Shown here: piece after piece, positions 1 through 33,582 of the stretch
Layout: every line of letters begins with the position of its first letter
Numbering within the stretch: the first letter of the stretch is position 1
From: Opitutaceae bacterium
GTDB lineage: Bacteria; Verrucomicrobiota; Verrucomicrobiia; Opitutales; Opitutaceae
NCBI GenBank assembly: GCA_018667915.1
Contig: JABIRI010000100.1
Coordinates: 1-33,582, forward strand
Direction: 5' to 3'
Length of the DNA stretch: 33,582 nt
Position numbers and translations under genes: made by a program
The notes under the pieces: model-generated
Told to the model about the DNA's origin: nothing
Databases searched by the model: none
Seen by the model: the letters and a program-made list of their open reading frames with translations, nothing else

Positions 1-45
1 CCTTCCGCCCGTCCCTTGACTTACTCTACACCCTCAAGCACTACA

Positions 46-516
46 TCAACCCATCCAGACTAACCGTTTAGGTGGTCCAGTTTGCGTAACCCAACCAGTG
101 CCTTCTCCCGCTGCCACGGCGAGACCGAGTTCTGGATGGGCCTTGAGGACGATCATTCCTTTTTTCGTGAGATCAAATCGTTGCAGGGGAGAGTCACTGG
201 GTTTTTTTAAGCGCAGCTTTGCTCCCGAGGTTGCGCTTTCGGCTTCGATACACCGTTCATACGGCTTTGAGTAAATCTGACCTTTGTTGGGGAAGTTCAT
301 GATCCACATTTCATCGGCGGCACCGAAGCGCTTCAGCGTGTGGGCCATCAAAGGAGCCTCGAGCTGCACATTCTTTCCGAAGCCCGGAATATCGATGCAG
401 TAGAACTCCGGCTCATCCAGCGGATCCACCAGCCGAATCATGACTTCGTCGGACTGGGCGTAAATAGAGCAGGGGAGCACCAGCAGTGAAAGGAAGCGGA
501 GCAACAACGAATTCAT
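46..516 (-). CDS. Small secreted protein of unknown function
   Basis: A 156-residue protein with a clear Sec signal peptide (hydrophobic stretch LLLRFLSLLVLP, then SIYAQ as a likely cleavage site near residue 21), so it is probably periplasmic or surface exposed. I chose the ATG at 516. A GTG seven codons upstream (537) also keeps the frame, but it would put a polar extension before the signal peptide. The mature part has two Cys (in FYCIDIPGFG and ERCIEAES) that could form a disulfide. The C-terminal third (DLTKKGMIVLKAHPELGLAVAAGEG) faintly resembles a beta-trefoil/ricin-B type repeat, but I would not assign a lectin role from that. It is transcribed away from the sulfatase at 820, and the shared gap contains repeat copy A. 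Confidence 0.65.
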   Translation of the reverse strand: MNSLLLRFLSLLVLPCSIYAQSDEVMIRLVDPLDEPEFYCIDIPGFGKNVQLEAPLMAHTLKRFGAADEMWIMNFPNKGQIYSKPYERCIEAESATSGAKLRLKKPSDSPLQRFDLTKKGMIVLKAHPELGLAVAAGEGTGWVTQTGPPKRLVWMG

Positions 517-579
517 GGGAGTAGGCTGAAGACTCACGGGAGAAAAACAAAACTAATGAGTCTACGTTCTCGTAGGCAC

Positions 580-701
580 GCTTTCTCTTTCCTCTTTATC
601 GTTCTCGTTCTCTGACGGCGCAGCCGTCGATTCCATTGGAGTGGGCGAGTCAACGAAGGGAGCTGGGATAAAGATAAAGAATAAAGAGAAAAAGGAAAGA
701 G
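580..701. repeat. CTTT/GAGAA-armed hairpin repeat, copy A
   Basis: A pyrimidine-rich left arm (580-613, CTTTCTCTTTCCTCTTTATC followed by two GTTCTC units) leads into a perfect 6-bp hairpin with a GCA loop, GACGGCGCAGCCGTC at 614-628. About 40 bases later comes a purine-rich right arm (666-701, repeats of GATAAAGA and AAAGAGAA) that is roughly complementary to the left arm. The element lies between two divergent genes. Related copies are at about 2278, 3349 and 4549. Confidence 0.75.
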
Positions 702-819
702 CGTTGGGAGGGGGCCGCTATAGTGGATGAAAGATCGGTCTTTTCTGAGCCGACAACTCGGGTCATGTTCGTTTCCGAAAAGATCTTCTGCTCCAGATCC
801 AATCCGTTTTCATTACCCC

Positions 820-2277
820 ATGAAGTTCATCTCCGGCAATCGTCTGTATCTCGCTCTCGGTCTACTTTTCCTTGGCTCGAGTGTCTTTGCCGCTCGGCCC
901 AACATCCTCCTGATCTTATCCGATGACCACAGTGCTCCTCATCTTGGTGCCTATGGTGATCCCAATTGCAAAAAATTTGGACTGACGCCGAATCTCGATG
1001 CCTTCGCGAGGGAGAGCATGCTTTTCCAACGGGCCTATACTGCGGCTCCCCAATGCGCGCCTTCGCGCATCTCTATTTTTGCGGGACGTTCCCCGGTGGG
1101 GGTGGCGGCGACGCGGTTCGCGCAACCCGCGCGAGCGGACACGCTGCTGTTCACCGACCTGTTGCGTGATCACGGTTACTGGGTGGGCCTGGACGGACGG
1201 CATCAGCATCTAGACGGACGGAACCGGGATAGTCCTCATGTCACGGAAGCCCTGATCGAACAAGGCATGCGTGGGGAGGTGTTCGAATCCCGGTTCGATC
1301 ATTTCGTGCGTGGCGCTAAAACCAAAGGGGCGGAGCTGGCAAAGGTTCCGGAAAAATTCCACGCCGCGCTCGATGGTGTTCCCGCGGAAAAACCGTTCTT
1401 CCTCTACTTCGGTTTCAACCAGCCACATCGCGGATGGGGCGAGGATCACGAGGGCATCGATCCGGCTGAGCTCGAGCTCCCGGACGACTGGCCTGATCTC
1501 CCGGGAGTTCGGCTCGACTACGCGCGCTATCTGGCCGACGTGCGTGACCTCGATACGGGGTTCGGTCTGATCATGCAGGCACTGGCCGCCCGGGGCTTGG
1601 CGGAAAACACCTTGGTCATATTTATGGGCGATAACGGTGAAGCGCTCCTGCGCGGAAAGGGCACGCTCTACAACCGCGGTTTGCACGTGCCGTTGATGGT
1701 GCGGTGGCCGGGCAAGGTGAAGCCGGGAACCGTGAGCGATAAGTTGATCAGTGGAGTGGATCTTGCCCCGACCCTGCTGCGCGTCGCCGACGTTCCGGCT
1801 GGCGAGGGCATGACCGGGCTTGATTTCATGCCGGAGCTTTTGGGGCAGCCCTTCGCTGGTCGGGAGCAGGTCTTCGGCGAGCGGGGTTGGCATTTCGGCC
1901 CTATCACCCGTTCCGATGGATTCGATCTCTCGCGCTCCGTGACCACGCAGCGTTACAACTATATCTACAACGCGATCCCCGAGCGGAGCTACACGCCGGT
2001 GGACATGGTGAAACAAAACATTGCCTACGATGACATCAAGGCCGCCCGCCAAGACGGATCCCTGTCCGCGATTCATGAACGAATCTACTTCCAGAATCCA
2101 CGCCCCATCTTCGAACTCTACGACCTTGCTGCGGATCCTTTTGAGTTGAACAACCTCGCCGGTCAGGAATCCGTTCAGCAAATCGAAACCGATCTGCGAG
2201 AAGAACTGGATCGCTGGATGGTGCGCGAAAGCGACTTCCTGCCGTTGCCGTCTCACGCCCACCAAAACACGCCGTAA
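820..2277 (+). CDS. Secreted sulfatase (N-sulfoglucosamine sulfohydrolase-like)
   Basis: A 485-residue formylglycine-dependent sulfatase (Sulfatase, PF00884), expected to hydrolyse sulfate esters or N-sulfates on a glycan in the periplasm or outside the cell. Visible evidence: a signal peptide (residues 1-24, ending SSVFA), the metal-binding DD at 35-36 in LILSDDHSAP, the active-site CAPSR at 79-83 whose Cys would be converted to formylglycine, and the downstream metal-binding GDNGE. The order of motifs (FNQPHRGW, DLDTGFGLI, YNRGLHVPLMVRWPG) resembles the heparan N-sulfatase-like subfamily, but the substrate cannot be read from sequence. I chose the ATG at 820 because it starts the signal peptide. 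The frame is open back to 727, but that would add a 31-residue extension without a signal. No formylglycine-generating enzyme is encoded in the window. The gene stands alone between repeat copies A and B. Confidence 0.9.
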   Translation: MKFISGNRLYLALGLLFLGSSVFAARPNILLILSDDHSAPHLGAYGDPNCKKFGLTPNLDAFARESMLFQRAYTAAPQCAPSRISIFAGRSPVGVAATRFAQPARADTLLFTDLLRDHGYWVGLDGRHQHLDGRNRDSPHVTEALIEQGMRGEVFESRFDHFVRGAKTKGAELAKVPEKFHAALDGVPAEKPFFLYFGFNQPHRGWGEDHEGIDPAELELPDDWPDLPGVRLDYARYLADVRDLDTGFGLIMQALAARGLAENTLVIFMGDNGEALLRGKGTLYNRGLHVPLMVRWPGKVKPGTVSDKLISGVDLAPTLLRVADVPAGEGMTGLDFMPELLGQPFAGREQVFGERGWHFGPITRSDGFDLSRSVTTQRYNYIYNAIPERSYTPVDMVKQNIAYDDIKAARQDGSLSAIHERIYFQNPRPIFELYDLAADPFELNNLAGQESVQQIETDLREELDRWMVRESDFLPLPSHAHQNTP

Positions 2278-2386
2278 GGCTCTCGTTCTCTTTCCTCTTT
2301 CTCGTTCTCTGACGGCGCAGCTGCCTGAATAGGGAGGAGGAATGAAGCGGGATAAAGAGAACGATAAAGAATAAAGAGGGAAGATT
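2278..2386. repeat. CTTT/GAGAA-armed hairpin repeat, copy B
   Basis: The left arm starts just after the sulfatase stop codon (2279-2310, CTCGTTCTCTTTCCTCTTT type). It is followed by the core GACGGCGCAGCTGCC (2311-2325), which folds like the copy A core with one G-U pair and one mismatch, and by a purine right arm (2350-2386) containing GATAAAGAGAACGATAAAGA. The rest of the gap to 2614 shows no gene or repeat that I recognise. Because the element directly follows the sulfatase, it could act as a transcript end. Confidence 0.75.
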
Positions 2387-2614
2387 CCACCGTCGCTGAA
2401 GCTATGGCGGACAGGATGGCGGACAAGTCGTAGAACCTATTGGCGACGCTGACTCTATGGGACGGTTTCTCGGTCGCGGTAATGAGGGCTGAAAATGGGG
2501 TCGAACGCAAAAGATGGAGGTCCGTCTGTTGGGGTCTTGAAAGAGTCGGGTTGCAACTGAGGGTCAAAGGGAACCGCTACGTCTCAATGCGATTCTTGAA
2601 CTTGCACGACGCAG

Positions 2615-2637
2615 TGCGGCAATGCAGCATTGCCGCA
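2615..2637. promoter_or_regulatory. Perfect 23-bp palindrome, putative toxin-antitoxin operator
   Basis: The half-site TGCGGCAATGC (2615-2625) is mirrored exactly after one central A (2626), ending at 2637, the A of the antitoxin ATG. A long perfect palindrome directly against the first gene of an AbrB/PIN operon is what an autoregulatory operator would look like. It also argues for the ATG at 2637 over an upstream ATG at 2622, which lies inside the palindrome. There is no room for a Shine-Dalgarno sequence. Confidence 0.7.
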
Positions 2638-2882
2638 TGACGACCACTCTCCCCCTTTCGAAACGCGGCAGTTTGACCCTGCCTCCTGAGCTGCGCCGCA
2701 AGATGGGTCTCGATAAGTTGCGCAATCCACTCGTGCTCGTTGAGGAGCGGGATGGTGGTTTGTTTTTGCAACCGGCCGTTGCTGTTCCTGTGCGGGATTT
2801 ATCCAAGAGTAAGATCAAAGCATGGATCGCTCGGGATGAAGCGGATATGGCCAAGTTCAATGCGACTAAAAAGAAATCGTGA
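2637..2882 (+). CDS. AbrB/SpoVT-like antitoxin (VapB-type)
   Basis: An 81-residue protein with an N-terminal swapped-hairpin AbrB-like DNA-binding domain: TTTLPLSKRGSLTLPPELRRKMGL at residues 2-25, with the typical pattern of a short strand, RG, then LP-x-E-L-R. The domain is followed by a basic, charged C-terminal tail (about 55-81, KSKIKAWIARDEADMAKFNA) that would bind and inhibit the toxin. It overlaps the PIN-domain gene by four bases (GTGA), the usual arrangement of type II toxin-antitoxin operons. Start chosen at 2637 from the domain boundary and from the palindrome immediately upstream. The protein would neutralise the downstream RNase and, with it, repress the operon; the role is inferred from family and context. 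Confidence 0.8.
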   Translation: MTTTLPLSKRGSLTLPPELRRKMGLDKLRNPLVLVEERDGGLFLQPAVAVPVRDLSKSKIKAWIARDEADMAKFNATKKKS

Positions 2883-3301
2883 GGCTCTTTCTCGATTCGA
2901 GTGTCTTGTTGGCCGCGAGTGGTTCCGCCAAAGGCGCATCTCGTTTTCTGATTACAGAAGCTGCCGCGAGAGGCTGGGAACTCGTTAGCTCGGATTATTG
3001 CCAGGAGGAAACTACGCGCAATTTGTCCAAAGTGGGGCGAGGAGCACCGGTCAATTGGTTGGAAAAGATTGAACCCCGCGTTCGTATCGTCGCGACAAGC
3101 GTCTCCCTAGATAAGCCGCTGGTGTTTCCGAAGGCCAAGGACAGGCCGGTGGTCATCGCTGCATTGGAGGTCCGTGCGAATTGGCTCCTCACTCTCGACG
3201 AAGCCGACTTCCACCTGAAACTTGGTCGAGAGGTCTACGGCGTGAGCATCGCAACACCCGGAGAGTTTTTGTTGGAGCAACGCGCCCGAGGCTTGCTCTG
3301 A
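2879..3301 (+). CDS. PIN-domain ribonuclease toxin (VapC-type)
   Basis: A 140-residue PIN-domain protein. The fold's acidic metal-binding residues are visible: Asp6 in LFLDSSVLLAA, an acidic cluster around QEETTRNL (about 43-50), and the C-terminal pair in KAKDRPVVIAALEVRANWLLTLDEADF (the Asp of KDRPV and of LDEADF). These would hold Mg2+/Mn2+ for RNA cleavage. The start is GTG at 2879 and overlaps the antitoxin stop by four bases, so the two are probably translationally coupled. VapC family toxins usually cut tRNA or rRNA; the target here is unknown. The length is typical and nothing looks broken. Confidence 0.8.
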   Translation: MRLFLDSSVLLAASGSAKGASRFLITEAAARGWELVSSDYCQEETTRNLSKVGRGAPVNWLEKIEPRVRIVATSVSLDKPLVFPKAKDRPVVIAALEVRANWLLTLDEADFHLKLGREVYGVSIATPGEFLLEQRARGLL

Positions 3302-3348
3302 CGGGCGAAAGAACGGGGGAGGTAACCGGAGCGGAGGAAGGTGGGCGG

Positions 3349-3407
3349 GAGAAAGAGGAAAGATAAAGAATAACGAGAACGGGAACGAGAACGAGAAAGA
3401 GGAAAGA
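3349..3407. repeat. CTTT/GAGAA repeat, copy C (arm only)
   Basis: This is a purine-only stretch built of GAGAAAGAGGAAAGATAAAGA, then ACGAGAACGGGAACGAGAACGAG, then AAAGAGGAAAGA units (written here as parts). It matches the right arm, or the complement of the left arm, of copies A, B and D, but has no GC-rich hairpin core. The remaining gap to 3522 shows no feature I recognise. Confidence 0.6.
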
Positions 3408-3522
3408 TGAGGGGGAGGCGGGACCGAGACCTTTTGAAGAGACAGGGGCTTTACATATGTCAGGGTCGCATTCGTGCAGAGCGGAATTCTTCTGCGCCCA
3501 TTAGCACCTCAATCTCCTCTCC

Positions 3523-4473
3523 GTGAAAACTGTCCTCTCTTTTATACTGATTTCCCTGTCGATGCTCTCAGCTCGGGCTGATGATCGTTTGAGGATCGCC
3601 CAGGACTTCTTGGACCAACATCGGGTTTATCGTGGATCGCCCGTTTCACCCGCAGATTTCGAGGCACAGCATGCGATGATTACAGGCTCCCGGGATCCTG
3701 AGTCCAAGTTTGGTCCCGTCATCTTCGCCTTCGCCAAACCCGAGGTCCCTGTTCTGACCCCAGCACAGCGGATCCAACTGACTGCTGTCATCGAACAACG
3801 TAGCCATGGTCCCGTAAACTGGCATGACGCGCGTAACATTGTGCGCGTGCAGTCGCTCATCGCGCTGTGGGCGTATGCGGCCGAGTCGAATGTATCGGAA
3901 GTCGCCAGACTCGATCACGTGTGGAGCGGCTGGAACGATCTACGGCTCGCCTACATGTTCGAGGAATATGTGGCGCGGGAGCGTTTCCAACGGGCTGCTT
4001 GGGCCGTATTCACTCCGGAGCAACGGCAACAGATCGTTGCCGGTAAGCTAGATTCTTTGATCAAGAAAAACATGGGGCACCGTCGCGCGTTCTCCGCGAA
4101 CAAGCAGGTGATCAAAATGCTAGGAAAGCCCGCGAACCCCTCCGCGTTTAACCGCGTGGTCGCACGGTGGGAAAAGAAATGGGAAGCCGTATCCCAACAG
4201 AGCGAAAGGTCGGATAAGTTTAACCGCCAGCGCGAGTGGGTCATGGACCAAACGGACGAGACTTTTGCCGTGGCGGCATGGCCAGAACAAGAAACAGCGT
4301 TTCGAAATTTCACCCAATCCGAGCGCGACGCGATCCGTGACCTCATCCAGGCAGGCTATTCGAATGAGACAGATTTGGCGGAAAAAATCACCGCCATTCA
4401 GCAACAACTCCGCGCGCTGATTTTTGAGAAATACCCCGGATACGCCGGAGCGTTCCTGCCCTCTGAGGAGTGA
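3523..4473 (+). CDS. Secreted protein of unknown function
   Basis: A 316-residue protein with a signal peptide (KTVLSFILISLSMLSARA, cleavage near residue 20). I do not recognise a family. The mature part is predicted by eye to be mostly helical, rich in Arg, Gln and Glu. It has segments such as FTPEQRQQIVAGKLDSL and FTQSERDAIRDLIQAG that look like short repeated 'F-T-x-x-x-R-x-x-I' helices, and a C-terminal amphipathic stretch (DLAEKITAIQQQLRALIFEKY). No catalytic motif and no Cys pair stand out. The start is GTG at 3523, chosen because it opens the signal peptide; no Shine-Dalgarno sequence is visible. It sits alone between repeat copies C and D. Confidence 0.7.
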   Translation: MKTVLSFILISLSMLSARADDRLRIAQDFLDQHRVYRGSPVSPADFEAQHAMITGSRDPESKFGPVIFAFAKPEVPVLTPAQRIQLTAVIEQRSHGPVNWHDARNIVRVQSLIALWAYAAESNVSEVARLDHVWSGWNDLRLAYMFEEYVARERFQRAAWAVFTPEQRQQIVAGKLDSLIKKNMGHRRAFSANKQVIKMLGKPANPSAFNRVVARWEKKWEAVSQQSERSDKFNRQREWVMDQTDETFAVAAWPEQETAFRNFTQSERDAIRDLIQAGYSNETDLAEKITAIQQQLRALIFEKYPGYAGAFLPSEE

Positions 4474-4548
4474 CTCAACGGGGTTGGGTCGTGGAGCCTG
4501 AATAGGCGGCGATGTTGCGCCTAGCACAGAAAGAAACCACGCCGAAAG

Positions 4549-4698
4549 CCTTCTTTCTCTTTTATCGTTCTCTTACTCTGGCGGCGCAGCCGCCTGTTTT
4601 TTTTGGGGGCGGGGTTGGGTGGGAGAACGAGAACGATTAGGGCGCGGCGGGGTGGAGCGAGATAAAGAGTAAAGATAAAGAATAAAGAGAAAGAGGGA
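4549..4698. repeat. CTTT/GAGAA-armed hairpin repeat, copy D
   Basis: The left arm (4551-4579, TCTTTCTCTTTTATCGTTCTC) leads to the core GGCGGCGCAGCCGCC (4580-4594), a perfect 6-bp hairpin with a GCA loop. A G-rich spacer follows, then a long purine right arm (4622-4698) with GAGAACGAGAACGA and repeated GATAAAGA/AATAAAGAGA units. The element fills most of the gap between the unknown secreted protein and the ABC-F gene. Confidence 0.75.
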
Positions 4699-4767
4699 TG
4701 ATGAGGTGGTGGTATTGAAAACTGCGATATTGCTGGTTGAGGGATGGGCATCACGATGCCGGGGCGT

Positions 4768-6294
4768 ATGGCGTCTGCCCAATTAATCCTTCAGTCGGTC
4801 GAGTTCTCTCATCCGGGAATGACGACGCCGTTGTTCACCGATCTGACGGTGCAGTTTCCGTTCGGGTGGACGGGGATCGTCGGCCCGAATGGCGCGGGTA
4901 AAACGACGTTGTTGAAGGTCGTCACCGGCGAACTCGAGACTCATGCCGGTTCGGTGCAGCGTTCCGGACTGGCCTTGTATGTCGCGCAACGCACCGACGA
5001 TCCGCCCGAGCAGTTTGAGGATTTTATCTGGGCGCCCGATGCCACCGCACTCAAGGCGCAGTTGCGGGTGGTCGAGGACTGGCCGGATCGCTGGGAAACG
5101 TTGAGTCATGGCGAACGCAAGCGGGCGCAGATCGCGGTGGCGCTGTGGCGCGAGCCGGCCGTGTTGGCGCTGGACGAGCCGACCAATCACATCGACGCCG
5201 ATGCGCGTCGTCTGTTGGTGCGCGCACTGCAGGAGTTTAACGGGATCGGTTTGCTGGTGAGTCACGACCGTTCCTTGTTGGACGAGCTGTGTTCGCAGTG
5301 CGTGTTGATCGATCCGCCGTCGGCCGTGTTGCGGCCGGGCGGTGTGACCGCGGCAATGGCGCAACAGGACAACGAGGAGACCGCCGCCCATCGGGCCAAC
5401 AACGCGTTGCGCCACACGGAATCTCGGCTCAAGGCCGAAGCCCAACGTCGTCGGGTCGTCGCCGACCAGAAGCAGGCGGGGATGCGGGGCTCGAAGCAGA
5501 AGAATGTTCCCGCCCATGACCATGATGGTCGCGCCAAGCGCAACCTGGCCAAGGTCAGCGGCAAGGATGCCTACGCGGGAAAAATGGTGCAGCAGATGAA
5601 CCAGCGCGCGGAAAAGGTGGCGAAAAAGCGCTCTGGTATCGAGGTGAAGAAACGCTACGAGACCGGTATCTGGGTGGATGGCGCGTCCTTCATGCCGCGC
5701 GATTTTTTACTGCGATTACCGGCGGGGCAATTGCCGTTGGGCGACGAGGGACGACAGTTGCACTTTCCTGAGTTGGCCGTCGGCGGCACGAGTCGGATCG
5801 CGTTGACCGGAGCCAATGGGCTCGGGAAAAGCACGCTCATCAACCACCTGCTCGGGCATCTTCAGTTGCCGGAAGAGAAGAGTGTGACCGTGCCGCAGGA
5901 AATCTCGGCGGAGGATTCGCGCGCATTGTTGGAGGCGGTCAAACGATTGCCCAACGAAGAACGCGGGCGCATCATGACGACGATCAGTCGGCTGGGCTCG
6001 CGGCCGGGTCGTTTGCTAGAAAGTGCGCTCCCGAGTCCGGGCGAAGTGCGCAAGCTACTCCTCGCGCTCGGCATCGTGAGAGGCCCGCACCTCATCGTGA
6101 TGGATGAGCCGACCAACCACATGGACCTGCCCAGCATCTTATGTCTGGAAGAGGCGCTGGTAGATTGTCCCTGCGCCATGCTACTGGTGAGTCACGACGA
6201 GTCGTTCCTGGCCAAAATCGTCGAAACGAGTTGGCACCTCACGCGCGACAAATCAGGGGATGCGCGATTGGAGATCCAGGGCGCTACGCCTTAG
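4768..6294 (+). CDS. ABC-F family ATPase (ribosome-associated type)
   Basis: A 508-residue soluble protein with two ABC ATPase domains and no membrane segments, the hallmark of ABC-F proteins that act on the ribosome rather than in transport. The first domain has Walker A GPNGAGKTT (39-47), signature LSHGE (112-116) and Walker B LALDEPTNHID (133-143). A long, very basic linker (about 200-300, with KQAGMRGSKQKNVP and HDHDGRAKRNLAKVSGKDA) would reach into the ribosomal E/P sites. The second domain has GANGLGKST (348-356), a weakened signature PSPGE (422-426) and VMDEPTNHMD. I chose the ATG at 4768 because the first beta-strand starts right after it; ATGs at 4744 and 4756 are alternatives. It could be a translation factor or an antibiotic-protection ABC-F; sequence alone does not decide. 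Confidence 0.88.
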   Translation: MASAQLILQSVEFSHPGMTTPLFTDLTVQFPFGWTGIVGPNGAGKTTLLKVVTGELETHAGSVQRSGLALYVAQRTDDPPEQFEDFIWAPDATALKAQLRVVEDWPDRWETLSHGERKRAQIAVALWREPAVLALDEPTNHIDADARRLLVRALQEFNGIGLLVSHDRSLLDELCSQCVLIDPPSAVLRPGGVTAAMAQQDNEETAAHRANNALRHTESRLKAEAQRRRVVADQKQAGMRGSKQKNVPAHDHDGRAKRNLAKVSGKDAYAGKMVQQMNQRAEKVAKKRSGIEVKKRYETGIWVDGASFMPRDFLLRLPAGQLPLGDEGRQLHFPELAVGGTSRIALTGANGLGKSTLINHLLGHLQLPEEKSVTVPQEISAEDSRALLEAVKRLPNEERGRIMTTISRLGSRPGRLLESALPSPGEVRKLLLALGIVRGPHLIVMDEPTNHMDLPSILCLEEALVDCPCAMLLVSHDESFLAKIVETSWHLTRDKSGDARLEIQGATP

Positions 6295-6324
6295 CGGAAG
6301 GAGGGGGATGTTCCTCGTGCCACT

Positions 6325-6339
6325 GTTCGTATTACGAAC
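6325..6339. repeat. 15-bp palindrome, copy 1
   Basis: GTTCGTATTACGAAC is a perfect palindrome around one central base, 30 bases after the ABC-F stop codon and upstream of the hipBA-like operon. The same motif, with the central base complemented, recurs at 12652-12666 inside a longer palindrome. A stem with a one-base loop cannot fold as RNA hairpin tip, so a DNA-binding site or repeat end is more likely than a terminator. Confidence 0.6.
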
Positions 6340-6412
6340 TTGGGGGCCTGGTAGGAGGCACTAAAGAGACCGGTTACTGACTTAGTTAGGGCGAATTCTA
6401 TCTACATATAAA

Positions 6413-6468
6413 ACGGGTATTAACCATAATTAACGGTTGAATATGCCTATTAAACTGGTAATAACCGT
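6413..6468. promoter_or_regulatory. Putative HipB operator pair
   Basis: Two GGT-N4-ACC boxes, GGTATTAACC (6416-6425) and GGTAATAACC (6457-6466), lie 41 bp apart centre to centre in an unusually AT-rich stretch just before the hipB-like ATG (6475). The outer halves extend the symmetry (ACGG before the first box; CCGT at the end of the second). A third half-site, ACGGTT (6433-6438), lies between them. HipB-type repressors bind paired palindromes upstream of their own operon, which fits. The sites are inferred by eye. Confidence 0.6.
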
Positions 6469-6474
6469 ATTTAA

Positions 6475-6747
6475 ATGAAAGATATTCTTGAACTGGGCAC
6501 TCGCGTGCGGCACCACCGGATTGCCATGGGGTTGAAGCAGGCGGAGTTGGCCGAGAAGGCCGCCGTGAGTGTCGATGTGTTGTCGGCCCTCGAGAATGGC
6601 CGTTCCGTCACCAGTGAGTCCTTGGCTCGGGTATTGGCCGGCCTCGGCCATAGCGATGCGTTGGTCGATTTACTGCCCGCTCCGGTCGTCAGCCCCATTG
6701 ATCTGCAGAAACTCGCCGGCAAACAACGAAAACGGGTTCGGTTATGA
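6475..6747 (+). CDS. HipB-like XRE-family antitoxin/repressor
   Basis: A 90-residue protein consisting mainly of a helix-turn-helix domain of the Cro/C1 (XRE) type: LGTRVRHHRIAMGLKQAELAEKAAVSVDVLSALENGRS at residues 6-43, with the usual Q-x-x-L-A recognition region. A short tail (about 65-90) ends in basic residues KQRKRVRL. It overlaps the downstream HipA-like gene by four bases (ATGA), so the pair is an operon with coupled translation. It would bind and restrain the kinase toxin and repress the operon at the palindromic boxes upstream. Start at 6475 because it opens the domain and follows the operator-like region directly. Confidence 0.85.
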   Translation: MKDILELGTRVRHHRIAMGLKQAELAEKAAVSVDVLSALENGRSVTSESLARVLAGLGHSDALVDLLPAPVVSPIDLQKLAGKQRKRVRL

Positions 6748-8036
6748 ACGACGTATTTGCCGACGTATTTTTCGAAGGCCAGAAAGCCGGTGTGGCGTTC
6801 TGGGATGCGCCGCGCCGGACGGCTGTTTTTGAATACACGCCGGAGTTTGTGCGCACGGGTATCGAACTCGCGCCCCTGCAGATGCCTTTGCGTCGCGGGC
6901 CGTATCAGTTTCCCAATCTATCCGAGTCGTTTGGCGGATTACCGGGACTCTTAGCCGACAGTTTACCCGATACCTACGGCAACGCGTTGATCAACGAATG
7001 GCTGCGTCAACAAGGTCGCAGCCCGGACGATTTTTCTCCGATCGAGCGACTGTGTTACGTCGGAAACCGTGGTATGGGTGCCCTTGAGTTTCGGCCGATG
7101 TTTCGGGCCCGCTCTTCTCAAGCCGAGCAGCTGGAAGTGGGTCGCCTCGTGGAGCTGGCGGCCAAGGCGTTGGCGCGGCGCGAGGACCTGTCGGTCTCGC
7201 TCGATGATGACGAAGACCTCAACGAGATTCTGCGCGTCGGCACCTCGGCGGGCGGAGCTCGGGCCAAGGCGGTCGTAGCTCTCAACCCAACGACGAACGA
7301 AGTGCGTTCGGGGCAAGCGGACGCGCCGCCGGGTTTTGAGCACTGGCTCATGAAATTTGATGGGGTGACCGAGTCGTTTGACGGCGTGCGTGATCCGCAA
7401 GGTTACGGACGAATCGAATATGCCTACCACCTCATGGCGAAGGCTGGAGGGATCACGATGGCGGAGTGCCGCCTCTTTGAGGAAGGTGGCCGAGCTCACT
7501 TCATGACGCGGCGTTTCGATCGCCCGCCGGATGGCAGCAAGCGCCATCTCTCCTCGCTGTTTGGCGTGGGGCACTTAGCCTACGCGGCACCCGGCGCGCA
7601 CAGTCATAGCTATGAAGATTACTTTGCCGTGATTGATAAAATGGACCTGCCCATCGGATCGAAGCTGGAGGCCTTCCGGCGCATGGTGTTCAACGTGCTC
7701 GGCTGCAATCGTGATGATCACACTAAGAACTTTGGTTTCCTCATGGATGCGGACCACCGCTGGGAGTTGGCGCCTGCCTACGATGTGACCTACGCCTTCA
7801 ATCCGCAGCCCGGCAAATGGACCGCGACGCAACAACTCTCGATTCGCGGTAAACGCGAAGACATCACCACCGACGACATGATTGCTCTCGGTCGCCAAGT
7901 TGGCGTGGCGACCGTGCCCAAACTCAAAGCGGCGATTGAGCAGGTGCGGGCCGCTCTGGAGCAATGGCCGGGCTTTGCGGCCGAGGCCAAAGTAAGCGAT
8001 GCCAACACCGTTAAGATTACTCGCGTCTTGCCGTGA
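6744..8036 (+). CDS. HipA-like serine/threonine kinase toxin
   Basis: A 430-residue HipA-family kinase. The N-terminal subdomain (about 1-120) and the kinase core are both present. Core motifs are the glycine-rich loop GTSAGGARAK (166-175), a Lys in LMKFDG (K204), the catalytic motif NRDDHTKNF (322-330) and the metal-binding Asp in APAYDV (D347). The spacing Asp324 to Asn329 to Asp347 is the same as that of D309, N314 and D332 in E. coli HipA as I remember it, so the enzyme looks active. Known HipA proteins phosphorylate aminoacyl-tRNA synthetases such as GltX, halting translation; the target here is not known. It is co-transcribed with the HipB-like repressor. Confidence 0.88.
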   Translation: MNDVFADVFFEGQKAGVAFWDAPRRTAVFEYTPEFVRTGIELAPLQMPLRRGPYQFPNLSESFGGLPGLLADSLPDTYGNALINEWLRQQGRSPDDFSPIERLCYVGNRGMGALEFRPMFRARSSQAEQLEVGRLVELAAKALARREDLSVSLDDDEDLNEILRVGTSAGGARAKAVVALNPTTNEVRSGQADAPPGFEHWLMKFDGVTESFDGVRDPQGYGRIEYAYHLMAKAGGITMAECRLFEEGGRAHFMTRRFDRPPDGSKRHLSSLFGVGHLAYAAPGAHSHSYEDYFAVIDKMDLPIGSKLEAFRRMVFNVLGCNRDDHTKNFGFLMDADHRWELAPAYDVTYAFNPQPGKWTATQQLSIRGKREDITTDDMIALGRQVGVATVPKLKAAIEQVRAALEQWPGFAAEAKVSDANTVKITRVLP

Positions 8037-8142
8037 ATGGAGACGTAGGTGTGTTCTCTGCTGCAAAACCAGCGTCGGTTTGGTTTCGTGTTTTTAGCGG
8101 GCCAAAACGACGTTGGAGTGGTCCACCTGGTCTGCCGGAAAA

Positions 8143-9210
8143 TTACGCTGAATCGATCGTCTCTTTGACGTAGCGCTGGGCGGCTTCTAGGGCGCCTTCG
8201 ATGAGGCCGCCGTGCGTGAATGAGCTTTCGCTGGAAATGAATTTTAAGCGGCCGGTCCACGCTTCGCCGAGATCCGGATCTAATCCGTATCGGGGATGAT
8301 GCCTCAGTGGCTCTTGGTCGCGCGGTCCTGCGGTAAAGGGTTCGGTCGACCAATCTTGGAGGAACACGTTTTTATGGGTTCGGGCCCGCTCTCCGTAGAT
8401 TTCCACGAGTTGCGAGGTGATCTTTTCGATCAATTCCGTTTCACCGAGTTGGGCTCTCGTTTTCGAATCCACACCGACAAACCCGAAGAGACGATAGTCG
8501 TCCCCCATCTGGGGCGAAGCGTCGTGAATCTCCCCCAACGGTCCGCTTTGACTCATCGCGGTGCCGCAAAGGCCCTGCTCCCGCCAGAAGGGTTCAGCGT
8601 AGAGCACGAAGAACTTTGCATGCCCTGCCATCCAGGTCGGGGTTGCCGCCAGGAGCTGTTGGGCTCCGTCCGGGAGCTCGGGAGTAAAGGGTAGGGTGCT
8701 CGCGATCCGCGGTGGAATCGCGAGCGCGACCTGCTTGGCCGATATTTCTAAATTTCCGTCAGGTCCCTGCACCTCTGCGCGCACTCCGTTTGGTTGAATC
8801 TGTAACCCCTTTAGGACGTGCCGCAGTCGGAGACTTTCCGCTGAGATTTCTGTAGCGATACGTTGGGTAAGTTTGCCTAGGCCGCCTTGCACGCGCAGTG
8901 CTCCCGCCATGGGTGAGGCCATGGGATATGCCTGCACGTGACCCTGGGCATCCTGCCAGAGCACCTTGCCGGTTGAGTTCTGCTCGAAAGACGGGATCGC
9001 AAATTTCTCGAGCAAACTCGCGATCAACGGCTGCCCGGGCCAATACCATGAGGGACCCATATCGCAGCTCGCTTCTTCGCGGGTTAAGATCCGTCCGCCC
9101 ACGCGATCTCGAGCCTCGATCAAGCAGACCTTCAGCCCCGCTTGCTGCAATTGCCAGGCGGCGGTGAGCCCACTGATCCCGGCACCAACAATGAGGATGT
9201 CTGTTTGCAT
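8143..9210 (-). CDS. Flavin-containing amine oxidoreductase
   Basis: A 355-residue FAD-dependent oxidase of the monoamine oxidase fold. The N-terminus has the dinucleotide-binding motif ILIVGAGISGLTAAWQL (GAGISG at 9-14), then LIEARDRVGGRILT, the typical FAD-contacting GG-R pair. The C-terminus (LKFISSESSFTHGGLIEGALEAAQRY) corresponds to the FAD-binding segment of this family. It would oxidise an amine or similar substrate in the cytoplasm; there is no signal peptide and the substrate is unknown. I chose the ATG at 9210; an ATG at 9237 would add nine residues before the first strand. At about 355 residues it is shorter than classical MAOs (450-520). It is convergent with the hipA-like gene, and the 106-base gap between them shows no clear terminator. 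Confidence 0.82.
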   Translation of the reverse strand: MQTDILIVGAGISGLTAAWQLQQAGLKVCLIEARDRVGGRILTREEASCDMGPSWYWPGQPLIASLLEKFAIPSFEQNSTGKVLWQDAQGHVQAYPMASPMAGALRVQGGLGKLTQRIATEISAESLRLRHVLKGLQIQPNGVRAEVQGPDGNLEISAKQVALAIPPRIASTLPFTPELPDGAQQLLAATPTWMAGHAKFFVLYAEPFWREQGLCGTAMSQSGPLGEIHDASPQMGDDYRLFGFVGVDSKTRAQLGETELIEKITSQLVEIYGERARTHKNVFLQDWSTEPFTAGPRDQEPLRHHPRYGLDPDLGEAWTGRLKFISSESSFTHGGLIEGALEAAQRYVKETIDSA

Positions 9211-9284
9211 GAGAGACTCGAAAGGGACGGATCGCATACTAAGAGGTTACGCGATATGGTTCCCGGCCGCGCGTGTGCACGGAT

Positions 9285-12200
9285 TTACTCCATCCCGTTT
9301 TCGATGAGCTTGTGAATGGTGAAATAGACGGGGCCTTCGAGGGCGGTGCCGCCTTGGCCAGTGACCGCGAAATCGAGCTTCAGTGTATGACAGGGTTCGA
9401 GTTGCGGAACGTCTAGAATGAGCTGGGTGCCGTTCTGGCTGAGTTGGCTGCCGGTGATGGAGAGGGTGTCGGTGCCTTCCGTTTCGGGATCGGTGACTTT
9501 GTAGTGAGGAGAGCCATACGCAGACGTGCGCTGGTAGTTCCACATGCTGGCCTGCCACTTCTGCGCTTGTTCCAGGGTCTTGGCGTCGAGGGGGCGGTTG
9601 AAGGTGAGGATCAGACGACCTTGGCGGGCTTTGGCATCGAGGAGGTAGAGGCCTTCGGTTCCGGTATAACGGAGTCTTTGAATGCTGCCTTCGCGGGTGG
9701 CCCCGGCTTGCCAGCCGGTGAGGCCGGAGTAGTAGAGCTGGCCGTCGATCGGGTTTTGGGCGAGTCGCATGGTGCCCGATTCCATTTTCATCGGGAGCGG
9801 AAAAATGGCGCCTTGGGTGGTGTCGCCATTCTCGTCGATGAACACAATCATTGACCTAGCCTGGCCGTAGGAGGTGTGGAAGTATTGGCCACCCAGCGGA
9901 CCGAACCGCGCATCCTCCGGGACCCAGAGTTGGGATCCGGATGAGCTATCCAATTCCTGGGGCATATAGACGATAGGGTCGACGACGGCGGTTTGTTCGT
10001 AGTCGCCTTCGCGCTTTTCCCAGCCGCCGGCGCCGTGGAACGTATCGGGCGTGTTGGCGACGGAGATTTTGCTGGCAGGAACGTAGGTGCCCTGATTGTC
10101 GCCAAAAGTCACGCGGCCGTCGGGCAGTCGCCCTATGCCGTTGGGGACGCGCATGCCGGTGCTGAGAACCGTGGAGGTTTTGCCGTCGGCCGAAACGCGG
10201 ACGAGTCCGCCGGGTAGGATCCAATCGCTGAATGTGCCGACGCGGGCGTAGTAGTAGTTTCCGGCATCGTCGTTGATGAGATCGAAACTGTAAGCATGCC
10301 ACCCATTGGCGGGTTCCGTCTCGTTGTGGAAGGCTTCGTAGAAGTCGGCTTCGCCATCGTTGTTGTGGTCGTGGAACTTCACGATGCGACCACGGGTTCC
10401 GGCAGTGAGCACGCCGTCGATCACTTTCATGCCGAGGGGTTCGTAGACGCCGGCCGCGAAGCGCTGCCAGGTTACGTTTTCAAGATCTTCGTCGATGCCG
10501 CTGACGATCCAAATGTCGCCATTGAGCGTCCCTACGGCGAGGCGACCATCAGGGAAGAAGGCGAGGGATGATGTGCGCATCCAGGAGTTGAATACGTTCT
10601 TCAGCGGCACCGGCACGCTATCCAGCGCATAGCCTTGGAACGCGCTCGTGGCGAGTTTGCCTTTGAGGGTGTGCGTTTCCGTCCAGCGGCGTGGCCCTCC
10701 CTGCGTGCGATCGGTAAGATCGAGAAGTTGAACCTTGGGTGGTGGGGTCGCCGTGGGACCCATGGCGATGTTCAGATTGATCGGCTCCGCGGAAGGCGGG
10801 ATGTGCAGCACGAGTTTGCCGTCAGCGCTGAGGCGCCAATGCGCTTTTTTGGAACTCGCGGTTAACCAGACGGTGAGGTTTCCGGTTCTGGCCTGATTGC
10901 CCGTGATGTCGGCCGGAGTGCTTTCGTCGTGGCGGGCGACGAGCTCGAGGGGGTGGTTGCCTGCGGCGATGGTGAAGCGACGGTGAATGACGGTGGCTTC
11001 GTCGCGGGTTTCCGCCGAAGGACTTTCCAGCACGCTGCGTCCTTGGACGGTGTAGGAGATGACGGTGTCGTCGGCGAACGGGTAGTGGCCGCGGTAGCGG
11101 ATTTGGGATTCTGGAGAGATGGTCCGGGGCTTAAGTTCGGGCAGTGCGTAGGCGGCATTGCCATTCCATGCCCAACCCCAGCCTTCGATCCCGGGAAGGA
11201 AGTCGAAACGTGCGCGTGGGAGACCACTGGCGCGTAGTTTGTGATGCAGGGTATTGCTGAAATCGAGAAAGCCGCCCTGCCATGCTCCGATCGAATTTAG
11301 GGTACCCAGGTCGTAGCCTAGGGTCGTTTCGTTACCGAGGTCGATGACGAGTGCGTTGCGACTACTGTGGGCGTCCTCGTCGCTGTCAACTGGGGTGATC
11401 AGCGCTTTTCCGTAGTCGCGCAGGTATCCCACTTTGGCGAGGTTTTCGATACGTTCGGCCTCCTGGCTGACGTCGCCGGAGTTTTCCGGCATGATGTCGG
11501 TATAGTCATCTGGAAGTTGTGTGTAGAGTCCGGGAGCATTGGGCCGAATCAGCTTTTCCCGGATGTAGTGAATCACCTTATACCGCTCGGCGGGATCAAG
11601 CTGCGGGGCGGCCATCATGTTCCGATAGCCGTAGGTCAGGGTTTCGAACATACGGTAGGGATCGGAGCCATTTCCCATCGGTTGTTGGGTGAAGGAGCGG
11701 GCGAGTGGATTGGGCGGCGTGCTTATGCCGTCCTTACTGTGGCAGGCGATGCAGTTGATTTCGTAGAGCTGGCGGCCTTCGTCGATGTAGTTTTCGTCGC
11801 GGTCGGTATGGCCGAATCGAGCGAGGTCACGGTGGTCGACGTTTTCAAAATCGTTGAACATGACGAGTGGTGCACCCACGGGTTCACCTTGAAACGAGGC
11901 CTCGACTTCGGCGGCACTGAGCGAGGTTTGATACAGCTTAAAATCATCGATGAGCCCGTCGAAGTAGCCGCCGTATTCGCCGGTGGCGAAGGCACGGGCA
12001 CCGAAGTGATAGTTGCTGAACGACAACGCGTAGCCGAGCCACTTACGTTCGCCTGTGGCCACGAGTTTTCCATCAAGATAAAGTGAGGGGCCAATGCCTT
12101 GCGAGTAAGTGATCACGACCTGATGCCATAGGCTGCGGTCGGCGATCGCGGTCTCCATGATGCGACCATGGGGCAGCTCTTTCTTTTCGGCGGGCCTGCG

Positions 12201-12530
12201 ATGCGGGATGACGAGCCGGAGTTTTCCGGCGTCATATTGTAGCCGAACGATCCGATCATCGTTTCGATCGAGCACGAGGCCGAAGATGTCGCCAGGATTT
12301 TGTGAATCGGTTTGAAACCAGATCGAGGCGGACCAGCCGGCGAGTTCGCCGAGAGGCACGCCGCGAAAATAGCCGCCACTCATCGCCAGACCGCGGCGGC
12401 CCTGTGCGTATTCGACGGGTCGAGGGGTGCTGGTGGTCAGAGTCTCTGAGGCGTCAGGCTGGGAGAACGCGCTGTTTGGCGATAGCGAGTAAGCGAAGCA
12501 GGCGAGGGCAAGGAAGGCTGATTTTTTCAA
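9285..12530 (-). CDS. LamG / cytochrome c / DUF6797-like / propeller multi-domain protein
   Basis: A secreted protein of 1081 residues. Domains by eye: a signal peptide (KKSAFLALACFAYSLSPNSAFS); a LamG/concanavalin-like domain (about 33-215, with WHQVVITY and SLYLDGKLVATGE); a class I cytochrome c domain with heme motif CIACH (C260, C263, H264); a segment like DUF6797 (about 345-600, VIDLGNETTLGYDLGTLNS); and a propeller dehydrogenase-like region (about 640-960, FFPDGRLAVGTLNGDIW, LPDGRVTFGDNQGTY). It probably passes electrons from sugar oxidation in the periplasm while the LamG part binds glycan; this is inference. I chose the TTG at 12530 because it starts the signal peptide. The frame is open to 12668, but that stretch holds repeat-like DNA. 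It lies downstream of the sulfatase at 12735. Confidence 0.8.
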   Translation of the reverse strand: MKKSAFLALACFAYSLSPNSAFSQPDASETLTTSTPRPVEYAQGRRGLAMSGGYFRGVPLGELAGWSASIWFQTDSQNPGDIFGLVLDRNDDRIVRLQYDAGKLRLVIPHRRPAEKKELPHGRIMETAIADRSLWHQVVITYSQGIGPSLYLDGKLVATGERKWLGYALSFSNYHFGARAFATGEYGGYFDGLIDDFKLYQTSLSAAEVEASFQGEPVGAPLVMFNDFENVDHRDLARFGHTDRDENYIDEGRQLYEINCIACHSKDGISTPPNPLARSFTQQPMGNGSDPYRMFETLTYGYRNMMAAPQLDPAERYKVIHYIREKLIRPNAPGLYTQLPDDYTDIMPENSGDVSQEAERIENLAKVGYLRDYGKALITPVDSDEDAHSSRNALVIDLGNETTLGYDLGTLNSIGAWQGGFLDFSNTLHHKLRASGLPRARFDFLPGIEGWGWAWNGNAAYALPELKPRTISPESQIRYRGHYPFADDTVISYTVQGRSVLESPSAETRDEATVIHRRFTIAAGNHPLELVARHDESTPADITGNQARTGNLTVWLTASSKKAHWRLSADGKLVLHIPPSAEPINLNIAMGPTATPPPKVQLLDLTDRTQGGPRRWTETHTLKGKLATSAFQGYALDSVPVPLKNVFNSWMRTSSLAFFPDGRLAVGTLNGDIWIVSGIDEDLENVTWQRFAAGVYEPLGMKVIDGVLTAGTRGRIVKFHDHNNDGEADFYEAFHNETEPANGWHAYSFDLINDDAGNYYYARVGTFSDWILPGGLVRVSADGKTSTVLSTGMRVPNGIGRLPDGRVTFGDNQGTYVPASKISVANTPDTFHGAGGWEKREGDYEQTAVVDPIVYMPQELDSSSGSQLWVPEDARFGPLGGQYFHTSYGQARSMIVFIDENGDTTQGAIFPLPMKMESGTMRLAQNPIDGQLYYSGLTGWQAGATREGSIQRLRYTGTEGLYLLDAKARQGRLILTFNRPLDAKTLEQAQKWQASMWNYQRTSAYGSPHYKVTDPETEGTDTLSITGSQLSQNGTQLILDVPQLEPCHTLKLDFAVTGQGGTALEGPVYFTIHKLIENGME

Positions 12531-12582
12531 ATTATTATGCGGCGTGATGCGGCAGTTGGGTGAGGTCTGAAGAAAGAAATCA

Positions 12583-12596
12583 CCACAGAGTCTCAC
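12583..12596. repeat. ACCACAGAG-type phased repeat fragment
   Basis: ACCACAGAGTCTCAC is a degenerate relative of the ACCACAGAT/CACAGAT repeats at 14258 and 20421. Only one and a half units are present, in the gap between the 1081-residue protein and the sulfatase. I call it related only by similarity of this short motif. Confidence 0.3.
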
Positions 12597-12649
12597 GCGA
12601 CGGCGGAGAACTGGAGTCTGGAACGGGGGAGGTTTCACTCTTCGGCCCA

Positions 12650-12668
12650 ATGTTCGTAATACGAACAT
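12650..12668. repeat. Extended 19-bp palindrome, copy 2
   Basis: ATGTTCGTA is mirrored perfectly after one central A. The inner 15 bases are the same palindrome as at 6325-6339. It lies 66 bases past the sulfatase stop codon and upstream of the multi-domain cytochrome gene. Both copies are therefore between the end of one gene and the start of the next. The repetition makes chance less likely. Confidence 0.6.
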
Positions 12669-12734
12669 CGGAGGCGATGAGAGTCTCGGACGTCGAAATG
12701 AACGAAAGGTTTGTCATCCGTGAGCTGCGACGGA

Positions 12735-14180
12735 CTACTGGGCTGCGCGCTGGAGCAGCAGCTGTTTTAGCTCGGCGGCCTTGCCGGGGAACATGGCGGC
12801 GATGTTGAGAGCCTCCTTTTTGGTAGACGTGTGGTCGTAGAGTTCGGTGGCGCCGTCCTGGTGCAGGGTAAAGCGGTAGCGGTCGGTGCGCAGGGTTTGG
12901 GCTTTGCCGTTGTAGCCGAAGGCGGTGTGGCCCGGGGCGTTGGGCTTCTTGATCTGGGGGAGCAGTGATGTGCCGTGAGCGAAGTCGGGCAGGTCGAGAC
13001 CGGTGAGGTCGCAGAGGGTGGGGAAGAGGTCGACCGTTTCGATGATCGCGTTGGACGTCTGTCCCGGGTTTTTCATGCCGGGAGCGGAGATGATGAGCGG
13101 GGAACGGAGGGATTCTTCGAAGAGGGCGTGTTTACCCCAGATGGAATGTTCGCCGAGGTGCCAGCCGTGGTCGCCCCAGAGCACGACGATGGTATTTTTG
13201 TCCGCGCCGGTTTCCGCGAGTTTGGCGAGGATTTCGCCGACGTGGTGATCCACGTAGCTCACGCAGGCGGCGTAGTGGCGGCGCACTTCGTACGCGTAGT
13301 CGTCGTCTTCGCGCGGGTCTTGTCCGTAGTGGTGATACTGGCTCATGAACTCACCGGAGCCATGCCAGGTGGTTTGTCCCTCGGGTTTTCCCGGGTGGGG
13401 GATCGGCGGCAGTTCGACGTTTTTGTAGGGATCCATGTAGCGCTCGGGTGAGCCGAACGGGAGGTGGGGTTTGATCATGCCGATCGCTAGGAAGAAGGGG
13501 GTGTGGGCGCCGGCGAGATTTTCGAGCTGTTCGATGCCGGCATCGACGATCAGGCCGTCGTGTTGATCGGTGTCGTTTTTACCCTCGCTTTGGAAGGCAT
13601 CCATTTTGTTTTCCGAAAAAGAGCCGATGGGTTTGATCTCGCCGTGAGCCAAGGCGTGCATGGCGCCGCGGGGGTGTTTCCATTGGCCGGTGGGCATAAG
13701 TTGCCGATCCCAGGCGCCGGGCATCTCGAGTTCGTTTTGGTCATACCAGTCTTCGCCGCCCCAGCCACCGGGATGGTGCGATACCTTGCCGACCGATACG
13801 GTCTTGTAGCCGTTTTGGCGGAACCACTCCGGCATGCTGGGCGGGACGGCGGCATCGGAAGACGCCAATTTTTCGGCCCGCTTGAAGAGGGCGTTGTTGC
13901 CGTAGGAACCGTAGAGTCCCGTGAGCATGGTGTAACGCGAAGCGCCGCAGGTGGGCGCGTTGACGTAGTGGTTGTGGAAGGCGCGGCCGGAAGCAGCGAG
14001 GCGATCGATGTTGGGTGAGTGGATGTAATCGACGCCAAAGGACTTCAGCTCGGGTCGAAGGTCATCCACGCAGATGAGGAGAACATTCGGTGGGGTGGAG
14101 GAGCTTGCGGCAGCGGTGGCCGGTGAGGCGCCGAGCAAGCTGAAGGAAATCGCGGTAGCGAGGAGGATGAGGCGTTTCAT
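12735..14180 (-). CDS. Secreted sulfatase (iduronate-2-sulfatase-like)
   Basis: A 481-residue sulfatase with a signal peptide ([22 protein letters not shown]). It has the metal-binding DD at 39-40 (ICVDDLRPE), active-site CGASR at 78-82 whose Cys becomes formylglycine, and the strongly diagnostic [22 protein letters not shown], which is typical of the iduronate-2-sulfatase-like subfamily (S1_7 in SulfAtlas terms, from memory). It would remove 2-O-sulfate from a uronic acid or related sugar outside the cytoplasm. I chose the ATG at 14180 because it opens the signal peptide; the frame is open to 14468, but that region carries intergenic repeats. The multi-domain cytochrome gene follows on the same strand after about 200 bases, so the two may be co-transcribed. 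Confidence 0.92.
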
Positions 14181-14221
14181 AAAAGGGCTGAAGCGAAGAG
14201 GCAGTGACGAGATGAGATTGG

Positions 14222-14243
14222 CCACGAAAAGGCACGAAAATGG
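14222..14243. repeat. CACGAAAA tandem pair
   Basis: CCACGAAAAGGCACGAAAA holds two CACGAAAA units at a 10-base period, just before the CACAGAT repeat. It lies in the 315-base gap between the divergent sulfatase and GH43-like genes. The rest of that gap shows no gene. Confidence 0.5.
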
Positions 14244-14257
14244 GGAGGCAGCATTTA

Positions 14258-14289
14258 TTAACCACAGATTGTCACAGATAAACACAGAT
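14258..14289. repeat. CACAGAT phased repeat, copy 1
   Basis: A 32-base element beginning TTAACCACAGATT, with ACAGAT at three positions exactly 10 bases apart. It matches the element at 20421-20452 at 29 of 32 positions, in the same orientation. I remember similar ACCACAGAT-type repeats in PVC genomes, but cannot verify this here. Confidence 0.7.
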
Positions 14290-14495
14290 CTTTGAGACCG
14301 GGGCTTTTTCACGGAAGAAAAACGAAGGAGTCGTATGACCACGGTTGCCGAGAGTTTCGACCGGCTGTTGGTGGGAAACCGTTGTTCTGTGCGGGGTGGG
14401 TTTGTTGCTTCTGCAACGTTTCCGAGGAAGTCTTGGCGTCGTGATTGTGGGAGGCGTTGATTTTCCATGTATGCGTCCGCAATCTTCGGTGGTTC

Positions 14496-15482
14496 ATGAA
14501 TAGGCTCTTTCGATCATTCTTCGTCGCCATGGTGGGGTGGGTCGCCTCGGTGACTCAACTTGCCGGTGCGGAGTTGGGCGTGCGACGTTTTGATGAAAAT
14601 CCGATTATCGATGTAAGTTTGTCATCGACGCTGGGGGACAAAATCAACGGGCCGAGTCTGATTCGAGTGCCAGGCTGGGTGAAAAACCCGCTGGGCAAAT
14701 ACTACCTCTATTTCGCCCACCACAAAGGGAAGTTCATTCGGTTGGCCTATGCCGACCGGCTATCGGGGCCTTGGCGCATTCATGAACCGGGAACAATTCA
14801 TGTGCACGAAGCGACCGCGCTGGAGGATCACATCGCTTCGCCGGATGTGCATATCGACGAGGAGCACCAAATCATCCGGATGTATTTTCATGGATCACAT
14901 CCCGGCACCAATCAGCGCACGGTCTCGGCCACCTCTCGCGATGGGCTTTCGTTTGATGTTTCTCCCACGATTCATGGTTACAGTTACTTCCGGGTTTTTC
15001 AATTTGATGGCACCTATTTCGCCATCGATTCTGGCGGTTTCCTGAATCGATCGGATTACCCCGATCGGGGATGGGAACGACGTGAATCCGAGCTCGTGGG
15101 CCCCGTTCATACGGCGGATGAATTTGGCGCGCGGAATGACGTGCGTATTCGTCACTCTGCGGTCTACCGCCGAGACGACACCTTATACCTATTCTATTCC
15201 CGTAAGAGTGATGCTCCGGAACGGTTAATGATGGCGGAAGTTTCCTTGCAGGGAGATTGGAAGAATTGGCGAGCCAGTCCGCCGGTGGAGGTGCTGCGTC
15301 CCGAGCTTCCGTATGAAGGCACGGAGTTTCCTAATGCACCTTCGAAAAAGGGAGGAGCCATCAATGTTCAACAACTCCGCGATCCCGGTATTTTTGAGGA
15401 AGAGGGGAAACTCTATTTGCTCTATTCGGTTGCGGGCGAAATGGGCATCGCCATCGCGCATCTCGAAATCCATGCTGACTAG
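14496..15482 (+). CDS. Secreted GH43-like five-bladed propeller protein
   Basis: A 328-residue protein with a signal peptide ([24 protein letters not shown]). The mature part looks like a GH43/GH32/GH117-type five-bladed beta-propeller: NPIIDVSL followed by [37 protein letters not shown], then [20 protein letters not shown] and [22 protein letters not shown]. Repeated 'Y-L-Y-F' and 'R-D-P' strands carry acidic residues at the positions expected for glycosidase catalysis. It may be a glycoside hydrolase acting on the glycan cleared by neighbouring sulfatases, but the family number and substrate are uncertain. I chose the ATG at 14496 at the signal peptide. It is divergent from the sulfatase at 12735. 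Confidence 0.7.
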
Positions 15483-15559
15483 CTCCTGAGCATATGTCCG
15501 GATGGGGGTTATTTTTTTGAGTCGCGCGAAACCGATCGATTCTGCTGACCGCCGTTAAA

Positions 15560-15907
15560 TTGGCTGCCGTGGTAGGCTTGATTTTGAATCTAATCAATCA
15601 AGGTGATATGCTGTTGAGTGGCAACTTCGCCGGGGTGCATTGGATCAAGTTTTGCCTCACCTTCTGCGTGCCATTTTGTGTGTCGGTGTGCTCCGCGACC
15701 AAGGCCATGATGCAGTTTGATCCGGGAACACGTGCGCTGGTCGATGCTCACCTCCACTGCAAAACCTGCCACAAGCTGGATCAGCACGTGCGTCGCGGTG
15801 AACGGATTTCGGAATGTCCACGTGCGGAGATCACACGCGAAGGGGGCAGGTTTAGCGGTAACGGTTTCAGAGTGGTGAAATGGCGCAGGATTCGATTGGG
15901 TAGGAGG
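15560..15907 (+). CDS. NrtS-like membrane segment, possibly degraded or fused
   Basis: The translation VVGLILNLINQGDMLLSGN, then VHWIKFCLTFCVPFCVSVCSATKAMMQF, closely resembles NrtS, a small two-helix protein linked to nitrate/nitrite transport in cyanobacteria; the match is from memory of the family. A possible short zinc-binding stretch follows (CKTCHKLDQHV, then SECPRA). Two things are odd. Homology appears to continue upstream into codons with no ATG/GTG/TTG, back to an in-frame TGA at 15518; the TTG at 15560 would clip the first helix. There is also no stop codon before the hydrolase signal peptide at 15908, so the frame runs on to 16603. This may be a decaying gene, a gene with a non-standard start, or a real three-part fusion. 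Confidence 0.5.
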
Positions 15908-16603
15908 ATGAATAACGGTTGGACGTCGATGTTACTCCTCGCCGGATTGGTGAGTTCCATGCTGCCGGCGGCAGAAACGGTTTTTTTCGAAGCGGAGGAT
16001 GGTGCGCGGATTGAGGCCGATTTATCGGGCGAAGGTGAACATGGAGTCGTGTTGGCACACGGAGGTATGTTTACGAAGGACAGTTGGGACGATCAGGTTC
16101 CGGTGTTGAACGCGGCAGGGTTTCGAACGTTGGCGATTAATTTCCGCGGACGGGGGCAGTCGACAGTCGCTCCGGACGATCCTCCTCCCGAGCGTGGGCG
16201 CGGGCTTTACCCCGTGGGCTTTTCTCCGCACTACCGGGACGTGCTCGCAGCGATAGCATTTCTGCGGGAGCAAGGCTGTGATCACGTATCCGTGGTGGGC
16301 GGAAGTATTGGAGGCGGTGCCACGGCGACGGCGATGACGGCGATTGCATCCGATCAGATTTCGGGTGTCGTTTTGCTCGCGGCGACACCAATCCAATCAA
16401 TTGGAAAGGCCAAGGGGCCCAAGCTCTTTGTGACGACGAAAGGGGATAATCTCGCGGGGATCACCCGGCAGTTTGAGGCGGCGTCCAACCCGAAAGAAAT
16501 GCTGGTGCTGAAGGGCAGTGCCCATGCCCAACATATTTTTGCGACATCTCAAAGTGATGCTTTGATCCAAGCGATTATCACATTTCTCAAAAACGTGAAA
16601 TGA
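15908..16603 (+). CDS. Secreted alpha/beta hydrolase
   Basis: A 231-residue alpha/beta-hydrolase-fold protein with its own signal peptide (NNGWTSMLLLAGLVSSMLPAA). Visible fold features are the oxyanion-hole region VLAHGGMF, the strand-turn NFRGRGQS, the nucleophile elbow GGSIGGG (Ser as nucleophile) and a late His in GSAHAQHIF that would complete the triad. The acid is probably the Asp of TTKGDN. It would hydrolyse an ester or similar bond outside the cytoplasm; the substrate is unknown. The ATG at 15908 directly follows AGGAGG, which is too close for ideal SD spacing. The reading frame is continuous with the NrtS-like segment upstream, so a longer product beginning at 15560 cannot be excluded. 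Confidence 0.75.
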   Translation: MNNGWTSMLLLAGLVSSMLPAAETVFFEAEDGARIEADLSGEGEHGVVLAHGGMFTKDSWDDQVPVLNAAGFRTLAINFRGRGQSTVAPDDPPPERGRGLYPVGFSPHYRDVLAAIAFLREQGCDHVSVVGGSIGGGATATAMTAIASDQISGVVLLAATPIQSIGKAKGPKLFVTTKGDNLAGITRQFEAASNPKEMLVLKGSAHAQHIFATSQSDALIQAIITFLKNVK

Positions 16604-16655
16604 CGCGTTCTCGCCCCGAAGGTGCGACCGCAAAAGAAGAAGCCCCGTGGGTAGA

Positions 16656-18299
16656 CTAGTAGCTCACCACTTGGCCGTCGATTAGGAGCTGTGCGCGGAG
16701 TTTGGCGTAGTCCACATCTTGCACGGGAATATTGTCGTCGATCGCGATGCAGGCGGCGGTGGCGGCGCTTTGTCCTAGAATCATGAATACGGGCTCCATG
16801 CGGATGGAGCCGAAGGCGATGTGGGAACTGGAAACACACACGGGTGCGAAAAGATTTTCACACTGTTCTTTGCGAGGGACGAGGGAACCGTAGGCGATTT
16901 GGTAGGGTTTGCACTTCACCCCGATGTCGCCCTCGTTCTGCACGTAACCCTCGGGCGTGATGTAGCGTTGAACGTTGTGGGAATCCAGAGTGTAGCTGCC
17001 CATGCCGATAGGCTGAGGTGTGGGCGAACGTTGCAGGAGTTCGTTCTCGGTCATGACAAAGTCGCCCACCATGCGTCGCGCTTCCCGGATGTAGAGTTGG
17101 TGGGGCCAGTTGCCATTGTCGGTGAACTCATCCTTAGGCAGGCCCCAGGTATTCATCTCGGCCTGGACTTCGGAGGGCACGCGGGGATCCGTGGCGATAA
17201 AGTAGAGCCAGCCTTTCTGGTAGTCTTCGTGCTCTTGGAAGATGGCGCGGCGTTCGGCGTAGCTGCCTTCGGGGTAATCGTAGTTCATCCCAATGTTGTC
17301 GGAGCTCATGGGCCCGTGATTGTTGGTATCGGTCTTGTGGTTGGGAATAGGGTCGAACTTTTGGAAAGTTTCGCGCCAACCGGCATCAAAGATGCGGACC
17401 AATAACTCGTATTGGCTGGGGTCGTAGTTGTCGGGCCGGGAAAACGGAATGCGGTTGGTTGGGTCGTTGGTCAGACACATGCGGAAGCAGTAGGCCTGCA
17501 CCTTGTTGTCGCCGGCGTGTTTCTCGCCGGGGTGCTCGACACTGATGCGCGGAAGCACGCCACTCGAGGGGTCGCCGGGGATGACGTAGGGGTCGATGCG
17601 TTGTTGGTCGGGAATGGCATCGAAATGATGACCGTGATGCAGGACTCCAGTTTGGACGCCGTTCCATTCCTCGCCGTAAGTGTCTTTGCTCTCTCGGCCT
17701 ACGTGATAGTCGATGCCAGCTGCCGCGATCAGATCGCCCTCGTAGGTTGCATCCATGAAAATTTTGCCGCGGTAGGCCGTCCCATCGAGGGTGCGAAATT
17801 CGGTGATGCGACCATCCACCACCGTAACACCGCCGGGGCTACGATCCAGCCATGCGTCACGCACGATCTCGATATCGTAGTCGCGCACGAAATCTTCGAA
17901 CACGCCCTCGGCGGCGTGGGGTTCGAAGATCCACATGGTGCGTTCATCGCCATCGATCGCCGGGGTGCCTTGGCCTTTGTTCCCGTATTCGTTCTTACTC
18001 TGCTGGCGCCAGGAATCGTCCTCGTCATAGTGTTTCCAGATACGGTGGTAGAATTCGCGGGCGAGCCCACCGATGACCGCTTTGTTGCCGGTATCGGTCC
18101 ATCCGAGTCCACCGCTGCTGAGCCCGCCGAGATGTCGATCTGGTGAAACGACGATGACGGACTTGCCCATTTTTTTGACCTGAACCGCTGCGGTGATTGC
18201 GGCGGAGGTCCCACCGTAGATGACAACATCAGCTTGTCGCGCGCCCATGGTCAAGAGGGGCAGCGAAAGGAGGAAGAGAAGCGGGATAGGTTTTCTCAT
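16656..18299 (-). CDS. Secreted FAD-dependent oxidoreductase (FAD_oxidored family)
   Basis: A 547-residue protein of the PF12831-type flavoprotein family, often found in polysaccharide loci of Planctomycetes, Verrucomicrobia and Bacteroidetes. It has a signal peptide (RKPIPLLFLLSLPLLTMGA). The FAD-binding turn is VVIYGGTSAAITAAVQ, a variant of GxGxxG, and SPDRHLGGLSSGGLGWTDTG is the conserved second FAD contact. The acceptor motif EGDLIAAAGIDYHVGRES and the C-terminal ILGQSAATAACIAI are also typical. It probably oxidises a sugar or sugar-derived substrate in the periplasm. It is convergent with the alpha/beta hydrolase (52 bases apart) and lies downstream of the PAS-AraC gene on the same strand, so that regulator may control it. 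Confidence 0.85.
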   Translation of the reverse strand: MRKPIPLLFLLSLPLLTMGARQADVVIYGGTSAAITAAVQVKKMGKSVIVVSPDRHLGGLSSGGLGWTDTGNKAVIGGLAREFYHRIWKHYDEDDSWRQQSKNEYGNKGQGTPAIDGDERTMWIFEPHAAEGVFEDFVRDYDIEIVRDAWLDRSPGGVTVVDGRITEFRTLDGTAYRGKIFMDATYEGDLIAAAGIDYHVGRESKDTYGEEWNGVQTGVLHHGHHFDAIPDQQRIDPYVIPGDPSSGVLPRISVEHPGEKHAGDNKVQAYCFRMCLTNDPTNRIPFSRPDNYDPSQYELLVRIFDAGWRETFQKFDPIPNHKTDTNNHGPMSSDNIGMNYDYPEGSYAERRAIFQEHEDYQKGWLYFIATDPRVPSEVQAEMNTWGLPKDEFTDNGNWPHQLYIREARRMVGDFVMTENELLQRSPTPQPIGMGSYTLDSHNVQRYITPEGYVQNEGDIGVKCKPYQIAYGSLVPRKEQCENLFAPVCVSSSHIAFGSIRMEPVFMILGQSAATAACIAIDDNIPVQDVDYAKLRAQLLIDGQVVSY

Positions 18300-18396
18300 G
18301 TCTGGGTGAGACTGACGGGATTGGTGTTGGGTTACATCTTAATCTCCCGGAGTGTGGATAGGAGAGAAAGACGGATGGGGCGAGGGATGATCATGA

Positions 18397-19122
18397 TCAG
18401 GCTGTGGATTTGCGGTATTTTAACGGCAGGGTGCCGAAGTGGTTTTTGAATTGGCGGGTGAAGGAGCTGTGGTCGTAGAAACCACTCTCGAGGGCGATTT
18501 CGGTGATGCTTTTGGAGGTGGATTTGAGGAGGTCGGCGGCGATGAGGACGCGGAGGCGCAGGATGTATTCGCGGGGACTGATGCCGAAGCGTTGTTTGAA
18601 GAGGCGTTCGAGATGGCGCTGGGAGAGACCGGATTCGGCGGCCAACGTGGGGATGTGGATGGTCTGTGCGATGTGGCTCTTGATGAGCTCGACGACTTTG
18701 GTCACGGGATCGTCGGCGGCATCGAAGGCACGTTCGTAGGGTTGGATGAGTCCGCAGATGGCAGCGACCTTTTCGTCGTGATCGAAGATGGGGTATTTGT
18801 TGGTGATGAACCACTCGGGCAGGCGATCGCGGGCGGGGAAGAGTTCGACGAGATTGAGCAGTGGTTTGCGGGTGCGGAAGACGGTGCGGTCATCGGCCTC
18901 AAACTTGTCGGTCATGTATTTGGGAAAGATATCCACATCGAGTTTTCCCATGACGTCATCGATGGAGTTGAGACCGCAGTGCTCGAGGAAGCGCTGGTTG
19001 CCGAGGAAGAGGCGCCGCTCTCGGTCCTTGGCGAAGAACATCACATTGGGAATGTGCTCGAAGAGGCGGTGGAATTCGCCGCCCAGACGGAAGTTGTCGA
19101 GTTGGGGTGTGAATGACGACAT
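18397..19122 (-). CDS. PAS-AraC family transcriptional regulator
   Basis: A 241-residue regulator. The N-terminal part (about 15-130, FEHIPNVMFFAKDRERRLFLGNQRFLEHCG) is a PAS fold rather than the cupin sugar-binding domain common in AraC. The C-terminal part (about 143-240) is an AraC double helix-turn-helix: IPTLAAESGLSQRHLERLFKQRFG and SITEIALESGFYDHSSFTRQFKNHFG, the second being the family signature. It should bind DNA near the divergent gfo/idh gene and perhaps the FAD oxidoreductase gene on its own strand. The effector is unknown and could be redox, heme or a small ligand bound by the PAS pocket. The start ATG at 19122 leaves a 152-base divergent promoter region. Confidence 0.88.
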   Translation of the reverse strand: MSSFTPQLDNFRLGGEFHRLFEHIPNVMFFAKDRERRLFLGNQRFLEHCGLNSIDDVMGKLDVDIFPKYMTDKFEADDRTVFRTRKPLLNLVELFPARDRLPEWFITNKYPIFDHDEKVAAICGLIQPYERAFDAADDPVTKVVELIKSHIAQTIHIPTLAAESGLSQRHLERLFKQRFGISPREYILRLRVLIAADLLKSTSKSITEIALESGFYDHSSFTRQFKNHFGTLPLKYRKSTA

Positions 19123-19274
19123 GGCGAAAAAATACCAATATTAGAACCAAATAATACAAGCTGTTTCGGTAAAAATGGCGTAGGATTGATAAATCGGAAT
19201 TGCTGTTCCCCAAAGTTATCCGACTCCGAGTGCCCCGCTCGGCTACCTCACTTTCTTAACCCCGTTATTTTCTT
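19123..19274. promoter_or_regulatory. Divergent promoter region between araC-like and gfo/idh genes
   Basis: An AT-rich 152-base gap. ACCAATATT (19134-19142) and ACCAAATAA (19146-19154) form a 12-base-spaced direct repeat near the regulator's start, a plausible AraC-type half-site pair. A short stem CCGAG/CTCGG (19226-19242) lies closer to the gfo/idh gene. Neither is a firm call. Confidence 0.35.
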
Positions 19275-20399
19275 ATGCCTGACCAGATCAATGTCGCCCT
19301 CGTGGGGCTCGGCTTTGGCGCCGAGTTTATCCCGATTTACCAAAAACATCCGCAGGCGAACATCGTCGCGATCTGCCAACGAAATGAGGAGTCGCTGAAT
19401 AAAATCGGTGACGAGTTTGGGATCGAGAAACGGTATACCTCTTACGAAGAGTTGTTGGCCGATCCGGAGATCGATGCAGTGCACATCAATACCCCTATTG
19501 GCAGTCACGCGCCGCAGTCGATCGCCGCGCTCAAGGCCGGCAAGCACGTCGCTTGCACCGTGCCGATGGCAACGACGGTGGATGAGTGTGCCACGATTTG
19601 TAAGCTCTGTGAAGAGACCGGACTGACCTACATGATGATGGAGACCGTCGTCTATAGCCGGGAGTTTCTGTTTGTGAAGGAGCTCTTCGATAACGGCGAG
19701 CTGGGGCGCATCCAGTATCTGCAATCGAGTCACCAACAGGACATGGCGGGATGGCCGAGTTATTGGGATGGGCTGCCGCCGATGCATTACGCGACGCATT
19801 GCGTGGGGCCGGTGCTGGGATTGCAGCACAACCGTGCGGAGACGTTGTCGTGTTTCGGGTCGGGCCGGATTCAGGAAGAGATGATCGGCATCCATGGTTC
19901 ACCGTTCGCGATTGAGTCATGCCAGGTGACATTCAAGGATTCGGACGTTTCGGCGCGGATCATCCGGTCGCTCTACAACACGGCCCGACAGTATCGGGAA
20001 AGTTTCGACGCTTACGGCTCCAAGAAGAGCTACGAGTGGCCGCTGGTCGAAGGCAAGGATCCGGTAATTCATACCATCGGAAAACCGGAACCCGAGATCC
20101 CCGAAAAAGTGACGGTGCCGGACTACGCGCACCGTTTGCCGGAGGAGATCCGGCCATTCACCGGGCGTGGGGTTTATGACTCGGGCGACAATCAACATTT
20201 GTCATTTACGCAGGGCGGGGGACACGGCGGATCACATCCGCATCTGGTGCATGAGTTCGTGAGCGCGTTGCTTGAAAAACGCGCGCCTTATCCGAATGGG
20301 CCGGAATCGGCTAACATCACGTGTGTTGGAATCCTCGCCCACGAATCCGCCATGGAGGGTGGGGCACTGAAGCGCATGCCGGAGTTTACGCTGAAGTAG
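19275..20399 (+). CDS. Gfo/Idh/MocA family oxidoreductase
   Basis: A 374-residue cytoplasmic NAD(P)-dependent oxidoreductase. The Rossmann motif VALVGLGFGAEFIPIY is at the N-terminus, and a substrate-binding C-terminal domain with YATHCVGPVLGL holds the expected catalytic His. The usual E-K-P motif after strand beta-5 is here CTVPMATT, so the Lys normally used in catalysis is absent; some family members have lost it and act differently. It would oxidise or reduce a sugar or inositol-like substrate. It is divergent from the PAS-AraC regulator and followed by the ThuA-like and cytochrome genes on the same strand, a set often seen together in PVC bacteria. No Shine-Dalgarno sequence is evident before the ATG. 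Confidence 0.88.
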   Translation: MPDQINVALVGLGFGAEFIPIYQKHPQANIVAICQRNEESLNKIGDEFGIEKRYTSYEELLADPEIDAVHINTPIGSHAPQSIAALKAGKHVACTVPMATTVDECATICKLCEETGLTYMMMETVVYSREFLFVKELFDNGELGRIQYLQSSHQQDMAGWPSYWDGLPPMHYATHCVGPVLGLQHNRAETLSCFGSGRIQEEMIGIHGSPFAIESCQVTFKDSDVSARIIRSLYNTARQYRESFDAYGSKKSYEWPLVEGKDPVIHTIGKPEPEIPEKVTVPDYAHRLPEEIRPFTGRGVYDSGDNQHLSFTQGGGHGGSHPHLVHEFVSALLEKRAPYPNGPESANITCVGILAHESAMEGGALKRMPEFTLK

Positions 20400-20420
20400 G
20401 GGGTGGTGAGGCAGGATATT

Positions 20421-20452
20421 TTAACCACAGATGGACACCGATAAACACAGAT
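20421..20452. repeat. CACAGAT phased repeat, copy 2
   Basis: A 32-base element starting TTAACCACAGATGG, 29/32 identical to 14258-14289, with the middle unit altered to ACCGAT. It lies between the gfo/idh stop and the thuA-like start, and could be read through in the mRNA. Confidence 0.7.
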
Positions 20453-20475
20453 TTGGATGCACTCAGGGCAGGAGA

Positions 20476-21381
20476 ATGAGATCGATATTCGCTTTCGTTG
20501 GGATCGCGATTCTCGGTCTGACCTTGGGCCAATCCGTCCTCACTGCGTCCTCCGCGCCCAAGAAGGTTGTTTTCATTTCCGGCAAGCCGAGCCACGGTCC
20601 GATGTCCCACGAACATCGAGCCGGAAACATCATTCTCGCCCGAGCTCTTACCGCGGCCGATCTGAACATCACACCGGTCGTTTTACCGGAGGATGGTTAT
20701 CCCCGGGACTCCTCCGTCCTCGCCGATGCCGACACCATTGTCGTCTTCTCTACGGGCCACAAAGGGCATTTGCTGAATCCCCACCTCGACGAATTCGACG
20801 CGCTGATGAAGCGCGGCGTCGGCGTGGTAATGATTCACTGGGCCACCGAGGCGGAGAAAGGTAAACCGGCTGAAAAATTCCTCCAATGGATGGGCGGGTT
20901 TTGCGATCTCGATTGGTCGGTCAATCCGCACTGGGCACCGCAGTTTGAGACCTTTCCCGATCATCCCATTGCCGAAGGAGTGGAGCCTTTTCACACCCAT
21001 GATGAGTGGTATTATCACATGCGTTTTAATGATGACCTCGCTGGAGTGACTCCGATTCTTTCGGCCTTGCCCGGACCTGAAACGCTCCGCCGACCGGATG
21101 GAGCACGTAGTGGCAATCCCCACGTGCGTCGCGCCGTGGCCAACGGCGAAAGCCAACACGTCGGATGGGCCTATGAACGCCCGGATGGCCAGGGGAGGGG
21201 ATTCGGATTTACCGGTGGCCATAATCATGTGAGTTGGCAGGACGACAATTACCGAAAGGTCGTGCTCAACGCCATCCTTTGGACGGCCCACGCTGAGGTT
21301 CCCACCGGTGGCGTCTTGTCCGCCACACCCACCGATACCGAAATCCGCGCCAACCTGGACGACAAAAGTAAGCGTCACTGA
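20476..21381 (+). CDS. ThuA-like domain protein, secreted
   Basis: A 301-residue protein of the ThuA / trehalose-utilisation family, which has a class I glutamine-amidotransferase-like fold. After a signal peptide (RSIFAFVGIAILGLTLGQSVLTASSA) come KKVVFISGKPSHGPMSHEH, a strand DTIVVFSTGHKGHL, and GVGVVMIHWATEAEKGKPAEKFLQWMGG, where a Cys nucleophile of true amidotransferases is lacking. GRGFGFTGGHNHVSW marks the C-terminal part of the fold. Its biochemical role is unknown; in PVC bacteria such genes are commonly beside Gfo/Idh and cytochrome genes, as here. I chose the ATG at 20476 at the signal peptide. The upstream in-frame ATG at 20431 lies inside the repeat region. Confidence 0.82.
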   Translation: MRSIFAFVGIAILGLTLGQSVLTASSAPKKVVFISGKPSHGPMSHEHRAGNIILARALTAADLNITPVVLPEDGYPRDSSVLADADTIVVFSTGHKGHLLNPHLDEFDALMKRGVGVVMIHWATEAEKGKPAEKFLQWMGGFCDLDWSVNPHWAPQFETFPDHPIAEGVEPFHTHDEWYYHMRFNDDLAGVTPILSALPGPETLRRPDGARSGNPHVRRAVANGESQHVGWAYERPDGQGRGFGFTGGHNHVSWQDDNYRKVVLNAILWTAHAEVPTGGVLSATPTDTEIRANLDDKSKRH

Positions 21382-21397
21382 CTCACTCCTGGGAACC

Positions 21398-21413
21398 CCG
21401 AGCTCTAGCTCGG
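21398..21413. terminator. CCGAGCT palindrome between thuA-like and cytochrome genes
   Basis: CCGAGCT and AGCTCGG flank a two-base centre. It is not followed by a T-run, so it is a weak terminator candidate at best and may be a DNA-level palindrome. Confidence 0.3.
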
Positions 21414-21440
21414 CCCAATCCTCCTCCGCTCCTTTTCCCC

Positions 21441-24434
21441 ATGTTCTCTTATCCCCTCCGTCGCCTCGCGATTCTCACTTCAACAGTAATCCTCGTCAGT
21501 CAACCCACGTTCGCGCAGCAGGGTTTTCCGGTAGCCCCCGGCACCGGCCTACCGCCGACCGAGGCCGCCGCCGCCATGGCCCTGCCCGAGGGTTTCAAAT
21601 CCACCCTCTTTGCCGGTGAGCCCGACGTGCATCAGCCCATCGCCTTCACGATTGATGAACGCGGCCGTCTTTGGGTCATCGAAAACTACTCTTACCCCAA
21701 CTGGTCTCCGTATGGAAACGACCGCATCCTCATCATGGAGGATACCGACGGCGACGGCTCCTTCGACACCAGCAAGGTGTTCCATGATCAACTCAACTTC
21801 GCTACCGGCATCGCCGTCGGTCATGGTGGGGTCTGGGTCGGTTCAGCCCCTTATTTACTCTTTATCCCCGACAAAAACCAGGACGACGTGCCCGATGCGC
21901 AACCCCAGGTCGTGCTCGATGGTTGGGGCTATCAAGACCTTCATGAAACCCTGAACAGTTTTGTCTGGGGCCCCGATGGTTGGCTCTACGGCAATCAAGG
22001 CATCTTCACCCACTCCAACGTCGGGGTGCCGGGCGCCAAAGATCACCAACGCACCCCGCTTAATGCCTGTGTCTGGCGCTACCATCCCACCAAGAAAATC
22101 TTTGAGATTTTCGCCGAGGGCATGAGCAACCAATGGGGACTCGATTTCAACGACGTGGGTGACGCCTTTGTCACCGCCTGCGTCATTCCCCATCTCTACC
22201 ACGTGGTGCAGGGCGGTCATTATCACCGGCAAGCCGGCCAACATTTTAGTCCCTATACCTACGGTGATATTCAGACGATCGGTGATCACCTGCATTATGA
22301 CACGGGAGTGGAATGGTCAGACGCCCGATTCGGAGCCGGGGGCACCGATGCCGCCGGCGGAGGTCACGCTCACGCGGGCACCTTGATCTATCTCGGCGAC
22401 AGTTTCCCCGCGGAATACCGCGACACGCTTTTTACCCACAACATCCTCGGAAACCGGATCAACCGCGATCGGCCCGAACCTTCCGGTTCGGGTTACATCG
22501 GACGACATGCCTCCGACTTCATGATCGCCAACGACGGCTGGTTTCGCGGACTGCGCCTCGAGTTGGGTCCGGATGGGTCCATCTTTGGGAGCGATTGGTA
22601 TGACGCTCGCGCTTGCCACCAACAACGACCCCAGGATCGCTCCAATGGTCGCATCTACAAATACAGCTACGGCGATACCACCGCGGAGACCATCGATCTC
22701 AAAAAACTCCCGAGTGCCGAGCTCGTTAAACTGCAGCTCCACCCCAACGAGTGGCAGGTGCGCCGCTCCCGCTTGATCCTGCAGGAACGTGGGTTTGATG
22801 CCGCGGTTCAGACGGCTCTCGTCGAGATCATTCGCACCCACGACGATCCCACGCGTCAATTGCGTGCGCTCTGGACGTTGCACGTTTCCCGAGGCCTGAG
22901 CGAAGACCTCGCCTTCGAGTTTCTTAACTCCGCCACCGACCACGTCCGGGCCTGGACGGTCCAGCTGACTTGCGAAGATCGCAGCCCTTCCGCCGCGCTC
23001 CGCGCGCGCTTCGCCGACCTCGCGCAGAACGATTCCTCCCCGGTGGTTCGTCGCTTCCTCGCTTCGGCAGCGCAACGGATCAAACCGGCGGACCGCTGGT
23101 CGATCGTCGAGGCGCTCCTCTCGCACGGTGAAGATGCGAAGGATCATAATTTGCCGCTGCTTTATTGGTTCGCCGCCGAACCGCTCGTCACCCTCGATCC
23201 GGCCCGCGCCTTGGCCTTGGGGCAATCTACGCCCATCGCCTCCATTCGCCCCTACTTTACGCGACGCCAAGCCGAAGCCGTCGCGAACGCGGCGGGGGAA
23301 TCGGGCGACCAACAAAAGGACGGCATGCTATCGCTCATCTCCGCGTTGGCGGAATCAACCGACCCGGCCTATCACCTCGAGGTTTTGGGCAGTCTGCTCA
23401 GCGCGACGGAAGGTCAAAAAAATCTCACTCCTCCTGATACTTGGAGGCACACCTACGCGAAACTGAGTGCGAGTCGTGACCCCAAAGTCGTGGATAAAGC
23501 CGATGCACTTGCCGCGCGTTTCGGAGACCGCTCCGTCTTCCGCACCAAACAAGCGATCGTCCGGGATTCCTTTGCGCCGCTCTCCGCCCGCCAAGCCGCG
23601 TTGCGGGTGCTCACCGATCGGCGCAATTTCCAGCAAACGCCTCTTTTCCAATCTCTCTTGACGGAACCGGGATTGCGGCTGGGTGCCTTGCGCGCACTCG
23701 CTCCTTATGATGTGCCCACCACACCTCCGGCCATCCTCAAGGTTTACGCCAGTTTTTCCACGCCGGAAAAAAGCCAGGCCCTCTCCGTGCTGACGCAACG
23801 CGCGTCCTACGCCCACGCCCTGCTCGATGCCATTGAGCAAGACGCCATTCCGGCTTCGCATCTCGACGCCAGTTCGCTCCGACAATTGCGTCTCTTGGGC
23901 GATGCCGCGCTCACTCAACGGGTGGACAAGATTTGGGGCGAAGAACCGGAATCTCCCAACAACGCCGTCGCCGCCATCGGACGTTGGAAAAGTGAACTCA
24001 CTTCTGAGCGCATCAGCGCGGCGGACCTCCGCAACGGCAAGACGCTCTTCATGCAAAACTGCGCCTCTTGCCATGTGCTCTTTGGTGATGGGCATGAGCT
24101 GGGTCCGGAGCTGACCGGGTCCAATCGCACGGATCTCGACTACCTCCTGGCCAACATCGTGCAGCCCAACGATACGATTGGGCGCGACTACCTTCTGACC
24201 GTCATCGAAACCAACGATGGCCGCAACGCCTCTGGCATCGTTAAACGTGAGTCAGCTGCTTCCGTCACCATCGCGAACCCCGCGGAGACCGCTACGTTCG
24301 CCACCTACGAGATCAAATCACTCAAGCGTCTAGAAGTCTCCCTCATGCCTCCCGGCCTACTCGACGCTCTCACCAAATCCGAGGCCGCCGATCTCGTCGC
24401 TTACCTGCAATCCCTCGGACCTCTCAAAGAATGA
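21441..24434 (+). CDS. PVC-type membrane-bound dehydrogenase with HEAT-like repeats and cytochrome c
   Basis: A 997-residue secreted protein of the 'PVC-type heme-binding CxxCH protein' class. A signal peptide (FSYPLRRLAILTSTVILVSQPTFA) is followed by a propeller dehydrogenase-like domain (about 40-430, with FTIDERGRLWVIENYSYPNW and RILIMEDTDGDG). Next is a helical HEAT-like region (about 440-840), then a C-terminal cytochrome c with CASCH (C874, C877, H878), where LGPELTG and a late Met (VSLMPPG) could give the sixth heme ligand. It probably oxidises a sugar-like substrate and hands electrons to the respiratory chain. It follows the ThuA-like gene by 59 bases in a likely operon with gfo/idh. 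I chose the ATG at 21441 at the signal peptide. Confidence 0.9.
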   Translation: MFSYPLRRLAILTSTVILVSQPTFAQQGFPVAPGTGLPPTEAAAAMALPEGFKSTLFAGEPDVHQPIAFTIDERGRLWVIENYSYPNWSPYGNDRILIMEDTDGDGSFDTSKVFHDQLNFATGIAVGHGGVWVGSAPYLLFIPDKNQDDVPDAQPQVVLDGWGYQDLHETLNSFVWGPDGWLYGNQGIFTHSNVGVPGAKDHQRTPLNACVWRYHPTKKIFEIFAEGMSNQWGLDFNDVGDAFVTACVIPHLYHVVQGGHYHRQAGQHFSPYTYGDIQTIGDHLHYDTGVEWSDARFGAGGTDAAGGGHAHAGTLIYLGDSFPAEYRDTLFTHNILGNRINRDRPEPSGSGYIGRHASDFMIANDGWFRGLRLELGPDGSIFGSDWYDARACHQQRPQDRSNGRIYKYSYGDTTAETIDLKKLPSAELVKLQLHPNEWQVRRSRLILQERGFDAAVQTALVEIIRTHDDPTRQLRALWTLHVSRGLSEDLAFEFLNSATDHVRAWTVQLTCEDRSPSAALRARFADLAQNDSSPVVRRFLASAAQRIKPADRWSIVEALLSHGEDAKDHNLPLLYWFAAEPLVTLDPARALALGQSTPIASIRPYFTRRQAEAVANAAGESGDQQKDGMLSLISALAESTDPAYHLEVLGSLLSATEGQKNLTPPDTWRHTYAKLSASRDPKVVDKADALAARFGDRSVFRTKQAIVRDSFAPLSARQAALRVLTDRRNFQQTPLFQSLLTEPGLRLGALRALAPYDVPTTPPAILKVYASFSTPEKSQALSVLTQRASYAHALLDAIEQDAIPASHLDASSLRQLRLLGDAALTQRVDKIWGEEPESPNNAVAAIGRWKSELTSERISAADLRNGKTLFMQNCASCHVLFGDGHELGPELTGSNRTDLDYLLANIVQPNDTIGRDYLLTVIETNDGRNASGIVKRESAASVTIANPAETATFATYEIKSLKRLEVSLMPPGLLDALTKSEAADLVAYLQSLGPLKE

Positions 24435-24454
24435 GGTTTGGGGGAGTCTGGTCC

Positions 24455-24489
24455 CGCATTTCCGAATGCGACCCCGGAAGGTCGTGACC
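24455..24489. terminator. Overlapping small stem-loops after the cytochrome gene
   Basis: CGCATT and AATGCG (24455-24470, loop TCCG) overlap CGACC/GGTCG (24469-24484). Next to them is GGTCGTGACC (24480-24489). They lie 20 bases past the stop codon and could end the gfo-thuA-cytochrome transcript, although no T-run follows. Confidence 0.4.
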
Positions 24490-24538
24490 GATTTTAGGAA
24501 GCCCTTGCAGATGGTGCCGCCAACCGTATTTTCGGTGC

Positions 24539-24913
24539 ATGAAACTTGGAGCATTCTCGAATAGTCTATCCGTCAAAAACCTTGCCGATTCACAGGCCTT
24601 TTATGAGAAGTTGGGTTTTGAGCAGGTCGGGGGAAACGCCGCGCAAAATTGGGTCATCCTCCGCAATGGAGAGACCACTATTGGGCTGTTTCAAGGGATG
24701 TTTCCCAAGAATACGATGACCTTCAACCCCGGCTGGAACAATCAGGCAGAACCAATCGAAGACTATGAGGACGTGCGCAAGATTCAGCATCAGTTGAAAG
24801 CCAACGGTCTCGAACTCGTGACGGAAGTCGATGAATCCAGCAGTGGTCCGGGAAGTTGCATGCTCATGGATCCGGATGGGAACCCAATCCTCATCGATCA
24901 GCACGTGGGCTAG
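24539..24913 (+). CDS. VOC family protein (glyoxalase/bleomycin-resistance fold)
   Basis: A 124-residue vicinal-oxygen-chelate fold protein: [21 protein letters not shown] at the start, [16 protein letters not shown] as the second strand group, and [17 protein letters not shown] at the end, the typical 'DPDGN' closing motif. The first metal ligand, usually His in the opening strand, appears to be Ser here, and the family's Glu in the last strand is replaced by Asp, so metal binding is uncertain. Function is unknown: possible roles include a small-molecule binder, detoxification enzyme or dioxygenase-like protein. It is cytoplasmic and is followed by the Asp-box gene on the same strand after 77 bases. 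Confidence 0.82.
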
Positions 24914-24990
24914 ATCAAACGGCGTTGAGCATGGGTTACAATTCGGTGATCCGCTTGCCAGCTTTCAGCGGGGTAGGCAGGGTCTGCTCC

Positions 24991-25974
24991 ATGCGCTTTA
25001 TTGTTCTGGTTTGTTGCTTAGCTGTTTCTTCTTTTGCCGCCAGTCCGGAAGCGTGGGAGCGCATTGAAGTTGAACCGGGCGGGCGGATCGATGCCATCGC
25101 TGACTTTGGTGAAGGTGTGGTGGTTTTGGGCACGCGGTTGCCGAATCCCAGCAACGTTTATCGCAGCGCTGATTTGGGCCGGACTTGGGACCTCGTGGCC
25201 AACGTCGGCGAGGATGACTACATTACGTGTGTTGCATCAGGTGCGGGCGATGTCGGGTATATTCTTACGGGGGCCAAGGTTCACCTGTGGAAGACCGAGG
25301 ATGATGGACTCACCTGGCACGATATGGGGCGCATTAACGACTCCGACAGCGGCACCAATTTTGCCGAGGCTTATGGCATGGTCGTTACCGATGCGGGCAC
25401 GATTCTGGTCGCTGATACCGATGCCGAAGGTGGCCGCGTTTCCCGCTCCACGGATGGAGGAATTACATGGACCGTTAGCGCTCCGATTTCGCCGTTGGCG
25501 ATCTACCGTCTGCAGCATGTCGGTGACGGCATCATCATCAACGGTTGGGCGGGCAACATCTATAAAAGCACGGATGATGGCCGCACGTGGCACGACTGCG
25601 GCAGGCTCATGGACTCGTTTCTTTATGCGATCGATTATCTGGGTGAAGACGTGGCACTCATCGGCACGGAGTCGGGTCACATTTTCCGCAGTGAGGATAA
25701 TGGTGATACCTGGGCCAACCAAGGGCATGTTGGTGACTCGGCTGATGACTTTGTGAGCCTGGGTCAAGGTCGGGCTATCTTTACGACCTACCGTGATTCC
25801 AAACGCATGCATTACACGGCGGACGGTGGCCGCACGTGGAGTGAATGGGGTGATGTCGCTACGGGTGCGGATGGTGACTGGTTTGACCACGTCATCCTCG
25901 CCGAGCACGCCGGCAAGACGGTGATCGTGGGCGGCACGAACAAGGGTTTCGTGCTTCGGCAAGCGGTGGATTGA
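24991..25974 (+). CDS. Secreted Asp-box (BNR) beta-propeller protein
   Basis: A 327-residue protein with a signal peptide (RFIVLVCCLAVSSFAA, cleavage near residue 16). Six Asp-box motifs of the form S-x-D-x-G-x-T-W are clear: RSADLGRTW, KTEDDGLTW, RSTDGGITW, KSTDDGRTW, RSEDNGDTW and TADGGRTW. These mark a six- or seven-bladed propeller of the sialidase / Ycf48-like superfamily. No sialidase active site (RIP Arg triad) is visible, so I take it as an Asp-box propeller of unknown function rather than a sialidase. I chose the ATG at 24991 because it begins the signal peptide; the frame is open upstream to 24856 and overlaps the VOC gene. It is convergent with the unknown secreted gene at 26012. 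Confidence 0.8.
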   Translation: MRFIVLVCCLAVSSFAASPEAWERIEVEPGGRIDAIADFGEGVVVLGTRLPNPSNVYRSADLGRTWDLVANVGEDDYITCVASGAGDVGYILTGAKVHLWKTEDDGLTWHDMGRINDSDSGTNFAEAYGMVVTDAGTILVADTDAEGGRVSRSTDGGITWTVSAPISPLAIYRLQHVGDGIIINGWAGNIYKSTDDGRTWHDCGRLMDSFLYAIDYLGEDVALIGTESGHIFRSEDNGDTWANQGHVGDSADDFVSLGQGRAIFTTYRDSKRMHYTADGGRTWSEWGDVATGADGDWFDHVILAEHAGKTVIVGGTNKGFVLRQAVD

Positions 25975-25985
25975 TCGGGCGCGGT

Positions 25986-26000
25986 CGGGCGTAAGGCCCG
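25986..26000. terminator. Short GC stem between convergent genes
   Basis: CGGGC / GCCCG with a five-base loop, in the 37-base gap between two convergent genes. There is no T-run, so it is a weak candidate. Confidence 0.3.
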
Positions 26001-26011
26001 GCATTCGCAAT

Positions 26012-26746
26012 TTACTTCGTTGGATCGGGAATCGCGAAGGTCTCGTCGTCGACGAGTGGATTGACCAGGAATTTTTCGATGCGGTAGCGAAACGCGCCAT
26101 TTTCTCCAGCACCCCATTCGGGATAGCGGATGCCGCTGGGGTTTGACCGGAGGGGACCAAAGATGGTGCCAGACGAGTCGGGGTCGTTGTTGCCGTAGAG
26201 CACGGGAGCACCGTCCTCATTAAGCCGGAACCAATTGAGCAGCTGGCCGTTCTCGAAAACTTCCAACCGGTCTTCACCGACCGATTGAGACGTGAGGGCG
26301 GGGTCTTTTTTCGCGAGTCGGCGGAGCGTGCGGTAGAGATTCGCAGCCCACCATTCATTGTCAGATGCAACTCGATCAGCGCCACGCTCAACCACCGGTT
26401 CGTGGTCGCGGCGGTATGTTCCGGTATCTCCATCAATCGTGGCCCATCGATCCCAACCCGGCGCGTGACCTTCGAAGCGCACGCGCGGTCGCGTGAGATC
26501 ATTTACGATGCGGTTGTCGTAAGTGGTCGGAGCGGTGAGCGCGTAGTGGGTCGCTTCGACGATCACGACATTGACGCGGGCCCAAGCGTTGCGTCCACCC
26601 ACGGCGGAGAGCAGACGATCGGTGCGGGCTTCACCGGATTCGGTTGCGGTCGTATCGGTTTGAGCGGTGGCCGATAACGCGGCGATTAATCCAACGATTA
26701 ATCCACGCCGGAGTGCTGGAGAGAAAAATAAAAATTTGGAATTCAT
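26012..26746 (-). CDS. Secreted protein of unknown function, end of sulfatase operon
   Basis: A 244-residue protein with a signal-like N-terminus (LRRGLIVGLIAALSATAQ, cleavage near residue 28). The mature part begins LLSAVGGRNAWARVNVVIVEATHYAL. That opening is similar in style to LolA/VioE-like lipid- or ligand-binding folds ('GG-R-x-AW'), but I do not claim the family. The rest is rich in charged and aromatic residues with no catalytic motif I recognise. Its ATG overlaps the stop codon of the epimerase-like gene by four bases (ATGA), so it is translationally coupled and is the last gene of the four-gene sulfatase operon. A supporting role in export, binding or processing of the same glycan is plausible but not shown. 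Confidence 0.65.
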   Translation of the reverse strand: MNSKFLFFSPALRRGLIVGLIAALSATAQTDTTATESGEARTDRLLSAVGGRNAWARVNVVIVEATHYALTAPTTYDNRIVNDLTRPRVRFEGHAPGWDRWATIDGDTGTYRRDHEPVVERGADRVASDNEWWAANLYRTLRRLAKKDPALTSQSVGEDRLEVFENGQLLNWFRLNEDGAPVLYGNNDPDSSGTIFGPLRSNPSGIRYPEWGAGENGAFRYRIEKFLVNPLVDDETFAIPDPTK

Positions 26747-27708
26747 GGCGCAAGTGCGGGCGTGCCTTCTTCGGGCACGATGGTGATGGTGTAAGTATAG
26801 CTGCGGGTTTCGCCGCCGGGGTGTTTAATCAGGAAAGGTTTGGCTTCGATGGCCGCAAGTGTCTCCTGCAAATCGTGGTGACCGACCATCGGTTCGATGC
26901 AAGCGTAGGGCATGCCCGGCGGGGTCCAAAGGTTGGTATTGGGAAAGTCACCTAGGTCTACCATGATGTAAGGATCGCGTCCGGTTCGCGCGATTCCGAT
27001 TTGGCGGGAGGCGTGTTCGCGCAGGAACATGCCACTGGGGGGCACGCGTTCGTCGCCGAGTCGGAGACGATCTTCATTGTCCAGGAACGGGATGCGGTTG
27101 GACTGTTGAAGACCGTCTGCGATCTCGGTGCGGTGAGTAGTCAAGCGCTCCGAGAAAACGATTTCGTAGTCGTCGCGGGTGCGGCCGTGGGACAGCGGAG
27201 TGTTAAACCCGGGGTGTCCGCCGAGCGCGTAATACATCGGTGTGGTGCCGTGGTTGGTGATGACGTAGCGCTGTGTGAGCGTGAGACCGTTGATTTCGGA
27301 TTCGATATCGAGCCGGAAGGGGAACGGGTAGTGTGCTCGGGTGCCGGAGCTCGATGTCATGGTCTGGCGCACAAAGTCGGAGCGGTGTTGCGTGGTGTCG
27401 AACTCGTGGGTCACGGCCAGACCCAGAAACGGCATCTCATAGGGCTGATTTTGGTAGGTGAATTGATGGTCTTTGAAGCGGACGCACACGGGGAACATAT
27501 TGGGTGCGCGTTCGGCCCAAAACTCAGGGTCCCCTTGCCATAGGTATTCGGTTCCCGTGGCGGTGTGCTTGATGCTTTTGAGCTGTGCGCCCTCCGTCTC
27601 GAGCGTGACGGTGAGGTGGTCGCCTTGGATCGTAACGGTGGGTTCCTCGGCTGGAAGCAAGCCGGCGAAAAGAAGAGGAAGCGTGAGTCGGAGGAGCGAG
27701 ATCTTCAT
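26743..27708 (-). CDS. Secreted aldose 1-epimerase-like protein
   Basis: A 321-residue protein of the aldose 1-epimerase / galactose mutarotase superfamily (LacX-like branch), with a signal peptide (KISLLRLTLPLLFAGLLPAEE). The galactose-mutarotase-fold motifs are visible: VTLETEGAQLKSIKH, LGGHPGFNTPLS holding the catalytic His, and CIEPMVGHHD holding the expected catalytic Glu. It would interconvert anomers of a released sugar, here outside the cytoplasm, which is less usual. The start at 27708 is fixed by a four-base ATGA overlap with the AHSA1-like gene upstream; the frame is open to 27753. The gene also overlaps the last gene of the operon by four bases. The context suggests an accessory sugar-processing role. 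Confidence 0.82.
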   Translation of the reverse strand: MKISLLRLTLPLLFAGLLPAEEPTVTIQGDHLTVTLETEGAQLKSIKHTATGTEYLWQGDPEFWAERAPNMFPVCVRFKDHQFTYQNQPYEMPFLGLAVTHEFDTTQHRSDFVRQTMTSSSGTRAHYPFPFRLDIESEINGLTLTQRYVITNHGTTPMYYALGGHPGFNTPLSHGRTRDDYEIVFSERLTTHRTEIADGLQQSNRIPFLDNEDRLRLGDERVPPSGMFLREHASRQIGIARTGRDPYIMVDLGDFPNTNLWTPPGMPYACIEPMVGHHDLQETLAAIEAKPFLIKHPGGETRSYTYTITIVPEEGTPALAP

Positions 27709-28163
27709 AAAGAGGAAACGTGGGTGTTGAGCGCTGATAGGACGTGATCCCATGCGCGGTCAAAGTAAGTGCGAATCTCAGCCCACTCGGGCCCATCCCC
27801 CCAGCCATCATGGATCAGGCGGACGGTGGTTCCGGAGTCGGCGTCGCATAACTCAAAATGAACCTGCGTTCGCACGTCACGTAGCGCGCCGAATTGGGGT
27901 GGGGCGTTCCAGGTAATGTGCAACAACCGCTCGGGCTCGAAGTTTTGCACCGTATTGCCTTCGCCACCCTGGAGTCCGGGTGGGTTCTCCATCAGAAACA
28001 AGATCTCGTAGCGACCGTCGATGCGAAGATCCACTCGAGCATCCCGACCGAACCAAGTCGCCAACTCCTTCGGGTCTGTCAAGGCGCGCCAAACGAGCGC
28101 GCGCGGCGCGGAGAGGGCGGCGCGTTTTTCGAGCGGTTTGAGTGGAGGAAGCGCGTCGGCCAT
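27705..28163 (-). CDS. AHSA1/SRPBCC-domain protein
   Basis: A 152-residue START-like (SRPBCC) protein of the Aha1-C-terminal type. Characteristic features are LEKRAALSAPRALVWRALTDPKELATWFG near the start, the strand RLLHITWNAPP, and the long C-terminal helix EWAEIRTYFDRAWDHVLSALNTH. Such proteins have a hydrophobic ligand pocket. It has no signal peptide, unlike the other members of the operon, so it acts in the cytoplasm and its link to extracellular glycan breakdown is not obvious. Start at 28163 lies 12 bases after the sulfatase stop, and its end overlaps the epimerase-like start (ATGA). The family call is firm; the ligand is unknown. Confidence 0.85.
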   Translation of the reverse strand: MADALPPLKPLEKRAALSAPRALVWRALTDPKELATWFGRDARVDLRIDGRYEILFLMENPPGLQGGEGNTVQNFEPERLLHITWNAPPQFGALRDVRTQVHFELCDADSGTTVRLIHDGWGDGPEWAEIRTYFDRAWDHVLSALNTHVSSL

Positions 28164-28175
28164 GGCAGTAAATTC

Positions 28176-29558
28176 TCAGTTGGTTTTGTCGTAGAATTTT
28201 GCGCGGTGGGCTTCGGCCCAAGATATCAGTTCGGCGGCGATGACAGGTTCTTCGTTGATGAGATTAATGAGCTCATTGGGATCGTTTTTTAGATCGAAGA
28301 GCGATAGGCCGATTTCCCATTTTTGAAAGACTCCATCCTCACCGTCGTTGCCGGATTGAATCAAATGGCGGTAACTGTGCGGGAGATGCAGTTTCCATTT
28401 ACCATCGCCGGTAATGATACCTTCGAAGGTTTTAGAGGTCGAAAATGGGTAGTAGTCATGCGGGTTGGTCGCGAGGGGCTGACTCGTGAGAATCGGCCAG
28501 ATGTCGCGGCCGTCGATCTCGTGCTCGGGGAACTTCGCACCGGCTAATTTTACCAAGGTCGGCATAAAATCGATGGTATTGAAAAGCGTGGTGGAGCGGT
28601 GTCCGGCGGGGATTGCCGGCGGGTAGCGCACGACCGTGGCGCTGCGCAATCCACCATCGAAACCAGTAGCTTTCGCTTCGCGCCAAGGCGTTGCGCCGGC
28701 GTGATTACCATAGCTGTGCCAAGGACCGTTGTCGGAGGTGAAGATCACGATCGTATCGTCGGCGATTTCATTCGCGTCGAGCGCCTTCATGACTTCGCCG
28801 ACCGACCAATCGAGCTCCATCATCACGTCGCCGTAGAGACCCATGCCGGACTTGCCGGCGAAGCGTTCGCTTACGAAGAGAGGCACGTGCGGCATGGAAT
28901 GGGCGAGGTAGAGAAAGAAGGGTTGATTGTGGTGACGGTTGATGAAGTCGACGGAGTTTTCCGTTGCCCAGACCGTGAGGTTTTCTTGGTCGGATTTCTC
29001 CATGTCCTCGATCGTTACCTTGCCGTTGTCCCAGAACTGCAGCGGGTGTTTTCCCCAGTGCTCAGGGTTGCCTGGGTGGAAGCGCCACATGTCGTTGGAA
29101 TACATGAGTCCGGCGTGTTCATCGAAGCCACGGGCGAGGGGACGGGTCTCGGGGAGATCGCCGATGTGCCACTTGCCGAAATGTCCGGTCGCGTAGCCGT
29201 GTGGTTTCAGCAGCTCGGGCAGGATCTTGATGTCGGGAGTCAGTCCGCGACCAAAAGGACCGTGCGCGCCAAAGACGCGGTTGCGGCCCGGCACGGTGCC
29301 ACTGAGCAGAGCGGCGCGGGAAGCGGAACACACCGCCTGTGGCACATAGACGTTGTCGAAGCGGGTGCCTTGGGCCGCGAGGCGTTCAACATGGGGAGTC
29401 TCGTAGTTCGGATCGCCGAAGGGCTTGAAATCAGACCATCCGGAGTCGTCCAAAAAGATGATCACGATGTTGGGTGGGCGGGCCTTTTCGGCGGAGGCCG
29501 AGAAGCAAAAAACGATAGCACACGTGAGTGCGAGTAGGCGGGGTAGGAGGCGATTCAC
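28176..29558 (-). CDS. Secreted sulfatase (arylsulfatase A-like), operon leader
   Basis: A 460-residue sulfatase with a signal peptide (NRLLPRLLALTCAIVFCFSASA). The metal-binding DD is at 37-38 (IIFLDDSGWSD), the active-site CSASR is at 77-81, and downstream are GKWHIGD, the SDNGPW metal motif and HPHVPLF-like AHSMPHVPLF, the conserved His-containing loop. It belongs to the broad arylsulfatase A-like group, so its substrate is uncertain. It is the first gene of a four-gene minus-strand operon (12-base gap, then two ATGA overlaps), which suggests the substrate is a sulfated sugar whose anomers are then handled by the epimerase-like protein. It is divergent from the BNR_4 gene, and the shared promoter would lie in about 115 bases. 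Confidence 0.92.
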   Translation of the reverse strand: MNRLLPRLLALTCAIVFCFSASAEKARPPNIVIIFLDDSGWSDFKPFGDPNYETPHVERLAAQGTRFDNVYVPQAVCSASRAALLSGTVPGRNRVFGAHGPFGRGLTPDIKILPELLKPHGYATGHFGKWHIGDLPETRPLARGFDEHAGLMYSNDMWRFHPGNPEHWGKHPLQFWDNGKVTIEDMEKSDQENLTVWATENSVDFINRHHNQPFFLYLAHSMPHVPLFVSERFAGKSGMGLYGDVMMELDWSVGEVMKALDANEIADDTIVIFTSDNGPWHSYGNHAGATPWREAKATGFDGGLRSATVVRYPPAIPAGHRSTTLFNTIDFMPTLVKLAGAKFPEHEIDGRDIWPILTSQPLATNPHDYYPFSTSKTFEGIITGDGKWKLHLPHSYRHLIQSGNDGEDGVFQKWEIGLSLFDLKNDPNELINLINEEPVIAAELISWAEAHRAKFYDKTN

Positions 29559-29673
29559 GGCTACAGAACTTGGCGAGTTGAGGAGTGCTAGGCCAATGAA
29601 ATATCATTGCAGGTTTTTGGGTAAAATCGTGATCGGCGCTTGTGCGTTTTCGGGAACTGACGGACCGTGGGGT

Positions 29674-31050
29674 ATGCAGGAATTACCCCTCTCCTCGTCG
29701 CCCTCCAGTGGTTTGATCGTATGGCTACGCCGTTTGTTCTGCTTGGAAATTCGCTTATTTGCCTTTTTGGCGATTTTCATGCTCGTGTCGTCGGTCATGT
29801 TCGGCGGAGAACGGTTTCTGCTTTCGAACGAAGGATCAGGTCGTGCGACTGCCTACGTTGAATCACCCAAAATTATTTCGTTCGACGGCAAGACGCATGC
29901 CGCGTGGCTCGATACTCCGCCGGCAGGAGGCTTTAGCGTAAGAATCCGAACCCGGGACAACGCTACCGGTGAGTGGTCCGGTGTAACCGATATCGGCGAA
30001 GCCACTGACAACCACGGTGGCCCCGCTTTGACCGTTGATGAGGAGGGTTATCTGCACGTTATCTACTACTCGCATCATCACCCTTTCCGTTACCGAAAAT
30101 CAGTGCGGCCTAACGATTCGTCGGAATGGACCGAGTATGCCGAGTTTGGCGTCGACCTGACTTACCCAGCTTTGGTGTGTGCAACGGATGGCACGCTGAT
30201 CATGACAGCGCGTCGGAGTTTTAAGGAGAAGCCCTGGGAACTCGAAATGTGGACTAAGGCGCCGGGAGGAGACTGGGCCCGGCAGCGTTCTATCCTGCGC
30301 TCCCGTCATTTAGTTTATACTCAATTTACCGCGTCCCTGGCGTGGGGGCCGGATCATAAAACCCTGCATCTGGGCGCCCGTATCTATGAAGTGCCCGGTG
30401 AGGATGCGATGGTTTCGATCACTACCGTGGGGTATCTTGCGAGCGACGATAACGGCGTGACGTGGCGAAAGGCGAACGGCGACGCGGTTGCACTCCCCGC
30501 TACGCCGGAGACGTTTGACTCCGTGTCCGCGGGTCGAACATCCCACGGTCAAAGTCTACACGTCGGTTCAATGGCGGTAGATGCGAAGGGGAAACCGCAT
30601 TTGGTTTATGGGGTAAAAACTGAGGAAACCGCGCAGTCTTACTGGGCCTCACTGGCGGAGCATGGTCAGTGGCAACGTCACCACCTTAATCCCTATTTAC
30701 CGGGCAAATTTCGTGAATGGGATCTGTTCATGCACGGCGGAATTTCATTCGGAGCGGATGGGCAGCCCCTCATCGTGGGCACCGTGATGCAGGTGCAGCC
30801 TGGGATGCACGAGTGGGGTGAAGTAACGACCGAGCTGGTGCGTTTCCATTCCCATGACGGAGGAACGACGTTCACCGCCGATATCCTCGATAAACCTGAT
30901 GCTGAGTCCCCGCGTTGGATGCCCAATATCGAACGCCCCACCGGCTTCAACGAAGTTGCTGATCAACCCAGCTTCATCTACACCGACGGCGTCCGCGGCG
31001 ACGCCCTCCATGACGTCCTGAGCAATCACGTCTACTGGATCTCTAACTAA
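29674..31050 (+). CDS. Secreted BNR_4-family protein, possible polysaccharide lyase
   Basis: A 458-residue secreted protein of the BNR_4 type (PF15892-like), a seven-bladed propeller fold that includes ulvan lyases of families PL24 and PL25. The N-terminus (LRRLFCLEIRLFAFLAIFMLVSSVMFG) is a signal peptide. The conserved pattern DNHGGPAL (His114), YYSHHH (His134-136), DLTYPAL (Tyr164) and MTARRSF (Arg180/181) matches the order and most of the spacing of catalytic residues I recall for a PL25 ulvan lyase (H-x19-H, then Y-x15-R). It may therefore cleave a sulfated uronic-acid polysaccharide. I chose the ATG at 29674; ATG 29596 is an alternative, and the frame is open to 29425. It is divergent from the sulfatase operon. 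Confidence 0.75.
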   Translation: MQELPLSSSPSSGLIVWLRRLFCLEIRLFAFLAIFMLVSSVMFGGERFLLSNEGSGRATAYVESPKIISFDGKTHAAWLDTPPAGGFSVRIRTRDNATGEWSGVTDIGEATDNHGGPALTVDEEGYLHVIYYSHHHPFRYRKSVRPNDSSEWTEYAEFGVDLTYPALVCATDGTLIMTARRSFKEKPWELEMWTKAPGGDWARQRSILRSRHLVYTQFTASLAWGPDHKTLHLGARIYEVPGEDAMVSITTVGYLASDDNGVTWRKANGDAVALPATPETFDSVSAGRTSHGQSLHVGSMAVDAKGKPHLVYGVKTEETAQSYWASLAEHGQWQRHHLNPYLPGKFREWDLFMHGGISFGADGQPLIVGTVMQVQPGMHEWGEVTTELVRFHSHDGGTTFTADILDKPDAESPRWMPNIERPTGFNEVADQPSFIYTDGVRGDALHDVLSNHVYWISN

Positions 31051-31052
31051 AC

Positions 31053-31153
31053 GGGGTCAGGTCGTGATATTTATATTAAATATCTGAATGCGTCAGCATG
31101 ACCCAGTTGGTGGGTCTTTTGGCAAAAAAATATAATAATCACGACCTGACCCC
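31053..31153. mobile_element. 101-bp inverted-repeat element (MITE/REP-like)
   Basis: The 16-base ends GGGGTCAGGTCGTGAT (31053-31068) and their exact complement (31138-31153) enclose an AT-rich interior. The left end lies two bases after the BNR_4 stop codon. The right end contains the last four codons and the stop codon of the Kef gene on the minus strand (Gly-Val-Arg-Ser-stop). Ends starting GGGGTCAGGTC recur, as I remember, in REP-type elements moved by RAYT transposases; no transposase is present here. Confidence 0.7.
31100..31120 (+). terminator. Stem-loop with T-run after the BNR_4 gene
   Basis: GACCCA (31100-31105), loop GTTGG, TGGGTC (31111-31116) and then TTTT. It lies inside the 101-bp element, 50 bases past the BNR_4 stop codon, and would terminate plus-strand transcription. 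Confidence 0.5.
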
Positions 31154-33037
31154 ATTTTCACGGAGTTTGGTGTTGTCCCAGGCGTCGTCGACGGAGGGGT
31201 CGATGCTCTGGCGGTCTTCTTCGAACTGATCCTCCATTTCCGAGATACTGCGGCGGACTTGGGTGGCGAAGGCATTTTCGTCTTTGTGCACGGCGGCGAT
31301 TTTGGTGGCGGCTTCGCGGTCAAATTTGGCAAAGGCCTGCGCCAATCGATTGGCGCGATGAGCCCGATAGCCCAGCTCTTCTAGTGCGCCGCGGGCCAGT
31401 TCGATGGCGCTGCCGGCATGTTGATGCACGGTGCGGGTGATGCCGTCGTTGATAAGTTCGAAGTGGTGCGGACGTGAAAGCGCGCGCACCAGAATCTTCA
31501 GATGAGGGAAGTGTTTGCGGGTGGTGGCGATCAATTCGGTCACCTTGTCTTCGTCGCCCAGTGTGATGATGAGCAGCTTGGCTTTGTGCGCTCCAGCCGC
31601 TTCCAGAAGGTCGTGACGGTTGGCGTCTCCGTAAAATGCTAGGATACCCAGCTTACGCAGAAAATCGATGTGGTCGGAGTCATGATCGATGACCGTCACA
31701 TCGATTTTTTGAGCCCGGAGCATACGGGCAACGAAGTTTCCGAAACGTCCAATTCCTGCCAGGATGACGGGTGAGTCTTCGTCCATCTCGTCCGGCTCTT
31801 TTTCGTTTGTGGTCTTGGTGCCGAAGCGAGGTCGGATGACCCGTTCTTCCAGCACCATTACCAAGGGAGTGAGCGCCATGGTAAGTGCGACACTCGCGAT
31901 GAGGATCTGCGCCACTTCGGTCGCGATCACCCCTTCGGTGATTCCGAACCCGAGCAGCACGAAAGCGAATTCGCTGCCCTGCGCGAGGGAAAGCGCAAAC
32001 AGGAACCGTTGATCGAGCTTGAGTTTTCCGAAGGCGCCCAGGACGAGCAGAATCACGGCCTTCAGCACCATCAGTCCGACGACCACAGCGGCGACCACTC
32101 CCGGTTGCTGTGCGATAAGCGCAAAATCCACGGAGGCACCTACCGCGATAAAAAAGACGCCCAGAAGTAATCCCTTGAAGGGCTCAATGTCGGCTTCGAG
32201 CTCGTGCCGGTATTCGCTGTCCGCCAATACTACGCCGGCGAGAAAAGTGCCCAGTGCGGCGGACACTCCGAGCGAACTCATGAGCAGAGCGATCCCGATT
32301 ACGAGTAAGAGTGCCAATGCAACGAATGCCTCCCGCACGCGCGTCCCGGCGACCAATCGCAGCACGGGTTGCACGACATACCGACCGGCAAGGATGATTG
32401 CGACCACCGCGCCCAATACCAGCAGGGTATTGACCCATGAGGGTTGGTGCGCCAACCAGTCTTGAAATGCCGAAGCGCCATGACCGTGTTCACCGTCCCC
32501 GGCGCCGGCTGGAGTGAGCGTCGCGAGCAGTGGGAAAATTGCCAGCATCGGAATCACGGCGATATCCTGAAACAGCAGCACGGAGAACGCACTGCGTCCC
32601 CCAGAGGTGTTGGACAGGTTTTTCTCCTGTAGGCCCTGGAGCACGATGGCGGTAGACGAAAGTGCGAGCGCGAGACCGATGGCGAGAGCCATCTGCCAAG
32701 TTAGGCCAACGAACGCTGCGATCCCGAAGATGGCGGCGGCAGTGAGCACGACTTGTCCACCGCCCAGGCCGAGGATGGGGCCGCGCAGTCGCCACAGGAG
32801 GGAAGGGCGCAGTTCGAGTCCGATGAGGAATAGCATCATGACGACACCGAATTCGGCGAAGTGCATGACGTCTTGGCCCTCTTCACCGACGAGCCCCAGG
32901 CCAAATGGACCGATCGCCATGCCGGCGACGAGGTAGCCGAGCACGGCGCTCAAACCAACGCGTTTGGCGATGGCGACGCTGATGACGGCTGCGAGCAGAT
33001 AAACAAAGACGGCGACGAACAGAGATTGATTGGCCAT
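31139..33037 (-). CDS. KefB/KefC-type cation:proton antiporter
   Basis: A 632-residue membrane protein of the CPA2 family. The N-terminal part (about 1-390) holds 12 or so hydrophobic segments with the family sequences GYLVAGMAIGPFGLGLV, FGVVMMLFLIGLELRPS and ALALSSTAIVLQGL. The C-terminal part is a Rossmann RCK/TrkA-N domain (GIGRFGNFVARML about 425) that would bind NAD(H) or glutathione adducts. It would exchange K+ (or Na+) for H+ to acidify the cytoplasm under electrophile stress. It lies 19 bases after a flavodoxin-fold oxidoreductase, the usual KefF/KefG-Kef pair. Its last four codons and stop are supplied by the 101-bp repeat element, so the original C-terminus may have been replaced. 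KefB and KefC are not separable from this sequence. Confidence 0.88.
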   Translation of the reverse strand: MANQSLFVAVFVYLLAAVISVAIAKRVGLSAVLGYLVAGMAIGPFGLGLVGEEGQDVMHFAEFGVVMMLFLIGLELRPSLLWRLRGPILGLGGGQVVLTAAAIFGIAAFVGLTWQMALAIGLALALSSTAIVLQGLQEKNLSNTSGGRSAFSVLLFQDIAVIPMLAIFPLLATLTPAGAGDGEHGHGASAFQDWLAHQPSWVNTLLVLGAVVAIILAGRYVVQPVLRLVAGTRVREAFVALALLLVIGIALLMSSLGVSAALGTFLAGVVLADSEYRHELEADIEPFKGLLLGVFFIAVGASVDFALIAQQPGVVAAVVVGLMVLKAVILLVLGAFGKLKLDQRFLFALSLAQGSEFAFVLLGFGITEGVIATEVAQILIASVALTMALTPLVMVLEERVIRPRFGTKTTNEKEPDEMDEDSPVILAGIGRFGNFVARMLRAQKIDVTVIDHDSDHIDFLRKLGILAFYGDANRHDLLEAAGAHKAKLLIITLGDEDKVTELIATTRKHFPHLKILVRALSRPHHFELINDGITRTVHQHAGSAIELARGALEELGYRAHRANRLAQAFAKFDREAATKIAAVHKDENAFATQVRRSISEMEDQFEEDRQSIDPSVDDAWDNTKLRENGVRS

Positions 33038-33056
33038 GATAGGTGAGAGATCGAAA

Positions 33057-33582
33057 TCAGTTGGAAGTGGTGTTTAACCAGTTGCGGTAGGTCGTGGCCC
33101 ACGCATCGCAGCCGGATTCGTCTTGATTCAGAGCTCCGTAAAATATCAACGGTTCGGCGTAGCTCATGCCGCAGAGCCGGGCGGTCTGTTCGATCGGTTT
33201 GAGAAATTCTTCCACGGGGTAAGTATTGTATCCCTCGTTACAATACGCGTCGCTGCCGCCTCCTGTGGTGGTGACGGTGCAGAGTTGTTTGCCGTGCAAG
33301 GCGGTGCCACCTTGGCCGTAGGCCCAGCCGTAGCGCAGCACGACGTCGAACCACTCCTTCACGATCGCGGGCGTCGAATACCAATAAAATGGGTGTTGGA
33401 TCACGATGCGATCGTGACTTTCGGCTAGCGCCTGTTCGCGTGGAACGTCGATCTGGAAATCAGGATATTCCTGGTAGAGGTCATTAACCGTGACGTGATC
33501 CAGACCCGCCGTGGCTTTGAGTAGAGAACGATTCGCGCGAGATTTCTCGAGCGCGGGATGGGCGAACAGGATGAGCGTGGAC
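33057..33582 (-). CDS. KefF/KefG-like NAD(P)H quinone oxidoreductase, partial (5' end outside window)
   Basis: 175 codons of a flavodoxin-like fold protein; the start lies beyond the right edge of the window. LILFAHPALEKSRANRSLL is the FMN-phosphate-binding opening, HPFYWYSTPAIVKEWFDVVL is the central motif of the KefF/MdaB/NQO1-like family, and LHGKQLCTVTTTGG is the second flavin contact. Such proteins are ancillary subunits that bind the Kef antiporter and activate it, and can reduce quinones. The antiporter gene follows 19 bases downstream, so the pair is an operon. A GTG at 33404 is only an internal codon; the true start is outside the window. Confidence 0.85.
   Translation of the reverse strand, partial: STLILFAHPALEKSRANRSLLKATAGLDHVTVNDLYQEYPDFQIDVPREQALAESHDRIVIQHPFYWYSTPAIVKEWFDVVLRYGWAYGQGGTALHGKQLCTVTTTGGGSDAYCNEGYNTYPVEEFLKPIEQTARLCGMSYAEPLIFYGALNQDESGCDAWATTYRNWLNTTSN

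Follow-up and report, generated by a model that had tools for sequence, protein, structure and literature searches.

The Kef stop codon lies within a terminal repeat

The window, by which we mean the whole 33,582-nucleotide stretch of Opitutaceae bacterium DNA that was analysed, carries a 101-bp element between two convergent genes, which encode a BNR_4 protein and a KefC-like antiporter (Table 1). The element opens with GGGGTCAGGTCGTGA, closes with the reverse complement of this sequence, TCACGACCTGACCCC, and on folding shows end-to-end pairing at −48.8 kcal/mol. On its left side, two bases separate it from the BNR_4 stop, a TAA at 31048–31050. On its right side, the Kef protein, read from the minus strand, has the tail ...LRENGVRS before a TGA stop at 31141–31139 (protein endings are written here up to the stop), and the last five codons of the gene, GGG GTC AGG TCG TGA, are the element end sequence. 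A preliminary description of this DNA had claimed that the terminal repeat is read as Gly-Val-Arg-Ser-stop at the end of Kef, that the other end starts two bases beyond the BNR_4 stop and that the element fits exactly between the two genes. All of this is borne out by the sequence, with the element filling the Kef/BNR_4 gap and supplying the Kef stop. The stem-loop and T-run that had been noted inside the element are also present (31100–31116, followed by TTTT).

Table 1. Features at the Kef/BNR_4 junction, and the related full-length units
Feature	Position	Strand	Basis or remark
Mini-TIRtron (best assignment), 101-bp non-autonomous TIR element	31053–31153	none	Sequence, fold, family counts
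Left terminal inverted repeat, GGGGTCAGGTCGTGAT...	31053–31077	+	Positions 1–16 and 19–25 paired in fold
Right terminal inverted repeat	31129–31153	−	Sequence and fold; Kef reads first 15 bases as GVRS-stop
Element-supplied last four Kef codons and TGA stop	31139–31153	−	
Left flank AAAC, overlapping the BNR_4 TAA	31049–31052	+	Fits family pattern (A at −2 relative to GGGG)
Right flank, AAAT on the minus strand	31154–31157	−	Matches family flank pattern
Inner stem-loop GACCCA-GTTGG-TGGGTC, then TTTT	31100–31120	+	Possible weak terminator for BNR_4
KefC-like antiporter, 632 aa	31139–33037	−	Na_H_Exchanger and TrkA_N
BNR_4 protein	29425–31050	+	Longest ORF; start position provisional
Full-length methyltransferase-side units	G000 C148 (L241); G002 C56 (L261); G004 C412 (L297); G007 C79 (L275)		

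The element shares its ends with a transposase-bearing unit

The further copies that the preliminary description proposed to look for are numerous: in the 4.28-Mb genome of the window (G000), the 11-base end is present in 47 places, compared with three for a reversed-pattern control, and more copies are found in relatives. One copy of the same end type is full-length (C148:49938–50946, 1009 bp). Between the same inverted ends it encodes a 309-aa protein that matches Y1_Tnp (Pfam, E 1e-9) and carries the NHYH, FQ and YIHLNP signatures, as tabulated for subclass 2.1 of the TnpA-REP transposases. The ∼190 residues beyond the Y1 match gave no further Pfam match at E 0.1.

Units of this kind were named TIRtrons by Di Nocera 2013, their enzymes TIRYTs (TIR-associated tyrosine transposases) and their end motif GGGGWSAS (PMC3733652). 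In Quentin 2018, 20 of the 26 TIRYTs fall in TnpA-REP subclass 2.1, for which a C-terminal helix-turn-helix is reported (PMC6006769). As far as TIRtrons are described in the available text of these papers, the present family resembles them in having a Y1 (HUH) transposase gene between long GGGGWSAS inverted repeats (PMC3733652, PMC6006769), here GGGGTCAG, which is found at both ends of the 101-bp element, and in having TIR copies scattered through the genome (PMC3733652). It may differ from subclass 2.1 as presented there (PMC6006769), since no helix-turn-helix was found by Pfam in the transposase tail. Because its ends match those of the 1009-bp Y1-transposase unit of the same genome, the 101-bp element is best regarded as a short TIRtron copy.

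Where a RAYT transposase gene had been anticipated, a Y1 transposase unit with the same ends is indeed present, but it is bounded by TIRs and does not correspond to a classical RAYT with GTAG REPs. It is very improbable that the element is an ordinary GTAG REP or REPIN with a classical RAYT, and we rejected this identity. The elements resemble such repeats in being short, palindromic, non-autonomous and near gene 3′ ends, and REP_Tyr_transpos is the only NCBIfam match of the transposase (72.1 bits, below the cut-off of 80). However, the GTAG tag is absent, the ends of both the 101-bp element and the transposase unit being GGGGTCAGGTC, and long TIRs with GGGGWSAS are found in place of REP hairpins.

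MITEs of DDE-type insertion sequences are also non-autonomous, bounded by TIRs and equipped with the ends of a larger partner, as is the element here. This assignment was rejected on two counts: the transposase of the partner is of the Y1 and not the DDE type, and there is no target-site duplication in 35 two-ended elements at any of the six border positions tried. Direct flanking repeats of length at least four occurred in 0 or 1 element per border position, and those of length at least two in 0–5 elements versus 0.3–3.3 for shuffled pairs. The exact element borders therefore rest on the conserved ends. HUH enzymes move units without target duplication, and we propose that the Y1 enzyme does so here.

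Kef endings in relatives

We read 104 Kef loci, 103 of them with a readable stop, giving 89 distinct endings; some genomes appear twice. Across the 103, the GVRS ending is confined to the window, and the G005 gene ends in VRS, within an element of this kind. The end motif (with at most two substitutions) lies at the Kef stop only in the window, in G002 (L036 and L084, one record read twice) and in G005, and a further weak match lies 41 nt past the Kef stop in L088. None of the Kef loci read outside the genus has such an element end at the stop. There the tails are ...LKEDTTL, ...FKNTR, ...SRKR and others, and the conserved part closes near WDxxxLR. The possibility that orthologues end at the same residues without the element, which would have counted against the original claim, is contradicted by these 103 loci, as relatives that lack the element end in other residues. 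As a qualification, the median Kef length is 629 residues and many orthologues are of about equal length; the element would therefore have replaced the tail and changed the protein size little.

The Kef protein of G002 (77% identical) ends ...LRAKGVSK at a TAA of its own, one base short of an element of the G002 type; this arrangement is compatible with either stop, the gene's or the element's, being the ancestral one. An element end also lies two bases past the BNR_4 TAA, and there is an element at the Kef/BNR_4 junction in this genome too. The GV of the G002 tail may, at a guess, derive from an earlier element end. In G005 the open Kef frame has only 84 codons and ends ...LREKEVRS inside the element end. 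No clean before/after pair for the Kef site itself was present among the Kef loci read.

At the G005 locus (L318, C4), BNR_4 seems, from the flank alone, to have shrunk to a short remnant, and the element between is still recognisable.

Endings of orthologous genes with and without the element

Other genes offered comparisons of this kind. The methyltransferase stop lies inside the element in G000, G002, G004 and G007, where the endings are QKGVRS, QRGSGCDL, QKGSCR and QKGSGR, respectively; the element-free endings are VTKK in G003 and VTKD in G001 (a seemingly frameshifted G006 copy was left out). The TRAP transporter is ended by the element as GVRS in G004 and GGRP in G007, and has its own stop 1–2 nt before the element in G000, G002 and G005. 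There is no element at its stop in G015, G028 or G031, with a GGGGTCAG string ∼34 nt downstream in G031. For DUF3817, the endings are ANGVRS in G005 and AHGGQAVTC in G007, the gene's own TAA directly precedes the element in G004, and there is no element in G001, G002 or G003. The M50-like protein ends KGVRS in G000 and G005 and has no element in G001.

The DUF3817 element of G000 is broken by another sequence, apparently a second mobile element (L203, C255:135–443), and the reading frame now ends there.

NagB ends ...QRYD in all seven sequences read, which comprise the comparison (G025 and weaker matches lie outside it). The stop is TGA in G001 and G022, which have no element, and in G005, where the element is 18 nt away. 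With an abutting element it is TAA in G000, G004 and G007 and TAG in G002. Judging from these seven sequences, the A-rich edge may arrive with the element.

Recurrence of the elements at gene stops

Element ends were collected from five genomes of one genus (G000, G002, G004, G005 and G007) and sorted blind to genes, by the match of positions 13–28 to the genome's own full-length copy (for G005, one own end and two G000 ends served as the reference). The scores were bimodal. Ends with at least 10/16 matches form class A, and look-alike palindromes that start with the same bases but have at most 8 matches form class B. This rule replaced, after inspection, an initial ad hoc sorting that had given 32/74 versus 9/94. 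From 176 rows, we excluded 18 from G001, G003 and G006, which have no full-length reference, and four whose first nine bases had at least two mismatches, including the G007 TRAP end read as GGRP. Of the 154 kept, six with a score of 9 (none at a stop) and one cut by a contig end fall in neither class. The G002 NagB end lies outside the search pattern and is not counted, and the GTGTTT-type ends of G005 are likewise outside the systematic search.

A coding-gene stop was found at −2 to +25 for 36 of the 81 class A ends and for 3 of the 66 class B ends, with genes predicted from a codon-usage score that had been trained on 13 window ORFs, in place of a full gene caller. The Fisher p-value of 1.4e-8 is too small, because several of the loci behind the 81 ends are orthologous and an element has two ends, so that the ends are not independent observations. 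The 36 genes belong to 23 gene families; orthology thus raises the count without accounting for it. At score thresholds of 10, 15, 25 and 40, the class A counts were 37, 36, 35 and 27 of 81, and the class B counts 3, 3, 2 and 2 of 66; the G005 Kef fragment (EVRS-stop) is under the coding-score threshold and was counted as no gene. Random positions in the same loci had a stop at −2 to +25 in 2.05% of 6000 cases. At least one end is at a stop in 32 of 46 elements, and both ends in four. The remaining class A ends face no gene 3′ end (23/81) or lie 3–20 nt (12) or 21–300 nt (8) after a stop; for the last two, the stop is at +36 and at +39.

The stops outside the element are placed at −2 (13), −1 (4) and 0 (6), with none at −3 or −4. 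Those inside it are at positions 15 (7), 16 (3), 22 (2) and 23 (1), and all three phases thus occur. TAA accounts for 21 of the 23 own stops that lie 0–2 nt before an element; among stops 3–300 nt away it accounts for 4/20 in class A and 12/40 in class B.

These counts bear on whether the Kef ending is a coincidence, in which an unconstrained C-terminal tail met a stop in frame by chance. The tail does vary freely among Kef orthologues, as this would predict, but the same element family ends other genes likewise, far above random, and we regard a chance ending as improbable at the level of the family, though possible for Kef taken by itself.

The class B palindromes (L319, L248, L249, L264 and others) form a second family, which has its first 11–15 bases in common with class A but lies mostly 20–300 bp from gene ends. 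The pairs listed for G000 measure 52–71 bp.

A proposed origin of the Kef ending

We consider it highly probable that the 101-bp element is a TIRtron short copy that was mobilised in trans, replaced the Kef tail and stop, and persists as a gene-end insertion that rebuilds a stop. A TIRYT-type Y1 (HUH) transposase, such as that encoded by the C148 unit, would have mobilised the non-autonomous copy in trans. The element would then have inserted at the kef 3′ end, with the original last residues and stop being replaced and its other side abutting the BNR_4 stop. Because the element end reads as the five codons given above, the Kef frame would have been closed within those codons, leaving the conserved antiporter intact. 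We infer that such insertions persist because the part of the gene that is hit is tolerant and the element end rebuilds the stop. Depending on the phase, this would be a TAA made from a T and the A-rich edge, or GVRS-stop, GSGR-stop and similar endings inside the element end.

Stop codons from repeat ends are already published, REP ends often giving flanking ORFs their TAG stop (PMC3733652). What looks new is the same role for TIRtron ends, and its repeated occurrence at stops. The short copies here cluster at stop codons, and such clustering of TIRs is not reported in the available text of the two TIRtron papers (PMC3733652, PMC6006769). A literature search on repeats, transposons and stop codons, which reached few subscription papers, gave no report of TIRtron ends supplying stops among the matches listed, and the matches to a search for the 11-base end were unrelated by title.

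If the proposal is correct, an odd single gene ending becomes a testable rule, in which members of an element family are often found on stops and their ends rebuild stops; the look-alike family in the same genomes is a built-in control. It would also explain some lineage-specific C-terminal tails and suggests a low-harm route for the spread of selfish DNA in gene-dense genomes.

Does the transposase prefer gene ends?

The stop bias could also reflect the enzyme itself, if the transposase prefers a short A-rich target, with A two bases before GGGG, and insertion is stop-codon-directed rather than selection-filtered. This is a plausible reading that we hold tentatively, and it is compatible with the origin as a TIRtron short copy. 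An A is present at −2 in 79 of 81 class A ends, compared with 37 of 66 class B look-alikes, and TAAA or TGAA stops would offer an A-rich target in ∼58% GC DNA. Between the two ends of 35 elements, the flanking bases at −1, −3 and −4 agree no more than by chance, as would be the case for bases derived from the target. The restriction of outside stops to exactly −2, −1 and 0 fits a directed insertion as well. On the other hand, selection against intragenic insertion would give part of the same bias, there is no empty site showing the original target, NagB points to an A-rich edge that may instead be brought by the element, and the 23 ends that face no gene 3′ end are not accounted for. Overall, the sharp stop positions and the −2 A speak for a degree of target preference by the enzyme, and the little-studied TIRYT transposases would gain a measurable preference to test.

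A requirement for a mismatch at flank position −1 was rejected, as the letters agree in 13 of the 35 elements versus 11.4 by shuffling.

Possible transcription termination by the elements

It is possible that the element terminates transcription of BNR_4, as the preliminary description had raised. The inner part of the 101-bp element is more structured than shuffled sequences (z of −2.2 and −2.5). A conserved inner hairpin was nevertheless rejected for the family, since the mean z over 21 elements folded was −0.13, with 4/21 below −1.

More generally, the elements might be kept as bidirectional terminators between convergent genes, presenting an A-tract, a G-rich stem, a C-rich stem and a T-tract both ways. 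The end-to-end hairpin would suit such a role, as would the position of 15 of the 46 elements, where gene 3′ ends face both element ends within 300 nt. AAA is found at −4 to −2, and hence TTT past the stem on that side, for 40 of the 81 ends. However, a T-tract of only about three bases is short, the inner hairpins are not conserved, and a regional terminator scan gave one terminator-like site versus a shuffle mean of 2.8, which is not above chance. We consider retention as terminators possible but rather doubtful.

Inheritance of the full-length unit

In four species (Table 1), a full-length unit of 1000–1009 bp is found where one and the same methyltransferase gene ends (3′), and the transposases of G000, G002 and G004 are pairwise 59–62% identical. 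From these sequence comparisons, the full-length TIRtron looks to have descended vertically at a fixed locus. RAYTs have been described as single-copy and vertically inherited (PMC8049555).

Elements mostly bear the letters of their own genome at positions 8, 10, 11 and 14: GTCG in 16/19 for G000 and 7/8 for G005, GCCT in 10/10 for G007, GCTG or GCCG in 17/17 for G002 and TTCT in 21/27 for G004, with the signature at position 14 not independent of the sorting, as class membership uses this position. Homology between interiors was sought and rejected; six orthologous-site pairs scored −0.47 to 0.00, and none stands out from all 253 pairs (mean −0.22, sd 0.32).

A broader scheme can be drawn from these data, although we think it unlikely in full. 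A vertically inherited, single-locus Y1 transposase would maintain stop-directed mini-elements across species divergence, inserting them at TAA- or TGA-like sites and remaking the stop in any phase, with ends matched to the host unit and interiors that drift. If true, this would make it a mobile element specific to gene ends, one that rewrites the C-termini of proteins.

The lengths of two-ended class A elements seem bunched (about 55, 92, 102 and 113 bp) despite their unrelated interiors, an impression with no statistics behind it. In G006 (L279, L310–L316), eight copies of one end with identical eight outer bases all lie on the minus strand and are perhaps part of a longer repeat. Finally, G000 carries a second unit, of 1010 bp and another end type, with a Y1 transposase match inside (L247, C134:42790–43119); the gene beside this unit reads 39 bases into its end before the stop.
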